DNA of 64,000 nt from Rhodospirillaceae bacterium (GCA_002716125.1 PAZH01000003.1:22347-86346); one strand, 5' to 3'; counted from the first letter of the stretch, positions 1 to 64,000 are shown. The notes: generated by a model not told the origin, from the sequence alone. Numbers and translations: made by a program.

Positions 1-2
1 CA

Positions 3-827
3 AGAGAAATCGCCCGTAAAAACCCGCTCGGCACGTTCGGATTTGGGTTTGTAATGCTGATGGTGTTCGCCGCCTTGTTTGCGGATGTCATTACGATCCA
101 TGAACCGGTTGCGATCAGTTTCGCGAATATGCTGGTATCACCGAATGCCGACTTTTTCCTTGGAACGGATCAGCTCGGCCGCGATATATTCTCTCGAATT
201 GTCTATGGTGCCCGAACCGCGCTCCTGGTTGGTATATGCGCTTCTGTTATCGGATCGGCGATTGGATTGGTGCTTGGTGTCGCCTCGGCTTATTTCGGCG
301 GCACATTCGACCTCTTGTTCCAGCGCGTGATGGACGTCTTTATGGCGTTTCCGCTCATTATCTTAGCACTCGCCATCGTTTCGATCTTCGGTGGCGGAAT
401 CGATAAGGTCATTCTGGCAATCACGATCCCCTTTACCCCGCGATGCGCGCGCGTTGTCCGTTCGAATGCCTTGGCCATTCGGGAAATCCCCTATGTAGAT
501 GCCGACCGTGCGATGGGTTTTTCGCATCTCCGGATCATTCTCCGGCACATGGTGCCAAACGTGATGGCGCCCTTCCTGATAATGCTCACCGCTTTTGTGG
601 GGCAGGCGATCCTAACGGAAGCCTCCCTATCTTTCCTTGGAATGGGCGTGCAAGAACCTACGCCCGCTTGGGGCCTCATGTTGCAGGGGGGTGCGGAAGA
701 ATATGCGGAAAGCGCGCCTTGGGTGCCGATCTTCCCGGGTCTCGCGATCACGCTGGCCGTATTCGGATTTAATCTGTTTGGGGATGCGGTGCGCGATACC
801 CTGGATCCGCGTTTGCGGTCGCAATAA
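3..827 (+). CDS. ABC transporter permease, DppC/OppC family (5' end outside the window)
   Basis: Open frame continues upstream of the ATG at 54 (REIARKNPLGTFGFGFVMLM...); typical NADFFLGTDQLGRDIFSRIVYGARTALLVG and EASLSFLGMGVQEPTPAWGLML motifs of peptide permeases. Confidence 0.93.
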   Translation, partial: REIARKNPLGTFGFGFVMLMVFAALFADVITIHEPVAISFANMLVSPNADFFLGTDQLGRDIFSRIVYGARTALLVGICASVIGSAIGLVLGVASAYFGGTFDLLFQRVMDVFMAFPLIILALAIVSIFGGGIDKVILAITIPFTPRCARVVRSNALAIREIPYVDADRAMGFSHLRIILRHMVPNVMAPFLIMLTAFVGQAILTEASLSFLGMGVQEPTPAWGLMLQGGAEEYAESAPWVPIFPGLAITLAVFGFNLFGDAVRDTLDPRLRSQ

Positions 828-863
828 CCGGACGGTGTTTCGCCGTCCTGGCGAAATTGCCGA

Positions 864-1133
864 TCAGTCGACGTTTTGGAACCGGACGAGTTCGCCCCGT
901 TGGCGAAGTCGTTCGGCTTCAACTCGAAGATGTTTCGTATCGCTGATATCCGAATACGCCTGCAAGTTGGCTTCTTTAATTTGCGTCAGCCGCGCGATAT
1001 CCCCGATTGACCGAATGGGGCGTCTCAAGGCGCTCAAAAGCCCACCAAAGCCTAGCAGATCGACGAGAACAAACTTGAAGGCCTTGTGCAGTTTCCCATG
1101 AACGTGACGACCGCCCGAATTGTTATTTGCCAT
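864..1133 (-). CDS. small hypothetical protein (89 aa)
   Basis: ORF in an otherwise unoccupied interval; no recognised family. Confidence 0.5.
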   Translation of the reverse strand: MANNNSGGRHVHGKLHKAFKFVLVDLLGFGGLLSALRRPIRSIGDIARLTQIKEANLQAYSDISDTKHLRVEAERLRQRGELVRFQNVD

Positions 1134-1216
1134 GTTCTGTTCCGGTGAAGCGACGTCGTTCGATACGCGTGATCGGGTCGCCTTTTAAGGATGATATTTT
1201 CAGCACAACAGATACG

Positions 1217-1232
1217 TCGTTCCGCGGAACGA
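1217..1232. repeat. perfect 16-bp palindrome TCGTTCCGCGGAACGA
   Basis: Read directly; intergenic, upstream of the 89-aa ORF. Confidence 0.6.
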
Positions 1233-1311
1233 GTCAGAACACATGGGATAAAATAAGAGTGATCGCTCAGCGAAACGCGGTACGAAAATAAACATCCGAA
1301 ACGCCGCGCAC

Positions 1312-1914
1312 CTAACCCAATCCCGCTTCGCCTTCTCCTGTCGTCGCCATACGAAACCGGGAGGCGATGTAATGGCCTTTCCGCGTCTGCGGCTCGACGA
1401 TGGCGCCGTATTTTTTGATCGCGACTTTGGCGACGATTAATGAGGGCCCCTCTGCATTCAGTAAGTTTTCCTTGGCAGAAGCAAACTCGGGTGACGCCGT
1501 TATCTCACCGGTATTCGTAAAGCCGCACGCCTGCGCGACTCCGGCCAAGCTCGTCCGGCCGGACGTATGCGTCGGCTGCCCGCCCGTCTCCGAATAATGA
1601 CCATTATCAAGCACCAGCACGCTGAGATTGCGCGCGGCGACGCTCGCTGCGGTCGAGAAACTGCCGAGCCCCATCAGCATCTCTCCGTCACCGGTGACGA
1701 CCAAGACGCGTTTTTCGGGTTGCGCGATGGCGATCCCGAGGCCAACGGAGAGCGCCTGCCCCATGGCACCCCAGAGATAAAAGTTATGTGGATGATCTTC
1801 GACACCCGCAACGTCATAAGTGCTCGATCCCAGGCCACAAACGACCAGAAGGTCGTCCGGGCGATCCGCCAAAATTTCCGCAACCAGTTCAGCGCGGTCT
1901 ATTGTCCCGCTCAT
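1312..1914 (-). CDS. thiamine-diphosphate-dependent decarboxylase, C-terminal/beta-type subunit (sulfopyruvate/phosphonopyruvate decarboxylase-like, ComE-like)
   Basis: ThDP-binding GDGEMLMGLGSFSTAA...VLVLDNGHYSETGGQPTHT. Confidence 0.8.
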   Translation of the reverse strand: MSGTIDRAELVAEILADRPDDLLVVCGLGSSTYDVAGVEDHPHNFYLWGAMGQALSVGLGIAIAQPEKRVLVVTGDGEMLMGLGSFSTAASVAARNLSVLVLDNGHYSETGGQPTHTSGRTSLAGVAQACGFTNTGEITASPEFASAKENLLNAEGPSLIVAKVAIKKYGAIVEPQTRKGHYIASRFRMATTGEGEAGLG

Positions 1915-2459
1915 AGGACCCTCTCTTCAGCGCGAAAATCTTTTGTACCGATTATCTTTTGTGAGATCAGGACAGCGACTTGCCTGTTGCTGTCGAATGC
2001 CATCTTTATCGCGGCATCAACGGTATCCCGAACATCTTCTGCCCGCTCGGCGCGCAATACGGTAACACCCATAGCTTCGAAAACGTCCGGCGTCGCCTGT
2101 CCCATTGGGATCTGCCATGGAACGAATTCGCCCCATTCGCCTCGCATCGAGACGATCGTAACGAACGGTATGCGGCAGGCGTTCGGCATGGCCAAGGCAT
2201 TAATCGTATTGCCAACCCCACTACTCTGCATGAGCAGAACGCCGCGCTGTCCCCCAAGCCAGGCGCCCGTCAGAACACCGATTCCATCTTCCTCCGTCGT
2301 TAAACCAACAACGGTCATTCCGTTATCCGCCTCACAGTTCCGAATCAGGGCCGCGTGGCCCGCGTCCGGAACATGACAGACCTGTTGTATGTTGTGTGTC
2401 CGAAGTGCCGCGTAGATGTCGGAGCGCCAGTCTATTGAATTTTCAGTCATAATCCTCAA
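1911..2459 (-). CDS. thiamine-diphosphate-dependent decarboxylase, N-terminal/alpha-type subunit (ComD-like)
   Basis: CHVPDAGHAALIRNCE...TTEEDGIGVLTGAWLGGQRGVLLMQSSGVGN; 4-bp overlap with the beta subunit. Confidence 0.8.
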   Translation of the reverse strand: MRIMTENSIDWRSDIYAALRTHNIQQVCHVPDAGHAALIRNCEADNGMTVVGLTTEEDGIGVLTGAWLGGQRGVLLMQSSGVGNTINALAMPNACRIPFVTIVSMRGEWGEFVPWQIPMGQATPDVFEAMGVTVLRAERAEDVRDTVDAAIKMAFDSNRQVAVLISQKIIGTKDFRAEERVL

Positions 2460-2468
2460 TCAGGAGTA

Positions 2469-2726
2469 TTAATCTCGATCCCGTTCATACGAAGCGACGA
2501 AAATTTCAAGCAACCTTCTCGCTTCCAAATTGTGCGTCGAATATTGGATGAGGCCTTTTGCGATATAGGAAGCGAAACCGACGGCTTCGCCCTTCCCTCT
2601 CAAACTACTACTTTCGGCAATCTCCGCAAGATCGTCATGCACCAAACGGCCCGCCATCACATTCAATTGAGATTTTACATAGCGGTTTCGTTCCCGCCAT
2701 CTGCGTTGCGTCTTCGCTGTCGCCAT
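2469..2726 (-). CDS. small basic ribbon-helix-helix-like DNA-binding protein (85 aa from MATAKTQRRW)
   Basis: RRWRERNRYVKSQLNVMAGRLVHDDLAEIAESSSLRGKGEAVGFASYIAKGLIQ fits a strand-helix-helix pattern; GGAGG Shine-Dalgarno just upstream of the ATG at 2726. Confidence 0.5.
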   Translation of the reverse strand: MATAKTQRRWRERNRYVKSQLNVMAGRLVHDDLAEIAESSSLRGKGEAVGFASYIAKGLIQYSTHNLEARRLLEIFVASYERDRD

Positions 2727-2731
2727 GGTCG

Positions 2732-2759
2732 CCTCCATATCTACTAGTAGATATGGAGG
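2732..2759. promoter_or_regulatory. perfect 28-bp palindrome CCTCCATATCTACTAGTAGATATGGAGG; candidate operator
   Basis: Sequence equals its own reverse complement; one end supplies the GGAGG ribosome-binding site of the 2469..2726 gene. Confidence 0.65.
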
Positions 2760-2842
2760 TCGAGATTCCATAATTGCTGCTTGCGTCCCGCCCCGCCGCG
2801 GCTAATTTCGACGGCAACACCTTCAAAACTGGGAAAACCGAC

Positions 2843-3634
2843 ATGAGCGAGAACGTTGATCGACTATTGGAGATCATGGCAAAGCTGCGCTCACCGGACG
2901 GCGGATGCCCTTGGGATGTCGAGCAGACTTTCAAAACGATTGCGCCTTACACAATCGAAGAGGCCTATGAAGTTGCCGACGCTATCGAACGGAACGACCT
3001 AGAAGATCTAAAAGGCGAACTCGGCGATCTCTTGTTCCAAGTCGTCTTTCACGCCCGTATGGCGGAAGAAGGCGACGCATTCGATTTCAACGACGTGGTC
3101 GATGCCATCAGTCAAAAAATGATCGAACGACATCCGCACGTCTTTGGGGATGCCACAATTGGATCGGCAGATGCGCAAACCACAAATTGGGAAGCCTTAA
3201 AAGCCGAAGAGCGCCGGGCAAATAACTTACACGAAATCGATGTTGCAACGGCCCTACCTGCCCTGATGCGTGCCGGCAAGATCGGGAAACGGGCCGCCCG
3301 AATGGGCTTCGATTGGCCGGAATCGAGTGGCGTCCTTCATAAGATGCAGGAAGAGCTCGACGAAATTCGCCAAGCGGTCGCTGTCGGCGACACGAATACC
3401 GCCGCGATTGAAGAAGAGGTTGGTGACTTCCTCTTTGCGGCCGCCAATCTGGCCCGTCATCTTGGCGTCGAGCCGGAAGAAGCACTCCGATCCGCGAATT
3501 TCAAGTTTCAACGCCGGTTTAAGGCGATGGAACTTGAAATACAAAAGACCGGTAAGTCTGTACGATCTTCGTCTTTGGACGAATTAGAAGCCGCCTGGGG
3601 GCAAGCGAAGCGACAGGAGAAAATGGAGGTTTAG
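2843..3634 (+). CDS. mazG: nucleoside triphosphate pyrophosphohydrolase MazG
   Basis: LRSPDGGCPWDVEQTFKTIAPYTIEEAYEVADAIE...ELGDLLFQVVFHARMAEE. Confidence 0.95.
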   Translation: MSENVDRLLEIMAKLRSPDGGCPWDVEQTFKTIAPYTIEEAYEVADAIERNDLEDLKGELGDLLFQVVFHARMAEEGDAFDFNDVVDAISQKMIERHPHVFGDATIGSADAQTTNWEALKAEERRANNLHEIDVATALPALMRAGKIGKRAARMGFDWPESSGVLHKMQEELDEIRQAVAVGDTNTAAIEEEVGDFLFAAANLARHLGVEPEEALRSANFKFQRRFKAMELEIQKTGKSVRSSSLDELEAAWGQAKRQEKMEV

Positions 3635-3638
3635 TGCG

Positions 3639-4508
3639 CTATTCGTTCATCAAGAGATGAATCAGCGCCGATGTATCCCATCGTTGGCCGCCACGCGCTT
3701 GAACCGTTGCATAGAATTGGTCGACCAAGGCCGCCACCGGTAAACGAGCCCCGTTAGAATCAGCCTCTTCAAGACAAATACCTAAATCCTTACGCATCCA
3801 ATCAACGGCAAATCCGAATTCAAACTCGCCTTTGCACATCGTCTCGGCCCGGTTCACCATTTGCCAAGAACCGGCGGCGCCTTTCGAGATCGTGTCGATG
3901 ACCTTGTCCATGTCCAGTCCGGCTTTGAGGCCGAAATTGACACCTTCGGAAAGGCCTTGGACAAGACCGGCGATGCAGATTTGATTGACCATCTTGGTAA
4001 GTTGACCCGATCCCGGTCCGCCGATCAGAGTCACTTGTTGGGCGAAACAATCGATGACGGGTTGGGCTTTCTTGAAATGCGATTTCCCGCCCCCGCACAT
4101 CACGGTGAGGACGCCGTTCTCCGCACCGGCCTGACCGCCTGAAACCGGCGCGTCGATAAAGCCGACGCCCGCTTTTCGGGCCGTCGCGTGAAGCTCACGC
4201 GCGACGTTTGCCGAAGCCGTCGTATTGTCGATCAAAATGCTGCCTTTGGACATGCCCGCAAGCGCACCTTTATCGCCTAGGACGACACTTCGAAGATCGT
4301 CATCGTTCCCAACGCAAATGAAAACGAATTCCTTATTCTTCGCAGCTTCGCGCGGGGTTCGCGCAGACTTGCCGCCATACTTCTTCACCCATTTCTTCGC
4401 TTTCGCCGCCGTGCGGTTATACACAGTGACGTCATGGCCACCCGCAGATAAGTGTCCCGCCATGGGATACCCCATCACGCCAAGCCCGATGAAAGCAACT
4501 TTCGCCAT
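3639..4508 (-). CDS. NAD(P)-dependent oxidoreductase, 3-hydroxyisobutyrate dehydrogenase family
   Basis: VAFIGLGVMGYPMAGHLSAGGHDVTVYNR; FIDAPVSGGQAGAENGVLTVMCGG. Confidence 0.9.
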   Translation of the reverse strand: MAKVAFIGLGVMGYPMAGHLSAGGHDVTVYNRTAAKAKKWVKKYGGKSARTPREAAKNKEFVFICVGNDDDLRSVVLGDKGALAGMSKGSILIDNTTASANVARELHATARKAGVGFIDAPVSGGQAGAENGVLTVMCGGGKSHFKKAQPVIDCFAQQVTLIGGPGSGQLTKMVNQICIAGLVQGLSEGVNFGLKAGLDMDKVIDTISKGAAGSWQMVNRAETMCKGEFEFGFAVDWMRKDLGICLEEADSNGARLPVAALVDQFYATVQARGGQRWDTSALIHLLMNE

Positions 4509-4610
4509 AGTCATTTCTCCCTGTTGAATCCGCGCGCTGGCGCTGTTGCGCCATCATACTGACGGCCCCGTTCGGCCACAAATTCGTTATCCAAATGGAA
4601 GGCGAGCGGT

Positions 4611-5420
4611 CTAATTCGGTGTCGATAGATGTTCGTGAATATCCTGCCAGGACTTTTCCGACGGAGCACAGAGCAGGCCCCACGTTCGCTCCAGAGGGCG
4701 ATACTCGCGTCCATCCACCCGTGCGACATATCCGCCAGCTTCGCTGAATATCAAACTGCCGGCCGCGTGGTCCCAGGGCCAAAGACGACGATAGAGTGAA
4801 AAGTGCTTATTGCCTTTGGCCAGCTGAACAAAATCGAAGCCAGCACAGCGAAAATTTCGCAGCTCGGAGAAAGCTTCGGCCCGTGATTTCATCTGTTCAA
4901 CCGATACAGAATCGCCGAGCGCGCGAAAATTGATCAATCCGGTCATCGAACCGATTGCCACATCATTGGAAATGGCCAACCTCTCACCTCCAGCGACGAA
5001 CGCGCCACTGCCGCGCTCAGCCACGATGGTCTGGTCCTCGACCGGGAGATGGATCCACGCCTGTTCAACACGACCGCCGGTGACATATGCGACGACGATT
5101 GCAAACGGGGTTTCGCCTTTAGAGAAGTTCCTGGTGCCATCCACCGGATCGATCAACCAGGTATCCGCGTCCGAGTGATAATCGTCTAGCTCCAGACCGT
5201 CTCGAGACGCGGCTTCTTCCGCCAAAATTTCGGCACCAGGCGCCAACGCACCTAATGCCTTCGAGAGGCGGACTTCCGCTTCGTAATCCGCAACGGTCAC
5301 CACGTCACCAGGTGCCTTTTCCATAATGTCGTCATCCGCCAATTTACGAAAGCGCGGGAGCACATCGAGCTGCGCAGTCTCGCGAATGATGTCGGTTACC
5401 CGTTGTGGATCAATCACCAT
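4611..5420 (-). CDS. inositol monophosphatase family protein
   Basis: LIDPVDGTRNFSKGETPFAIVVAYV; WPWDHAAGSLIFSEAGG. Confidence 0.9.
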   Translation of the reverse strand: MVIDPQRVTDIIRETAQLDVLPRFRKLADDDIMEKAPGDVVTVADYEAEVRLSKALGALAPGAEILAEEAASRDGLELDDYHSDADTWLIDPVDGTRNFSKGETPFAIVVAYVTGGRVEQAWIHLPVEDQTIVAERGSGAFVAGGERLAISNDVAIGSMTGLINFRALGDSVSVEQMKSRAEAFSELRNFRCAGFDFVQLAKGNKHFSLYRRLWPWDHAAGSLIFSEAGGYVARVDGREYRPLERTWGLLCAPSEKSWQDIHEHLSTPN

Positions 5421-5465
5421 GTCCGGTACGCACCTTTCTACTCGATCGTCTCGTAAATCGGGGCA

Positions 5466-6752
5466 TCATTGCGGCTCCGGAGCCAGTTGGAAGCGTTGCT
5501 CAAAGCGCCCCGCGTCCGGAGATTGCAGTGCGACCTTCACAATGTTCGACATATCTTGCGGATTGTTGCTGATGACCTCACCATTGGAATAGAGCCAAGC
5601 CAGAGCAGCACCGTCCGCGGAAGGAATAGCGTAAGTGAATACCTGACGGCGACTCAAAAATTCGCGATCCAACAACTCAATCAAAGCGTCACAGCCCGCA
5701 CCGGTGACAGCTGAAATTCGAATGTCATTGCGACCGATTTCGCAATCTTCATCGTGGATGAGATCGAATTTATTCAAGACGTTGTAGATCTTAGGCGGCG
5801 TCTCACCAACGATTTCAACCAGGATTTTTCGAACCGTCTGGCTCTGTTCCGCTATTTCCGCTGAAGCCGCATCATGCACATGCAGGACGACATCCGCTTC
5901 GGAAATCTCTTCCAGCGTTGCCCGAAACGACGCCACCAATTCGGTCGGCAGGTCTGAAATGAATCCGACCGTATCGCATAAAACGATCTTCGTGCCGGAT
6001 GGAAGGGTCATCCCTCGCATTGTTGGGTCCAACGTCGCAAATAACATATCTTGCGCAACAACGTCGGCTTCGGTGAGACGGTTAAACAGCGTCGATTTCC
6101 CGGCGTTGGTATATCCGATCAACGCGACAGTGGGCAGTGCGTTTCGCTGACGTGCTGAGCGTTGCAACGTTCGCGTTTTCTGAATGTTGCCGATTTCACC
6201 TTGTAGCTTGGATATCCGTTGATCTGTTAAACGGCGGTCAATCTCGAGCTGACTTTCGCCGGGCCCCCCTAGAACCCCGAACCCGCCACGTTGGCGTTCC
6301 AAGTGTGTCCAACTCCGCACCAACCTCGACCGTTGATATTGCAGCGCAGCCAATTCGACCTGAAGGCGCCCCTCATGGGTCCGAGCGCGCGCACCAAATA
6401 TTTCAAGGATCAAGGCTGTCCGGTCCAAGACTTTACAGTGCCACGCGACTTCCAGGTTCCGCTGCTGAACCGGGGTCAATTCATGATCGACAATGGCTAC
6501 ATCGATCTTATTCGCCTTAACAAATGCGGCAATATCATCGGTCTTACCGCGACCGAACAACGTTGCCGGCCTTATTCGCGAGACATTCACGATTTCCGAT
6601 GCGACGAGCTCAAGATCAATCGCTTCGGCCAAGCCGACAGCCTCCTCCCGTTTCAGCTCGAGAGTGTCAAAATCCCGGGAGAAAGAAGACAAATTTGGAA
6701 CGATGACTAAGGCGGTCGTCAACCGAACAGAAGTACCTTTGGCTTCGGTCAT
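5466..6752 (-). CDS. hflX: GTPase HflX
   Basis: GFGVLGGPGESQLEIDRRL...VALIGYTNAGKSTLFNRLT; DTVGFISDLPTELVASFRATLEE. Confidence 0.96.
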   Translation of the reverse strand: MTEAKGTSVRLTTALVIVPNLSSFSRDFDTLELKREEAVGLAEAIDLELVASEIVNVSRIRPATLFGRGKTDDIAAFVKANKIDVAIVDHELTPVQQRNLEVAWHCKVLDRTALILEIFGARARTHEGRLQVELAALQYQRSRLVRSWTHLERQRGGFGVLGGPGESQLEIDRRLTDQRISKLQGEIGNIQKTRTLQRSARQRNALPTVALIGYTNAGKSTLFNRLTEADVVAQDMLFATLDPTMRGMTLPSGTKIVLCDTVGFISDLPTELVASFRATLEEISEADVVLHVHDAASAEIAEQSQTVRKILVEIVGETPPKIYNVLNKFDLIHDEDCEIGRNDIRISAVTGAGCDALIELLDREFLSRRQVFTYAIPSADGAALAWLYSNGEVISNNPQDMSNIVKVALQSPDAGRFEQRFQLAPEPQ

Positions 6753-6771
6753 GCGAGCGCGATAGGTTCCA

Positions 6772-7020
6772 CTACTCTTCGTCGCCTTGTGACGGTTCGA
6801 AAAGTTGGACGGGCTGGGCGGGCATCACGGTCGAGATCGCATGCTTGTACACGAGTTGAGAGTGTGCGTCTCGGCGTAATAGAACGCAAAAATTGTCGAA
6901 CCAGGTTATGATTCCCTGCAGCTTTACGCCGTTAACCAGAAAAATCGTCACCGGAATTTTGGCCTTTCGAACATTATTCAGGAAAACATCCTGAAGGTTC
7001 TGCTGTTTTTCAGAAGACAT
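6772..7020 (-). CDS. hfq: RNA chaperone Hfq
   Basis: [61 protein letters not shown]. Confidence 0.97.
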
Positions 7021-7095
7021 TATCTTGCGCCCTGTTTTTTATGGCTCCGAAATTCGAACGTCGGAGTCTCAGTTATTTTATATTTGTAGGAATTA

Positions 7096-7123
7096 ACTAT
7101 ATAGCAAGATTAGAATAGCTCAA
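7096..7123 (-). promoter_or_regulatory. putative sigma70-type promoter for hfq (TTGAGC-N16-TATAGT)
   Basis: Minus strand TTGAGC TATTCTAATCTTGCTA TATAGT, ~75 bp upstream of the hfq ATG. Confidence 0.4.
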
Positions 7124-7140
7124 AACTGAAAACGGCAAAC

Positions 7141-8004
7141 CTATAGGGTCGCCTCTAGACGCTCAATGTACTGACGATAGGAATTTAAGAGGTTGATCGT
7201 TAACGGCCCCGGCTCATTGGATAGCACGGTATCGTCAATTTGAACGACGGGCGTAACAAATGATGTCGCACTTGATGTAAATGCCTCTTCCGCCGCTTTC
7301 GCTTCGGCAACCGAGAATGGCCTTTCGACGAACTTAATACCCTGCTGAGCGGCAATCTCAATGATGGTCAGCCGCGTGATGCCGTTTAATATCTCGCTGG
7401 TCGGCGCCCGCGTGATGAGTTCCTTCTCTGGCGTCAATATCCACGCGTTAGAAGAAGTTCCTTCGGTGATATTTCCATCCTCACCGACTTGCCATGCTTC
7501 GTAAGCTTCGGCCTCGAAGGCTTCTTGTTTTCCAAGGCAATTCGGCAAAAGCGAAGTCGACTTGATATCGCAACGCAACCATCTGATGTCTGGGATAGTG
7601 ATTACTTTGACACCTTTCCGAAAATTAGGCGATCGTTCATGCACGACCCTTCGCGTCGTCATCACCAAGGATGCTGGCGTTCCCGATTTAGGAAATTTGT
7701 GATCACGCGGCGCTACGCCGCGCGTAATTTGAAGATAAATTATCCCATCCGAGACTTTGTTCCGAACGAGAAGCTGACGCATGAGAATTTCGAGGACATT
7801 ACGCGCAACGGGCCAATCGATCCGGAGTTCGCCGAGAGAGCGATTCAAACGGTCAAGATGGCCCTCCAAGTCGACAAATCTTTTTTGAACGACGGTGACA
7901 ACCTCGTACACCCCGTCACCGAATTGGTATCCACGGTCTTCGACGTGAACGGCAGCGGCGCTATGTGGCACAAATCGTCCATTAACATATGCAAGTCTAG
8001 GCAT
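7141..8004 (-). CDS. D-amino-acid aminotransferase-like PLP enzyme (class IV)
   Basis: MPRLAYVNGRFVPHSAAAVHVEDRGYQFGDGVYEVV; EGTSSNAWI. Confidence 0.9.
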   Translation of the reverse strand: MPRLAYVNGRFVPHSAAAVHVEDRGYQFGDGVYEVVTVVQKRFVDLEGHLDRLNRSLGELRIDWPVARNVLEILMRQLLVRNKVSDGIIYLQITRGVAPRDHKFPKSGTPASLVMTTRRVVHERSPNFRKGVKVITIPDIRWLRCDIKSTSLLPNCLGKQEAFEAEAYEAWQVGEDGNITEGTSSNAWILTPEKELITRAPTSEILNGITRLTIIEIAAQQGIKFVERPFSVAEAKAAEEAFTSSATSFVTPVVQIDDTVLSNEPGPLTINLLNSYRQYIERLEATL

Positions 8005-8034
8005 TGAATCTCCGCGCAAAAAGTTCGTGGCGGC

Positions 8035-9414
8035 TCAGAAGAATTCCAACCGAACCGAAAACATCCGCTCGACCTTTTTAACGGAATGGGCCGCGGACAA
8101 GAGAATAACTCTGTCACCGCTCTCGATAACAGTCGTTGCGCGCGCGATGATGACTTCGCCGTCTCGAACGACTGCACCGATAATAACATCGGCTGGTAAA
8201 CTGACTTCCGCAATCGGCGCGCCCACCAAAGGCGACGTATCGAGCGCTTCGGCTTCGATGACTTCCGCGAAACCGTCCCGCAGCGAATGGACCGACCTGA
8301 TTCGGCCCCGTCGGATATGCTGCAGGATCGTAGAAACCGTTATCGCCCTCGGGTTGACCAATACGTCGATGCCTAATGTCGTGACCAACGGTGTGTAAGT
8401 ATCCCGATTTACTAGGGCGATCGTGCGTTCGACACCAAACCGTTTCGCGAGCAGCGAGGCCAGGATGTTCGTTTCATCATCGTTACTCACGGCGACGACG
8501 GTATCCGCATTCTGGATGTTGGTCTCTTCCAGAATTTCCGTGTCCAGTGCATCCCCATGCGTGACCTGCGTGTCGTGAAGAGTCGAGACAATGCGACGCG
8601 CGCGAGCGCTATCGCTTTCGATGATGCGACCGGTGACGTTCTCCATGTCCTGGATAAAGCGCGCCAAGTTTAGGCCGATATTTCCGCCGCCAATAATGGT
8701 GATACGCCGCGAGGCCTCTTGCCTTTCTTCGTATCCAAAAGTTGCGAGCGCGCGCCCGACGTGTTCCGTATCCGCGATGAAATAAACTTCGTCCCCGGCA
8801 AACATCTGATCGGAAGAATTTGGAACGAATGCGTCCTCACCACGGACAATAGCAACGATACTAATGTTCAGATCGGGGAAAAGCCCCGTAAGTTGACGAA
8901 GCGCCGTATTGATTACCGGACAGTCTTCGCCGCAACGAATCCCGATAACCCGTACTTTATCGTCGGCCAACGGTATCATATCGAAAGCACCCGGCACGGC
9001 CATTCGACGCGAAATGGCACGGGCGACCTCTAACTCCGGCGATATGATGACATCGATCGGCATGTGATCGCGGCTAAAGAGGTCAGCCCACATGGGTTCA
9101 AGATAACTCTGCTGGCGAATTCGTGCGATCTTTGTCGGCACATTGAAAATGGAATGCGCAATCTGACACGCAACCATATTTACTTCGTCCGCGAACGTGA
9201 CGGCGATAATCATGTCGGCATCGGCGACGCCGGCGCTTTCCAGAACGTCAGGATGAGAAGCATGTCCGACGATCGCCTGCACATCGAGCGACTCATTGAC
9301 CTTGCCAATTAGATCGGGCGATTGATCGATCACCGTCACATCATTGCTTTCGGCGGATAGATATCGCGCAATACTAAAGCCGACCTGGCCTGCACCGCAG
9401 ATTACGACTTTCAT
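8035..9414 (-). CDS. trkA: Trk system potassium uptake regulator TrkA
   Basis: Two Rossmann repeats (VVICGAGQVGFSIARYLS; ITIIGGGNIGLNLARFI) with TrkA-C regions. Confidence 0.94.
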   Translation of the reverse strand: MKVVICGAGQVGFSIARYLSAESNDVTVIDQSPDLIGKVNESLDVQAIVGHASHPDVLESAGVADADMIIAVTFADEVNMVACQIAHSIFNVPTKIARIRQQSYLEPMWADLFSRDHMPIDVIISPELEVARAISRRMAVPGAFDMIPLADDKVRVIGIRCGEDCPVINTALRQLTGLFPDLNISIVAIVRGEDAFVPNSSDQMFAGDEVYFIADTEHVGRALATFGYEERQEASRRITIIGGGNIGLNLARFIQDMENVTGRIIESDSARARRIVSTLHDTQVTHGDALDTEILEETNIQNADTVVAVSNDDETNILASLLAKRFGVERTIALVNRDTYTPLVTTLGIDVLVNPRAITVSTILQHIRRGRIRSVHSLRDGFAEVIEAEALDTSPLVGAPIAEVSLPADVIIGAVVRDGEVIIARATTVIESGDRVILLSAAHSVKKVERMFSVRLEFF

Positions 9415-9441
9415 GCGGATTCCGGATTTTGTGTCATCAAA

Positions 9442-10830
9442 TTAGATTCCATCCGATGGCCCGTGAACGCCGAGAAGCTTCAATTTTCGATGCAAAGCGG
9501 CCCGATCCATGCCAACAAACTCAGCTGTTTTGCTGATATTGCCGTCGAATCGTCGCAAATGAAAAGCCAGATATTCTTTTTCAAATTCTTCTCTGGCACT
9601 GCGCAGCGGCAAATTCATCACTTCCATCGTACGGCCATTCGACGCGTGTTGACCGGCCTCCTGTCCGATCGCTTCCATGATGTCGTTGGCGCTTACGCCA
9701 TCTTCATGAGATACCGGTGCGACGAGCAAAATGCGCTCAATGACATTGACCAATTCCCAGATATTGCCTGGCCAATCATGCGCTTGCAGCGCCGTCAGCG
9801 CCTCACCCAATAATCGACGGGGCTGGCGGCCTTTCGAAACGGCGGACCGTTCCATAATTTTCTTCGCGAGTTCCGGAATATCTTCCCGCCGATTGCTGAG
9901 AGACGGAACTTCAAGCGGCACGACATTCAGGCGGTGGAACAAATCTTCGCGAAAACGGCCGGATTCAATCTCTTCAGATAGATCTTTGCTTGTCGTCGCG
10001 ACGACGCGGGTATCGACTTGAACCTTATTGTTGCCGCCTATTCGCTCAAATTCGGCATTGTGTAAAATCTTTACGATGCGGCCCTGCGTCTCTAACGGCA
10101 TTTCAGACACGTCATCCAGAACGAGTGTCCCCCGATGCGCGCGTTCCAGAACGCCGATATTGCGAGGCGCATTCTCGTTCGCTTCCGTCCCGAACAGCCG
10201 GGCGTCCAAATTTTCCGGCGCAAGTCCGGCACAACTCAGCACGACGAGGCTGCCTTGGCTGCGCAGTGAATTTTGGTGAATTAGCCGTGCAAGTACGCTC
10301 TTACCGCTTCCAGGCGGTCCGCTAATTAGAATCCGGCTATCCGTTTGCGCGACGCGAGCGACGATCTGGCGCGTTTGGCCGGCAGCTGCCGACTTCCCCG
10401 CAAATTCGATAATGTCCCCACCTGTCAAAACCTGCAGTTCTTCATTCTTTGTGCGCAGTTTTTCGGTCTCCAACGCCCGCGCAACCGTATGAAGCAGTAC
10501 ATCCGTCTTGAAAGGCTTCGTTAAGAAATCGTAGGCGCCGATTTTGGTCGCGCTCACGGCCATATCGAACGTCGCATGACCGCTGATCATGATAACTTGC
10601 TGATTGGGATTCTCTTTTCGGACCAATTCGAGAATTTGCAGACCGTCGTATTCGCTCCCCTGCAGCCAAACATCAAGAATTATGAGGTTTGGCTGGCGCT
10701 TCCGAATTGCCTCAAAAGCCTCGGCGCTATCGCCAGCTTCTCGAGACTCGTAGCCTTCATCCTCCAGAATTCCCGCGATGAGACGACGAATATCCGCCTC
10801 GTCGTCCACGATCAAAATATCAAGCGCCAT
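9442..10830 (-). CDS. ntrX: sigma-54-associated response regulator NtrX
   Basis: MALDILIVDDEADIRRLIAGILEDEGYE receiver, AAA+ domain, Fis-type C-terminus; adjacent to ntrY. Confidence 0.93.
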   Translation of the reverse strand: MALDILIVDDEADIRRLIAGILEDEGYESREAGDSAEAFEAIRKRQPNLIILDVWLQGSEYDGLQILELVRKENPNQQVIMISGHATFDMAVSATKIGAYDFLTKPFKTDVLLHTVARALETEKLRTKNEELQVLTGGDIIEFAGKSAAAGQTRQIVARVAQTDSRILISGPPGSGKSVLARLIHQNSLRSQGSLVVLSCAGLAPENLDARLFGTEANENAPRNIGVLERAHRGTLVLDDVSEMPLETQGRIVKILHNAEFERIGGNNKVQVDTRVVATTSKDLSEEIESGRFREDLFHRLNVVPLEVPSLSNRREDIPELAKKIMERSAVSKGRQPRRLLGEALTALQAHDWPGNIWELVNVIERILLVAPVSHEDGVSANDIMEAIGQEAGQHASNGRTMEVMNLPLRSAREEFEKEYLAFHLRRFDGNISKTAEFVGMDRAALHRKLKLLGVHGPSDGI

Positions 10831-13090
10831 GTGTCTCTTCGCTATATTCCGAAGCGCCGATAACCGCCTCTTCGCCGGATGCATTCAATTTTCGGCTTAA
10901 TACGAGTCGTGCCATGGCACCACCGAGAACACCATCGCTCAATTCAACGCGTCCTTCATGGTCTTCCATAATTTTTCGGACGATCGCAAGGCCAAGTCCC
11001 GTTCCCGACTTTCGCGTTGTGAAATAGGGATCTGTTAACTGTTCCCGATTCTCGCGCGGCAGTCCTCGGCCATTGTCGTCGACCGTCACCGTAATTTGCT
11101 CACTGTCGAACGTCATAGAGAGCTTCATTTTTCCAACTTCTGAAGAATCGTCACGACCCTCAATCGCCTCGACGGCATTCTTCAGCAAGTTTGTCAGTGC
11201 TTGGCTAAACTGCCGTCCATCACATACCGCCTCAACGGCTTCGGTCGGCAGATCCGTTTCGAACTCAATATTTGGCTGTGAATTGCGAAACAGAAACAAA
11301 GTTTGCCGGCAGATATCGGTTAAATCTTCTTGTTTCATTGTCGGCGTCGGAAGTCTCGCAAAACTGGAGAATTCGTCAACCATGCGTCCGATATCTTCGA
11401 CGTGGCGGATGATGGTGTCTGTGCAGTTTTCAAAGATTTCAGGATCAGTCTCGATCTCTTTGATATATTTTCGCTTTAGTCGTTCGGCAGAAAGCTGAAT
11501 CGGAGTCAGCGGATTCTTAATCTCATGCGCGATGCGCCGAGCAACGTCAGCCCATGCCGCTTTACGTTGGGCCGCCAATAGCTGCGAAACATCGTCAAAC
11601 GTCACGACAAACCCAGTGATTTCGCCATTCGCCCACTCTGTGCCAATTCGAACGAGCTGTGTATGCGTCTCATTGTTCTTTTGAATGCGGATTTCACCCT
11701 CGGTATCTTTGCGCGTTCGACTTTTCGCTGCGGATTCGAGCAATGGCGCCATCTCAGGCACAACCTGCCCAAGGTACTGACCGATCATCTCGTCGAGTTC
11801 GATACCTAAGAGTTCCGACGCCGACCGATTGGGCAAGTTGATAACACCATCACTATCCAGGCCGACCACGCCTGCCGACACTCCCTCCAATACGGTTTCC
11901 GTGAAGCGCCGCCGTTCATCCAACTGTAGATTCGCTTCCACCAATTCGCCGCGACTGCCTTCGAGTTCACTCGTCATCCGGTTAAATGCTCGGCTCAATG
12001 AGCCAATTTCATCTGCGGATGCGTCGTCTTCGGAGACGCGGACGGCTAGATTTCCGGCCCGCACCTTCTCGGTTGCTTGGATTAAATTGCTGATTGGCCC
12101 GGAAAGCTGCGTTGCAAACATGAGCCCGATCCATACCGCCGCCAAAAGCAAAAGCAGACCGACGACGACGAAGATAAGCGCAAAATTAATTTGAATGTCC
12201 GATCGCTTAATCTCTAGACGCTCGAACTCTTCGACGGCGCCTTGGCTTCGTTCCATATGATCCAAGACCACTGGGTCAACCAATCGACCGATATACAGAT
12301 ACAGCTCGCGAGGACCGGACAGGCGGATCAGTGCCCTCACCCGATCTCCGCTTTCGCTCGTCGTTAAGCCGACATTACCGTCCCTCGCCTCAGCCATTGC
12401 ATCGGACGGAACGGTTTCAAATTGCAGTAAATATGTGAGACCCGCGCGCGCCAGAATTTCTCCCTGACCGTCGAAAACAATGGCTTCGGATAGCTCACGA
12501 ATTGTCGCTTGGAGTTTGACCGTATTTGTAAAGCGCTCCGGATCGCTCCGTAAGCGAAAGGTGTCTCGATCAAGATCCCGCGCCATTGCCACGGCATCGG
12601 CGCGGATATTTCGTCGGTGTTCCTGCAAGTAAATTGCGGCGGCAGCACGGGATTCCGTCAGCGCGGTGCGGACGCGTTCGCTAAACCACGCCTCGACGCC
12701 AAAATTGAAGAACGAGACAGAAAAAACACCGACGACGATTGCTGGCACAACTGAGACCAAGCCGAACCACACCACTAATTTGACGTGTAATCGAGAGCCG
12801 GCGGACCCACGCCGGCGTTCCGCCCATACAGCGACGATTCGGCGTACGATCAAAAAAGCAAGGAGCAGCGCGAGGATCAAATCCAGGTTCAGCAGCAACA
12901 GCACGATTGCCGGTTGATCGTCGACCAATGTCGCGCCCGCCATCGCCACGTAGGTCGCCACACCGCTAAGGACGGCCGCAACTGCCAGCGAGATAGCGAA
13001 TATCCGCCCGACACTAGGCGATTTCATCAGTTTTGCTAGGACGCCGACCCTAGAAGAATCGAAATTTTCGGTATTTTCGGAAGCGGACAT
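10820..13090 (-). CDS. ntrY: sensor histidine kinase NtrY
   Basis: N-terminal membrane region, HAMP, PAS, RRIAHEIKNPLTPIQLSAERL, DNGRGLP. Confidence 0.95.
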   Translation of the reverse strand: MSASENTENFDSSRVGVLAKLMKSPSVGRIFAISLAVAAVLSGVATYVAMAGATLVDDQPAIVLLLLNLDLILALLLAFLIVRRIVAVWAERRRGSAGSRLHVKLVVWFGLVSVVPAIVVGVFSVSFFNFGVEAWFSERVRTALTESRAAAAIYLQEHRRNIRADAVAMARDLDRDTFRLRSDPERFTNTVKLQATIRELSEAIVFDGQGEILARAGLTYLLQFETVPSDAMAEARDGNVGLTTSESGDRVRALIRLSGPRELYLYIGRLVDPVVLDHMERSQGAVEEFERLEIKRSDIQINFALIFVVVGLLLLLAAVWIGLMFATQLSGPISNLIQATEKVRAGNLAVRVSEDDASADEIGSLSRAFNRMTSELEGSRGELVEANLQLDERRRFTETVLEGVSAGVVGLDSDGVINLPNRSASELLGIELDEMIGQYLGQVVPEMAPLLESAAKSRTRKDTEGEIRIQKNNETHTQLVRIGTEWANGEITGFVVTFDDVSQLLAAQRKAAWADVARRIAHEIKNPLTPIQLSAERLKRKYIKEIETDPEIFENCTDTIIRHVEDIGRMVDEFSSFARLPTPTMKQEDLTDICRQTLFLFRNSQPNIEFETDLPTEAVEAVCDGRQFSQALTNLLKNAVEAIEGRDDSSEVGKMKLSMTFDSEQITVTVDDNGRGLPRENREQLTDPYFTTRKSGTGLGLAIVRKIMEDHEGRVELSDGVLGGAMARLVLSRKLNASGEEAVIGASEYSEETHGA

Positions 13091-13157
13091 TCGATTTCGA
13101 CAATGGTGCCCAACCTATTGATCCAATATGAGATCAAGGAATATATCACCACTTCCG

Positions 13158-14612
13158 CTATTCACCTCTTTGTTTTTTACGTGACACCGGAATGTCGAGG
13201 AGACGAATTTTCTTCCGCAAGGTATTTCTGTTCAACCCTAAAACTGCGGCGGCCTTAATCTGATTACCGTTCGTCGCGTTCAAGGTCATGGTAATCAGCG
13301 GTCGCTCGACTTCATGCAACACACGATCATAGAGGCCGGCCGGCGGGACACCGTCTTTATGGGCACTAAAATAACTCTCCAGTTGTTCTGCGACCGCGCC
13401 AGCCAGTCCATCCGAGTTATTCCCAAGCCCTAATGCGCCATTGCCTTGAGAGATTTCCGGCAATTCACGATCGATGGCATCTCTGCTAACGGTCTCTTCC
13501 GCATATAGCGCCGTAAGTCGCCGGATCAGGTTTTCCAATTCCCGAATATTGCCCGGCCAATGGTATTGCTTGAGCCGCTCAATAGCTCCTTGATCGAGTA
13601 TCTTCCGCGAATTTCCATCCGTATTCGACAAACGCAGGAAATGTCTTACCAATTCCGGTATGTCTTCCACGCGCTCGCGAAGTGGCGGTAATCGCACGGG
13701 GACAACGTTCAAGCGATAGTACAAATCTTCGCGAAAGACGCCTTCTTGGACGAGCATTCTCAAATCCCGATGCGTCGCCGCAACGATTCGCGCATTCGCA
13801 CTCAGCGCCGAGCGCCCGCCGACTGTCGTAAATTCGCCTTCTTGCAGAACGCGTAAGAGCCGTGTTTGCGCTTCCATAGGCATGTCGCCGATTTCGTCGA
13901 GGAACAACGTCCCACCATTCGCCTGCTCAAATCGACCTGCATATCGACCGACCGCGCCCGTGAAGGCGCCGCGCTCATGGCCGAAAAGCTCACTTTCAAT
14001 CAATTCGCGTGGTATAGCAGCCATGTTGATCGCGACAAACGGACCTTCCTTACGGTTCCCGTAATCATGCAACGCGCGGGCGACCAATTCCTTTCCGGTG
14101 CCTGACTCGCCTGTAATCAAAACCGTCAGGTCGGTCAGCATCAGCCGCGCCATCACCCGATAAATCTCTTGCATCGCACTCGATCTGCCGATGAGCGGCA
14201 ATTCATCCGTCGGCTGCGATTGTGTACTGACTAATTTATCCGGGGCCGATTGCATCAACGCGCGTTCGACGACCGCGATGAGCTCGTTCAAGTCAAAAGG
14301 TTTCGGCAAATACTCGAAGACGCCTCGCTCATTTGCGCGAACGGCGGTCAGCAATGTGCTTTGGGCGCTCATCGCAATAACCTTGAGATCGGGCCGAATT
14401 TTTTGGATGCGCGGGATAAGATCTAAGGCGTTCTCATCCGGCATAATAATGTCAGTAATGACGAGACCGCCTTCGCCGTTCGACACCCATTGCCAAAGCG
14501 TCGCTGCATTGCTCGTTGCGCGTACTTCGTATCCTAAACGACCCAATGCCTGGCTCAACACCTGACGAATCGAACGATCGTCGTCAGCGACTAAGATCGT
14601 GCTGTCAGCCAT
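13158..14612 (-). CDS. ntrC: nitrogen regulation response regulator NtrC
   Basis: [58 protein letters not shown]. Confidence 0.96.
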
Positions 14613-15697
14613 TAGGAAGCATCCTGCAGTTCTTTCAACATAGGCAGTAAAATTCGGAACGTTGTCCCATCATGATCGGATTCCAAATCGATTATACCGC
14701 CGTGATCGTCCGTCAATTTCGCAACCAAAGCCAAACCGAGGCCCGTCCCCTCAATCTTTGTTGAGACGAATGGATCGAAAATGTGCATTTGGAGATCTTC
14801 CGGAATTCCCGGCCCGTTGTCTTGGATGGTAACCATAATCGGGAGATCGAGGCGGCTCTTCGAAGCCTGCACCGCCAGGCGAATGCCATGTCGGAAGCTT
14901 GTGGAAATGAAAATCTCGCCTTCCTTGCCCGCACACGCTTCGCACGCGTTTTTCACCAAATTTAGGAATACCTGAATAAGATGGTCTCGATTGCCGAATA
15001 CCGGCGGCAGGGAGGGATCGTATTCCTGTAAGAAGGTAATGCCGCGTCCAAATCCGCGTTTGGCGATATCCACCGCTCGATCCAGCACTTCGTGAATGTT
15101 TACATCGCCGCGTTCGAACCTTGGATTTTCCGTGAACGCGTCCATTTGATCGACGAGATTACAGATCCGATCCGATTCTTCGATGATTAGACGCGTCAGC
15201 TGCCGATCCTCAACGGGTACACTTTGCTCCAGAAGTTGGGCCGCACCGCGCACGCCCGATAGCGGATTTTTCACCTCATGCGCGAGCATTGCCGCCATGC
15301 CCCGAAGGGACCGCGCGGAATCGCGATGCTGCAGAGTACCACCCAACCTTCCCGCTGACGCATGCTCTTGGAAACTGAGAACCAAATAACCGGGATTGCC
15401 GCCAAGCGGCGCACAATCGACCGTCACGCTCCGGGTGCCCAAACGCGGCGTGGAAAGACGGAACCCAAATTCGCGAATAACACTGTCTTGGACACGCGCT
15501 TTCGAAATCAGCGACAATAAGGGGTTGTCCGGCAGTACGAGGTCCGGCAGCGCACTTTTTGTTAAACTCGAAATGCTCGACTGAAAAAACTGCTCCGCGG
15601 CTGGATTAGCGAAGATGATCGCTTCATCTGGATCGACCACGAGAACCGCGACAGACAGGCCATTCAGGATCGCCTCTGTGTCCGATGAGCCGATCAT
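14612..15697 (-). CDS. ntrB: nitrogen regulation histidine kinase NtrB
   Basis: [45 protein letters not shown]; adjacent to ntrC. Confidence 0.95.
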
Positions 15698-16668
15698 GCC
15701 GCAACACTCATCCGGTCGGCGTATTCGTCAAATCGTCGGAGAACCTCGCCGGCATCTTCCGTCCGAAGAATCGATCGCATGGCCATATCGATTTGCGGCA
15801 GATCTGTGAGATATGCCGCCAGGTGTTTCCGCGCACCCAACACCGCCAATCGGTGGGGATAGCTCTCAAGAATTCGACAATAATGCGCCTTTATCACCTT
15901 CAACTTCTCACGTAACGAGATGCTATATTTTGCTGGTTTTATTGCGATCCGCGCGTTTATCTCAGGTATTAACCATGGCCGGCCAATCGCAGCGCGCCCA
16001 ACCATCACGCCGTCCGCCCCGGACTCTTGGAGACACTTCTTCGCGTCATCGGCGCTCGAAATATCGCCATTCGCAATGACCGGAATCGAGACCGCACGCT
16101 TTACATTTCTGATGAATTGCCAATCGGCAGTGCCCGAAAATTTTTGAGCCCGAGTTCTGCCATGCACGGTAATCATCTTGAGACCGGCATCTTCCGCGAA
16201 CTGCGCGATTTGCACCGCGTTTCGATTGTCCGCGTCCCAACCAGTGCGCATTTTCACGGTGACAGGTATCGTGACGGCTTTCGCAATTTCCTGCATGATC
16301 GAGCGCGCGAGTGTTTCATCCTGCATGATCGCAGAACCGGCGTATTTGTTGACGACCTTCTTCGCCGGGCAGCCGAAATTTATGTCGATCATCAACGCGC
16401 CATCGGCTTCGCACCGCCTTGCCGCTTCGGCCATAACTTCCGGCTCATGTCCGGCAATTTGGACAATCGTCCGATCGTCGATTTTCTGGATTTTCCGTAG
16501 CTCGTCACTTTCATCATTGATAATTGCTTTACTGGCAACCATCTCCGAAATCGTCACGTCCGCTCCGAGGGATTTCAATGTAGCACGATACGCAACGTCC
16601 GTGACGCCGGACATTGGCGCTAACAAAACATGGTCGTTTAAAGAAACGTCACCTACTTGAATGACCAT
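15694..16668 (-). CDS. dusB: tRNA-dihydrouridine synthase (DusB/NifR3)
   Basis: LLAPMSGVTDVAYRATLKSLGADVTISEMVAS; DINFGCPAKKVVNKYAGSA. Confidence 0.96.
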   Translation of the reverse strand: MVIQVGDVSLNDHVLLAPMSGVTDVAYRATLKSLGADVTISEMVASKAIINDESDELRKIQKIDDRTIVQIAGHEPEVMAEAARRCEADGALMIDINFGCPAKKVVNKYAGSAIMQDETLARSIMQEIAKAVTIPVTVKMRTGWDADNRNAVQIAQFAEDAGLKMITVHGRTRAQKFSGTADWQFIRNVKRAVSIPVIANGDISSADDAKKCLQESGADGVMVGRAAIGRPWLIPEINARIAIKPAKYSISLREKLKVIKAHYCRILESYPHRLAVLGARKHLAAYLTDLPQIDMAMRSILRTEDAGEVLRRFDEYADRMSVAA

Positions 16669-16735
16669 TTTTTATGCAGAAATTTTATGCCTAACTTTTG
16701 AACATATTATCTGCTTTTAAAGAAAGATCAAGCGA

Positions 16736-17527
16736 TTAGGAAATTAAAATATCCGTCACGAATTTGACACCCGGATACCCGAGCGAAACCAGCAAATAGG
16801 CCGTTAATCCCAACCGAGCGGCGAAACGCCCCCTCAGGCCCGACTTCAAGTGGAGGTAAAGCAGTACGCCGATCAAAACGAAGGCTAATAGCGAGAACAG
16901 CGATTTATGAGTGAACTCGAAGAATTGGCCCGTGGTCGAATATTCTGCACCAACGCCGAACAGGATTCCCAATCCCAACAACACTTCAGCGGACGAGAGC
17001 CCGAGAAGCTCAATCCGACTCGTTGACGAAACAGAGGGTAACTGTTCCAAAAAGCGGTTGCGAATCCGTTGTTTTAAAGCTCGATCCCTGAGAATTGTTG
17101 CAAGCCCCGCAATCGCCCCGACCGTCACAAGGCCATATCCCAACATCGAACCGGCGATATGGAGCAAGAGCCATACTGAAATCCCATTCAGAAGAGACAC
17201 TTCAGCGACACTCGTTGAAGACCAAACGACGAGAAGGAGCGCCAGAAGCAAATACGGCCCCAGAACGATTGTGAGACGAATCGTGTCACGAAACACTAAC
17301 AAAAGGCCGCCAAACGCTACCTGCGTCGCCAGGATATTCCCCACTAGAGCAGTCGATAGCCCCGCTCCCCATTCATAGGTCCAAGCCCAATTAAGGGTTG
17401 CCGCAAGGGTCACGACCCAAACGGGTAGAAGAAACGCGTCCTTTCGCCGGTCATCCAAAAATGTGACGGCAACGAGTACCGCTAAAAGGAATCCAACTGC
17501 GAAGGTCGAGATTGCAGCATAGCTCAT
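16736..17527 (-). CDS. cytochrome c biogenesis CcsA/YpjD-like inner membrane protein
   Basis: Polytopic membrane protein; LLLHIAGSMLGYGLVTVGAIAGLATILRDR and FEFTHKSLFSLLAFVL. Confidence 0.75.
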   Translation of the reverse strand: MSYAAISTFAVGFLLAVLVAVTFLDDRRKDAFLLPVWVVTLAATLNWAWTYEWGAGLSTALVGNILATQVAFGGLLLVFRDTIRLTIVLGPYLLLALLLVVWSSTSVAEVSLLNGISVWLLLHIAGSMLGYGLVTVGAIAGLATILRDRALKQRIRNRFLEQLPSVSSTSRIELLGLSSAEVLLGLGILFGVGAEYSTTGQFFEFTHKSLFSLLAFVLIGVLLYLHLKSGLRGRFAARLGLTAYLLVSLGYPGVKFVTDILIS

Positions 17528-17607
17528 AAAATGAAATATAACCTGTCGGGTCTAGTCATTGAAATGCAGGAATTCCGCTTGGGTACTGCTATGGGAGAAT
17601 CATTCGG

Positions 17608-18765
17608 ATGACCGTCGCGGCACTCTTACTCGCCGGCGGCCGCGGTATGCGTGCGGGCGGTGACATTCCTAAACAATATCAAAAAATCGGTGGAAAGCCC
17701 ATTTTGCGCCGGGCTGTTGAGGCTTTTCTCGCATCGCCATCAATCGGCCTTGTACAAGTCGTCATTCATCAGGATGACGATGCCCTTTATCGTGACGCAA
17801 TCGAGGGTCTGGTCCTTCCCGACCCCGTATACGGCGGTGCTGAACGCCACCTTTCCGCGCTATGCGGCTTAGAGAGCCTGGAAACGCATGCGCCAAAGAC
17901 GGTCCTAATTCACGATGCGGCGCGCCCATTTGTCGACCAAGCCCTCATTGAACGTGTCATCAATTCGACAAAGCAAGGCCAAGGCGCGATACCGGCTTTG
18001 CCGGTATCAGACACCTTGAAAAGGGTTGATTCCGAAGGCTTCATTGAAGCGACCGTTGATCGGTCCTCCCTCTGGCGGGCCCAAACACCGCAAGGCTTCG
18101 AATTCTCGGATATCCTTCGCGCCCATCAAATGCGCGGCACCGAAAACCCAACCGACGACGCTGCTTTGTTCGAGACGGCGGGCGGACGGGTTGTTATCGT
18201 CCAAGGCGAGGAACGAAATATTAAGGTGACGGCACCTGAAGACTTCGAAAGATCGGCGCAGATGCTGAATTCAAATGAAAAACTCGTCCGTGTGGGGAAT
18301 GGGTTCGACGTTCATCGGTTCGGTCCGGGCGATCACGTGATGCTCTGCGGTATCAAGGTCCCGCACGATCATGGGCTAATCGGCCATTCAGATGCTGATG
18401 TCGCGCTTCATGCCTTAACGGACGCCATATTGGGCGCCGTCGGTGCCGGCGATATTGGCCAGCATTTCCCGCCAAGCGACGATCGCTGGAAAGGCGCACC
18501 GTCACATGTATTCGTTAAAGAGGCGGCGCAGCATGTATTGAACGCCGGTGGCCAGATTCACAATGTCGACGTCACGATAATCGGAGAGCGCCCGAAAGTC
18601 GGCCCTTTCAGAGAGCAAATGCGCGCGAGTGTCGCATCGATGCTGGGCGTGCCGCCGACCCGGGTCAATATCAAGGCGACAACGACCGAAAAGCTCGGTT
18701 TCGCTGGACGCAGCGAAGGTCTTGCCGCACAAGCGACCGCAAGCGTCGGACTGCCCGTAGAATGA
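17608..18765 (+). CDS. ispDF: bifunctional IspD/IspF
   Basis: IspD (LLLAGGRGMRAGGDIPKQYQ) fused to IspF (RVGNGFDVHRFGPGDHVMLCGIKVPHDHGLIGHSDADVALHAL). Confidence 0.96.
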   Translation: MTVAALLLAGGRGMRAGGDIPKQYQKIGGKPILRRAVEAFLASPSIGLVQVVIHQDDDALYRDAIEGLVLPDPVYGGAERHLSALCGLESLETHAPKTVLIHDAARPFVDQALIERVINSTKQGQGAIPALPVSDTLKRVDSEGFIEATVDRSSLWRAQTPQGFEFSDILRAHQMRGTENPTDDAALFETAGGRVVIVQGEERNIKVTAPEDFERSAQMLNSNEKLVRVGNGFDVHRFGPGDHVMLCGIKVPHDHGLIGHSDADVALHALTDAILGAVGAGDIGQHFPPSDDRWKGAPSHVFVKEAAQHVLNAGGQIHNVDVTIIGERPKVGPFREQMRASVASMLGVPPTRVNIKATTTEKLGFAGRSEGLAAQATASVGLPVE

Positions 18766-19229
18766 AAGACTATCAATCGACGATCGGTGTGGTCATCGCG
18801 ACCTTCTGCGGTGCGGGAAAGTTTCCATTCGCGTCCGGCACGTTCGGGTCCCTCGCAGCGCTCCCAGTCATTTGGGTCCTACATTCGTACTTCGGCCACG
18901 TTGCGGTCATCGGCTTTGCCGTTGTCCTGTTTTTCGCGGGCATTTGGGCATCCCGCATTTATATCGAAATTTCAGGGAATAAAGATCCGAGTCCAGTTGT
19001 AATAGATGAAGTGGTTGGCCAAGCGATTGCGATATCGTTTCTACCCGTGGGTCTCATCGAATATACCGTCGCCTTTTTTCTTTTCCGCTTCTTCGATGTG
19101 ACAAAGATCTGGCCTGCGAACTGGGCTGAAAAACGCCCAAATGCAGGGCTTGCGGTTATGTTGGATGATGTTGTCGCGGGACTATATGCGGGAGTCCTAT
19201 CTCTAATTGTCTTAAGGTTGGTTACATGA
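18762..19229 (+). CDS. pgpA: phosphatidylglycerophosphatase A
   Basis: GKFPFASGTFGSLAALP; VIDEVVGQ; MLDDVVAGLYAG. Confidence 0.92.
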   Translation: MKDYQSTIGVVIATFCGAGKFPFASGTFGSLAALPVIWVLHSYFGHVAVIGFAVVLFFAGIWASRIYIEISGNKDPSPVVIDEVVGQAIAISFLPVGLIEYTVAFFLFRFFDVTKIWPANWAEKRPNAGLAVMLDDVVAGLYAGVLSLIVLRLVT

Positions 19230-19735
19230 AGTATGCTTTTCCAGACGCGCTGAATGAAAACGCGAAAGCGCTTATTGACCTTTGCCGCGACAAGAACGTT
19301 CGACTCTCGACGATAGAGTCTTGTACAGGCGGCTTACTCGCCGGATGCCTCACTGATATCGCGGGGTCTTCCGATGTTGTGGATCGTGGGTTTGTGACTT
19401 ATTCGAACGAAGCGAAGAATGAAGAAGTCGGTGTAAACCTTGAGACATTAATGGAGTTTGGTGCCGTAAGCGCCCCCGTCGCAAAAGAGATGTGCGCCTG
19501 TGCAATGGCACGTCGCCCGATCGGCGCCGCAGCCTCATTGACGGGTATTGCCGGTCCCGGCGGAGCCACGGCCGACAAACCGGTTGGTCTTGTTTATATC
19601 GGCATCGCGACGCGCGATCGCGAACCAGTCGCGCATCGCTACGTGTTCGATGGCGATCGACAAGACGTGCGGACTGCCGCTGTCGCAGAAGCAATCGAAT
19701 TGCTTATCGCGGCAGTATCCGAGACTGACTCGTGA
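19226..19735 (+). CDS. pncC: CinA C-terminal family nicotinamide-nucleotide amidohydrolase
   Basis: LSTIESCTGGLLAGCLTDIAGSSDVVDRGFVTYSNEAK; TGIAGPGGATADKPVGLVYIG. Confidence 0.93.
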   Translation: MKYAFPDALNENAKALIDLCRDKNVRLSTIESCTGGLLAGCLTDIAGSSDVVDRGFVTYSNEAKNEEVGVNLETLMEFGAVSAPVAKEMCACAMARRPIGAAASLTGIAGPGGATADKPVGLVYIGIATRDREPVAHRYVFDGDRQDVRTAAVAEAIELLIAAVSETDS

Positions 19736-20423
19736 TTATGAGTTGCTGAAACGGATGGTCGGGCACCATGAGCCACCGCGCGTATGTTTCAGCTCCTATA
19801 CCAAATAGGTCGAAGAAGTCCGCGGGATCATTCAGTTTTTCTTTGTGCGTTTCCACAACCATTTCGACCGCTTGCGGGGGCGGAAGCCGAAGCGTATCCG
19901 AGACGAACTCTGGCAAATAGTAGAGCGCGTTCGGATACATGGATACCGCCGCAAGCAGTATCCCAGACACTTCCGCGGCGTGACTTACGCTTTCCAGCGA
20001 TAACCGCACCTGGTCGAATATCACAGTCCGCGTGACACCTTGGATCATCAAGGAGACATATTGATGATGTTCGTAAGACGTCGTTGTCTCCGAGTTCCGA
20101 TAAAACACGATTGATTGAATATTCAGCAAAGACGCGCGTTCTAGGGCCTCCAGGACCTGGCGGCTGGCGGTATAGGTATCAAAAGCGCTCGGACGTTGGA
20201 TCTTGCACAGGGTCACCCCTTCGAATTCGCCGTCACCCGTAAACGATATGCCGCCTCTGGCCAGCGATCGTTCTATCGCAGCAATGGTGCTTGCGCGCGG
20301 GTCCCCAATCCCACGTTCGAAATTGTTCAGCGTGGCGAGCGATATGCCGGCGGCTTTTGCGAGTTCGCTTTGTCTCACTCCGAGAAGCGCCCTGGCCGCC
20401 TTTAGCATATTCGGCACCAACAT
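19704..20423 (-). CDS. XRE-family HTH regulator with an unrecognised C-terminal domain
   Basis: LKAARALLGVRQSELAKAAGISLATLNNFERGIGDPRASTIAAIERSL. Confidence 0.85.
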   Translation of the reverse strand: MLVPNMLKAARALLGVRQSELAKAAGISLATLNNFERGIGDPRASTIAAIERSLARGGISFTGDGEFEGVTLCKIQRPSAFDTYTASRQVLEALERASLLNIQSIVFYRNSETTTSYEHHQYVSLMIQGVTRTVIFDQVRLSLESVSHAAEVSGILLAAVSMYPNALYYLPEFVSDTLRLPPPQAVEMVVETHKEKLNDPADFFDLFGIGAETYARWLMVPDHPFQQLIITSQSRILPR

Positions 20424-20480
20424 GGGGAACGCCCTTCGGACAATTAATTCAGAGAATCAGCTAATCCTTCTAAATTAGAC

Positions 20481-20486
20481 ATTATA
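20481..20486 (-). promoter_or_regulatory. consensus -10 element TATAAT upstream of the XRE regulator
   Basis: Minus strand TATAAT in an AT-rich intergenic region; no good -35 at 17 bp. Confidence 0.35.
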
Positions 20487-20565
20487 CCTAAAATATTAGT
20501 CAAGATACGAAATTAGAATTTCTGTCGGTGACCCGCTTTTTTGCGCTGATTCACGCACCCACAGA

Positions 20566-21000
20566 CTATAAGAGAGCGGCTGCGCGTTCCTCGAAGGCCG
20601 CAATCATTTTGTGAGCGGCCGCTTCGAAAACAGCCCCCATCATCGATTCTAAAAGAACCGATCTGAATTCGAATGCGATTTCAAAATTTACTATAGAGTA
20701 ATTTTCGCCTCTATCCAAAATATGCCATTTACTCTCTAAGTGTTTGAAAGGACCGGATTCTTGAACTGTATCAACAGTCAATTCGGACCGGTCTAAAAAA
20801 ACGCGACTAGCGAAAGTCTCCGTCATTCCGCCATATCCGATCTTGAGGTCGGCGATCATCGTATTACTGTCAGGTCGTTCCTGAACCCGGGATGCGACAC
20901 ACCAAGGAAGGAACTCCGCATAGTTATCGACATCCGAAATGATCTCGAACAACGCAGCCGCTGGGTACGGAAGCTCTTTGACTTCGGAAAATTGACGCAC
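20566..21000 (-). CDS. COQ10/RatA-like START-domain (polyketide cyclase/dehydrase) protein
   Basis: LPYPAAALFEIISDVDNYAEFLPWCVASRV; FKHLESKWHILDRG; VNFEIAFEFRS. Confidence 0.9.
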   Translation of the reverse strand: MRQFSEVKELPYPAAALFEIISDVDNYAEFLPWCVASRVQERPDSNTMIADLKIGYGGMTETFASRVFLDRSELTVDTVQESGPFKHLESKWHILDRGENYSIVNFEIAFEFRSVLLESMMGAVFEAAAHKMIAAFEERAAALL

Positions 21001-21006
21001 GGTAAT

Positions 21007-21969
21007 CTACGAACTTGAGGAGCGGTCGAAACTGAGCTTCGCGTTGCGCGCGTCTCGCAAGCGCGCGAAATCATCGCCTGCATGATAGGACGACCGTGTC
21101 AAAGGCGATGCCGATACCATAAGGAAGCCCTTCCCACGTGCCATTTTCGACATGCCCTCGAATTCTTCAGGGGTCACAAAACGATCAATCGCCGCGTGTT
21201 TCGATGTCGGCTGAAGGTATTGGCCAATTGTTAAGAAGTCGACGTCCGCGGAACGAAGATCATCCATGACTTGGTGCACTTCGTCGCGACTCTCTCCTAA
21301 GCCCACCATCATTCCAGATTTTGTGAAAATCGTGGGATCGATTTGTTTTACGCGATGCAGGAGTTCCAAGCTCGTAAAGTAGCGGGAGCCAGGGCGGATT
21401 GTCGGATAGAGTCGCGGTACGGTCTCAATATTATGATTAAAAACATCCGGCTTTGCCGCCGCAACGGTTTCAATCGCACCATCTTTCTGCATGAAGTCAG
21501 GGGTTAAGACTTCAATTGTAGTGCCTTGCGAACGCTTGCGTATTTCAGCTATGACGCGTGCAAAGTGTTGCCCCCCACCGTCCGGAAGATCATCTCGGTC
21601 GACAGAGGTAATCACGACATGCGCCAGCCCCAATTCGGCCACGGCGTCCCCTACTCTTGCCGGCTCGTTCGCGTCGAGAGCACGCGGCAAACCTGTCGCA
21701 ACGTTGCAAAACGCACAGGCTCGGGTGCATGTGTCGCCCATAATCATAAATGTGGCGTGCTTCTTGGCCCAGCACTCTCCAATATTTGGACATCCGGCCT
21801 CTTCACAAACCGTATGCAGGCCACTCTCGCGGACAGTGTTGCGCGTCTCGAAATACGCCTTCGACGTCGGTGCCTTGACCCGAATCCAGTCTGGCTTTCG
21901 CGTTGCCGGATTGTCGGGCCGGTTTCGCTTTTCCGGATGACGATGTTTTGGCGCTGGTGCCGTAGTCAT
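21007..21969 (-). CDS. lipA: lipoyl synthase
   Basis: [39 protein letters not shown]. Confidence 0.97.
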
Positions 21970-21986
21970 GCGCGTCGCGATCTCAG

Positions 21987-23399
21987 TTAGAAATGAACGG
22001 CGCGCCCATAGGCGTCCAAAACCGATTCATGCATCATTTCGGATAGTGTCGGATGTGGGAAGACCGTATGCATCAGCTCTTTCTCGGTGGTCTCCAGTGT
22101 GCGGGCAATACCGTATCCTTGGATCAGCTCCGTTACTTCCGCACCAATCATATGGGCACCGAGTAATTCACCTGTCTTTGTATCGAACACGGTCTTAACC
22201 AGGCCTTCCGGCTCTCCAAGAGCGATCGCCTTTCCATTGCCGATGAAAGGAAAGCGGCCGACACGGACCTCATAACCGGCCTCTTTCGCTTTCGCTTCGG
22301 TCATTCCGACTGAGGCCACTTGTGGCATGCAGTAGGTGCAGCCAGGAATATTGCCGGTCTCGAGTGGGTGCACATCCTTCTCACCCTTGATCTTCTCGAC
22401 ACAAATTATTCCCTCATGGCTCGCCTTATGCGCAAGCCATGGCGGTCCCGTAACATCTCCGATGGCGTAGATTCCAGGCTCTCCCGTCTCAAGCCATTGA
22501 TTCGTTTCGATATGACCACGGTCGACCTTCACTTGGGTCCCTTCAAGCCCAATATTATCGACATTCCCGACAATCCCGATCGCGAGAATGACTCGATCCA
22601 CAGTAATGGATTCGCTCTTCCCGCCCTTTTCGACGCTCGCCGTGACGCTATTGGCGGCCTTGTCCAAAGCCTTAACTTGGGCGCCTGTGATAATCTTCAT
22701 GCCGTCCTTTTCAAAGGACTTCTGGGCGAAAGCGGAAATTTCTTCGTCTTCGACCGGCAAGATGCGATCCATGACCTCAACCACCGTTACTTCAACGCCA
22801 AGATTGCGATAAAAACTCGCAAACTCGATCCCGATCGCGCCCGATCCAACAACTAGAATCGATTTCGGCATGCTTTCCGGGACCATTGCCTCTTTATAGG
22901 TCCAGACCAGTTTTCCGTCCGGTTCCAGGCCGGGCAGCGAGCGGGCCCGTGCGCCTGTCGCGAGGACGATATTTGTGGCGGTGAGATCGGCAATCTTCTT
23001 GCCATCCTTCTCAACCACCAGCTTTTTCGCACCTTTCGGACCGCCGGCAAGTTTCCCCCAACCGTCGAACACCTCGACTTTGTTCATTTTCAGGAGATGC
23101 CCGACACCGCCGTTTAGTTGCGCCGCAACTTTGCGAGAGCGGTCGACCACCTTCTTCAAATCCACGCTCGCCCCTTGAACAGAAATACCGTAGGCATCCG
23201 CATGCTGAATGTTACGATAGACTTCGGCTGTGCGTAACAAGGCTTTCGTCGGAATACAGCCCCAGTTCAGGCATATCCCGCCAAGATGTTGGCCCTCAAC
23301 AAGGGCCGCCTTCATTCCTAGTTGGGCTGCTCGGATCGCCGCGACATAGCCGCCCGGGCCGCCACCAATGACGATCAGATCGAATTTTTGTTCGGCCAT
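21987..23399 (-). CDS. lpd: dihydrolipoyl dehydrogenase
   Basis: [49 protein letters not shown]. Confidence 0.96.
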
Positions 23400-23408
23400 G
23401 ATCCCTCC

Positions 23409-24878
23409 TTACAGCAGCATGCCGAGCGGGTCTTCAATAAGCCGCTTGAAAGCCCCCAGATATTCCGCCCCGATCGCCCCGTCTACCGCGCGGTGATCAA
23501 CCGAAAGCGTACATGACATCACCGTCGCGACCGCCAAAGCGCCGTCTTTCACGACCGGGCGCTGCTCGCCGGCGCCCACAGCCAGAATGCAGGCCTGCGG
23601 CGGATTGATGACCGCGCAGAAATCCTTGATTCCATACATTCCAAGGTTCGAAATGCTGAACGTACCGCCCTGGTACTCCTCCGGGCCCAACTTCCCCTCC
23701 CGGGCCCGTTCGGAGAGTTCCTTCATTTCCGATGAAATTGTCTCCAAGCCCTTGTTGTCCGCCTGGCGCACGACCGGGGTAATCAAGCCGCCTTCGATCG
23801 CCACCGCGACCGAAATATCAGTGGATTTGTATAATTTTACACCTTCATCGGTCCAAGACGCGTTCGCCTTTGGAACCCGTCTCAATGCGATCGCAGCCGC
23901 CTTTATCACGAGGTCGTTGACTGAGAGCTTGTACGCGCCGTCCGCCTTGTCATTGAGCGTCTTCCGCAATTCAAGCAAACCATCGATCTCGCAATCAACG
24001 GTAAGATAAAAATGCGGGACTTGTTGCTTTGATTCCGTCAAGCGACGCGCGATCGTTTTGCGCATGGTCGATAAGGATTCGAGCTCGAATTCAGGCTCAA
24101 ATGGCAGACGCTCGGCCGTTGTTGGTGCTGCAGCCGGAGCCGCCGGCGCCGCGGCCGGCGCTGACGGTGCGGCTGCTGGAGCCGGCGCGGCCGTCGCGCC
24201 ACTCTCAATCGCCGCCTCGATATCGGCTTTCACAATTCGACCGTTTGGCCCACTGCCGGAGATACCCGCCAAATCAAGCCCCGCCTGCGAGGCCATTCGC
24301 CGCGCAAGAGGACTGGCGATAATTCGACCACCCGTCGCAGGCGCCGCCGCAGCAGTGGTACCGCCGCCAATAACTGCTTCCACATCAGAGACGACGATAC
24401 GTCCATTCGGCCCGCTACCTGTAATGCCAGCAAGATCCACGCCCGCCTGGGAGGCCATTCGACGTGCTAGCGGGCTCGCCAGTGGCGGTTTTCCAGCTTC
24501 CGGCGCAGGCGCTGCGGTGGCCGGTTCCGGTTCGGGAGATGGTGCCGGTTCGGGAGTTGGTGCCGGCGGCGTTCCGCCATTGCCGGAGGGAGCGGCCGCT
24601 GAAACATCGACACCTTCAAGTGCCGAGTCGTCTTCACCCTCTTCCAACAACAACGCGATCACATTATTGACGGCGACCCCTTCGGTACCCTCGGCAACGA
24701 GAATTTTCCCGAGTTTGCCTTCTTCGACCGCTTCAACCTCCATCGTCGCCTTATCGGTTTCGATTTCGGCAATTATATCACCCGAATTAATCGCATCGCC
24801 TTCCCCGACGAGCCATTTTGCTAAGGTCCCTTCCGTCATGGTCGGCGACAAAGCGGGCATAAGTATCTTTACTGGCAT
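23409..24878 (-). CDS. pdhC: pyruvate dehydrogenase complex dihydrolipoamide acetyltransferase (E2), with two tandem peripheral-subunit-binding domains
   Basis: Lipoyl domain (EIETDKATMEVEAVEEG), two PSBD copies, catalytic domain ending SCTLSVDHRAVDGAIGAEYLGAFKRLIEDPLGMLL. Confidence 0.96.
   Translation of the reverse strand: MPVKILMPALSPTMTEGTLAKWLVGEGDAINSGDIIAEIETDKATMEVEAVEEGKLGKILVAEGTEGVAVNNVIALLLEEGEDDSALEGVDVSAAAPSGNGGTPPAPTPEPAPSPEPEPATAAPAPEAGKPPLASPLARRMASQAGVDLAGITGSGPNGRIVVSDVEAVIGGGTTAAAAPATGGRIIASPLARRMASQAGLDLAGISGSGPNGRIVKADIEAAIESGATAAPAPAAAPSAPAAAPAAPAAAPTTAERLPFEPEFELESLSTMRKTIARRLTESKQQVPHFYLTVDCEIDGLLELRKTLNDKADGAYKLSVNDLVIKAAAIALRRVPKANASWTDEGVKLYKSTDISVAVAIEGGLITPVVRQADNKGLETISSEMKELSERAREGKLGPEEYQGGTFSISNLGMYGIKDFCAVINPPQACILAVGAGEQRPVVKDGALAVATVMSCTLSVDHRAVDGAIGAEYLGAFKRLIEDPLGMLL
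24207..24317 (-). repeat. PSBD copy 2 in pdhC (ASPLARRMASQAGLDLAGISGSGPNGRIVKADIEAAI)
   Basis: 31 of 37 residues identical to copy 1, offset 54 codons. Confidence 0.85.
24369..24479 (-). repeat. PSBD copy 1 in pdhC (ASPLARRMASQAGVDLAGITGSGPNGRIVVSDVEAVI)
   Basis: 31 of 37 residues identical to copy 2. Confidence 0.85.
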
Positions 24879-24896
24879 CTCATTTATCCTTTCGCT

Positions 24897-26288
24897 CTAG
24901 GAGCGATAGCAGACGTTCTTAGCCGCCTCGAAGATATCGGCGGCTTGCGGCAGCGCAAGGCTCTCGAGATTGGCGGCATACGGCAGCGGGACGTCTTTTG
25001 AACAAACGCGCGCCAAAGGCGCATCCAGCCAATCGAATGCCGCTTCCATCATAAGCGCGGCAAGTTCGGACCCGATCCCGGAAAACGGCCAGCCTTCTTC
25101 GCAGCTGACGATCCGATTGGTTTTTTGCACGGACTTGACGATGGTGTCCGTATCGAGCGGCCGAATACTGCGAAGATCGATGACTTCGGCATCAATGCCT
25201 TCACCGGCGAGCGCTTCAGCCGCTTCCAATGCTTTTCCGACCATTATCGAAAACGCGACAAGCGTCACATCTTTGCCTTCGCGGACAACCTTTGCGCTCC
25301 CGATTGGCACGGTCCAATCGTCACTGACGGGCACTTCGAAGCTGTTGCCGTACAAAAGCTCATTTTCCAGCACGAAGACAGGGTTCGGGTCGCGGATCGC
25401 GGACTTCAAAAGGCCTTTCGCATCAGCCGCAGAATATGGCGAGACGACCTTGAGGCCCGGGCAATGTGCATACCAACTGGCATAACACTGCGAGTGTTGC
25501 GCCGCGACGCGCGATGCGGCGCCGTTGGGCCCTCGAAAGACGATCGGGCACCCCATTTGGCCGCCCGACATGTACAGCGTCTTCGCGGCAGAATTGATGA
25601 GGTGGTCCATCGCCTGCATCGCGAAGTTAAAGGTCATGAACTCGACGACGGGGCGAAGTCCCATAAAAGCAGCGCCAACGCCAAGTCCGGCGAATCCGTG
25701 CTCGGTGATCGGCGTATCGATAACCCGGCGTTCCCCAAACTCTTCCAGCAACCCCTGGCTAACCTTATAGGCGCCCTGATATTGAGCGACTTCCTCACCC
25801 ATAAGAAAGACGCTGTCTTCCCGGCGCATTTCTTCCACCATTGCGTCGCGTAGTGCTTCGCGAACCGTCAAAGTGACTGTCTCGCCGTCCCAATCCGGTT
25901 CCGGCGGCGGGCTGGTTTCCGCCGGTGCGATGACAGGCGCCGGTGGGACGGGTGCGGCCGGCGCGGCTGGCGCGGCTGGCGCGGGCGCCGATTCGGTTAC
26001 TTCAGCCGAAGGTGCAGGCGAAGCGACGGCGTCGTCCGCGCTTTCACCTTCACCGATGATAACGGCGATCGGTGTGTTCACCGCAACGTTTTCCGCGCCT
26101 TCGGCGACAAGAATTCGCCCAAGCTTGCCTTCATCGACCGCTTCGACTTCCATGTTTGCTTTGTCAGTTTCAATCTCGGCGATAACGTCGCCGGCGGAGA
26201 CATCATCTCCTTCAGATTTCAACCAACGCGCCAATTTCCCTTCCGTCATGGTCGGCGAAAGGGCGGGCATCAAGATTTCTACGGGCAT
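24897..26288 (-). CDS. pdhB: pyruvate dehydrogenase E1 beta with N-terminal lipoyl domain
   Basis: N-terminal [17 protein letters not shown], then [55 protein letters not shown]. Confidence 0.96.
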
Positions 26289-26306
26289 ATTTTCGTCCCT
26301 CCCCGC

Positions 26307-27326
26307 CTACGCTTCGACCAAGACATCGGTGTAGAGCTCCGATGGGTCAGGTTCGGGACTGTTTTGCGCAAATTCAGCCGCGTCGGATACAATATCTTTG
26401 ATCTTGCGGTCGATTTCCTTGAGTTCGTCTTCTTCGGCAAACCCTTCGTCGATCAACCAGCCTCGCATACGATCGATCGGATCCCGCTCCGATCTAACTT
26501 TCGAGACTTCCTCCCGGCTCCGGTATTTCGCCGGATCTGACATTGAGTGGCCGCGATAGCGGTAGGTTTGCATCTCGAGCACATACGGCCCTTTACCGGC
26601 GCGGCAATGCGCAACCGCCGTCTGCGCGGCTTCGCGAACGGCCAGAACATCCATCCCGTCGACCTGCTTGCCGGGGATACCGTACGGTTTACCGCGGTTA
26701 TACAAATCGGTTCCGGCGGACGCACGTTCTTGGCTCGTACCCATCGCATACTTATTATTCTCAATGACGAAAATCGCAGGTAAATCCCACAACGCCGCCA
26801 TATTTAGAGCTTCGCCGACCTGTCCCTGATTGATTGCGCCGTCACCGAAATAGGTCACGCTGACAAGATCGTTTTCATTGTATTTGTGCGCGAAGGCAAT
26901 GCCCGCGCCAATCGGCACCTGCGCTGCGACAATTCCGTGTCCGCCGTAGAAGTTCTTCTCACGGCTGAACATGTGCATGGAGCCGCCTTTTCCTTTCGAA
27001 TATCCGCCGGCACGCCCTGTAAGCTCCGCCATCACACCGCGCGCTTCCATGCCACAGGCCAACATGTGTCCATGGTCACGGTAGCTTGTTATCACGGCAT
27101 CGCCGTCCTTCAGCGTCGACTGAATTCCGACGACGACAGCTTCCTGACCGATATACAGATGACAAAACCCACCGATTAAACCCATGCCATAGAGCTGTCC
27201 GGCCTTTTCTTCGAACCGTCTAATCAACAGCATATCGTAGTAATACTGATGCAGTTCGTCCTTAGAGGCGGTGTTGTCTTTCTTCTTCGCCGCACCTCTG
27301 GCGCGGGTTCGATCTTTAGCCGGCAT
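26307..27326 (-). CDS. pdhA: pyruvate dehydrogenase E1 alpha
   Basis: YYDMLLIRRFEEKAGQLYGMGLIGGFCHLYIGQEAVVVG; YFGDGAINQGQVGEALNMAALW. Confidence 0.96.
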   Translation of the reverse strand: MPAKDRTRARGAAKKKDNTASKDELHQYYYDMLLIRRFEEKAGQLYGMGLIGGFCHLYIGQEAVVVGIQSTLKDGDAVITSYRDHGHMLACGMEARGVMAELTGRAGGYSKGKGGSMHMFSREKNFYGGHGIVAAQVPIGAGIAFAHKYNENDLVSVTYFGDGAINQGQVGEALNMAALWDLPAIFVIENNKYAMGTSQERASAGTDLYNRGKPYGIPGKQVDGMDVLAVREAAQTAVAHCRAGKGPYVLEMQTYRYRGHSMSDPAKYRSREEVSKVRSERDPIDRMRGWLIDEGFAEEDELKEIDRKIKDIVSDAAEFAQNSPEPDPSELYTDVLVEA

Positions 27327-27413
27327 TTGGTCTCCTTGACTGCGCTCCTAAAAGCGCGCTTTGGCTTCCGGTCACCAACAGATGGTGCGCGACGCATCGC
27401 GCTTCAAGTTTTA

Positions 27414-27472
27414 TTAACCATTTGTGAATAAACGGTTAATCGACATTTAACTCGATTTTTGTTAATCGATTA
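27414..27472. promoter_or_regulatory. cluster of TTAA(C) motifs, including TTAATCGACATTTAAC (TTAA-N7-TTAAC, CtrA-type) at 27436..27451
   Basis: TTAACCAT at 27414, GGTTAA at 27434, TTAA-N7-TTAAC at 27436, GTTAA at 27461 and palindrome TAATCGATTA at 27463, all in the pdhA upstream region. Confidence 0.45.
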
Positions 27473-27544
27473 GCTTTATCGGATTATACGATGTCACCGG
27501 GACGGTCGCTAGAACAGAATATAGAAACGCCCGGATGACCGGCG

Positions 27545-28456
27545 TTATTTCAAATCCCGCCCAACACGCTCCAATATCGCATTGACCCGGCACGCGAGTT
27601 CTAACGAATTAGCCGGATCTTTTTTGGTATCGAAACTCTTTACGAACGCCCGATACACAGATGCCAAGGGTCGTATTCCTTCAATGGCAATCTCGGTATT
27701 GTTCTTCAACAACTTAGGTGTCGGATGGTCGTCGAGTTCAAGCGTCCCACCTGAACCGACACATCGAAATCGTCGTTGCTTCACCGTCATAAGGTTTCCG
27801 AACGTCAGTTTCGCAGATATGCCCGACCCAAATGACATTTCCACCCGAATCGTATGCACCACGCCGCCCCCATTGAGACGCGTTGCTTCAATGCTTTCAG
27901 GCGCTTCGCCGGCGATGTCCAAGACCATCGAGAGATCATGGGGACCGTAGTCCCACATCCCAGACATATACCGCCGAAAAGGCCCATCGTTGCCACCGAT
28001 CGATTCGATATGCTCCAGCGGGCCAATTTCGTCAATTCTTCGACTGAGTTCGCCATAACCCGCGCTGTAAAGGTGAATGAGATTCACGAAAAATGGACAA
28101 TTCCTGCTCACAGCGCGTTGACGGATCGAATTCGCCTCCCGGCTGTTGAACGACAACGGTTTTTCCGCAAGAACCGGTAGTCCGGCGTCGATACACCGAT
28201 AGCTCAAGTCCGCGATGCGTTCCGGTTCAACGACGAGCGCCACACCGTCTAGCTCGGCGCCACTCTCCAACAGGGCATCCAAATTCGGCCAGACCTTTGG
28301 CGAGCCGATATCAGCCAACAGCGTGCGGGGTTCTTCGCTGAGAGATCGGCTAACAATACCTGCGAACGTCATTCCTTCTTCCGCCAGGATCGTTGCCATA
28401 TGTCTCTGAGCCCAACTGCCGGACCCGACGACTGCGATCGAAGGAACGCGCGCCAT
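27545..28456 (-). CDS. Gfo/Idh/MocA-family oxidoreductase
   Basis: SIAVVGSGSWAQRHMATILAEEGMTFAGIVSR; EKPLSFNSREANSIRQRA. Confidence 0.85.
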   Translation of the reverse strand: MARVPSIAVVGSGSWAQRHMATILAEEGMTFAGIVSRSLSEEPRTLLADIGSPKVWPNLDALLESGAELDGVALVVEPERIADLSYRCIDAGLPVLAEKPLSFNSREANSIRQRAVSRNCPFFVNLIHLYSAGYGELSRRIDEIGPLEHIESIGGNDGPFRRYMSGMWDYGPHDLSMVLDIAGEAPESIEATRLNGGGVVHTIRVEMSFGSGISAKLTFGNLMTVKQRRFRCVGSGGTLELDDHPTPKLLKNNTEIAIEGIRPLASVYRAFVKSFDTKKDPANSLELACRVNAILERVGRDLK

Positions 28457-28465
28457 TGCCGAAAA

Positions 28466-29533
28466 TCAACCTAATTCCGCCTGATAGCGCGGGATCGCCC
28501 AGGTAAGAAAACGGTTTACCCCCTCGTCCAACCCGATTTTCGGCTCAAATCCCAGCTGCAGTTCCGCCTTGCGGATATCGGGACAACGGCGCATCGGCTC
28601 GTCCGCGGGATACGAATCCGGGTATTCCGTTGTTTGAGTCCGCACCGGAACGGGGCTCACGCGCTCAAAAGCATCCGCCAGCTCGTTCATCGACACCTCC
28701 GGATTCGGGTTGCCGATGTTATACGTCTCTCCCGGCACGCCTTTCAGCAGGACACGCATGAACCCAATCATCGCGTCGGCGACAAAGCAAAACGTGCGTG
28801 TTTGGCGACCGTCTCCATAAATCATCAAGGGTTTGTCCGCGGCGATCTGCGCCGCAAAATTGGGCATTACACGGTAGTCCGAGCGCTGCATTCCCGGTCC
28901 ATAGACATTAAAGGGCCGAATAATGTTCGTGTGAACGCCGAAATAGTCGTGAAAAATATAGCAATACGTCTCGCCGACACGTTTGCCCTCGTCATAACAA
29001 GCGCGCGGTCCCAGGGTCGACACATTGCCGCGATAACTCTCTTTGGTCGGAACGTGCGCTGGGTCGGGGTCGCCGTAAATCTCGCTTGAGGAAAAATAGA
29101 TAAATCGGGCACTTGCCGCCTGTGCCGCTCTGAGGAGACGTTCCGTTCCTACCGTCGCAACTTCTAGGGTCTCAAGCGGATAAGCGCGATAATAATACGG
29201 GCTCGCGATACCTGCCGCGTGAATTACCCAATCGAATGGCCCCTCCGGCAATTCATCACGGCATATATCCGCATGAAGTAACTCGCCCCATTCCCCAATA
29301 TCTCCCACCAATGCCTTATCGGCGACCCGGAAATTATCTAAAATCGAAAGTTTGCAGGGACTGGCCAAAACTTCCTCATTCAATCGCTTGAAAATGGCGA
29401 GAAAATAGCGGCCAAGAAAGCCCGCTCCCCCAGCGATCAGTATTCGTTTGCCGGCCAGACTTTCCACTTCGCGCGGCAAACCGCCGATTATATCGTCGAG
29501 ATCGCTGTCCAGAATCAGATCGCTAGAAATCAT
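28466..29533 (-). CDS. NAD-dependent epimerase/dehydratase, UDP-glucuronate decarboxylase (UXS)-like
   Basis: ILIAGGAGFLGRYFLAIF; SSSEIYGDP; LGPRACYDEGKRVGETYCYIFHDYFGVHTNIIRPFNVYGPGM. Confidence 0.85.
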   Translation of the reverse strand: MISSDLILDSDLDDIIGGLPREVESLAGKRILIAGGAGFLGRYFLAIFKRLNEEVLASPCKLSILDNFRVADKALVGDIGEWGELLHADICRDELPEGPFDWVIHAAGIASPYYYRAYPLETLEVATVGTERLLRAAQAASARFIYFSSSEIYGDPDPAHVPTKESYRGNVSTLGPRACYDEGKRVGETYCYIFHDYFGVHTNIIRPFNVYGPGMQRSDYRVMPNFAAQIAADKPLMIYGDGRQTRTFCFVADAMIGFMRVLLKGVPGETYNIGNPNPEVSMNELADAFERVSPVPVRTQTTEYPDSYPADEPMRRCPDIRKAELQLGFEPKIGLDEGVNRFLTWAIPRYQAELG

Positions 29534-30779
29534 CCGCTGATACCATTCGTAAGGTTGGCAAGGGCACAATAAATCGACGGTTCCCCGTCAGAAATGACTT
29601 ATTGTTTTCGATAATTGGATCGGCAAAGTTCCATGCAAGGACAACCACGTCGTCGACGGGTTGTTGCTCCAGCTGAGACGAAGCAAATATCGGAACATTC
29701 AGGCCAGGGCTCAGCAATCCTTGTTTCCAGGGGCTATCATCCACAATGTATTCGATGTCGGTATTTGTAAGGCCAAACTGATGCATCAAGGTCGTCGCTT
29801 TGGCCGGTGCACCGTATCCGGCAATCCGTCGGCCGGCACGTTTCGCGGCGCTAATCTCCGCCGTCAACCGATCGCCGGCTTCGGCAATCTGCGCCGTTAA
29901 CTTTGAATAAGCAGCCGAATCGAAAAGCCCCGCCTTTTCCTCCAGTTGAATTAAATTTGTCACACCTTCCGACACCGACCGCCCCGCCTCGAACGGGGCC
30001 GCAAAGACTCGGATCGAACCGCCATGGCTCGCGATGCGTTCGACATGAAACAAGACAAAACCCTGCGATTTAAGGAAATCACGCAAGGGGCGTACGGCAT
30101 GATAGTCCAGATGTTCGTGATAAATCGTGTCGAACAGCGTGTGTTCCAGCACATCGAGAAGATAAGAAACCTCAAACACGAAAATACCGTCGGTCTCAAG
30201 CACGTCACGTACTCCGGAGATGACGCCGCCGAGATTATCGATATGGGCACAAACATTGTTTGCCGTGACAATTTTGGCCTTGCCGCGTTCTGCCGTTATC
30301 GTCTCGGCCGTCGCATGTGAGAAGAAATCGATGATCGTCGGGATACCAGAAGCATTCGCTTCTGTTGCGATTTTTTGCGCTGGATCGACGCCTTGGATCT
30401 CCGCACCTAAGCTTTGAGAAGCCCGTAAGAGCGTTCCGTCGTTTGAACCGATATCAACGACAAGGTCGCCGGGCTTCGCTCCCGAGATCGACCATAGCGC
30501 CTTTGCGTAAGTTTCGAAATGCGCGACAAAACTTGGAGAAGCCCCTGAAACGTAGACATAATTTGAAAATAACAAGGATGGATCTACGACATGCCCCAAT
30601 TGTACATGACCGCAATCCGCGCACAAATTCAGTTCGAGAGGATACGCGTCCTGCGCTTTCTCCTTGTCCGCGGGGGATATGAATGCATTCGCAGGCGGGG
30701 TTGGTGCCAAGACACAAACGCGTTCAAGCGACCGGCTGCCGCATAACCGGCAATCTTCTCGTCGCCTGCAATTGTTCAT
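29523..30779 (-). CDS. SAM-dependent methyltransferase of the sugar C-methyltransferase type (zinc-binding N-terminus)
   Basis: CRLCGS...LNLCADCGHVQLGHVVDPSLLFSNYVYVSGAS; DIGSNDGTLL; DTIYHEHLDYHAVRPL. Confidence 0.85.
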   Translation of the reverse strand: MNNCRRREDCRLCGSRSLERVCVLAPTPPANAFISPADKEKAQDAYPLELNLCADCGHVQLGHVVDPSLLFSNYVYVSGASPSFVAHFETYAKALWSISGAKPGDLVVDIGSNDGTLLRASQSLGAEIQGVDPAQKIATEANASGIPTIIDFFSHATAETITAERGKAKIVTANNVCAHIDNLGGVISGVRDVLETDGIFVFEVSYLLDVLEHTLFDTIYHEHLDYHAVRPLRDFLKSQGFVLFHVERIASHGGSIRVFAAPFEAGRSVSEGVTNLIQLEEKAGLFDSAAYSKLTAQIAEAGDRLTAEISAAKRAGRRIAGYGAPAKATTLMHQFGLTNTDIEYIVDDSPWKQGLLSPGLNVPIFASSQLEQQPVDDVVVLAWNFADPIIENNKSFLTGNRRFIVPLPTLRMVSADDF

Positions 30780-30789
30780 GGCCGGATGA

Positions 30790-31230
30790 TCAATCGATCT
30801 TCGACGGATCGACGAGCGTGATGCGCCGAACGTCGGCTTCGTAGGTTTCTTGATCGCGCGGATTGCGTCCGAATGTGTAGAAAACCGTATCTTCGGTGAA
30901 GACCATGGCATGATCGACCATCGGCGGCGTGAAAAACAGCTCGCCTTTCTTAACAGTCACCATTTCCGGATCGTCCTCCGACCCGTGTGGACGATGGTAA
31001 TAATCGATCTCGCCTTCGGCGACATAACAATAGTGCCAATCCGTCAGGTGATAATGATTGGCTCGCACTGTCCCTTTCTTTGAAGAAATAATAACAACAC
31101 TTTTCGTCGGCAGATCATACAGAGGCTGGATAGAACCTCTCTCATCGTTATGACTGGCTTCCAAAGGCACAATAACGTCCGTCGGCCACATGCTCGGATC
31201 GTCAAGATGAATGCTCTTCCAATCGCTCAT
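30790..31230 (-). CDS. cupin-fold protein (sugar epimerase/isomerase-like)
   Basis: DERGSIQPLYD; GTVRANHYHLTDWHYCYVAEGEIDYYHR; KKGELFFTPPMVDHAMVF. Confidence 0.7.
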   Translation of the reverse strand: MSDWKSIHLDDPSMWPTDVIVPLEASHNDERGSIQPLYDLPTKSVVIISSKKGTVRANHYHLTDWHYCYVAEGEIDYYHRPHGSEDDPEMVTVKKGELFFTPPMVDHAMVFTEDTVFYTFGRNPRDQETYEADVRRITLVDPSKID

Positions 31231-31405
31231 TGCCTGTCTTACTTCTTAGTTTGAAATTAGCATTTGCGAAATTTCATTCAAATCCACAAAAATTTTATCC
31301 TTTTTTTGATAAGCCAATACAATACTTAGTGATAAATTGGAATTACTAAGATACTTGGCCTTCTACTTATTGGCACATGGATCTGTTTAGCGTAGACATA
31401 AAAGA

Positions 31406-32122
31406 ATGACCAACGAAATAGAACTTTCTATAATTGTGCCGTGCTACAACGAAACCGCGACAATCAGGAAAATCATCGAGCTGGCTTCAGGTGCCGATAA
31501 ACTTGGCTTAAATTTCGAGATTATTGTTATCGATGACGGTTCGTCGGATGGCAGTAGAAAAAAAATTTATGAACTTGAGCACGAGTTCGGACATGTGATA
31601 GCGAAGTTCCACAAAAAAAACTTTGGGAAAGGCGCCGCGCTTAAAACAGGTATTCAAATCGCCAGAGGTGACATCATCCTTATTCAAGACGCAGATCTAG
31701 AGTATGATACGAGTGATTATCCGAAGCTCTTAAAGCCGTTTATCGATGACAAAGCCGACATCGTTTTTGGATCGCGGTTTAAGAGTGGAGAAGTAGGTCG
31801 TGTCCTGTATTTCTGGCACAGCGTAGCGAATCACGTATTAACGCTCTTTTCCAATATGATGACAGATTTGAACCTTACTGACATGGAAACTGGATATAAG
31901 GTCTTCCGACGCGAAATCGTGAATAAGTTCGAAATCAAGGAAAAACGCTTCGGCGTTGAACCGGAATTGGCTGCTAAAGTTGGTAAACTAAAACCGCTTC
32001 CACGAATTTATGAAGTTGGCATTAGCTATTACGGACGCACTTACGAAGATGGTAAGAAAATTGGTTGGAAGGATGGGTTACGCGCACTTTATTGCATCAT
32101 AAAATATAAAATTTTTGATTAA
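31406..32122 (+). CDS. family 2 glycosyltransferase (polyprenyl-phosphate/dolichyl-phosphate glycosyltransferase-like)
   Basis: LSIIVPCYNETATIRKIIELA; IVIDDGSSDGSRKKI; FGKGAALKTGIQIARGDIILIQDADLEYD. Confidence 0.9.
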   Translation: MTNEIELSIIVPCYNETATIRKIIELASGADKLGLNFEIIVIDDGSSDGSRKKIYELEHEFGHVIAKFHKKNFGKGAALKTGIQIARGDIILIQDADLEYDTSDYPKLLKPFIDDKADIVFGSRFKSGEVGRVLYFWHSVANHVLTLFSNMMTDLNLTDMETGYKVFRREIVNKFEIKEKRFGVEPELAAKVGKLKPLPRIYEVGISYYGRTYEDGKKIGWKDGLRALYCIIKYKIFD

Positions 32123-32226
32123 TTTGTGCGCTGAAGCAATAATTAACGTGAATTTACTGCGGCGTTTTAATTTTTTTAATTTCTTGTCGCAACAACTAAT
32201 GTCATTCCCTCGTTTGGACATCTGAA

Positions 32227-32535
32227 CTACTCAAGAATAATTTTTTCGTTATGGCTCAGCACGTTCAAGATTTTTCGTGAACGCTCATCTAATATATCCA
32301 AATCCAAATTATCTGGCCGTAATATATTGGTGCGATTTTCGATCACTTCACGTTTGCTCCGCCGTTCTTGCAGCACTCGTTCCGCTTTCGCTAACTCGCC
32401 CGAGATCTTTATATAGGCGTTCAGACCGTGGTCGCCCTTCATCGAATGATAGGCAAAATACCCGACAACCAACGCCCCGAATACGGGAACGGCTATCTGA
32501 CGAATCCGTTCATTGATACTACTCACCCATCGCAT
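32227..32535 (-). CDS. FtsB/DivIC-like septum formation initiator
   Basis: Short N-terminal membrane segment then heptad-like region; directly downstream of eno. Confidence 0.75.
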   Translation of the reverse strand: MRWVSSINERIRQIAVPVFGALVVGYFAYHSMKGDHGLNAYIKISGELAKAERVLQERRSKREVIENRTNILRPDNLDLDILDERSRKILNVLSHNEKIILE

Positions 32536-32576
32536 GCCATAATAATGGCAATATTAAATTATAACGTCAAACATTT

Positions 32577-32597
32577 TACTTGAGTTCATTTCAAGTA
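32577..32597. repeat. inverted repeat TACTTGA-N7-TCAAGTA between eno and the ftsB-like gene
   Basis: 7-bp perfect arms, read directly. Confidence 0.5.
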
Positions 32598-32677
32598 ATT
32601 AATGTGAGAGCCAATTAATACTTAAATTATAAAATATCTTTTACCCTCTCTTTCTGCAAAATCCAGAGAATAGAATT

Positions 32678-33961
<1,284 letters not shown>

Positions 33962-33987
33962 TCAACTCCCCATTAAGCGGTTAAGTT

Positions 33988-34830
33988 TCAAAGCGTAAAA
34001 GGATTAGCTTTCGCGATCTGGTCGAACGCAACAAGTTGCGACAAAAGCAGTTCCAATTGATCAAGCGGAACCATATTGGGCCCGTCGGAAGGTGCTGAAT
34101 CCGGATCCTGGTGCGTTTCAATGAAAACCGCAGCAACCCCAACGGCAATTGCGGCACGGGCCAAAGCCGGAACAAATTCGCGCTGCCCCCCGGATGTCGT
34201 GCCCTGCCCGCCCGGCTGCTGTACGGAATGCGTCGCGTCGAAAACAATCGGATATCCGTTCTGCGCCATTATTGGGAGCGAACGCATATCACTCACCAGC
34301 GTGTTATAGCCAAAACTCGCGCCGCGCTCGGTCAATAAGATCTTCTCGTTCCCGGTATCCGCGATCTTCGCGACCACCTGTTTCATATCCCAAGGCGCCA
34401 AGAACTGCCCTTTTTTGACATTCACGGCTTTGCCGGTCTGACCCGCCGCGATCAACAAGTCCGTCTGCCGGCACAAGAACGCAGGTATCTGCAGTACATC
34501 GACAACTTCTGCCGCCGCCGCACACTGCTCCGGCTCGTGAACATCGGTCAGAACCGGACATCCATGTGTTTCCTTCACCTCGGCAAAAACCGGAAGCGCG
34601 TCTGACAAGCCGACGCCCCGCGGACTGCTGTTCGAGGTACGATTCGCCTTATCGAAGGATGTCTTATAGATAAAATCCAACCCCAATCTCGCCGTCATTT
34701 CACAGAGCGCCGCACTCATCTCAAGCGCGTGCTGACGGCTCTCCATCGCGCAAGGGCCTGCGATCAGCGTAAAGGGTCTATTGTTCGCCGTTTCGGTCTT
34801 GCCGATCGTCACGCTTTTTTGGTCGGCCAT
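33988..34830 (-). CDS. kdsA: 3-deoxy-8-phosphooctulonate synthase
   Basis: [28 protein letters not shown]-like [37 protein letters not shown]. Confidence 0.96.
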
Positions 34831-34849
34831 GACGCCAAGTCTCCAGAGC

Positions 34850-36529
<1,680 letters not shown>

Positions 36530-36566
36530 TTAATTTTCATTGCGCTTTTTCGATCTCGAATAATGG

Positions 36567-36881
36567 TTATTTCGAAAGAGGTACCGAGGGCTGTCCAGGT
36601 GCCGTATTTGTCGACGCCGGCTTATTCGCGTCGAGAACGGACGTCGACTCGCCCGTATGGCTTGCGAGAATCGCCAAAGTTAAGCTCGTCAGCATAAAGC
36701 AGGCCGCCAATATCGCCGTCGCCCGGGTCAGCAAATTCGCTGTCCCGCGTACGCTCACCAAACCGGAGCCACTGCCGCCGCCGCCGATGCCCAATCCACC
36801 ACCTTCACTGCGCTGCAGGAGGACAACGACCACCAAAGCAATGGCGATAAGCAAATGAATGACAAGAATTATTGTAGTCAA
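36567..36881 (-). CDS. secG: preprotein translocase subunit SecG
   Basis: VIHLLIAIALVVVVLLQRSEGGGLGIGGG...RATAILAACFMLTSLTLAIL. Confidence 0.93.
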   Translation of the reverse strand: MTTIILVIHLLIAIALVVVVLLQRSEGGGLGIGGGGSGSGLVSVRGTANLLTRATAILAACFMLTSLTLAILASHTGESTSVLDANKPASTNTAPGQPSVPLSK

Positions 36882-36955
36882 TTGAACGGACCTAATGAGA
36901 ATCGGACTCGCCGGTTCCGAATTGCTGAGTATTTAATCTGTCTCGGAACTGTTGG

Positions 36956-37708
36956 CTAGGGGCAACTTTGCCCAATCGCGAGAAAACTTTCCGCCTTTAA
37001 GCTAGCACCGCCCACAAGAGCGCCGTTTACGCGAGAACAACGAAGAATTTCCGTCGCATTTTCCGGATTTACCGATCCGCCATACAGCAACCGTGTCGAT
37101 GCGGCGTCCGAATCTGACATCTCATTCTCCAAAACGCTTGAGATGTGCAAATGCATTTCGGAAATCTGCGCCGTTGTCGGCACCTTTCCAGTACCAATTG
37201 CCCAAACGGGCTCATAGGCGATCACTGTGTTGGTTGAATTGGACGTCTCTGGCAGACTTCCCACGACTTGCCTTTCGACTGTCGCCAAGGCGGTGCCCGA
37301 TTCACGCTCCGATTCGCTTTCGCCAACGCAGATAATGACCGACAGACCGCCTTTCAGCGCCGCCGCCGCCTTGGATTTTACCAATGCGTTGCTTTCCCCG
37401 TGATCCGACCGTCGCTCCGAGTGCCCCACGATGACGTAGTGACAACCGATATCCGTCAACATCCCAACCGATACATCGCCCGTATGGGCTCCGGACGCTG
37501 CGCTATGACAATCCTGGGCACCAAGCAGGACGCCGCTGTCTGCCAGAACACCCGAGACTTCGGTTAACGCGGTGAACGGCGGACAGACGAGATAGTCGCA
37601 GGCATGCGCGTCACTACCCGCCGCGATTGCGCCTGCTAATTCACGCGCAGTCGCGATGTCTCCATTCATTTTCCAATTACCGGCAATGAGCGCCTTCGGC
37701 ATCGCCAT
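36956..37708 (-). CDS. tpiA: triose-phosphate isomerase
   Basis: ALIAGNWKMNGDIATAREL; VIAYEPVWAIGTGKVPT; LYGGSVNPENA; GGAGG ribosome-binding site upstream of ATGGCGATG. Confidence 0.96.
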   Translation of the reverse strand: MAMPKALIAGNWKMNGDIATARELAGAIAAGSDAHACDYLVCPPFTALTEVSGVLADSGVLLGAQDCHSAASGAHTGDVSVGMLTDIGCHYVIVGHSERRSDHGESNALVKSKAAAALKGGLSVIICVGESESERESGTALATVERQVVGSLPETSNSTNTVIAYEPVWAIGTGKVPTTAQISEMHLHISSVLENEMSDSDAASTRLLYGGSVNPENATEILRCSRVNGALVGGASLKAESFLAIGQSCP

Positions 37709-37912
37709 ATTTCCTCCCCATTTCGTCACTAAAGTCGTCGGCCTTGACCGCAACCGTTCGGTGTGACGCATGTACACCTTTGACCTTATCCTTAAGAGCA
37801 AATCCGAAGCGTTACATCCAGCATTTTTGGCAGTTGCGAGGCAATTCGACGCTCTCTATCATGCGCCGCCTTTAATTTTCGAAATTCGCTAACAAAACGG
37901 CCTAGCCCTATC

Positions 37913-39814
37913 ATGCTTCAAATCTTACGAAATTCTGTCGCTTCGATTTTCACAAAAGCGCTGCTGGGACTAATTATGGTCAGTTTCGCGGTATGGGGCA
38001 TGGGTGACGTTTTTGGCGGCGGATTCTTTGGTAATACGGTCGCTGAGGTCGGATCCGTCAAAATTAACGCCAACGATATCCACAATCAGTACCAACGCGA
38101 GTTGGACCGCCTCCGCCGCATGAACATCGATTCGGAAAGAGCCCGGCAGCTTGGCGTGCAAGACCAGGTCGTACAATCGTTGGTGAATGAAGCCAGTTTT
38201 GATGCGGAAGCAATCGACTTAGGACTCACCGCGAGTGATGCGACCATTGCCACGCAAATCCGTGCGGACCCAACATTCAGAGGCAATCTCGGAACGTTCG
38301 ACCGCATCCAGTACGAGCAAATGCTTCGCGCAAGCGGCTTCACCGAGGAGGCCTATGTAGCGAGCATGCGACGCGAGATTGCTCGTCAGCAGGCGCTCGC
38401 AAGCATTGCGTCGACGATACAAGTACCGAAATCTGTCGCGGACACGATCTATAAGTGGCGTGAAGAAGCGCTAAGCGCTGCAGTCACATATGTGACGATC
38501 GATCCTTCGGCGAGTGTGCCGGAGCCGACAAATACGCAACTGGCGACCTATCACAAAGAAAACGAAGCTGAATTCACAGCACCCGAGCGTCGTGCCGTTA
38601 CCTATTTGGATCTATCCGCAAAAGAATTCGCCAAACAAATTACCATTCCGGAAGACGAACTCGTCGTTGCGTTCGAAGACCGTAGGCAAGAATTCACGGT
38701 TCCGGAGAAGCGGAAAGTGTTGCAGATGGTGGTTTCTGAGAAAGCCGATGCGGAGAAAGCCGCCGTACGTCTCGCGGGCGGTGACGACTTCGCCGTCGTT
38801 GCAAAAGAAATTGCCGATCAGACCGCGGAAAGCATCGACCTTGGTGAAATCACACGCGAAGATATCCCGGAGGAACTTGCGCCAGCGGTCTTCGAACTTG
38901 CGTCAAACAGCATTTCTTCGCCGATCCAAGGCCCTTTCGGCTGGCATATTTTCAAAGTCGAGAGCATTACACCGCTGAAAGAGGCGAAACTTGAAGACGT
39001 GCGCGAACAACTCGTTTCCGAGCTCAGCCATGAGAAGGCTGTCGATAAAGTATTCACCACAGCCAATAAACTGGAAGATGCCATCGGGAGCGGTGCGACG
39101 ATAGAAGTGGCGGGCCGTAACGTTGGTTTGACGGTTAAGAAGATCGACGCCGTCGATGCTGGTGGCCGGAATTCTGAGAACCTTGCCATTGAAGGTTTGC
39201 CTGGCGCACCGTTTCTCGAGACGGTCTTTACGACAAATTCGGGCGAAGCCAGCACATTGGTCGAAGCCCAAGATAGTGGTTTTTTCATTCTTCGCGTTAC
39301 AGGCGTGACACCGTCGAGGGTCCAGAGTTTGACCGAAGTGAGAAAGCAAGCAACAGCCGCATGGAAAAGCGACGAACGTATTAAGCTTGCCGAAGCAAAA
39401 GCAAAGAAGGTCGCCGACCAGCTGAAGTTGGGCCAAAGTCTGAAAGAAATCCCGGGTGCAGAGGGTGAAGCCCTTACACCTATTGCATTTTTCACACGTC
39501 AGACAGGCCCGGCGCGGTCCAAATTGCCGTTCGACGTCATCAACCAGCTTTTTGAAATTAAGAAAGTCGGAGACGTCGCCGTCGGCAGAGATGGAGTTCG
39601 GTTCGTCATCGCCAAGCTGACGGCCATCAAAGCGCCAGAAGCAGCGAAGGATTTCGATACATATCGCGGACTAGCGCAAAATCTTCGGACGATGATCGGC
39701 AGCGACATATTGCAACAATACAATATCGCCCTCCGCGCATCGCACGGCGTTTCAATCAATAACGCGTTGCTGGAGCAGATTTTTGCCGGCGACAACCGTT
39801 ATCCGGGTCATTAA
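37913..39814 (+). CDS. PpiD-like peptidylprolyl isomerase (SurA_N/SurA-type domains)
   Basis: N-terminal TM anchor (KALLGLIMVSFAVWGMGDVF), SurA_N-type region, parvulin-like GPFGWHIFKVESI. Confidence 0.9.
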   Translation: MLQILRNSVASIFTKALLGLIMVSFAVWGMGDVFGGGFFGNTVAEVGSVKINANDIHNQYQRELDRLRRMNIDSERARQLGVQDQVVQSLVNEASFDAEAIDLGLTASDATIATQIRADPTFRGNLGTFDRIQYEQMLRASGFTEEAYVASMRREIARQQALASIASTIQVPKSVADTIYKWREEALSAAVTYVTIDPSASVPEPTNTQLATYHKENEAEFTAPERRAVTYLDLSAKEFAKQITIPEDELVVAFEDRRQEFTVPEKRKVLQMVVSEKADAEKAAVRLAGGDDFAVVAKEIADQTAESIDLGEITREDIPEELAPAVFELASNSISSPIQGPFGWHIFKVESITPLKEAKLEDVREQLVSELSHEKAVDKVFTTANKLEDAIGSGATIEVAGRNVGLTVKKIDAVDAGGRNSENLAIEGLPGAPFLETVFTTNSGEASTLVEAQDSGFFILRVTGVTPSRVQSLTEVRKQATAAWKSDERIKLAEAKAKKVADQLKLGQSLKEIPGAEGEALTPIAFFTRQTGPARSKLPFDVINQLFEIKKVGDVAVGRDGVRFVIAKLTAIKAPEAAKDFDTYRGLAQNLRTMIGSDILQQYNIALRASHGVSINNALLEQIFAGDNRYPGH

Positions 39815-39821
39815 GTGGCTT

Positions 39822-40958
39822 CTAGTTCGATAACAGACCGCTCAACGCAATAAGTTTGAAGCCACGGCTTTCCAGATTTTTTGACCATTCACTTAGAGCT
39901 TCGATTGTTTGGTCGTAAGGATGGCCGATACCGATTGCGTATCCACGCCGTCGACTGATCGCTTCGAGCTCCGATAGCCTCGACCGGATACGGTCTAAAT
40001 CGGTCTCATTATCGAGAAACACATCCCGCGTCAGGACCGACAACCCATTTGCGAGTGCCGTCTTCTTTGCGACGGATTTCGCACTTGTGAGTGAGTCGAG
40101 ATACAGCAATCCTCGCGCCTTTATCTCCTGCATTACGACAGACATGCCGCTTTCCCAGGTGGTGAAGTCGCTCCCCATGTGATTGTTGATCCCGACGAAG
40201 CCGTCAAATTGAGAGAGATTCCACTTAATCCGATTGCGAATCTCTGTCTCGCTTAACGACCGAAGCAGCGCGTTTGGACCAGGGTCAGCGTCGACCGCCT
40301 GCGGCTGCATCGGCAGATGCACTAAGAGTTCATGGCTGTTTGCAACCGCACTGGCAGTCAACGTCTTCAAATTGTAGCCGTAAGGCAAGAATGCGAGCGT
40401 CAGCGGACCTGGTAACGCAATCACCTTTTTTGTTCGCCTCTGATCAATACCCAAATCGTCAATAACGATCACGATTGCGGGAACTACAGGAGCTGACCCG
40501 ACGGTGGGCGGGCGACGAGCAACCTGCGACTGATTCGGAAGAGGCACCGCGGGGGCGTCCACCTTTGGTTTCTCGGACGGGCGCGGCGCCGTTGTCCGTG
40601 GCTCTTCTACCGCGGCCCCTTCGGTTTCTTTCGATTTCTGGTCAGTTCCTGGGGTTGAATAGGCATATGTGCGTACCCGCGCGCTACCTACCTTCGCGAC
40701 GTCAGGTTTCGGAGGAGCCTTTTCTTCGGCAGCTCTATGGCGTTGTTTCTCTTCTAAATTGTCACGCGTGAGGGAGCCGAGATACCCGCCGATCAGTGCG
40801 CCGGCCACAAAAAACACGCCAAGCCCCAAATAAACGTGACGCTTGGTCCGAAACAACCGATCCAGACCGAGCGGCATCCCCGCCGTCGAATTCACCGAAC
40901 GTTCCGCAACGCGCGCAGGTTTCGAGCGCTCTATGTTTCGATATTTATCATCCGACAT
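39822..40958 (-). CDS. divergent polysaccharide deacetylase family protein (YibQ-like)
   Basis: IVIDDLGIDQRRTKKVIALPGPLTLAFLPYG; LVHLPMQP; GINNHMGSDFT. Confidence 0.88.
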   Translation of the reverse strand: MSDDKYRNIERSKPARVAERSVNSTAGMPLGLDRLFRTKRHVYLGLGVFFVAGALIGGYLGSLTRDNLEEKQRHRAAEEKAPPKPDVAKVGSARVRTYAYSTPGTDQKSKETEGAAVEEPRTTAPRPSEKPKVDAPAVPLPNQSQVARRPPTVGSAPVVPAIVIVIDDLGIDQRRTKKVIALPGPLTLAFLPYGYNLKTLTASAVANSHELLVHLPMQPQAVDADPGPNALLRSLSETEIRNRIKWNLSQFDGFVGINNHMGSDFTTWESGMSVVMQEIKARGLLYLDSLTSAKSVAKKTALANGLSVLTRDVFLDNETDLDRIRSRLSELEAISRRRGYAIGIGHPYDQTIEALSEWSKNLESRGFKLIALSGLLSN

Positions 40959-41015
40959 TGCCGCTACTTTATAGCCGGTCGTGGGAAAGGTCGCGCCCTC
41001 TTCAACGCAAAAAAC

Positions 41016-42578
41016 TTAAGGCCGCATCGGAAATTGCGTCTGTCCAAGCAATTGCGGCAATAAAGGCCGAACTCGATCCAGCCATTCGCATAGCATAGGA
41101 CGCGTTTCGCGCGGATCGATCACGTCATGCGCAGAAAACGATTCCGCTCTCGGAAATGGCGACAAACGTGCTGCCATCATATCTTCGAGTTCTTTTCGTT
41201 TTGCTTCTGGGTCCTCCGCTGCGGCAATTTCCCGTCCAAACGCAACCGCCACGCCGCCTTCCAACGGCAATGCACCCATCTCCGCCGAAGGCCAAAGCAA
41301 TTTGTACGCGTCGTTGCCGTAGTGCGCCGCGGCCGCAACGCCGTAGGACTTCTTAATCACAACGGAAGCCCAGGGAACGCTGCTATCCGCAACAGCGAGA
41401 ACCGCCGCCGTTCCGTATTTTATGGTGCCGGCTTTTTCCGCTTCACTGCCGATCATGAACCCGGGCTCATCAACGAGAGCGATAATTGGGATATGAAATG
41501 TCTCACAAGTCTCGACAAATTTTCGGACTTTCTGTGCGCCGGCTGCGGTCATAGAGCCCGCGTAATAACGACAATCGTTTCCAAAGATACCAACAGATTG
41601 CCCGTTCATTCGCGCGAATCCGACAATCTGACCGGGACCATACTTACGCCCCATCTCGAAAAAACTATCGTGATCGACCACCAGCGCGATCAGCTTCCGC
41701 ATATCGTAAGGCTGGCGCCGGTCACGCGGAATGATGGTTGCCAGTTCCTCTTCGACACGATCGCTTGGATCGCCAATATTTTTATCTGGTACCAATTCCC
41801 ACGCGTTGCGCGGCATGTAGCTTAAAAATTGTCGAATTTGCGTGAATGCGTCTGCCTCATCCTTTGCAACGTTGTCCGCAACGCCGTTGCGCGTGTGAAC
41901 CGCCGCACTTCCAAGCTGTTCTTTCGTCAGGTTTTCGCCGAGCGCGCGCGCGACGACCGCAGGTCCCGCAACCAGCACCTGTGCGGTCTCTTGCGTCATG
42001 ACACAGAAATGAGACGACACCAAACGCGAGGCGGGCAATCCGGCAACCGGCCCAAGAGCCGCGGTCGCGACCGGCACCGTATTCATCGTTTTAGCCACTG
42101 AACGAAACCGCGGCGCTTCAAATACCGGCGAGCCGACTGTAGCGGGAGCCCCCTTCCCGCCGCCGGCACCCGTTACGCTGCCGCCGCCGCCCTCGTGGAG
42201 GCGAATCAAAGGCATTTTGTACTTCAACGCCAAATCTTCCGCATACACGCTCTTCCGAAGGCCAGCTGCGTTCGGCGAACCGCCTTTTAGCGTGAAATCT
42301 TCCCCTCCGATAATGCAGTCCCGCCCCTCGACCTTGCCGAAACCGAGGACGAAATTCGCTGGAAGAAATTCCGTTACATTACCGTCTTCATCGCGATAGG
42401 CGCTGCCGGCCCCCATGCCCAATTCGCGAAAACTGCCTTCATCAAGCAATCCATCGATCCGCTCTCTAATCGTAAGGCGACCTTTTGCGTGCTGGCGCGC
42501 GACCCCTTCTTCACCGCCTAAGAGTTTTGCTAAATCCCGCTTGCGATGAACCTCGCGAATTTCCTCGTCCCATGCCAT
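41016..42578 (-). CDS. acyl-CoA carboxylase carboxyltransferase (beta) subunit
   Basis: KGRLTIRERIDGLLDEGSFRELG; FARMNGQSVGIFGN; LVDEPGFMIGSEAEKAGTIKYG. Confidence 0.9.
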   Translation of the reverse strand: MAWDEEIREVHRKRDLAKLLGGEEGVARQHAKGRLTIRERIDGLLDEGSFRELGMGAGSAYRDEDGNVTEFLPANFVLGFGKVEGRDCIIGGEDFTLKGGSPNAAGLRKSVYAEDLALKYKMPLIRLHEGGGGSVTGAGGGKGAPATVGSPVFEAPRFRSVAKTMNTVPVATAALGPVAGLPASRLVSSHFCVMTQETAQVLVAGPAVVARALGENLTKEQLGSAAVHTRNGVADNVAKDEADAFTQIRQFLSYMPRNAWELVPDKNIGDPSDRVEEELATIIPRDRRQPYDMRKLIALVVDHDSFFEMGRKYGPGQIVGFARMNGQSVGIFGNDCRYYAGSMTAAGAQKVRKFVETCETFHIPIIALVDEPGFMIGSEAEKAGTIKYGTAAVLAVADSSVPWASVVIKKSYGVAAAAHYGNDAYKLLWPSAEMGALPLEGGVAVAFGREIAAAEDPEAKRKELEDMMAARLSPFPRAESFSAHDVIDPRETRPMLCEWLDRVRPLLPQLLGQTQFPMRP

Positions 42579-42766
42579 GGTGTTGGCGCCGCTCCCTAAA
42601 ACGAATTACGTTGCGGCAAAACTCTAATCGCGCAGAATAGACGGAACCAGGGAATTTCCGGCGTTTTCGATGCTATTTCGCAAATTATTCCGCGCGCAGT
42701 ATTGACCCGTCGCCGATATTGCACTGAATATCCGGCCGAGCGGATTAGAAAGATTTGAGAAAGCGA

Positions 42767-43795
42767 ATGAGCGACGCCGACAGCACTTTTAAAAGATTGA
42801 TTGCAACGGTCGCAGACGGCAAGAGCCTCAGTGAATCCGAAGCTGTCGAGGCCTTCAATATCATGATGTCCGGCGAGGCCACGCCGTCCCAAATTGCTGG
42901 CTTCCTGATTGCGCTCCGAATTCGCGGCGAGACGGTCGAAGAAATAACGGGTGCGGCGCGTATCATGCGCGAGAAAGCCCTCAAGGTGTCCGCGCCAGAC
43001 GATGCCATCGACGTGGTCGGCACAGGTGGTGATGGTGCAGGAACCCTCAACATTTCAACGGCTACGGCGATTGTTGTGGCGGGTTGCGGCGTACCAGTTG
43101 CAAAACATGGAAATCGTGCCGCGTCGTCGAAATCCGGTGCCGCAGATGTACTCTCCGAATTGGGCATAAACCTGGACGCGGACGTTCCGACGGTTGAGCG
43201 GGCGATCCGGGAAGCTGGAATCGGCTTTCTTTTGGCTCCCGCCTACCACAGTTCCATGCGTCACGTCGGCCCGGCGCGCGTCGAGATGGGTGTGCGCACG
43301 ATATTCAATATTCTGGGGCCCTTGGCGAACCCTGCGTCTGTCAAACGATTGCTTGTCGGAACCTTCGCGCGTGAGTGGGTTGAACCAATGGCGCAAGTGC
43401 TCGGAAACTTGGGTACGGAGCGGGCCTGGGTCGTGCATGGCGCAGACGGTCTTGATGAATTGACCATTACCGGCCCTTCTTACGTCGCCGAGCTCGCAGA
43501 CGGCAAAGAGACGACCCGGGAACTGTCCCCGTCTGACGCAGGACTTCCGACAGCTTCACTGGACGATATCAAAGGCGGCACGCCGGCCGAAAACGCTCAA
43601 GCCATCAGGGATTTGCTCAACGGTCAAAAAGGCGCCTACCGCGATATTGCGTTATACGGTGCATCCGCGGCTTTGCTTATCGCAGGCAAGGTCGAATCTT
43701 TAACCGATGGTGTGGCTGCCGCCGCCGCCGCGATCGATGACGGCAAAGCTGCCGCGGCACTCGCGAAACTCGTTGAGATCACGAGCGGCGAATGA
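42767..43795 (+). CDS. trpD: anthranilate phosphoribosyltransferase
   Basis: DVVGTGGDGAGTLNISTATAIVVAGCGVPVAKHGNRAASSKSGAADVLSELG. Confidence 0.97.
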   Translation: MSDADSTFKRLIATVADGKSLSESEAVEAFNIMMSGEATPSQIAGFLIALRIRGETVEEITGAARIMREKALKVSAPDDAIDVVGTGGDGAGTLNISTATAIVVAGCGVPVAKHGNRAASSKSGAADVLSELGINLDADVPTVERAIREAGIGFLLAPAYHSSMRHVGPARVEMGVRTIFNILGPLANPASVKRLLVGTFAREWVEPMAQVLGNLGTERAWVVHGADGLDELTITGPSYVAELADGKETTRELSPSDAGLPTASLDDIKGGTPAENAQAIRDLLNGQKGAYRDIALYGASAALLIAGKVESLTDGVAAAAAAIDDGKAAAALAKLVEITSGE

Positions 43796-44613
43796 GCGAT
43801 ACGTTAAGAAAAATTTGCGACGACAAACGCATTCACATCGACGAATGCAAAGCAGAATGTTCGATCGAGGAAATGATCGAACGGGCCGCCTCTGCACCGA
43901 AAGTGCGTGGATTTGCGGACCGTCTCGAAACTTGTATTGCGGAAGGCCGGACGGGCCTTATCGCGGAAGTTAAGAAAGCATCACCCAGCAAGGGATTGAT
44001 TCGTCCGGACTTTGCACCTGTTGCGATCGCCCGAGCCTACGCGGCTGGCGGTGCCGCTTGCCTCTCAGTCCTAACCGACATTCCTTATTTTCAGGGGCAA
44101 AACGATTACTTGACGGCCGCCCGGACTGCGACCGACCTCCCGGTTCTTCGCAAGGATTTTATGCTGGATCCTTATCAAGTCTACGAAGCGCGCGCGATCG
44201 GTGCCGACTGCATTTTAATCATCATGGCCGCATTGGAAGACGAGACCGCGATTGAACTCTCGGAGTTGGCCACCACACTCGATATGGATGTATTGGTCGA
44301 AGTCCACGACGCGGCTGAGATGGAGCGGGCCCACGCGGTTGCTTCGCGACTGATCGGCATCAATAACCGAAATCTCAAGACCCTCGAAGTTGATATTGCG
44401 ACATCCGAGGCTCTCGCGGCACTCGCGCCGGAGGGCCGCATTCTGGTCGGCGAGAGTGGGCTGAATTCGCGTGCCGATCTGGACCGGATGGCGGCGGTCG
44501 GCGCGCACTGCGTTCTCGTCGGCGAATCGCTGATGCGCCAGGAAGACGTCGTACTTGCGACACAGAGGCTTTTGTTCGGTGATGCCACGCAAGTCGAGAT
44601 GAGCGCAGAATGA
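43792..44613 (+). CDS. trpC: indole-3-glycerol phosphate synthase
   Basis: [54 protein letters not shown]. Confidence 0.97.
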
Positions 44614-45086
44614 GCGGCCTCACGCACATCGATGCCGACGGGAATGCCGTTATGGTCGATGTCGGCGATAAAGCTTCGACATCACGGGTCGCGAGTGCGG
44701 CTTGCTCGGTCATTATGCAAGCGGAAACGATTGCCGCTATATCAGATGGAAACATCAAAAAGGGCGATGTCCTCTCCATTGCACAACTGGCGGGAATCAT
44801 GGGTTCGAAAAAGACCGCCGATCTCATTCCCTTATGCCATCCACTGGCACTCACCTCCTCGAAAGTCGAACTTCAGATAGATGCCAAGCGGAACGCCGTC
44901 GATATTACGGCCACTTGCAAAGTTGCAGGGCAAACAGGTGTCGAAATGGAAGCTCTCACGGCTGTATCCGTCGCTGCGCTGACGGTCTACGACATGTGTA
45001 AGGCCATCGACCGGGGAATGCAGATCACCGACATCCGCCTGACGCACAAATCCGGTGGAAAATCCGGTACGTTCGATGCAGCCTGA
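44610..45086 (+). CDS. moaC: cyclic pyranopterin monophosphate synthase MoaC
   Basis: [51 protein letters not shown]. Confidence 0.97.
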
Positions 45087-45098
45087 CGGCAACGCGCA

Positions 45099-46313
45099 AT
45101 GATTTCAGTCTCAGAAGCGGAAGAACGCATCCTTTTGGCGATTTCGCCGATGCCGCTCGAACAAGTCGTGATTACCGACAGTTTCGGACGCGTCTCAGGG
45201 GAAGACATTCGCTCACGCCGCACACAGCCGCCTATGCCGGTTTCCGCAATGGACGGCTATGCTGTCCGCGCCGCAGATGTGGTTGGCACGCCAGTCGAAC
45301 TGCCGATTGTCGGTTACGCACCAGCCGGCGGGTCTTACGATAAATCCCTCAACGCTGGAGAAGCTGTCCGCATTTTTACCGGAGCACCTGTGCCGGAAGG
45401 CGCGGACGCAATTGTGATCCAAGAAGATACCGAACAGCGCGGCGAAACCGTGCTTGTTAACGAGGGCGCAAAGAGCGGTACCTATATCCGCCCGGCCGGC
45501 TTGGATTTTTCCGAAGATGATATCCTAATCCCGGCAGGCACGCGGATGACCGCGCGGCATGTCGGTTTGATGGCCGCCATGAACGTTCCCTGGATGATGG
45601 CACACCGACGACCCCGCGTCGCAATCCTAGCGACGGGCGATGAGATCGTGATGCCGGGCGATCCGGTTGGCCGAAACCAGATTGTCAGCTCGAGTACCAT
45701 CGCCCTCGCCGCCTTCGTCCAAGCGATGGGAGGCCATCCGGTTTTGCTCGGCATCGCTCCGGACGATCGAGACGGTCTCCGGCATATGGCGGCGGGAATC
45801 GTCGGAAACGACATACTTGTCACGACCGGCGGTGCATCTGTCGGAGATCACGACCTCGTTCAAGATGTCTTGAGCGATCGCGGTATGAATGTCGATTTCT
45901 GGCGAATTGCAATGCGCCCGGGGAAACCGCTTATGTTTGGCGAAATCGATCGTATTCCGGTTCTTGGTTTGCCCGGAAATCCTGTATCGAGCCTCGTTTG
46001 CGCGATGATTTTCTTGCGACCAATCCTCGCAAAAATGCAAGGGTTGAAAGACTTTGATCAAGATATCCATCGCATGGTCTCGGCATCCGATTTACCCGAG
46101 AACGATCGCCGACAAGATTATCTGCGAGCAACGATCGAGGGCGACGGAAGCCATGTCGAGACAGTCAGAGCGTTCTCGAAACAAGACAGCTCGATGATGG
46201 CTACGCTTACGAAATCCGACGCACTGATCATTCGTGAACCGCACGCGCCCGCGCTTGAGGCCGGCGAAAGCGTAGAGGTTCTCAAAATGCCTAGCGGTGT
46301 GTATTCCGGCTGA
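45099..46313 (+). CDS. moeA: molybdopterin molybdenumtransferase MoeA
   Basis: PPMPVSAMDGYAVRAAD; LATGDEIVMPGDP; VTTGGASVGDHD. Confidence 0.95.
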   Translation: MISVSEAEERILLAISPMPLEQVVITDSFGRVSGEDIRSRRTQPPMPVSAMDGYAVRAADVVGTPVELPIVGYAPAGGSYDKSLNAGEAVRIFTGAPVPEGADAIVIQEDTEQRGETVLVNEGAKSGTYIRPAGLDFSEDDILIPAGTRMTARHVGLMAAMNVPWMMAHRRPRVAILATGDEIVMPGDPVGRNQIVSSSTIALAAFVQAMGGHPVLLGIAPDDRDGLRHMAAGIVGNDILVTTGGASVGDHDLVQDVLSDRGMNVDFWRIAMRPGKPLMFGEIDRIPVLGLPGNPVSSLVCAMIFLRPILAKMQGLKDFDQDIHRMVSASDLPENDRRQDYLRATIEGDGSHVETVRAFSKQDSSMMATLTKSDALIIREPHAPALEAGESVEVLKMPSGVYSG

Positions 46314-46351
46314 ATTCGCGCGATTTTTCGAAGAATTCGCAAAAATGCCGG

Positions 46352-46380
46352 TTGACGCGTAAAAAGAACTAAACTAGAAC
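46352..46380 (+). promoter_or_regulatory. lexA promoter with SOS/LexA box GAACTAAACTAGAAC (46366..46380)
   Basis: GAAC-N7-GAAC, the reverse complement of the alphaproteobacterial GTTC-N7-GTTC box, upstream of lexA; TTGACG-N17-TAGAAC overlaps it. Confidence 0.85.
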
Positions 46381-46452
46381 AAATTGTGAGTTTACGTTTT
46401 GTTCGCACTGTGAGCGAAACGGACGCGCCGTAAAGAATCTTAAGGAACCGAC

Positions 46453-47160
46453 ATGTTAACGCGCAAACAACACCAATTGCTGATGTTCATTCATGATTGC
46501 ATGCAAAAACAAGGCGTGCCGCCGTCGTTCGACGAAATGAAGGATGCGTTGGAGTTAAAATCGAAGTCAGGCATCCATCGCCTCATAACAGGCCTGGAAG
46601 AGCGTGGATTCTTGCGTCGATTACCGCACCGCGCCCGTGCACTCGAGATTTTGCGCCTACCCGATAACATGGAACCAGGCGAGGTTCGCCCCCGCCCCGC
46701 TTTCTCACCCCGTTTGGTCGAAGTAACGAACGAGACCGTAACGCCAACCCCGCCGGTATCTCCGCCGGCCTACACGAATGCGATGCATTTGCCGCTCTAT
46801 GGCCGAATTGCCGCCGGCACCCCGATTGAAGCGCTTCGCGACGAATCGAACATGCTCGATGTGCCGCCTGACCTGGTCGGGAGTGGCGATCACTATGCGC
46901 TGGAGGTCGAAGGCGATTCGATGGTCGATGCCGGCATACACGACGGCGACTATGTAATTATTCAACGTTGCACGGATGCCGAAAACGGAACGATTGTTGT
47001 GGCGCTCGTCGACCGTGAGGAGGTGACACTCAAAAGGCTCCGCCGAAAAGGCGCCTCAATCGCCCTAGAACCAGCCAATATGAACTACGAGACCCGTATT
47101 TTCGGACCTGATCGCGTGCGGGTACAAGGTCGTCTCGTGGGACTCATCCGGAAGTATTAG
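46453..47160 (+). CDS. lexA: transcriptional repressor LexA
   Basis: [67 protein letters not shown]; protease S24 region [15 protein letters not shown]. Confidence 0.98.
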
Positions 47161-49223
47161 CGGTAGCCGCCCGTTTGCGTCCACGGGCGAACGCCGCGCG
47201 TCTCTGCGACCGTTACGACTGAGATATCACCTGCACGCAAATACACCGCGTGCGCACCCGATTTCCTCAATTGGCGCTTCGTTATACTGGGAATTTTCCC
47301 GTTGCAGACCGTTCGCCGCCACAACGGGGTCAGCACCAAGACTGCGCGCCGACAATCCTCTTCAAACGCACTTGGGTGTCGAACCAGAGAAATTTGATGC
47401 GGTCCGCGCGTATAAATGCAAGCGCTCCAGTCGCAACGAAGGCGATCTTGACCTCCAATTGCCCTCGCCCCAGATTGGCCGCTTTGTTCGAGCCATTTGT
47501 TTGCTGTAAAGGATTTTTGCGAACCGGTGCCGAACTTTAGCTGACCGTCTGCAAGGCGCACGGCAAATAATTTACCGCTTTCCGAAAATAGAATATCGGG
47601 CTTCGCAGCCAGACTGCCGCTGAAAAATCCGCAGAACATCGCAAGAATCCCGATGTATCGCCACTTTTGACGCATAAGGCACAACCAGATCCCGCCCAGA
47701 ACGACCAGCAAATATGGATACATTGGCATCTTCGATACGAGCGTGACGGCACCCGGCCAAGATGCGACCTCTTCCGCAATCGCCAGAACATTGCCTACAC
47801 CGAACGCCATCCATTCAAGCGGCATTGCCCCCAATCCAAATGGTATGGCCAAGCAACCGATAATCGCGGCCGGCATGATCCAAAACGCGGTCAAAGGAAC
47901 CGCTAGAAGATTGGCAATCAATCCATAGTGCGTTACCCGCCCGAAATGGAAGTATGCAATCGCACCAGTTGCCAGTCCGGCAACGACGGTCGTCACCGCG
48001 AGGCCCAATAGATAGATCGCTAGCTTGTGCCGAATTAGCATTGGTGCGGGAAGTCTTTCGCGAATGAGCGGCGCTGCGCTTTCGTAAAAAGCGACCAACG
48101 CGGTAACCGCTGCAAAAGACATCTGAAAACTTGCACTTAGTATGCTTTCCGGCCGCAGACAAAGCACGAATAGAGCTGCAAAGGCGACAAGGCGAAGCGA
48201 GATCGCTTCGCGGTCGAGCATGACGGCACACAGAACGAATGCGCCCATCACAAAGGCAAGTTGTGTCGGCAAAGACCCGCCCGAAATCAGCAGATACCCA
48301 AAACTCGCTACGAGCGCGGCGCCGGCAGCCCATTTCTTACAATCGATCCGCAATGAAACGCCCGGTATCAACACAAGAAAAAGCCGCACGACCGCGAAAA
48401 CGATACTCGTCACCAAGCCGATATGAAGCCCGGAAATAGCTAAGAGATGCGCCAATCCCGAATCGCGCATCGCGGATGTTATGTCTTTCGGTATTCGACT
48501 CCGGTCACCCGTTATTAGGGCGGTTACAACCGCACCTTCCGGGCCGGGTATTGTGTGTAATATCTTTTTAGACAGCGATTGTCTGAATTTTGCGATCGCG
48601 ATATTCGGTTCTTGCCATAAGTTAGACGGTTTGAGTGGTTCGACCTTCGTAAATCTCCCGACCGCGAAGGCTGTTGCGCCGATTTTTTTAAACCATGCGC
48701 TACGTTGAAAATCGAACGATCCCGGCGAAACGGGCGCGGGTAGCGGCAAAGCCTTGAGGCGTCCTCGCACGCGGTCGCCGATTTCAAACGCATTGGATGA
48801 AACAAGACGCAATTGGATGCGCTCAGGCACCAAATCTATGCCGCTTTTTTGCGCCCATTGCAGACGATCCAACGTCAAGCGCGGCCGTCCAGGGAAATCT
48901 TCAATCCGCACAATCCGTCCCGAAACCCCAATTGGCCCGATAGGCTTTGAAAGCTGCGGTGTCGCCACTTGATCGCTGCGAAATTTCGCGACTTCAAACC
49001 CAATGCTCGTGACCACTACGGCGATACAAACCAGGCATGGAAGCGGCATGCTGCGGAGGACGAATGCCGCCAAGAGAAATCCCAGCCCGACGCCAGCCGC
49101 AATGCCGGAAGCTGGTTCTGAAAAGAGGTTAAAATAGAGGCCAATGCCCCCGCCAAATAGAACGGGAAGCCACAATATCCAACGGTCGCGTTCCGCGTAT
49201 ATTTGAGACTTTAGCCAGAGCAT
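47157..49223 (-). CDS. ComEC/Rec2-family DNA internalization competence protein
   Basis: [82 protein letters not shown]. Confidence 0.92.
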
Positions 49224-49409
49224 AGGCTCTCTTTCGATCAGGCATATAATTTTAAAGTGTTATGTAATTTTGAAAACAATAATTAGATGAGTAACGGCCG
49301 CAGATGTGCGAGCCAGAAGCTCTTTTGCGGCCGGATTGTCGAGTGTTGGCGTTTCATGCTGCGCTATGCTACATCGCGGCGTCTTCGAGAACCGGCGAGT
49401 TGCCTCTAT

Positions 49410-50822
49410 ATGACCATCGTTACCCGTTTTCCTCCGTCTCCAACCGGTTCGTTGCATATCGGCAGCGCAAGAACGGCTCTTTTCAACTGGCTCTACGCGC
49501 GCCACCACGGCGGAAACTTTATCCTTCGAATTGAAGATACTGATCGGAAGCGATCGACCGCGGAGGCCGTTGAATCGATTTTTGATGGTCTACGCTGGCT
49601 CGACTTGGATTGGGACGGCGATGCCACCTTCCAGACAAGTAGTCTTGATCGCCATGCCGAAGTCGCGGCGCAACTTCTCGAGAATGGGCAAGCTTACAAA
49701 TGCTATTGCACGCCCGAAGAGCTTACGGAAATGCGCGAGAAGGCTAAAGCAGATGGCAAACGCGTCTTTTACGACAGAAGATGGCGTGATCGCGATCCAT
49801 CAAACGCACCGGAGGGTGTCGCGCCGGTCGTACGTGTCAAAATGCCGCTCGACGGCGAAACGACGATTTCGGACCTGGTTCAAGGCGATGTCACCGTCGC
49901 AAACGAACAATTAGACGACTTTATTCTCTTAAGAGCTGACGGTACGCCGACATATATGTTGTCTGTCGTTGTCGACGATCACGATGGCGGCGTGACACAT
50001 GTAATTCGTGGCGACGATCACCTCAACAATGCCTTCCGCCAATTCCATCTGTATCGTGCTGCAGGCTGGGAACCGCCCGCATTTGCCCATATTCCTCTGA
50101 TACATGGTGCTGATGGACAAAAACTCTCGAAACGCCACGGGGCGACCTCCGTCCAAGAATACCGTGCGGAAGGCGTTCTCGCACCTGCCCTATGCAACTA
50201 CCTGCTTCGTCTCGGATGGGCTCATGGCGACGAAGAGATTATCTCCCGCGACCAGGCAATCGAGTGGTTCGACCTGAAGGGCGTCGGCCGTGCACCCGCG
50301 CGATTTGATCCGGCGAAACTAGAAAACCTGAATGCGCACTATCTCCGGGAAATGCCGACGGAAGAACTCGTCGATCTTGTTTTGGATGCATATCGCGAAG
50401 AAGCGTTGGACTGCGACGAACAAATCGCCAAAAGCCGGATTACATCTGCGCTGCCACACCTCACACAAAGAGCAAAAAACACAACTGAACTTATTGATTC
50501 AGCTAATTTTTTACTCACTCAGCACACCTACCCTCTCGCGGAAGCCAAAGCGGAAAAGATGATTGCGTCCAGCCGGTCTGAAATCCAGGAAATCCGCAGT
50601 GCACTGAATGATCAGGAAGAATGGTCCGAAGAAGCGCTTAACGAAAGGCTCCGCGCCCTGGCAGAAAACCTTGAACTCGGTTTCGGCAAGTTAGCCCAGC
50701 CGCTTCGCGTTGCACTCACGGGCTCGACGGTATCGCCCGGAATATTCGATGTGATGACCATACTTGGTCGTACGGAGACCCTACGCCGTTTGGAACGCGT
50801 TCCGGATGGTGAAGCAGACTGA
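49410..50822 (+). CDS. gltX: glutamate--tRNA ligase
   Basis: MTIVTRFPPSPTGSLHIGSARTALFNWLYARHHGGNFILRIEDTDRKRST; DGQKLSKRHGATSV. Confidence 0.97.
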   Translation: MTIVTRFPPSPTGSLHIGSARTALFNWLYARHHGGNFILRIEDTDRKRSTAEAVESIFDGLRWLDLDWDGDATFQTSSLDRHAEVAAQLLENGQAYKCYCTPEELTEMREKAKADGKRVFYDRRWRDRDPSNAPEGVAPVVRVKMPLDGETTISDLVQGDVTVANEQLDDFILLRADGTPTYMLSVVVDDHDGGVTHVIRGDDHLNNAFRQFHLYRAAGWEPPAFAHIPLIHGADGQKLSKRHGATSVQEYRAEGVLAPALCNYLLRLGWAHGDEEIISRDQAIEWFDLKGVGRAPARFDPAKLENLNAHYLREMPTEELVDLVLDAYREEALDCDEQIAKSRITSALPHLTQRAKNTTELIDSANFLLTQHTYPLAEAKAEKMIASSRSEIQEIRSALNDQEEWSEEALNERLRALAENLELGFGKLAQPLRVALTGSTVSPGIFDVMTILGRTETLRRLERVPDGEAD

Positions 50823-50827
50823 GGACT

Positions 50828-50865
50828 TTGCCGAAATTCGACATAAATAGTATACTGCTCGGCAA
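50828..50865 (+). promoter_or_regulatory. putative gltA promoter (TTGCCG-N17-TATACT) with inverted repeat TTGCCGA-N24-TCGGCAA
   Basis: -35 at 50828..50833, -10 at 50851..50856; arms at 50828..50834 and 50859..50865. Confidence 0.5.
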
Positions 50866-50944
50866 GGTCGAAGCTTGAATTTAAAGGCGCTACCAAAGGC
50901 GTCGTTCGCTTCGAAAGCAAACAAATAACTCGGAAGGAGTCGGG

Positions 50945-52264
50945 ATGAGCTCAGATGCCAAAGAAGCCGCCACCAATGAATATGTGACAATGACTGACCA
51001 TAGTACGGGCAAGTCTTATGACCTGCCTGTCATGAACGGAACAGTCGGGCCGAAAGTCGTGGACGTGCGACCGTTTTATCGGGATACAGGGATGTTTACC
51101 TACGATCCCGGTTTTACGTCGACCGGCTCGTGCGAATCCAGCATTACCTATATCGATGGCGAAGCGGGCATTTTGATGCACCGGGGTTACCGCATCGAAG
51201 ATCTCTGTGAACACAGCGACTTCATGGAAGTCTGTTACTTGCTGCTGAACGGAGAGCTGCCTGATGCGGCGACCAAGAAAGAGTTTGAGACGACCATCAC
51301 CTATCATTCAATGCTCCACGAGCAATTGAATAACTTGTACCGCGGCTTCCGCCGCGATGCCCATCCGATGGCAATCATGGTTGGGGTCGTTGGCGCTTTG
51401 TCTGCCTTCTACCATGACTCAACGGATATCAACGATCCGGAACAACGGATGATCGCTTCGCACCGCTTGGTTGCGAAAATGCCGACGATCGCCGCTTGGG
51501 CCTATAAATACTCCATCGGCCAGCCGTTCATGTATCCGCGTAACGACATGTCTTATGCAGAGAACTTCCTGCAGATGATGTTCTCGGTGCCTTGCGAAGA
51601 CTACGTGGTCAATTCGGTCTTGGCGGCGGCGATGGATAAGATTTTCATCCTGCACGCAGACCATGAGCAGAACGCGTCGACATCAACCGTTCGCCTCGCC
51701 GGCTCGTCCGGCGCCAATCCGTTCGCGTGTATTGCGGCGGGAATTTCATCTCTGTGGGGGCCGTCGCACGGCGGTGCAAACGAAGCAGTCCTCAACATGC
51801 TTGGTGAGATTGGCTCGGCCGATAAGATCCCGGAGTACCTAGAGAAAGCCAAAGACCCGCAAGATAATTTCCGCCTCATGGGCTTTGGGCATCGTGTCTA
51901 TAAGAACTACGATCCTCGCGCAAAGGTCCTACAGTCGCACGCGCACAACGTTTTGGATGCGTTGGGTATTCGCGATGAGCCCCTTCTGAAAATGGCAATG
52001 GAGCTCGAGAAAATCGCGTTGGAAGACGATTACTTCGTCCAACGAAAGCTGTTCCCGAATGTGGATTTCTATTCGGGCATCATCCTGCGCGCGATGGGCT
52101 TCCCGGTTTCGATGTTCACCGTCCTGTTCGCACTTGCCCGAACGGTTGGCTGGATCGCTCAGTGGAAAGAAATGATTGAGGATCCGAGCCAGAAAATTGG
52201 CCGTCCTCGCCAGCTCTATACGGGTGAATACGACCGCGAATACGTACCGCTGGACAAACGTTAA
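50945..52264 (+). CDS. gltA: citrate synthase
   Basis: [78 protein letters not shown]. Confidence 0.98.
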
Positions 52265-52286
52265 ACATACGTCTCGACTTCAAATA

Positions 52287-52316
52287 AGGCCGCCCTCATA
52301 TGGGCGGCCTTTTTTT
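52287..52316. terminator. Rho-independent terminator between convergent gltA and lpxB, possibly bidirectional
   Basis: AGGCCGCCC-TCATAT-GGGCGGCCT followed by a T run on the plus strand; weaker T-rich tail on the minus strand. Confidence 0.9.
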
Positions 52317-53487
52317 ATGGCAAATCAACCGATGTTTCCGGCGTCGAGACCTCAATTATATACTGCGCGGCCACCTCTGACGGTCGCCCTTCCGATGATG
52401 CCAATTGGCTAAGGTAAGGTCGAACCTGCTGAATTTGGGATTGGCCAGAAGCCGCCGAAAGTTCCCCAAGAATATCGGCTAACACATCTGGCGAACATTT
52501 TTCTTGCAGGCATTCAGGAACGATCTCTTTTCCAGCTAAAATATTGATAATATTTACATAATCGACTTTTATAAGACGACGAACGATAAACGCTGTCAGC
52601 GGACTCACTTTATAGGCGATAACGGTCGGTACTTCTGCCAACGCCGTCTCTAAAGCGACCGTTCCCGAGGCGGCTAGCGCTAGATTACTCGCCTTCATAG
52701 ATTGGTACTTCTCCAATGGCGTCGAGACGATTATCGGCGGCTCCGGCCAACCCGACACACCTTCCTCTACGAACGCTCGAATGGCCGGTACGGTCGGTAT
52801 TACGGCGAAGACATCGCCCCAAGCCGCACGATATCGTGCCAATGCCTCTCCAAATATGCTCAGGTGCCGCGCAACTTCGCCTCGCCGGCTCCCCGGCAAG
52901 ATGCAGATAAGTTTCTGATCACTATCGATCCCATGATCCTTCCGAAACGCACGATCATCGGCCTCTTGTACGCCGTACTCCAAGACGGGATGGCCAATGA
53001 ACTTCGACGCCAAGCCGACACGCTGAAAATAGGTAGGCTCAAATGGAAGAATGGTCAGAAGATGGTCGAAGTATTTCTTGAATTTGTGCACGCGTCCGGG
53101 ACGCCAAGCCCAGACCGTTGGCGCGACCACGTGGATTTTCGGTCCTTGGTAGCGCCCGACCAATTGTTTCACCACTCTGACCGTGAATGACGGTGAATCG
53201 ATCGTCACCACAGCGTCCGGGTTCTGTCGCACGATGTCGTCCGCGGTTTCTCTAATACGGCCGAGAATTCGCCAGAGATGAGGCAAGACCTCTACAAGGC
53301 CCATTACACTCAATTCCGAGATGGGAAATCGGCTTTGAAAACCAACCGACTCCATTGCCGGGCCACCCAAGCCGACAAACTCCACCCCCGAACCGTATTG
53401 GTTACGGATCGCCGTAATCAGTTTTTCACCAATTGCGTCACCAGAGGGCTCTCCGGCGATGACATATATCAGGCGCTCTCGAGCCAT
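52315..53487 (-). CDS. lpxB: lipid-A-disaccharide synthase
   Basis: IYVIAGEPSGDAIGEKLI; HVVAPTVWAWRPGRVHKFKKYFDHLLTILPFEP. Confidence 0.96.
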   Translation of the reverse strand: MARERLIYVIAGEPSGDAIGEKLITAIRNQYGSGVEFVGLGGPAMESVGFQSRFPISELSVMGLVEVLPHLWRILGRIRETADDIVRQNPDAVVTIDSPSFTVRVVKQLVGRYQGPKIHVVAPTVWAWRPGRVHKFKKYFDHLLTILPFEPTYFQRVGLASKFIGHPVLEYGVQEADDRAFRKDHGIDSDQKLICILPGSRRGEVARHLSIFGEALARYRAAWGDVFAVIPTVPAIRAFVEEGVSGWPEPPIIVSTPLEKYQSMKASNLALAASGTVALETALAEVPTVIAYKVSPLTAFIVRRLIKVDYVNIINILAGKEIVPECLQEKCSPDVLADILGELSAASGQSQIQQVRPYLSQLASSEGRPSEVAAQYIIEVSTPETSVDLP

Positions 53488-54308
53488 TTGTCCGGATCGA
53501 AGGAGAAAATGAATAATCCGAGTGAATCAGCAAGTGCTATCGTTTGTTCCCGGTCGACAAAAAGCGTATCGCTCGCATGGATCGCGATCCCCCGAATGCC
53601 GGCCTTATCGGCATTCTCTACCGTCTGCGGACCGATCGTCGGTAAATCCGCACGCTTCTCCTGTCCCGGCTTGGGCAACTTTACCAAGACACCGCCCGGT
53701 CCCTCTCTGTGAAGCGGACCACTCCGTTGGATCATCGCATCCGTTCCTTCGACGGCCTCAATCGCAATGACGATATTATCTTGTATAACAATCGATTGCC
53801 CAACATCCGCCGGCCCCAATGCAGTGAGGATCAAGCAACCACGCCGTATGTCTTGAAGGGCGATATCATCCGGTTCGCAACGACCCAGAGTGCCTTTGCT
53901 ATTCACACCCTCCTGCAGCAACTCATGCGGGCCGATCACTTTGAATCCAAAATCTTCAATCTGTCTTATGATGGCTTTGAGCAACCCGTCGTCGCCCATG
54001 ACGGACGAAGCACCCGCCTTCGCCAAAACACGTGCGGCCAAAGCATCGGGACGTAACGCTACGATTGACGGCCGTCTCACCGGACCGACCATGACAATTT
54101 CGTCGAGCTTTTCTTTGCGCGCAACCTCTAGCGCCTTTTGCGCCGCGCCTAGACGAAGCCACGTCTGAGGACTGTCACCGATAACGTCGGGGTCCGCTTG
54201 GCCTTCAATGGCGATCACATGGAACGGTCGCCCGCGTTCGCGGCAAATTTGGATCAATCGGCCCGGCAGTTCTCCGCCCCCGGCCAGAATGCCAAGTTTG
54301 CTATCCAT
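53469..54308 (-). CDS. lpxI: UDP-2,3-diacylglucosamine diphosphatase LpxI
   Basis: LGILAGGGELPGRLIQICRERGRPFHVIAIEGQADP; between lpxA and lpxB. Confidence 0.92.
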   Translation of the reverse strand: MDSKLGILAGGGELPGRLIQICRERGRPFHVIAIEGQADPDVIGDSPQTWLRLGAAQKALEVARKEKLDEIVMVGPVRRPSIVALRPDALAARVLAKAGASSVMGDDGLLKAIIRQIEDFGFKVIGPHELLQEGVNSKGTLGRCEPDDIALQDIRRGCLILTALGPADVGQSIVIQDNIVIAIEAVEGTDAMIQRSGPLHREGPGGVLVKLPKPGQEKRADLPTIGPQTVENADKAGIRGIAIHASDTLFVDREQTIALADSLGLFIFSFDPDKWLESA

Positions 54309-55098
54309 TCGCCGATTTTGGTTGTGTCAGACCGCGTTGCGATTCCGCGCGCATAAATTCAACGATCTCCATAACCGCTTCGACATCTGGAAATTGGTCG
54401 GCGACGTCTTCGATACGCTCACTCAACAAGCCTTCATCGGCAAACAGTTGGCGATAAGCAACTCGCAAGCTTTGGATTTCATCCTTCGAGAAGCCACGAC
54501 GCTTCAAACCGATCAAATTAAGCCCAGAGAGCCAAGCACGACCACCCATGACGGAGCCGTAGGGAATAATATCGTTCTCGACACCCGACATTCCGCCGAT
54601 CATTGCATGCCGTCCGATACGGCAAAATTGATGGATGGCAGCTAGCCCACCAATGATGGCGTAATCTTCGACAATCACATGCCCCGCCAATGTTGCGTTG
54701 TTGGCCATAATGACATGGCTCCCAACGATACAATCGTGTGCCACATGCGCGCCGACCATAAAGAGATTGTCGCTGCCAACTTGCGTCACCAGGCCGCCAC
54801 CTTCGGTCCCCGGATTCATCGTGACGTATTCACGCACGATGTTTCGGTCCCCAATACTGAGCGTAGACGTTTCACCGCCAAATTTTAGGTCTTGAGGCTG
54901 CAGCCCGATCGATGCGAATGGGAAAACTTTACAATCATCACCTATTGTCGTGTGCCCGCCGAGAACGACATGCGATTTTAGCTCCACCCGCGCGCCGATT
55001 TTCACATTCGGACCAATGCAGCAAAACGGTCCAATCTTCGCGCCTTCGCCGATCTGAGCCCCGCTCTCTATAACCGCTGTTGAGTGAATGTCGCTCAT
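54301..55098 (-). CDS. lpxA: acyl-ACP--UDP-N-acetylglucosamine O-acyltransferase
   Basis: Hexapeptide repeats; [43 protein letters not shown]. Confidence 0.96.
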
Positions 55099-55574
55099 TG
55101 AACATCCGCAATCATTGCGGCGAAGGTCGCCTCCGACACGAGCTTACCGTCGACCAACGCTTTGCCCGTCAATTTCCAAACATTCCCGCGTTGACGCACT
55201 GTCTCGACCTCGAGATGCACAACGTCCCCAGGCACCACAGGCTTTCGGAAGCGCGCGTTATCGATCGACATGAAATAGACGACCTTGCCTTCCGATTCGA
55301 CGCCCGTACTGTGAACGACCAGCACCGCCGCTGTCTGCGCCATTGCCTCAATGATCAAGACACCGGGCATTATCGGTTGGACGGGAAAATGCCCTTGGAA
55401 ATGGGGCTCCGCCATACTCACGCACTTAATCCCCGTCGCACTCTTAGACGGAACGATATCAACGACTTTATCGATCATAAGAAACGGATACCGGTGCGGT
55501 ATCATTTCCATAATTCCGTTGATATCGACGACACTGCGTTCGGTGGCGTCAGAATTTTCGTTCGTATCGGACAC
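55095..55574 (-). CDS. fabZ: 3-hydroxyacyl-ACP dehydratase FabZ
   Basis: [46 protein letters not shown]. Confidence 0.96.
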
Positions 55575-55578
55575 TTAT

Positions 55579-56205
55579 CTATTCCTTCGGTCTTTCAAGC
55601 CTCATTGACGGCTCCGTCGTCGATCCAACTTCCGTCGACGGAGGCGCAATTCTAACGGTCGGCAATCGAACATCGAGCCGTCTCGTAATTTCATCAGTGA
55701 TCATCGTCGATTGATTCGCATAGAGCACAATTCCCTGCCCGCGGGCAGCGTTTAGAATAATATCTATACCAAAATCGCTTGCTATCTCTCGAATAACTTT
55801 CGCCATTTCAATCTCAACCCGACGGACGCCCTCTATATACATCTGATCGAGTTGCTGCTTTCTTTTCTGCACGAGCGCCTGAAGTTCTTCCGTTCTCATC
55901 TGGAAAAATCGACGGCGTTCAATCAATTGCGCGCTCTGCTCGGATTCTTGGAGTTTTCGCAACTCTTGTCGCTCGCCCTCGAGTTCCGATTGCAACTTTG
56001 CGATTTCATTTTGAAAGGTCTGATGCTGGGCGTTTACTTGCTTGCGTACTGCCTTACCCGCCAACGAATTTTGCGTGATATATTGAAAGTCGACCACGGC
56101 GATCACCGGTGGTTTCTTCGCCTCAGGCGTCTTCGCTTCAGCGCCTGTAATTTGCCCAAGAATCGTGACGAGCACCGCCATCACGAAACACGGGTTATAC
56201 CGCAT
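55579..56205 (-). CDS. OmpH/Skp-family periplasmic chaperone
   Basis: Signal-like N-terminus; VIAVVDFQYITQNSLAGKAVRKQVNAQHQTFQNEIAKLQSELEGERQELRKLQE; directly downstream of bamA. Confidence 0.88.
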   Translation of the reverse strand: MRYNPCFVMAVLVTILGQITGAEAKTPEAKKPPVIAVVDFQYITQNSLAGKAVRKQVNAQHQTFQNEIAKLQSELEGERQELRKLQESEQSAQLIERRRFFQMRTEELQALVQKRKQQLDQMYIEGVRRVEIEMAKVIREIASDFGIDIILNAARGQGIVLYANQSTMITDEITRRLDVRLPTVRIAPPSTEVGSTTEPSMRLERPKE

Positions 56206-56209
56206 GGTT

Positions 56210-58588
56210 TTAGAACCGAGTGCCGAAATTAAAGCGGACGAGCTCTTCCTTGTCGAAGCTTTCTTTAACAATCGGGAACGCAACGTCGACACGAATTGGC
56301 CCGAAGGGAGAACGCCATTTAATGCCAAGTCCTGTTGATATCCGCGGCGCGGTCTCATCGAGTAATTGGGCCCCATCGGCGACAGGGTTCAACAACGTAC
56401 CAATATCGGTAAATAAGGCAGCGGAGACACCGAGTTCCTCTGGAAGACCAATCGGAAAATGCAGCTCCGCTGTTCCTGTTAGGAGTGTACGTCCGCCCAG
56501 GGAGTCGTCGGTCGCCGAATCTCTGGGTCCGACGCCGGAAACCTCAAAGCCCCGTAAGTTATCGCCGCCCAGGAAAAATAGATCGTTGATCTTAATATCT
56601 TCACCAAAATCTTGGATATGACCAATTTCACCGCCAAAATTTAACACCCAGTTGGACGCAATCTGATAGTGATAGGTCGAACTCAAACGAGCTCTAAAAT
56701 ATTTCGAGTTTCCGCCAAGACCTGCAATATCCGTCGAAGCGCGGATCAAGAACCCATCGGTCGGCGACAATTTGCTATTTCGCATATCCAAGACGAGGTC
56801 TTGGCCAATCAAAGAAGTAATTGATTCGCCGTCTTGGGCCCGGATGAACGCAGCTGCATCATTGGACACTTCCGTGATTTCATCGCGTCGGACAAGATAT
56901 CTTAGCGTTTGGCTCCACTGTTCATTGATTTCATACCCGAACCGGACGCCAACACCTAAACGCTTACTTGTAAATGAGCTTTCGTCGGAATTGTCCCGTT
57001 CCGTCTTGAATAAATCGATACCTGCCGAGAGATTCTTATCAAGGAAGTACGGTTCGGTGAATCCGAAATCGAAGTTTTGAGTACGTTGTGATAACGTAAA
57101 CTTTGCTCGAACGTCCTGGCCGCGACCCAAGAAGTTGCGCTCGGTAATACCGGCATCGACCAATCCACCTTCAGTCGACGAAAATCCAAGTCCAAAACTG
57201 ATTTCACCTGTCGACTGCTCCTCCAAGTCGACCTGAATAATCGTTTTGTCACTCGTCGTCCCCGGACGATTGCTGACATCCACTTTGCCGAAATAGCCTA
57301 AATTCTGAATTCGCTGCCGCGACCGGCGCAATTTGGCTGCGTTGAAGGCGTCTCCCTCGATCAATCTGAATTCTCGTCGAATAACCGAGTCCAGCGTTCT
57401 GACATTGCCGTTAATGTCGATCCTTTCGACGAAAACTTTGGGGCCTTCCTGTAACTTAAAAGTAACGCCGATGCTCTTGTTTTCGCGATTTCGATCAACA
57501 ACGGGACGCGCTTCGACAAATGCGAACCCGCGTTCCCCCGCAAAGTTCGTAAGCGCCAAAACGATGTCGTCTACCTTTGAAGCGCTATACCAAGCGTCGG
57601 GTTCGATCTCGATTAACGGCTTAAGCGCTTCCGATTTAATCTCTTTGATGCGTGAGGTCGCTTCGATCTGACCAAACTTGTATCGCTCGCCTTCTTCAAT
57701 CGTGAAAGTTACGAAGAAATTGTCTTGATCTGCAGTCAGTTCTGCGACCGCAGAAATCACGCGGAAATCGGCAAACCCATTCTCAAGATAAAAGCGTCGC
57801 AACAATTCGCGGTCGAACGTCAGACGATCGGGGTCATACGTATCGGCGCCCGAGAAAATGCGATACCAACGCTCTTCCTTCGTTTGAATGACATTACGCA
57901 GTGCGTCATCCGTAAAAAATCGGTTGCCGACAAAAGCGATCCGACTAACGAGCGTTTCCTTGCCCTCATCGATTTCAAAGACGAGATCCACCCGATTTTG
58001 CGGCAGTTGAATAACTTTTGGTTCGATCTTCGCCGAGAAATGCCCGCTTCTTCGATAAAGTGCGAGCAACCGCTTTACATCTACCTGTACCCTCTTCCGG
58101 GTAAATACAATTCGCGGTCGCAGCTGCACTTCCGGCGCCAGGGACTCGTCTTCAATTTCCGTATTACCTTCAAAGGCAATACGATTAATGATCGGATTCT
58201 CGACAACCTGAACAACGATTGCTGTTCCTTGTCGACGAATTGTGACGTCGGCAAATAGCCCCGTCGCAAAAAGCGTTTTAAGTGATTCGTTTACCTTGCG
58301 GCTGCTAAAGGGTTCATCTTGCTTCAGCGCCATGTAAGAACGCACAGTATCGGGCTCGATACGCTGCGTACCTTCGACCAGAATATCGCTAACCTTCGCC
58401 GCGCTCGGATTGGCACGAGGTCCGGAAAGTCGAGGTGTGGGTAAGGGCGCCGTTCCGGCACGCGGTGTCGGCGGAACGATAATCGGGGAACTCGCCTGTT
58501 GCGCGCTCACCTCGCCGCTCACGCTGATCACTGTAAGTACGATGCCAGCTAAAACGAGTTGTTTAACGAAACGCAACCAGTCCCCCAA
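56210..58588 (-). CDS. bamA: outer membrane protein assembly factor BamA
   Basis: POTRA repeats, C-terminal barrel, GLGIKWRSPFGPIRVDVAFPI...RFNFGTRF. Confidence 0.96.
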   Translation of the reverse strand: MGDWLRFVKQLVLAGIVLTVISVSGEVSAQQASSPIIVPPTPRAGTAPLPTPRLSGPRANPSAAKVSDILVEGTQRIEPDTVRSYMALKQDEPFSSRKVNESLKTLFATGLFADVTIRRQGTAIVVQVVENPIINRIAFEGNTEIEDESLAPEVQLRPRIVFTRKRVQVDVKRLLALYRRSGHFSAKIEPKVIQLPQNRVDLVFEIDEGKETLVSRIAFVGNRFFTDDALRNVIQTKEERWYRIFSGADTYDPDRLTFDRELLRRFYLENGFADFRVISAVAELTADQDNFFVTFTIEEGERYKFGQIEATSRIKEIKSEALKPLIEIEPDAWYSASKVDDIVLALTNFAGERGFAFVEARPVVDRNRENKSIGVTFKLQEGPKVFVERIDINGNVRTLDSVIRREFRLIEGDAFNAAKLRRSRQRIQNLGYFGKVDVSNRPGTTSDKTIIQVDLEEQSTGEISFGLGFSSTEGGLVDAGITERNFLGRGQDVRAKFTLSQRTQNFDFGFTEPYFLDKNLSAGIDLFKTERDNSDESSFTSKRLGVGVRFGYEINEQWSQTLRYLVRRDEITEVSNDAAAFIRAQDGESITSLIGQDLVLDMRNSKLSPTDGFLIRASTDIAGLGGNSKYFRARLSSTYHYQIASNWVLNFGGEIGHIQDFGEDIKINDLFFLGGDNLRGFEVSGVGPRDSATDDSLGGRTLLTGTAELHFPIGLPEELGVSAALFTDIGTLLNPVADGAQLLDETAPRISTGLGIKWRSPFGPIRVDVAFPIVKESFDKEELVRFNFGTRF

Positions 58589-58636
58589 ATCAATCTAATA
58601 TCGCGAACATCCGCAATATTTGTAAATCCCTATGAA

Positions 58637-59737
58637 TTAAGGATGAATCAGATCATTTATTGTGACGAATACCATAAGTGAAATAACCAGTGCCAGCCCA
58701 ATTCTCAAGCCAATTTCCTGCGCCCGTTCTCCGAGCGGACGTCCCGTCACCGCTTCAAAGGCATAAAACATCAAATGTCCGCCATCCAACATCGGAACCG
58801 GAAAGAGATTCAGAAGTCCTAGATTGATGGATAGAAGAGCGATCAACCAAACAAGACTATCGATCCCCATCAACGCAAATTCGTGAGAAATCTTAGCAAT
58901 TTTGATGGGTCCGCCCAATTCTTTGACATCGCGATCACCCGCGATCATCTGTCCTAAAGCTTTTAGAGTGCCTACCGTCAGGCGGCCCGTTTCCACAACA
59001 GATCGCCACAATGCGGTAAACGGATCGTGTTGCACCTGGTCTCGACCAATACTTTGGACGCCCAATAAACCGAAACGGTGAATATTTCCCGACCTATCTT
59101 TCCGTTCGCCAATCTTGGGAACCGCCGTAAGGTCCATTTCGACGCCGCCGCGGTCGACGATGATCTTCATCGGTTGCCCTAAATTCAGGACGACGACTTG
59201 TTGAACATCCTCGAACCGCTCTATTTGACGGCCGTCGACTTCAAGAAAAATATCGCCCGGCAGAAGGCCCGCCTCCGCGGCAGCACTGTCAGGCACGACT
59301 TTGCCGATTTGCGGAGATGTAAAGGGTTGGCCGACGAAAACGAATAAAAAGGCAAATAAAACAATCGATAAGATGAAATTCGCTGCAGGCCCTGCAAAAA
59401 CAATCGCAGACCTTTGCGAGACCGATTTGAGATGAAAAGCAACGTCGCGTTCGCTTGCGCTTAATTCCTCACCGCCTTCGACGGATCCGGGCGTCGTGTT
59501 CTCGCCGAACATTTTGACATAACCCCCGAGCGGGATCGCGCTAAACTTCCAACGCGTACCGGCGCGATCAGTGTAGCCAAAAATCTCCGGCCCAAATCCA
59601 ACAGAGAAAACTTCGACACGAACGCGGTTCCATCGCGCTACGGCATAATGACCAAGTTCGTGAAAGAACACCAAAACGGTCAAGACCGCCAAAAATACCA
59701 GGATGATGTAGGAGTTCGTTAAGATAAAATCGATCAC
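58637..59737 (-). CDS. rseP: RIP-family zinc metalloprotease RseP
   Basis: VLVFFHELGHYAVARWNRVRVEVFSVGFGPEIFG; PDZ region; LLNLFPVPMLDGGHLMFYAFEAVTGRP. Confidence 0.95.
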   Translation of the reverse strand: MIDFILTNSYIILVFLAVLTVLVFFHELGHYAVARWNRVRVEVFSVGFGPEIFGYTDRAGTRWKFSAIPLGGYVKMFGENTTPGSVEGGEELSASERDVAFHLKSVSQRSAIVFAGPAANFILSIVLFAFLFVFVGQPFTSPQIGKVVPDSAAAEAGLLPGDIFLEVDGRQIERFEDVQQVVVLNLGQPMKIIVDRGGVEMDLTAVPKIGERKDRSGNIHRFGLLGVQSIGRDQVQHDPFTALWRSVVETGRLTVGTLKALGQMIAGDRDVKELGGPIKIAKISHEFALMGIDSLVWLIALLSINLGLLNLFPVPMLDGGHLMFYAFEAVTGRPLGERAQEIGLRIGLALVISLMVFVTINDLIHP

Positions 59738-59763
59738 TTCAACAATCCGTTCGGGCTCGCTGC

Positions 59764-60969
59764 TTAAGACGCGCGTTTCTCAGTTTCAACGGACGCAACA
59801 TTCCGAGCCGCCGTATCGAGGTGAAAGACATCGTCGATTGACGATAATTGATCGAAATTAACCCTGCCCATGGTTTCTTCGACAATTGCGGCAATCTCCA
59901 GAAAACCGATGCGTTCTGCCAAAAACGCTGCAACGGCGACTTCGTTTGCCGCATTCAAGACAGTCGCAGCGGAACCTCCTGTACGTAGTGCTTCTCGCGC
60001 AAGACGCAATGCCGGAAATCTCGTTTCGTCCGGCGGCTCGAACTGCAAAGTCGCAATAGCGCCTAGATCCAGTCTTTCACTCGGCGTTTCAATTCGCGCT
60101 GGCCACGCCAAGGTATAGGCAATCGGCGTGCGCATATCCGGCGTGCCCAACTGTGCAAGAACCGACCCATCTACATACGAAACCATGCTGTGAATGACAG
60201 ATTGGGGATGTACCAAGACGTCGATACGACTATCGGACATGCCAAAAATATGGTGCGCCTCGATGACTTCTAGCCCTTTGTTCATCATCGTCGCTGAATC
60301 GACCGAAATCTTAGCGCCCATGTCCCAATTTGGATGCGCGACCGCCTGTGAAGGAGTCACGGAACGCATATCTTCGTGCTGCCAGTCTCTAAAGGGGCCC
60401 CCGGACGCCGTTAGAATCAGCTTTTCTATGGCCTCTACACTTTCAAAATCAAAGACTTGATAAATCGCGTTGTGTTCAGAATCGACCGGCAATAACGTCG
60501 AATTGCATCGCGCGACTTCCCGCATGAACAGATCACCGGCGCACACGAGGCATTCCTTATTCGCCAAGGCGACGACGGCGCCCCGCTGTACGGCCCGTAG
60601 CGTCGGTGCGAGACCGGCGGCGCCAACGATGGCGGCCATGACCCATTCTGCATTCAGACTTGCCGCTTCTTCGATCGCTGCCGGTCCTGCAGCGACTTCG
60701 ATGCCCGTGTCCGAAAGTTTCGCTTTCAACGCGCCGTAACAGCTCCTATCGCCAATTGCGACAAATTGCGGCCTCAGCAAACGCGCCTGCTCCGACAACA
60801 GTTCAACGTTCGAATTCGCGGTCAACGCGACAACGCGGTATTCCGAGGCATTGCGCTGTAATAAATCGATCGTTTGGCAACCGACCGATCCGGTGGAGCC
60901 GAGTATCGTTACAGACTTCGGTACTGTCGCCGGAACAGCGACAGTCCGTTCTTCCGTGGTCACGGCCAA
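59764..60969 (-). CDS. dxr: 1-deoxy-D-xylulose-5-phosphate reductoisomerase
   Basis: VTILGSTGSVGCQTIDLLQRN; LANKECLVCAGDLF; LPVDSEHNAIYQVF; KISVDSATMMNKGLEVIEAHHIF. Confidence 0.97.
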   Translation of the reverse strand: MAVTTEERTVAVPATVPKSVTILGSTGSVGCQTIDLLQRNASEYRVVALTANSNVELLSEQARLLRPQFVAIGDRSCYGALKAKLSDTGIEVAAGPAAIEEAASLNAEWVMAAIVGAAGLAPTLRAVQRGAVVALANKECLVCAGDLFMREVARCNSTLLPVDSEHNAIYQVFDFESVEAIEKLILTASGGPFRDWQHEDMRSVTPSQAVAHPNWDMGAKISVDSATMMNKGLEVIEAHHIFGMSDSRIDVLVHPQSVIHSMVSYVDGSVLAQLGTPDMRTPIAYTLAWPARIETPSERLDLGAIATLQFEPPDETRFPALRLAREALRTGGSAATVLNAANEVAVAAFLAERIGFLEIAAIVEETMGRVNFDQLSSIDDVFHLDTAARNVASVETEKRAS

Positions 60970-61796
60970 ACGACGGCCCCCCCTTTATGCATTATGGCAA
61001 TTAGCGCTATGGCAGGTGCTGCGGTCAAGTACCCATCGACCCGATCAAGAATTCCCCCATGACCGGGTATCAGGTTACCACTATCTTTTACCCCTCTGCG
61101 GCGCTTTATCCACGACTCCATTAAATCACCCGACTGCGCCAGCGGCGCGATCAAGCAACTCACTGCAAAGGCTGCCGCGGCCTCGCGGCCAAATACGTCG
61201 AGTACCGCAATATCTTTGCCGCCAAGTGCCGGCGTAAAGAAGAATAAGAGACCGACTAACCCTGCAGCGATAGTCCCACCGATCAATCCCGCCCAAGTCT
61301 TATTCGGGCTGATCGCAGGCGCCAGCTTCGGCCCTCCAATGCTTCGCCCGGCGAAGTAAGCGCCGGTATCCGTTCCAGCAATGACCGCAATGAGATACAC
61401 GACAGCAACAGTCCCGCCGAACGCCGGACTTCTCAAAAGAATCAGCGATAAGAGGGCTGCAAAAGAAAGAAGACTGAGCGCAAAAAAACCAATCCGGTCG
61501 TTGAAATCCGAAACACTGAACGAAACCAGCAAAGACCAGATAATTGTGCCGAAGACCGCCGCAAAAAAAGCAGCGGGAAATCCGACAAGCATAGAAACCA
61601 ACGGTATCGCCGCACCGATTAAGATCATCACCCCGGCGCGTGGCTTTGAGTGGATCGATGCCATCGAAGAGACTTCGTAGCCGATGACCCCGCCAATGAA
61701 GGCAAGAAGAAGCGCGTAGGCCCAACCGCCCAACCACACGGCCGCCAATACAGGCGGAACGATCAATAATGCGGAAAGAACACGAAGTTTAAGCAA
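60960..61796 (-). CDS. cdsA: phosphatidate cytidylyltransferase
   Basis: IAGTDTGAYFAGRSIGGPKLAPAISPNKTWAGLIGGTIA; KRRRGVKDSGNLIPGHGGILDRVDGYL. Confidence 0.95.
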   Translation of the reverse strand: MLKLRVLSALLIVPPVLAAVWLGGWAYALLLAFIGGVIGYEVSSMASIHSKPRAGVMILIGAAIPLVSMLVGFPAAFFAAVFGTIIWSLLVSFSVSDFNDRIGFFALSLLSFAALLSLILLRSPAFGGTVAVVYLIAVIAGTDTGAYFAGRSIGGPKLAPAISPNKTWAGLIGGTIAAGLVGLLFFFTPALGGKDIAVLDVFGREAAAAFAVSCLIAPLAQSGDLMESWIKRRRGVKDSGNLIPGHGGILDRVDGYLTAAPAIALIAIMHKGGAVVWP

Positions 61797-61807
61797 TGCT
61801 TTACGTG

Positions 61808-62548
61808 TTAAGAAGGATTTGCCGTCGCGCCGAACCGTCTTTCGCGGGATTGAAATTCTGTAATGGCGTTTCTCAGTTCCGCTTCGCCAAAATCCGGCCA
61901 GAGCACGTCTAGAAAGACAAACTCGCTATAGGCGATTTGCCACAATAAGAAATTGCTGATTCTTTTCTCACCGCTCGTTCGGATCAGCAGGTCAGGGTCC
62001 GGTATATCTAAAGTCAGTAAATGAGATTCGAATTTCTGCTCGTCAATCTCATCCGCCAAAAGCTCACCGGCCGCGACTTTCGTCGATAATTCACGTGCTG
62101 CGTTAACGATCTCTTGCCGGCTGCCATAACTCAAAGCGAGGACAAGATTTAGGCCTGTATTCTCCGATGTCGTCGATTCTGCGTGTTCAATCAGTTCGAC
62201 GACACTGGGCGGCAACATGGTCCGATCGCCAATCATACGAAAACGGACGTTGTTTCGATGCATTTCAGCAATCTCGGAGCGCAAATAGAGCCGCAATAGC
62301 AACATCAGGTCTTCGATCTCGCGCTCTGGACGTTTCCAGTTCTCAGACGAAAATCCAAAGAGGGTCAAATAGGAGATTCCAAGGTCGGATGCCACTTCAA
62401 CCACGCGTCGCACGGCTTCTGCACCTCGGCGGTGCCCTTCCGCACGGGGCAAACTCCGCGACTTCGCCCATCGTCCATTGCCGTCCATAATGATGGCAAT
62501 ATGGCGCGGAACCGGTCCACCCCCCATTGTCGCTGGCACGGATACCAT
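61808..62548 (-). CDS. uppS: isoprenyl transferase (undecaprenyl diphosphate synthase)
   Basis: HIAIIMDGNGRWAKSRSLPRAEGHRRGAEAVRRVVE; DLLIRTSGEKRISNFLLWQIAYSEFVF. Confidence 0.97.
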   Translation of the reverse strand: MVSVPATMGGGPVPRHIAIIMDGNGRWAKSRSLPRAEGHRRGAEAVRRVVEVASDLGISYLTLFGFSSENWKRPEREIEDLMLLLRLYLRSEIAEMHRNNVRFRMIGDRTMLPPSVVELIEHAESTTSENTGLNLVLALSYGSRQEIVNAARELSTKVAAGELLADEIDEQKFESHLLTLDIPDPDLLIRTSGEKRISNFLLWQIAYSEFVFLDVLWPDFGEAELRNAITEFQSRERRFGATANPS

Positions 62549-62550
62549 CT

Positions 62551-63108
62551 TCAGACCTGCATGATTTCCGTTTCTTTTGTCTCCAACGCTTCATCGATCT
62601 TTGAGATGTGACCGTCAGTCAGCTTCTGAATATCGTCGGATTGACTCTTTTGTTCGTCTTGCGAAATTTCGCCGTCGCGTTCCATCTGTTTGAGCGTGTC
62701 CATGCCATCGCGACGGACATTCCGCACCGCGACTTTAGCTTGCTCGGCATAGCGACCGGCGACCTTCTTGAGCTCCATACGGCGTTCTTCACTCAAATCA
62801 GGAACCGGAATCCGAATGAGATTGCCTTCGGTCTGCGGATTTAGGCCCAACTCGGACTCCATGATCGCCTTTTCAACAGCCTTCACTAACCCCTGGTCCC
62901 AGACCTGAACCGTAAGCAGACGCGCCTCTGGTGCGCTGACGGTGCCGACTTGGTTCATTGGCATTTGCGAACCGTATGCTTCGACCATTACCGGATCGAG
63001 TAAGTTCGCGGACGCGCGTCCCGTTCTCAAACCGCTAAACTCACGGCTCAAGGAGTCCAGAGCCCCATCCATGCGTCTTTCAATATCATCGAGGTCGATC
63101 TCGGCCAT
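62551..63108 (-). CDS. frr: ribosome recycling factor
   Basis: [75 protein letters not shown]. Confidence 0.97.
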
Positions 63109-63111
63109 CAT

Positions 63112-63879
63112 TCACTCTCCATGGTCAATGACTGTAAATAGACCTTTCCCCTCCACTACGTCGGCAAAGGCACCCTTATCGTATATCGAGAATACGACAA
63201 TGGGTATGTTGTTCTCTCGCGCCAATGAAATTGCCGAAGCATCCATGACCCGAAGGTCGCGCGATAGGACTTGATGATATGATAAGGTCTCGTATCGCTC
63301 CGCGTTCGGGTTCTCAACCGGATCTTCGGTATAAACCCCGTCCACTTTCGTGGCCTTTAGCAACGCATCGCAACTCATCTCCGAAGCTCGAAGCGCCGCT
63401 GCTGTATCCGTCGTAAAGAAGGGATTGCCCGTGCCAGCGGCAAATATGACAACCCTGCCCCGCTCCATATGCCGAACGGCTCGCCTACGGATATAAGGCT
63501 CGCACACAGACTGCATCGGAATAGCGGAAAGGACCCGTGTATCTACGCCGTTACGTTCGAGCGCGTTTTGCATCGCCAACGCATTAATTACCGTGGCAAG
63601 CATACCCATATAGTCGGCAGAGGCGCGATCCATGCCTTTGGCAGCACCGGACACGCCGCGGAAGATGTTTCCACCGCCGATAACGAGGCAAATTTCAATA
63701 TTCAGATCAGCGACCGTGCGGACTTCCGCCGCAATACGGTCCACGATCTCGGGGTCCAGGCCATATTCCTGGCTCCCCATCAACGCTTCGCCGGATAGTT
63801 TCAAAAGTACGCGACGCGACCGCGTGGCCGATTTATCTCCCGCCTCGCCCTCTTCCACTTGCGTCTCCGAACTTGCCAT
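63112..63879 (-). CDS. pyrH: UMP kinase
   Basis: [59 protein letters not shown]. Confidence 0.97.
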
Positions 63880-63881
63880 TC

Positions 63882-64000
63882 TTAGGTATTCAGCGTTGCC
63901 GCAACCTCAGCTGCGAAGTCAGCTTCCGACTTCTCGATACCTTCGCCCAACTCGAAACGAACAAACCCAGTCAGTTTGACGGGTGCGCCGACATCATTGC
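63882..64000 (-). CDS. tsf: elongation factor Ts, C-terminal end (rest outside the window)
   Basis: Minus-strand translation ...[37 protein letters not shown]; upstream of pyrH-frr as expected. Confidence 0.9.

Follow-up and report, generated by a model that had tools for sequence, protein, structure and literature searches.

A five-gene cassette lies between ftsB and pdhA

The window analyzed here is a stretch of 64,000 nucleotides from Rhodospirillaceae bacterium (GCA_002716125.1 PAZH01000003.1:22347-86346). It holds a cassette of five genes with the following features:

27327-27544, no strand: left junction; from about 27520, homology with congener G007, whose site is empty (blastn)
27545-28456, minus strand: Gfo/Idh/MocA oxidoreductase, 303 aa; predicted keto-sugar reductase
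28466-29536, minus strand: UXS-like extended SDR, 356 aa; predicted UDP-glucuronate decarboxylase releasing UDP-4-keto-pentose
29523-30779, minus strand: C-methyltransferase (CMT) of Methyltransf_13/23/14 architecture, MtmC/TcaB9-like, 418 aa
30790-31230, minus strand: cupin, 146 aa; predicted 4-keto-NDP-sugar 3,4-ketoisomerase or C3-epimerase
31231-31405, no strand: intergenic region from which cupin and GT2 diverge, 175 bp, AT-rich (31% GC)
31406-32122, plus strand: GT2, 238 aa; predicted polyprenyl-phosphate sugar synthase (ArnC/DPMS-like)
32123-32226, no strand: right junction, from GT2 to ftsB; ftsB adjoins pdhA in 20 relatives

The minus-strand genes form an operon (27545-31230) in which the cupin and CMT genes are 10 bp apart, the CMT and SDR genes overlap by 14 bp, and the SDR and Gfo/Idh genes are separated by 9 bp. 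The start of the CMT was placed at the ATG 10 bp past the cupin stop, and the longest ORF was not used. Pfam matches over the cut-off were obtained for the Gfo/Idh protein (PF01408 and PF22725), the CMT (PF08421, PF08484 and PF13489), the SDR (PF01370) and the GT2 (PF00535), while the cupin was marginally over the cut-off for Cupin_2. Promoters in both directions likely lie in the AT-rich divergent gap. The GC content of GT2 is 41%, compared with 50-55% in the other four genes, which suggests that GT2 joined the cassette from a different source.

We located pdhA in 23 relatives besides the genome of the window, and compared the upstream DNA for 20 of them. In all 20, ftsB stands immediately before pdhA, with eno usually just beyond. 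In G007, whose pdhA is 95% identical, the site is empty, with about 790 bp of gene-free DNA between ftsB and pdhA; when G007 positions 680-1000 were aligned with the window by blastn, homology picked up again around 27520, just past the Gfo stop. The cassette SDR is present in 2 of 11 genomes of the family and in 12 of 385 genomes of the class (E<=1e-90); of 25 near relatives, 2 carry a GT2 relative, the genome of the window being one of them. Since few relatives carry the SDR or GT2 and the G007 site is empty, the cassette represents a sporadic insertion at this site and not a standard locus. The first-pass annotation, which had described a tight minus-strand gene set with a divergent GT2 inserted between pdhA and ftsB/eno, was therefore correct as to gene content, arrangement and insertion, and the gene set is not universal at this place. 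The window offers a concrete case in which a putative surface-sugar module landed in a conserved housekeeping intergenic site.

Also in the window, the peripheral-subunit-binding domain of the pdhC (E2) ORF (23409-24878, minus strand) occurs twice in tandem, in nearly identical copies (ASPLARRMASQAG[VL]DLAGI[TS]GSGPNGRIV...), which is unusual for E2.

The cassette recurs in about ten phyla

A scan of named genomes returned 80 loci with SDRs of 52-68% identity. They occur in Alphaproteobacteria (many Rhodospirillales, Magnetospirillum and SAR116), Prochlorococcus, Elusimicrobia, Omnitrophota and Verrucomicrobia, and also in Magnetococcales, Bdellovibrio-type bacteria, SAR86, Ignavibacteria, Planctomycetes and Tectomicrobia. 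The carriers cover about ten phyla; many of these genomes are MAGs, in which individual taxonomic placements may be binning errors.

Gene order was counted in the 65 loci with adequate flanks, the counts being lower limits since some genes escape ORF calling or the E-value threshold. In at least 60 loci the CMT immediately precedes the SDR, the cupin precedes the CMT in at least 52, Gfo directly follows the SDR in at least 45, and the full cupin-CMT-SDR-Gfo order is kept in at least 41. The pairwise distances of the SDR, CMT, cupin and Gfo proteins are correlated (r=0.51-0.76, permutation p=0.001), which indicates that the genes travel together. The order kept in distant phyla and the correlated protein distances rule out a chance cluster.

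The typical neighbors are a WecA-type GT4, a GT1, a PglF-type dehydratase (SDR), a GT87/PMT-like GT-C enzyme, an asparagine synthase and a heparinase-like protein, and the usual setting elsewhere is a surface-polysaccharide cluster. No carrier element was found: the cassette SDR was absent from the plasmid collection (E<=1e-60), and phages held only distant UXS-like genes (34-36% identity). A search of the open-access literature yielded no description of this gene set or of 3-C-methyl-pentoses. Each protein family is known by itself; in the literature searched, their combination, the SDR clade and the wide spread are undescribed.

In two loci (L013 and L084), no CMT or cupin was detected with the cassette-clade SDR; in front of it lie a winged-helix gene and a second small gene that is also conserved (clusters c15 and c25). 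A gene of cluster 19, located behind the SDR at some loci, was considered as an alternative oxidoreductase and rejected, as it encodes GDP-mannose pyrophosphorylase/PMI.

The SDR belongs to a sister group of UXS

The best structure match of the SDR was human UXS1 (200 bits, 41% identity), about 97 bits above the next match outside UXS (103 bits). The signature positions of the UXS/ArnA family have been tabulated in human UXS1 numbering (PMC12820599). All ten, including the triad [T/S]-Y-x3-K, are kept in the window SDR except that T118 is replaced by Ser, and A79, Y84, S119, E120, R144, Y147, K151, N176 and R277 are invariant in 93 cassette SDRs. The first-pass assignment of a UXS-like enzyme, which would have fallen had the UXS residues been missing, is thus borne out.

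In the phylogenetic tree, the 93 cassette SDRs grouped apart from 23 UXS-like homologues and from human UXS1, in a separate clade (support 0.87, stem 0.33). The cassette SDRs are therefore a sister group of UXS and not canonical UXS, and, being outside the canonical clade, they may use a substrate other than UDP-GlcA. The T118 position is occupied by Ser in 91 of 92 cassette SDRs, but by Thr in 22 of 23 canonical UXS-like homologues. In EvdS6, the T126A substitution at the equivalent position (TSE/TDE) abolished UDP-xylose, while UDP-4-keto-xylose was still released (PMC10338323). By analogy, the clade-wide change from Thr to Ser would fit keto-sugar release, although it is weak evidence on its own, Ser being a conservative replacement and T126A not a Thr-to-Ser change. 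If the reading is right, the change would mark UXS relatives tuned to keto-sugar release and provide a simple, testable rule for annotating many "NAD-dependent epimerases". A UXS-like protein with Ser at this position (L127) was considered as an intermediate and rejected, as both the GPRACYDEGKR motif and a CMT neighbor are absent.

A separate canonical UXS-like gene was found in five of seven sampled cassette carriers, including the genome of the window (L151:7017-7967). Since most sampled carriers have this second gene, the cassette is unlikely to serve for making plain UDP-xylose. The genome of the window also has a galU-ugd-pgm operon, so that UDP-GlcA can be supplied.

The CMT, cupin and Gfo/Idh protein resemble keto-sugar enzymes

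The CMT matches MtmC at 313 bits (38% identity over 408 residues) and has the features of NDP-sugar C-methyltransferases (TylCIII/MtmC/TcaB9): a Zn-binding N-terminal domain (PF08421), a SAM domain (PF13489) and a C-terminal domain (PF08484). It shares Y76, H179 and the YHEH motif (Y220-H-E-H223) with MtmC, and Cys 10, 13, 53 and 56 are invariant in 87 sequences. The likeness to 3-C-methyltransferases noted at first reading is thus upheld by overall identity, the Cys4 site and the YHEH motif.

In five loci (L060, L073, L081, L083 and L014), the CMT has Y-x-D-R in place of YHEH. Four of these have no detectable cupin, which suggests that the chemistry of the cupin and the CMT is coupled; the flank of the fifth, L014, is too short to tell. 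The variant cassette perhaps makes a different product.

The cupin model (pLDDT 93.6) had as its top Foldseek PDB matches the 3,4-ketoisomerases QdtA/FdtD, the epimerases EvaD/RmlC/ChmJ, and CapF. The fold agreed with QdtA, FdtD, EvaD, RmlC and ChmJ at E of about 1e-7 to 1e-6 and TM of 0.6-0.66 (query). The motifs D-x-R-G-x-I and R-x-x-H-x-H are invariant over 45 homologues of 40-84% identity. In the sequence families, only the marginal Cupin_2 match and a sub-threshold Polysacc_synt_C match were found in Pfam and none in NCBIfam, and a sequence profile search gave weak matches to oxalate decarboxylases; by sequence, the protein could be another metal cupin. From the model, it is predicted to act like FdtA/QdtA ketoisomerases or RmlC epimerases without belonging to either family, and the fold match would fit epimerase and ketoisomerase alike. 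The earlier proposal of a 4-keto-sugar isomerase or epimerase therefore stands as to the fold.

The Gfo/Idh protein, with 3c1a as its closest structure, has the Rossmann and C-terminal domains of the Gfo/Idh/MocA family, and E98-K-P and D169-x3-H173 are invariant in 42 homologues. These motifs and the two Pfam matches agree with the original family assignment. Its identity across loci is low (21-35%), and in 20 of the 65 loci with adequate flanks no Gfo was detected behind the SDR, so that the final reduction may vary between organisms or products.

The GT2 probably loads a lipid carrier

The GT2 model (pLDDT 88.8) had ArnC, DPMS and GtrB as its top Foldseek matches, all of them polyprenyl-phosphate sugar synthases. 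It has a GT-A fold with an acidic DxD-type metal site, in which Q94-D-A-D97 is invariant. Profile searches ranked DPMS first and ArnC second, and the score against the ArnC equivalog (PRK10714), 70.5 of 529 bits, was below the cut-off. Judged by model and profile, the GT2 probably loads the sugar onto a polyprenyl phosphate carrier. The first-pass annotation had the GT2 transferring the sugar itself; the family is retained, and direct transfer to the glycan gives way to loading of the lipid carrier, the nearest relatives being ArnC, DPMS and GtrB.

A GT2 is found near the cassette in 27 loci, mostly of a second subtype (35-45% identity to the window GT2), while the subtype of the window (57-62%) adjoins the cassette in L019 (Magnetospirillum UT-4), L050, L052, L064 and L069. 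GT-C enzymes are the usual partners of polyprenyl-phosphate sugar synthases. A GT-C gene adjoins the cassette in nine loci of other genomes; in the genome of the window this partner has no homologue, and the one PMT-type protein found there, on a different contig, is unrelated.

A proposed pathway to a C-methyl-branched pentose

In the pathway that we propose, the SDR would oxidize C4 of UDP-GlcA and decarboxylate the product, releasing UDP-4-keto-pentose (as ArnA or EvdS6 does) instead of UDP-xylose. The cupin would epimerize C3 or shift the keto group between C4 and C3, and the CMT would add a methyl group from SAM to the carbon adjoining the ketone (C3, or C4 after isomerization). Whether the methyl group is on C3 or C4 would depend on the cupin being an epimerase or a ketoisomerase. 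The Gfo/Idh protein would then reduce the ketone to yield UDP-C-methyl-pentose, which the GT2 would transfer to undecaprenyl phosphate. The membrane GT-C enzyme that adjoins the cassette in other genomes could move the sugar from undecaprenyl phosphate to a surface glycan or lipid.

This reading is built on gene content, gene order, conservation, the insertion, catalytic residues and fold matches, from which we infer the substrates, step order, branching carbon, stereochemistry, product and acceptor. Taken as a whole, it has in our judgment an even chance of being right: the cassette would be a horizontally spread module, and not a local curiosity, for a C-methyl-branched pentose made by an Arn-like logic with a new sugar. 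More tentatively, and just short of an even chance, we suggest an undescribed mobile module for UDP-3-C-methyl- or UDP-4-C-methyl-pentose, loaded on polyprenyl phosphate for surface glycans, in at least ten phyla including Prochlorococcus, SAR116 and magnetotactic bacteria. The protein families of the first-pass annotation hold, its branched-pentose idea survives the refuting conditions set for it, and direct transfer by the GT2 is revised. If the reading is right, a branched pentose and a complete, assayable pathway are added to the known bacterial sugar alphabet, with relevance to abundant environmental bacteria about whose glycans little is known.

Several known systems share parts of this logic. 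Like the Arn pathway (ArnA decarboxylase domain, ArnC and ArnT, with Ara4N on lipid A), the cassette has a predicted UDP-4-keto-pentose hub derived from UDP-GlcA, a GT2 whose nearest structure is ArnC, and a GT-C partner next to it in other genomes. Unlike the Arn pathway, its conserved neighborhood lacks the ArnB aminotransferase and the ArnA formyltransferase domain, the SDR is single-domain, the GT2 is much shorter than ArnC, and C-methylation, a cupin and Gfo/Idh reduction are present. In everninomicin and avilamycin biosynthesis, EvdS6/AviE2 are likewise UXS-type SDRs releasing 4-keto-xylose for a branched pentose, eurekanate (PMC10338323), although there the branch is a TPP-dependent two-carbon unit in an antibiotic, whereas the cassette is predicted to add a SAM-dependent methyl group and lies in surface-glycan clusters. 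Bacterial UDP-apiose synthase (Geminicoccus and Xanthomonas; PMC5607165) also makes a branched pentose from UDP-GlcA, but here a single enzyme contracts the ring and adds no methyl group.

The MtmC/TcaB9-type 3-C-methyltransferase pathways (mycarose and tetronitrose) share the CMT architecture, the Cys4 site and the YHEH motif. A cupin epimerase and a Gfo-type reductase are usual partners in such pathways. They start, however, from dTDP-4-keto-6-deoxyhexoses, whereas the fixed partner in the cassette is a UXS-like SDR. That the characterized CMTs of the family (MtmC and TcaB9) act on these hexoses and not on pentoses speaks against a branched pentose, and for a C-methyl-branched hexose of the 6-deoxy type, such as mycarose or virenose, with the UXS likeness of the SDR reflecting ancestry only. 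In NCBIfam, too, the SDR scores best against dTDP-glucose 4,6-dehydratases, though far under the cut-off (91 bits versus 365). We nevertheless regard a hexose product as unlikely: the window SDR reads S150-S151-E152 in place of the Thr-Asp-Glu triad of dTDP-glucose 4,6-dehydratase (RmlB), the UXS/ArnA signature is kept with one conservative change, and the conserved gene set includes no 4,6-dehydratase.

It is quite improbable that the SDR is a normal UXS whose UDP-xylose goes into a polysaccharide, with the CMT, cupin and Gfo acting on a keto-sugar made elsewhere in the cell. The UXS residues, including the catalytic triad, are indeed intact, but the fixed position of the CMT directly upstream of the SDR, the correlated distances and the canonical UXS already present in most sampled carriers argue otherwise, and Gfo would be superfluous if the SDR re-reduced its own intermediate.

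Within the C-methyl-pentose pathway, an order that begins with 3,4-ketoisomerization by the cupin, after which the CMT would methylate C4 (4-C-methyl pentose) and Gfo/Idh would reduce C3, would agree with QdtA as the top fold match, with the H-x-H motif and with the pointlessness of a C3 epimerase after C3 methylation, but we hold it to be very doubtful, as RmlC-type and ChmJ C3-epimerases match the cupin about equally and the CMT resembles 3-C-methyltransferases.

Other observations in the genome

An ORF in the genome of the window (L152:9519-11983, minus strand, G000:C52) resembles, by eye, hydroxyethylphosphonate dioxygenase/methylphosphonate synthase, with a match to Cupin_2 only in Pfam and none in NCBIfam. 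The best model for the adjoining Fe-alcohol dehydrogenase was the phosphonate-type Phn_Fe-ADH (297 of 424 bits), and phosphonate synthesis in this genome is possible from these two genes. In the same genome (L152:2621-4816, minus strand, G000:C52), pyruvate kinase and ATP sulfurylase are fused in one ORF with PK, PUA_2 and ATP-sulfurylase domains.
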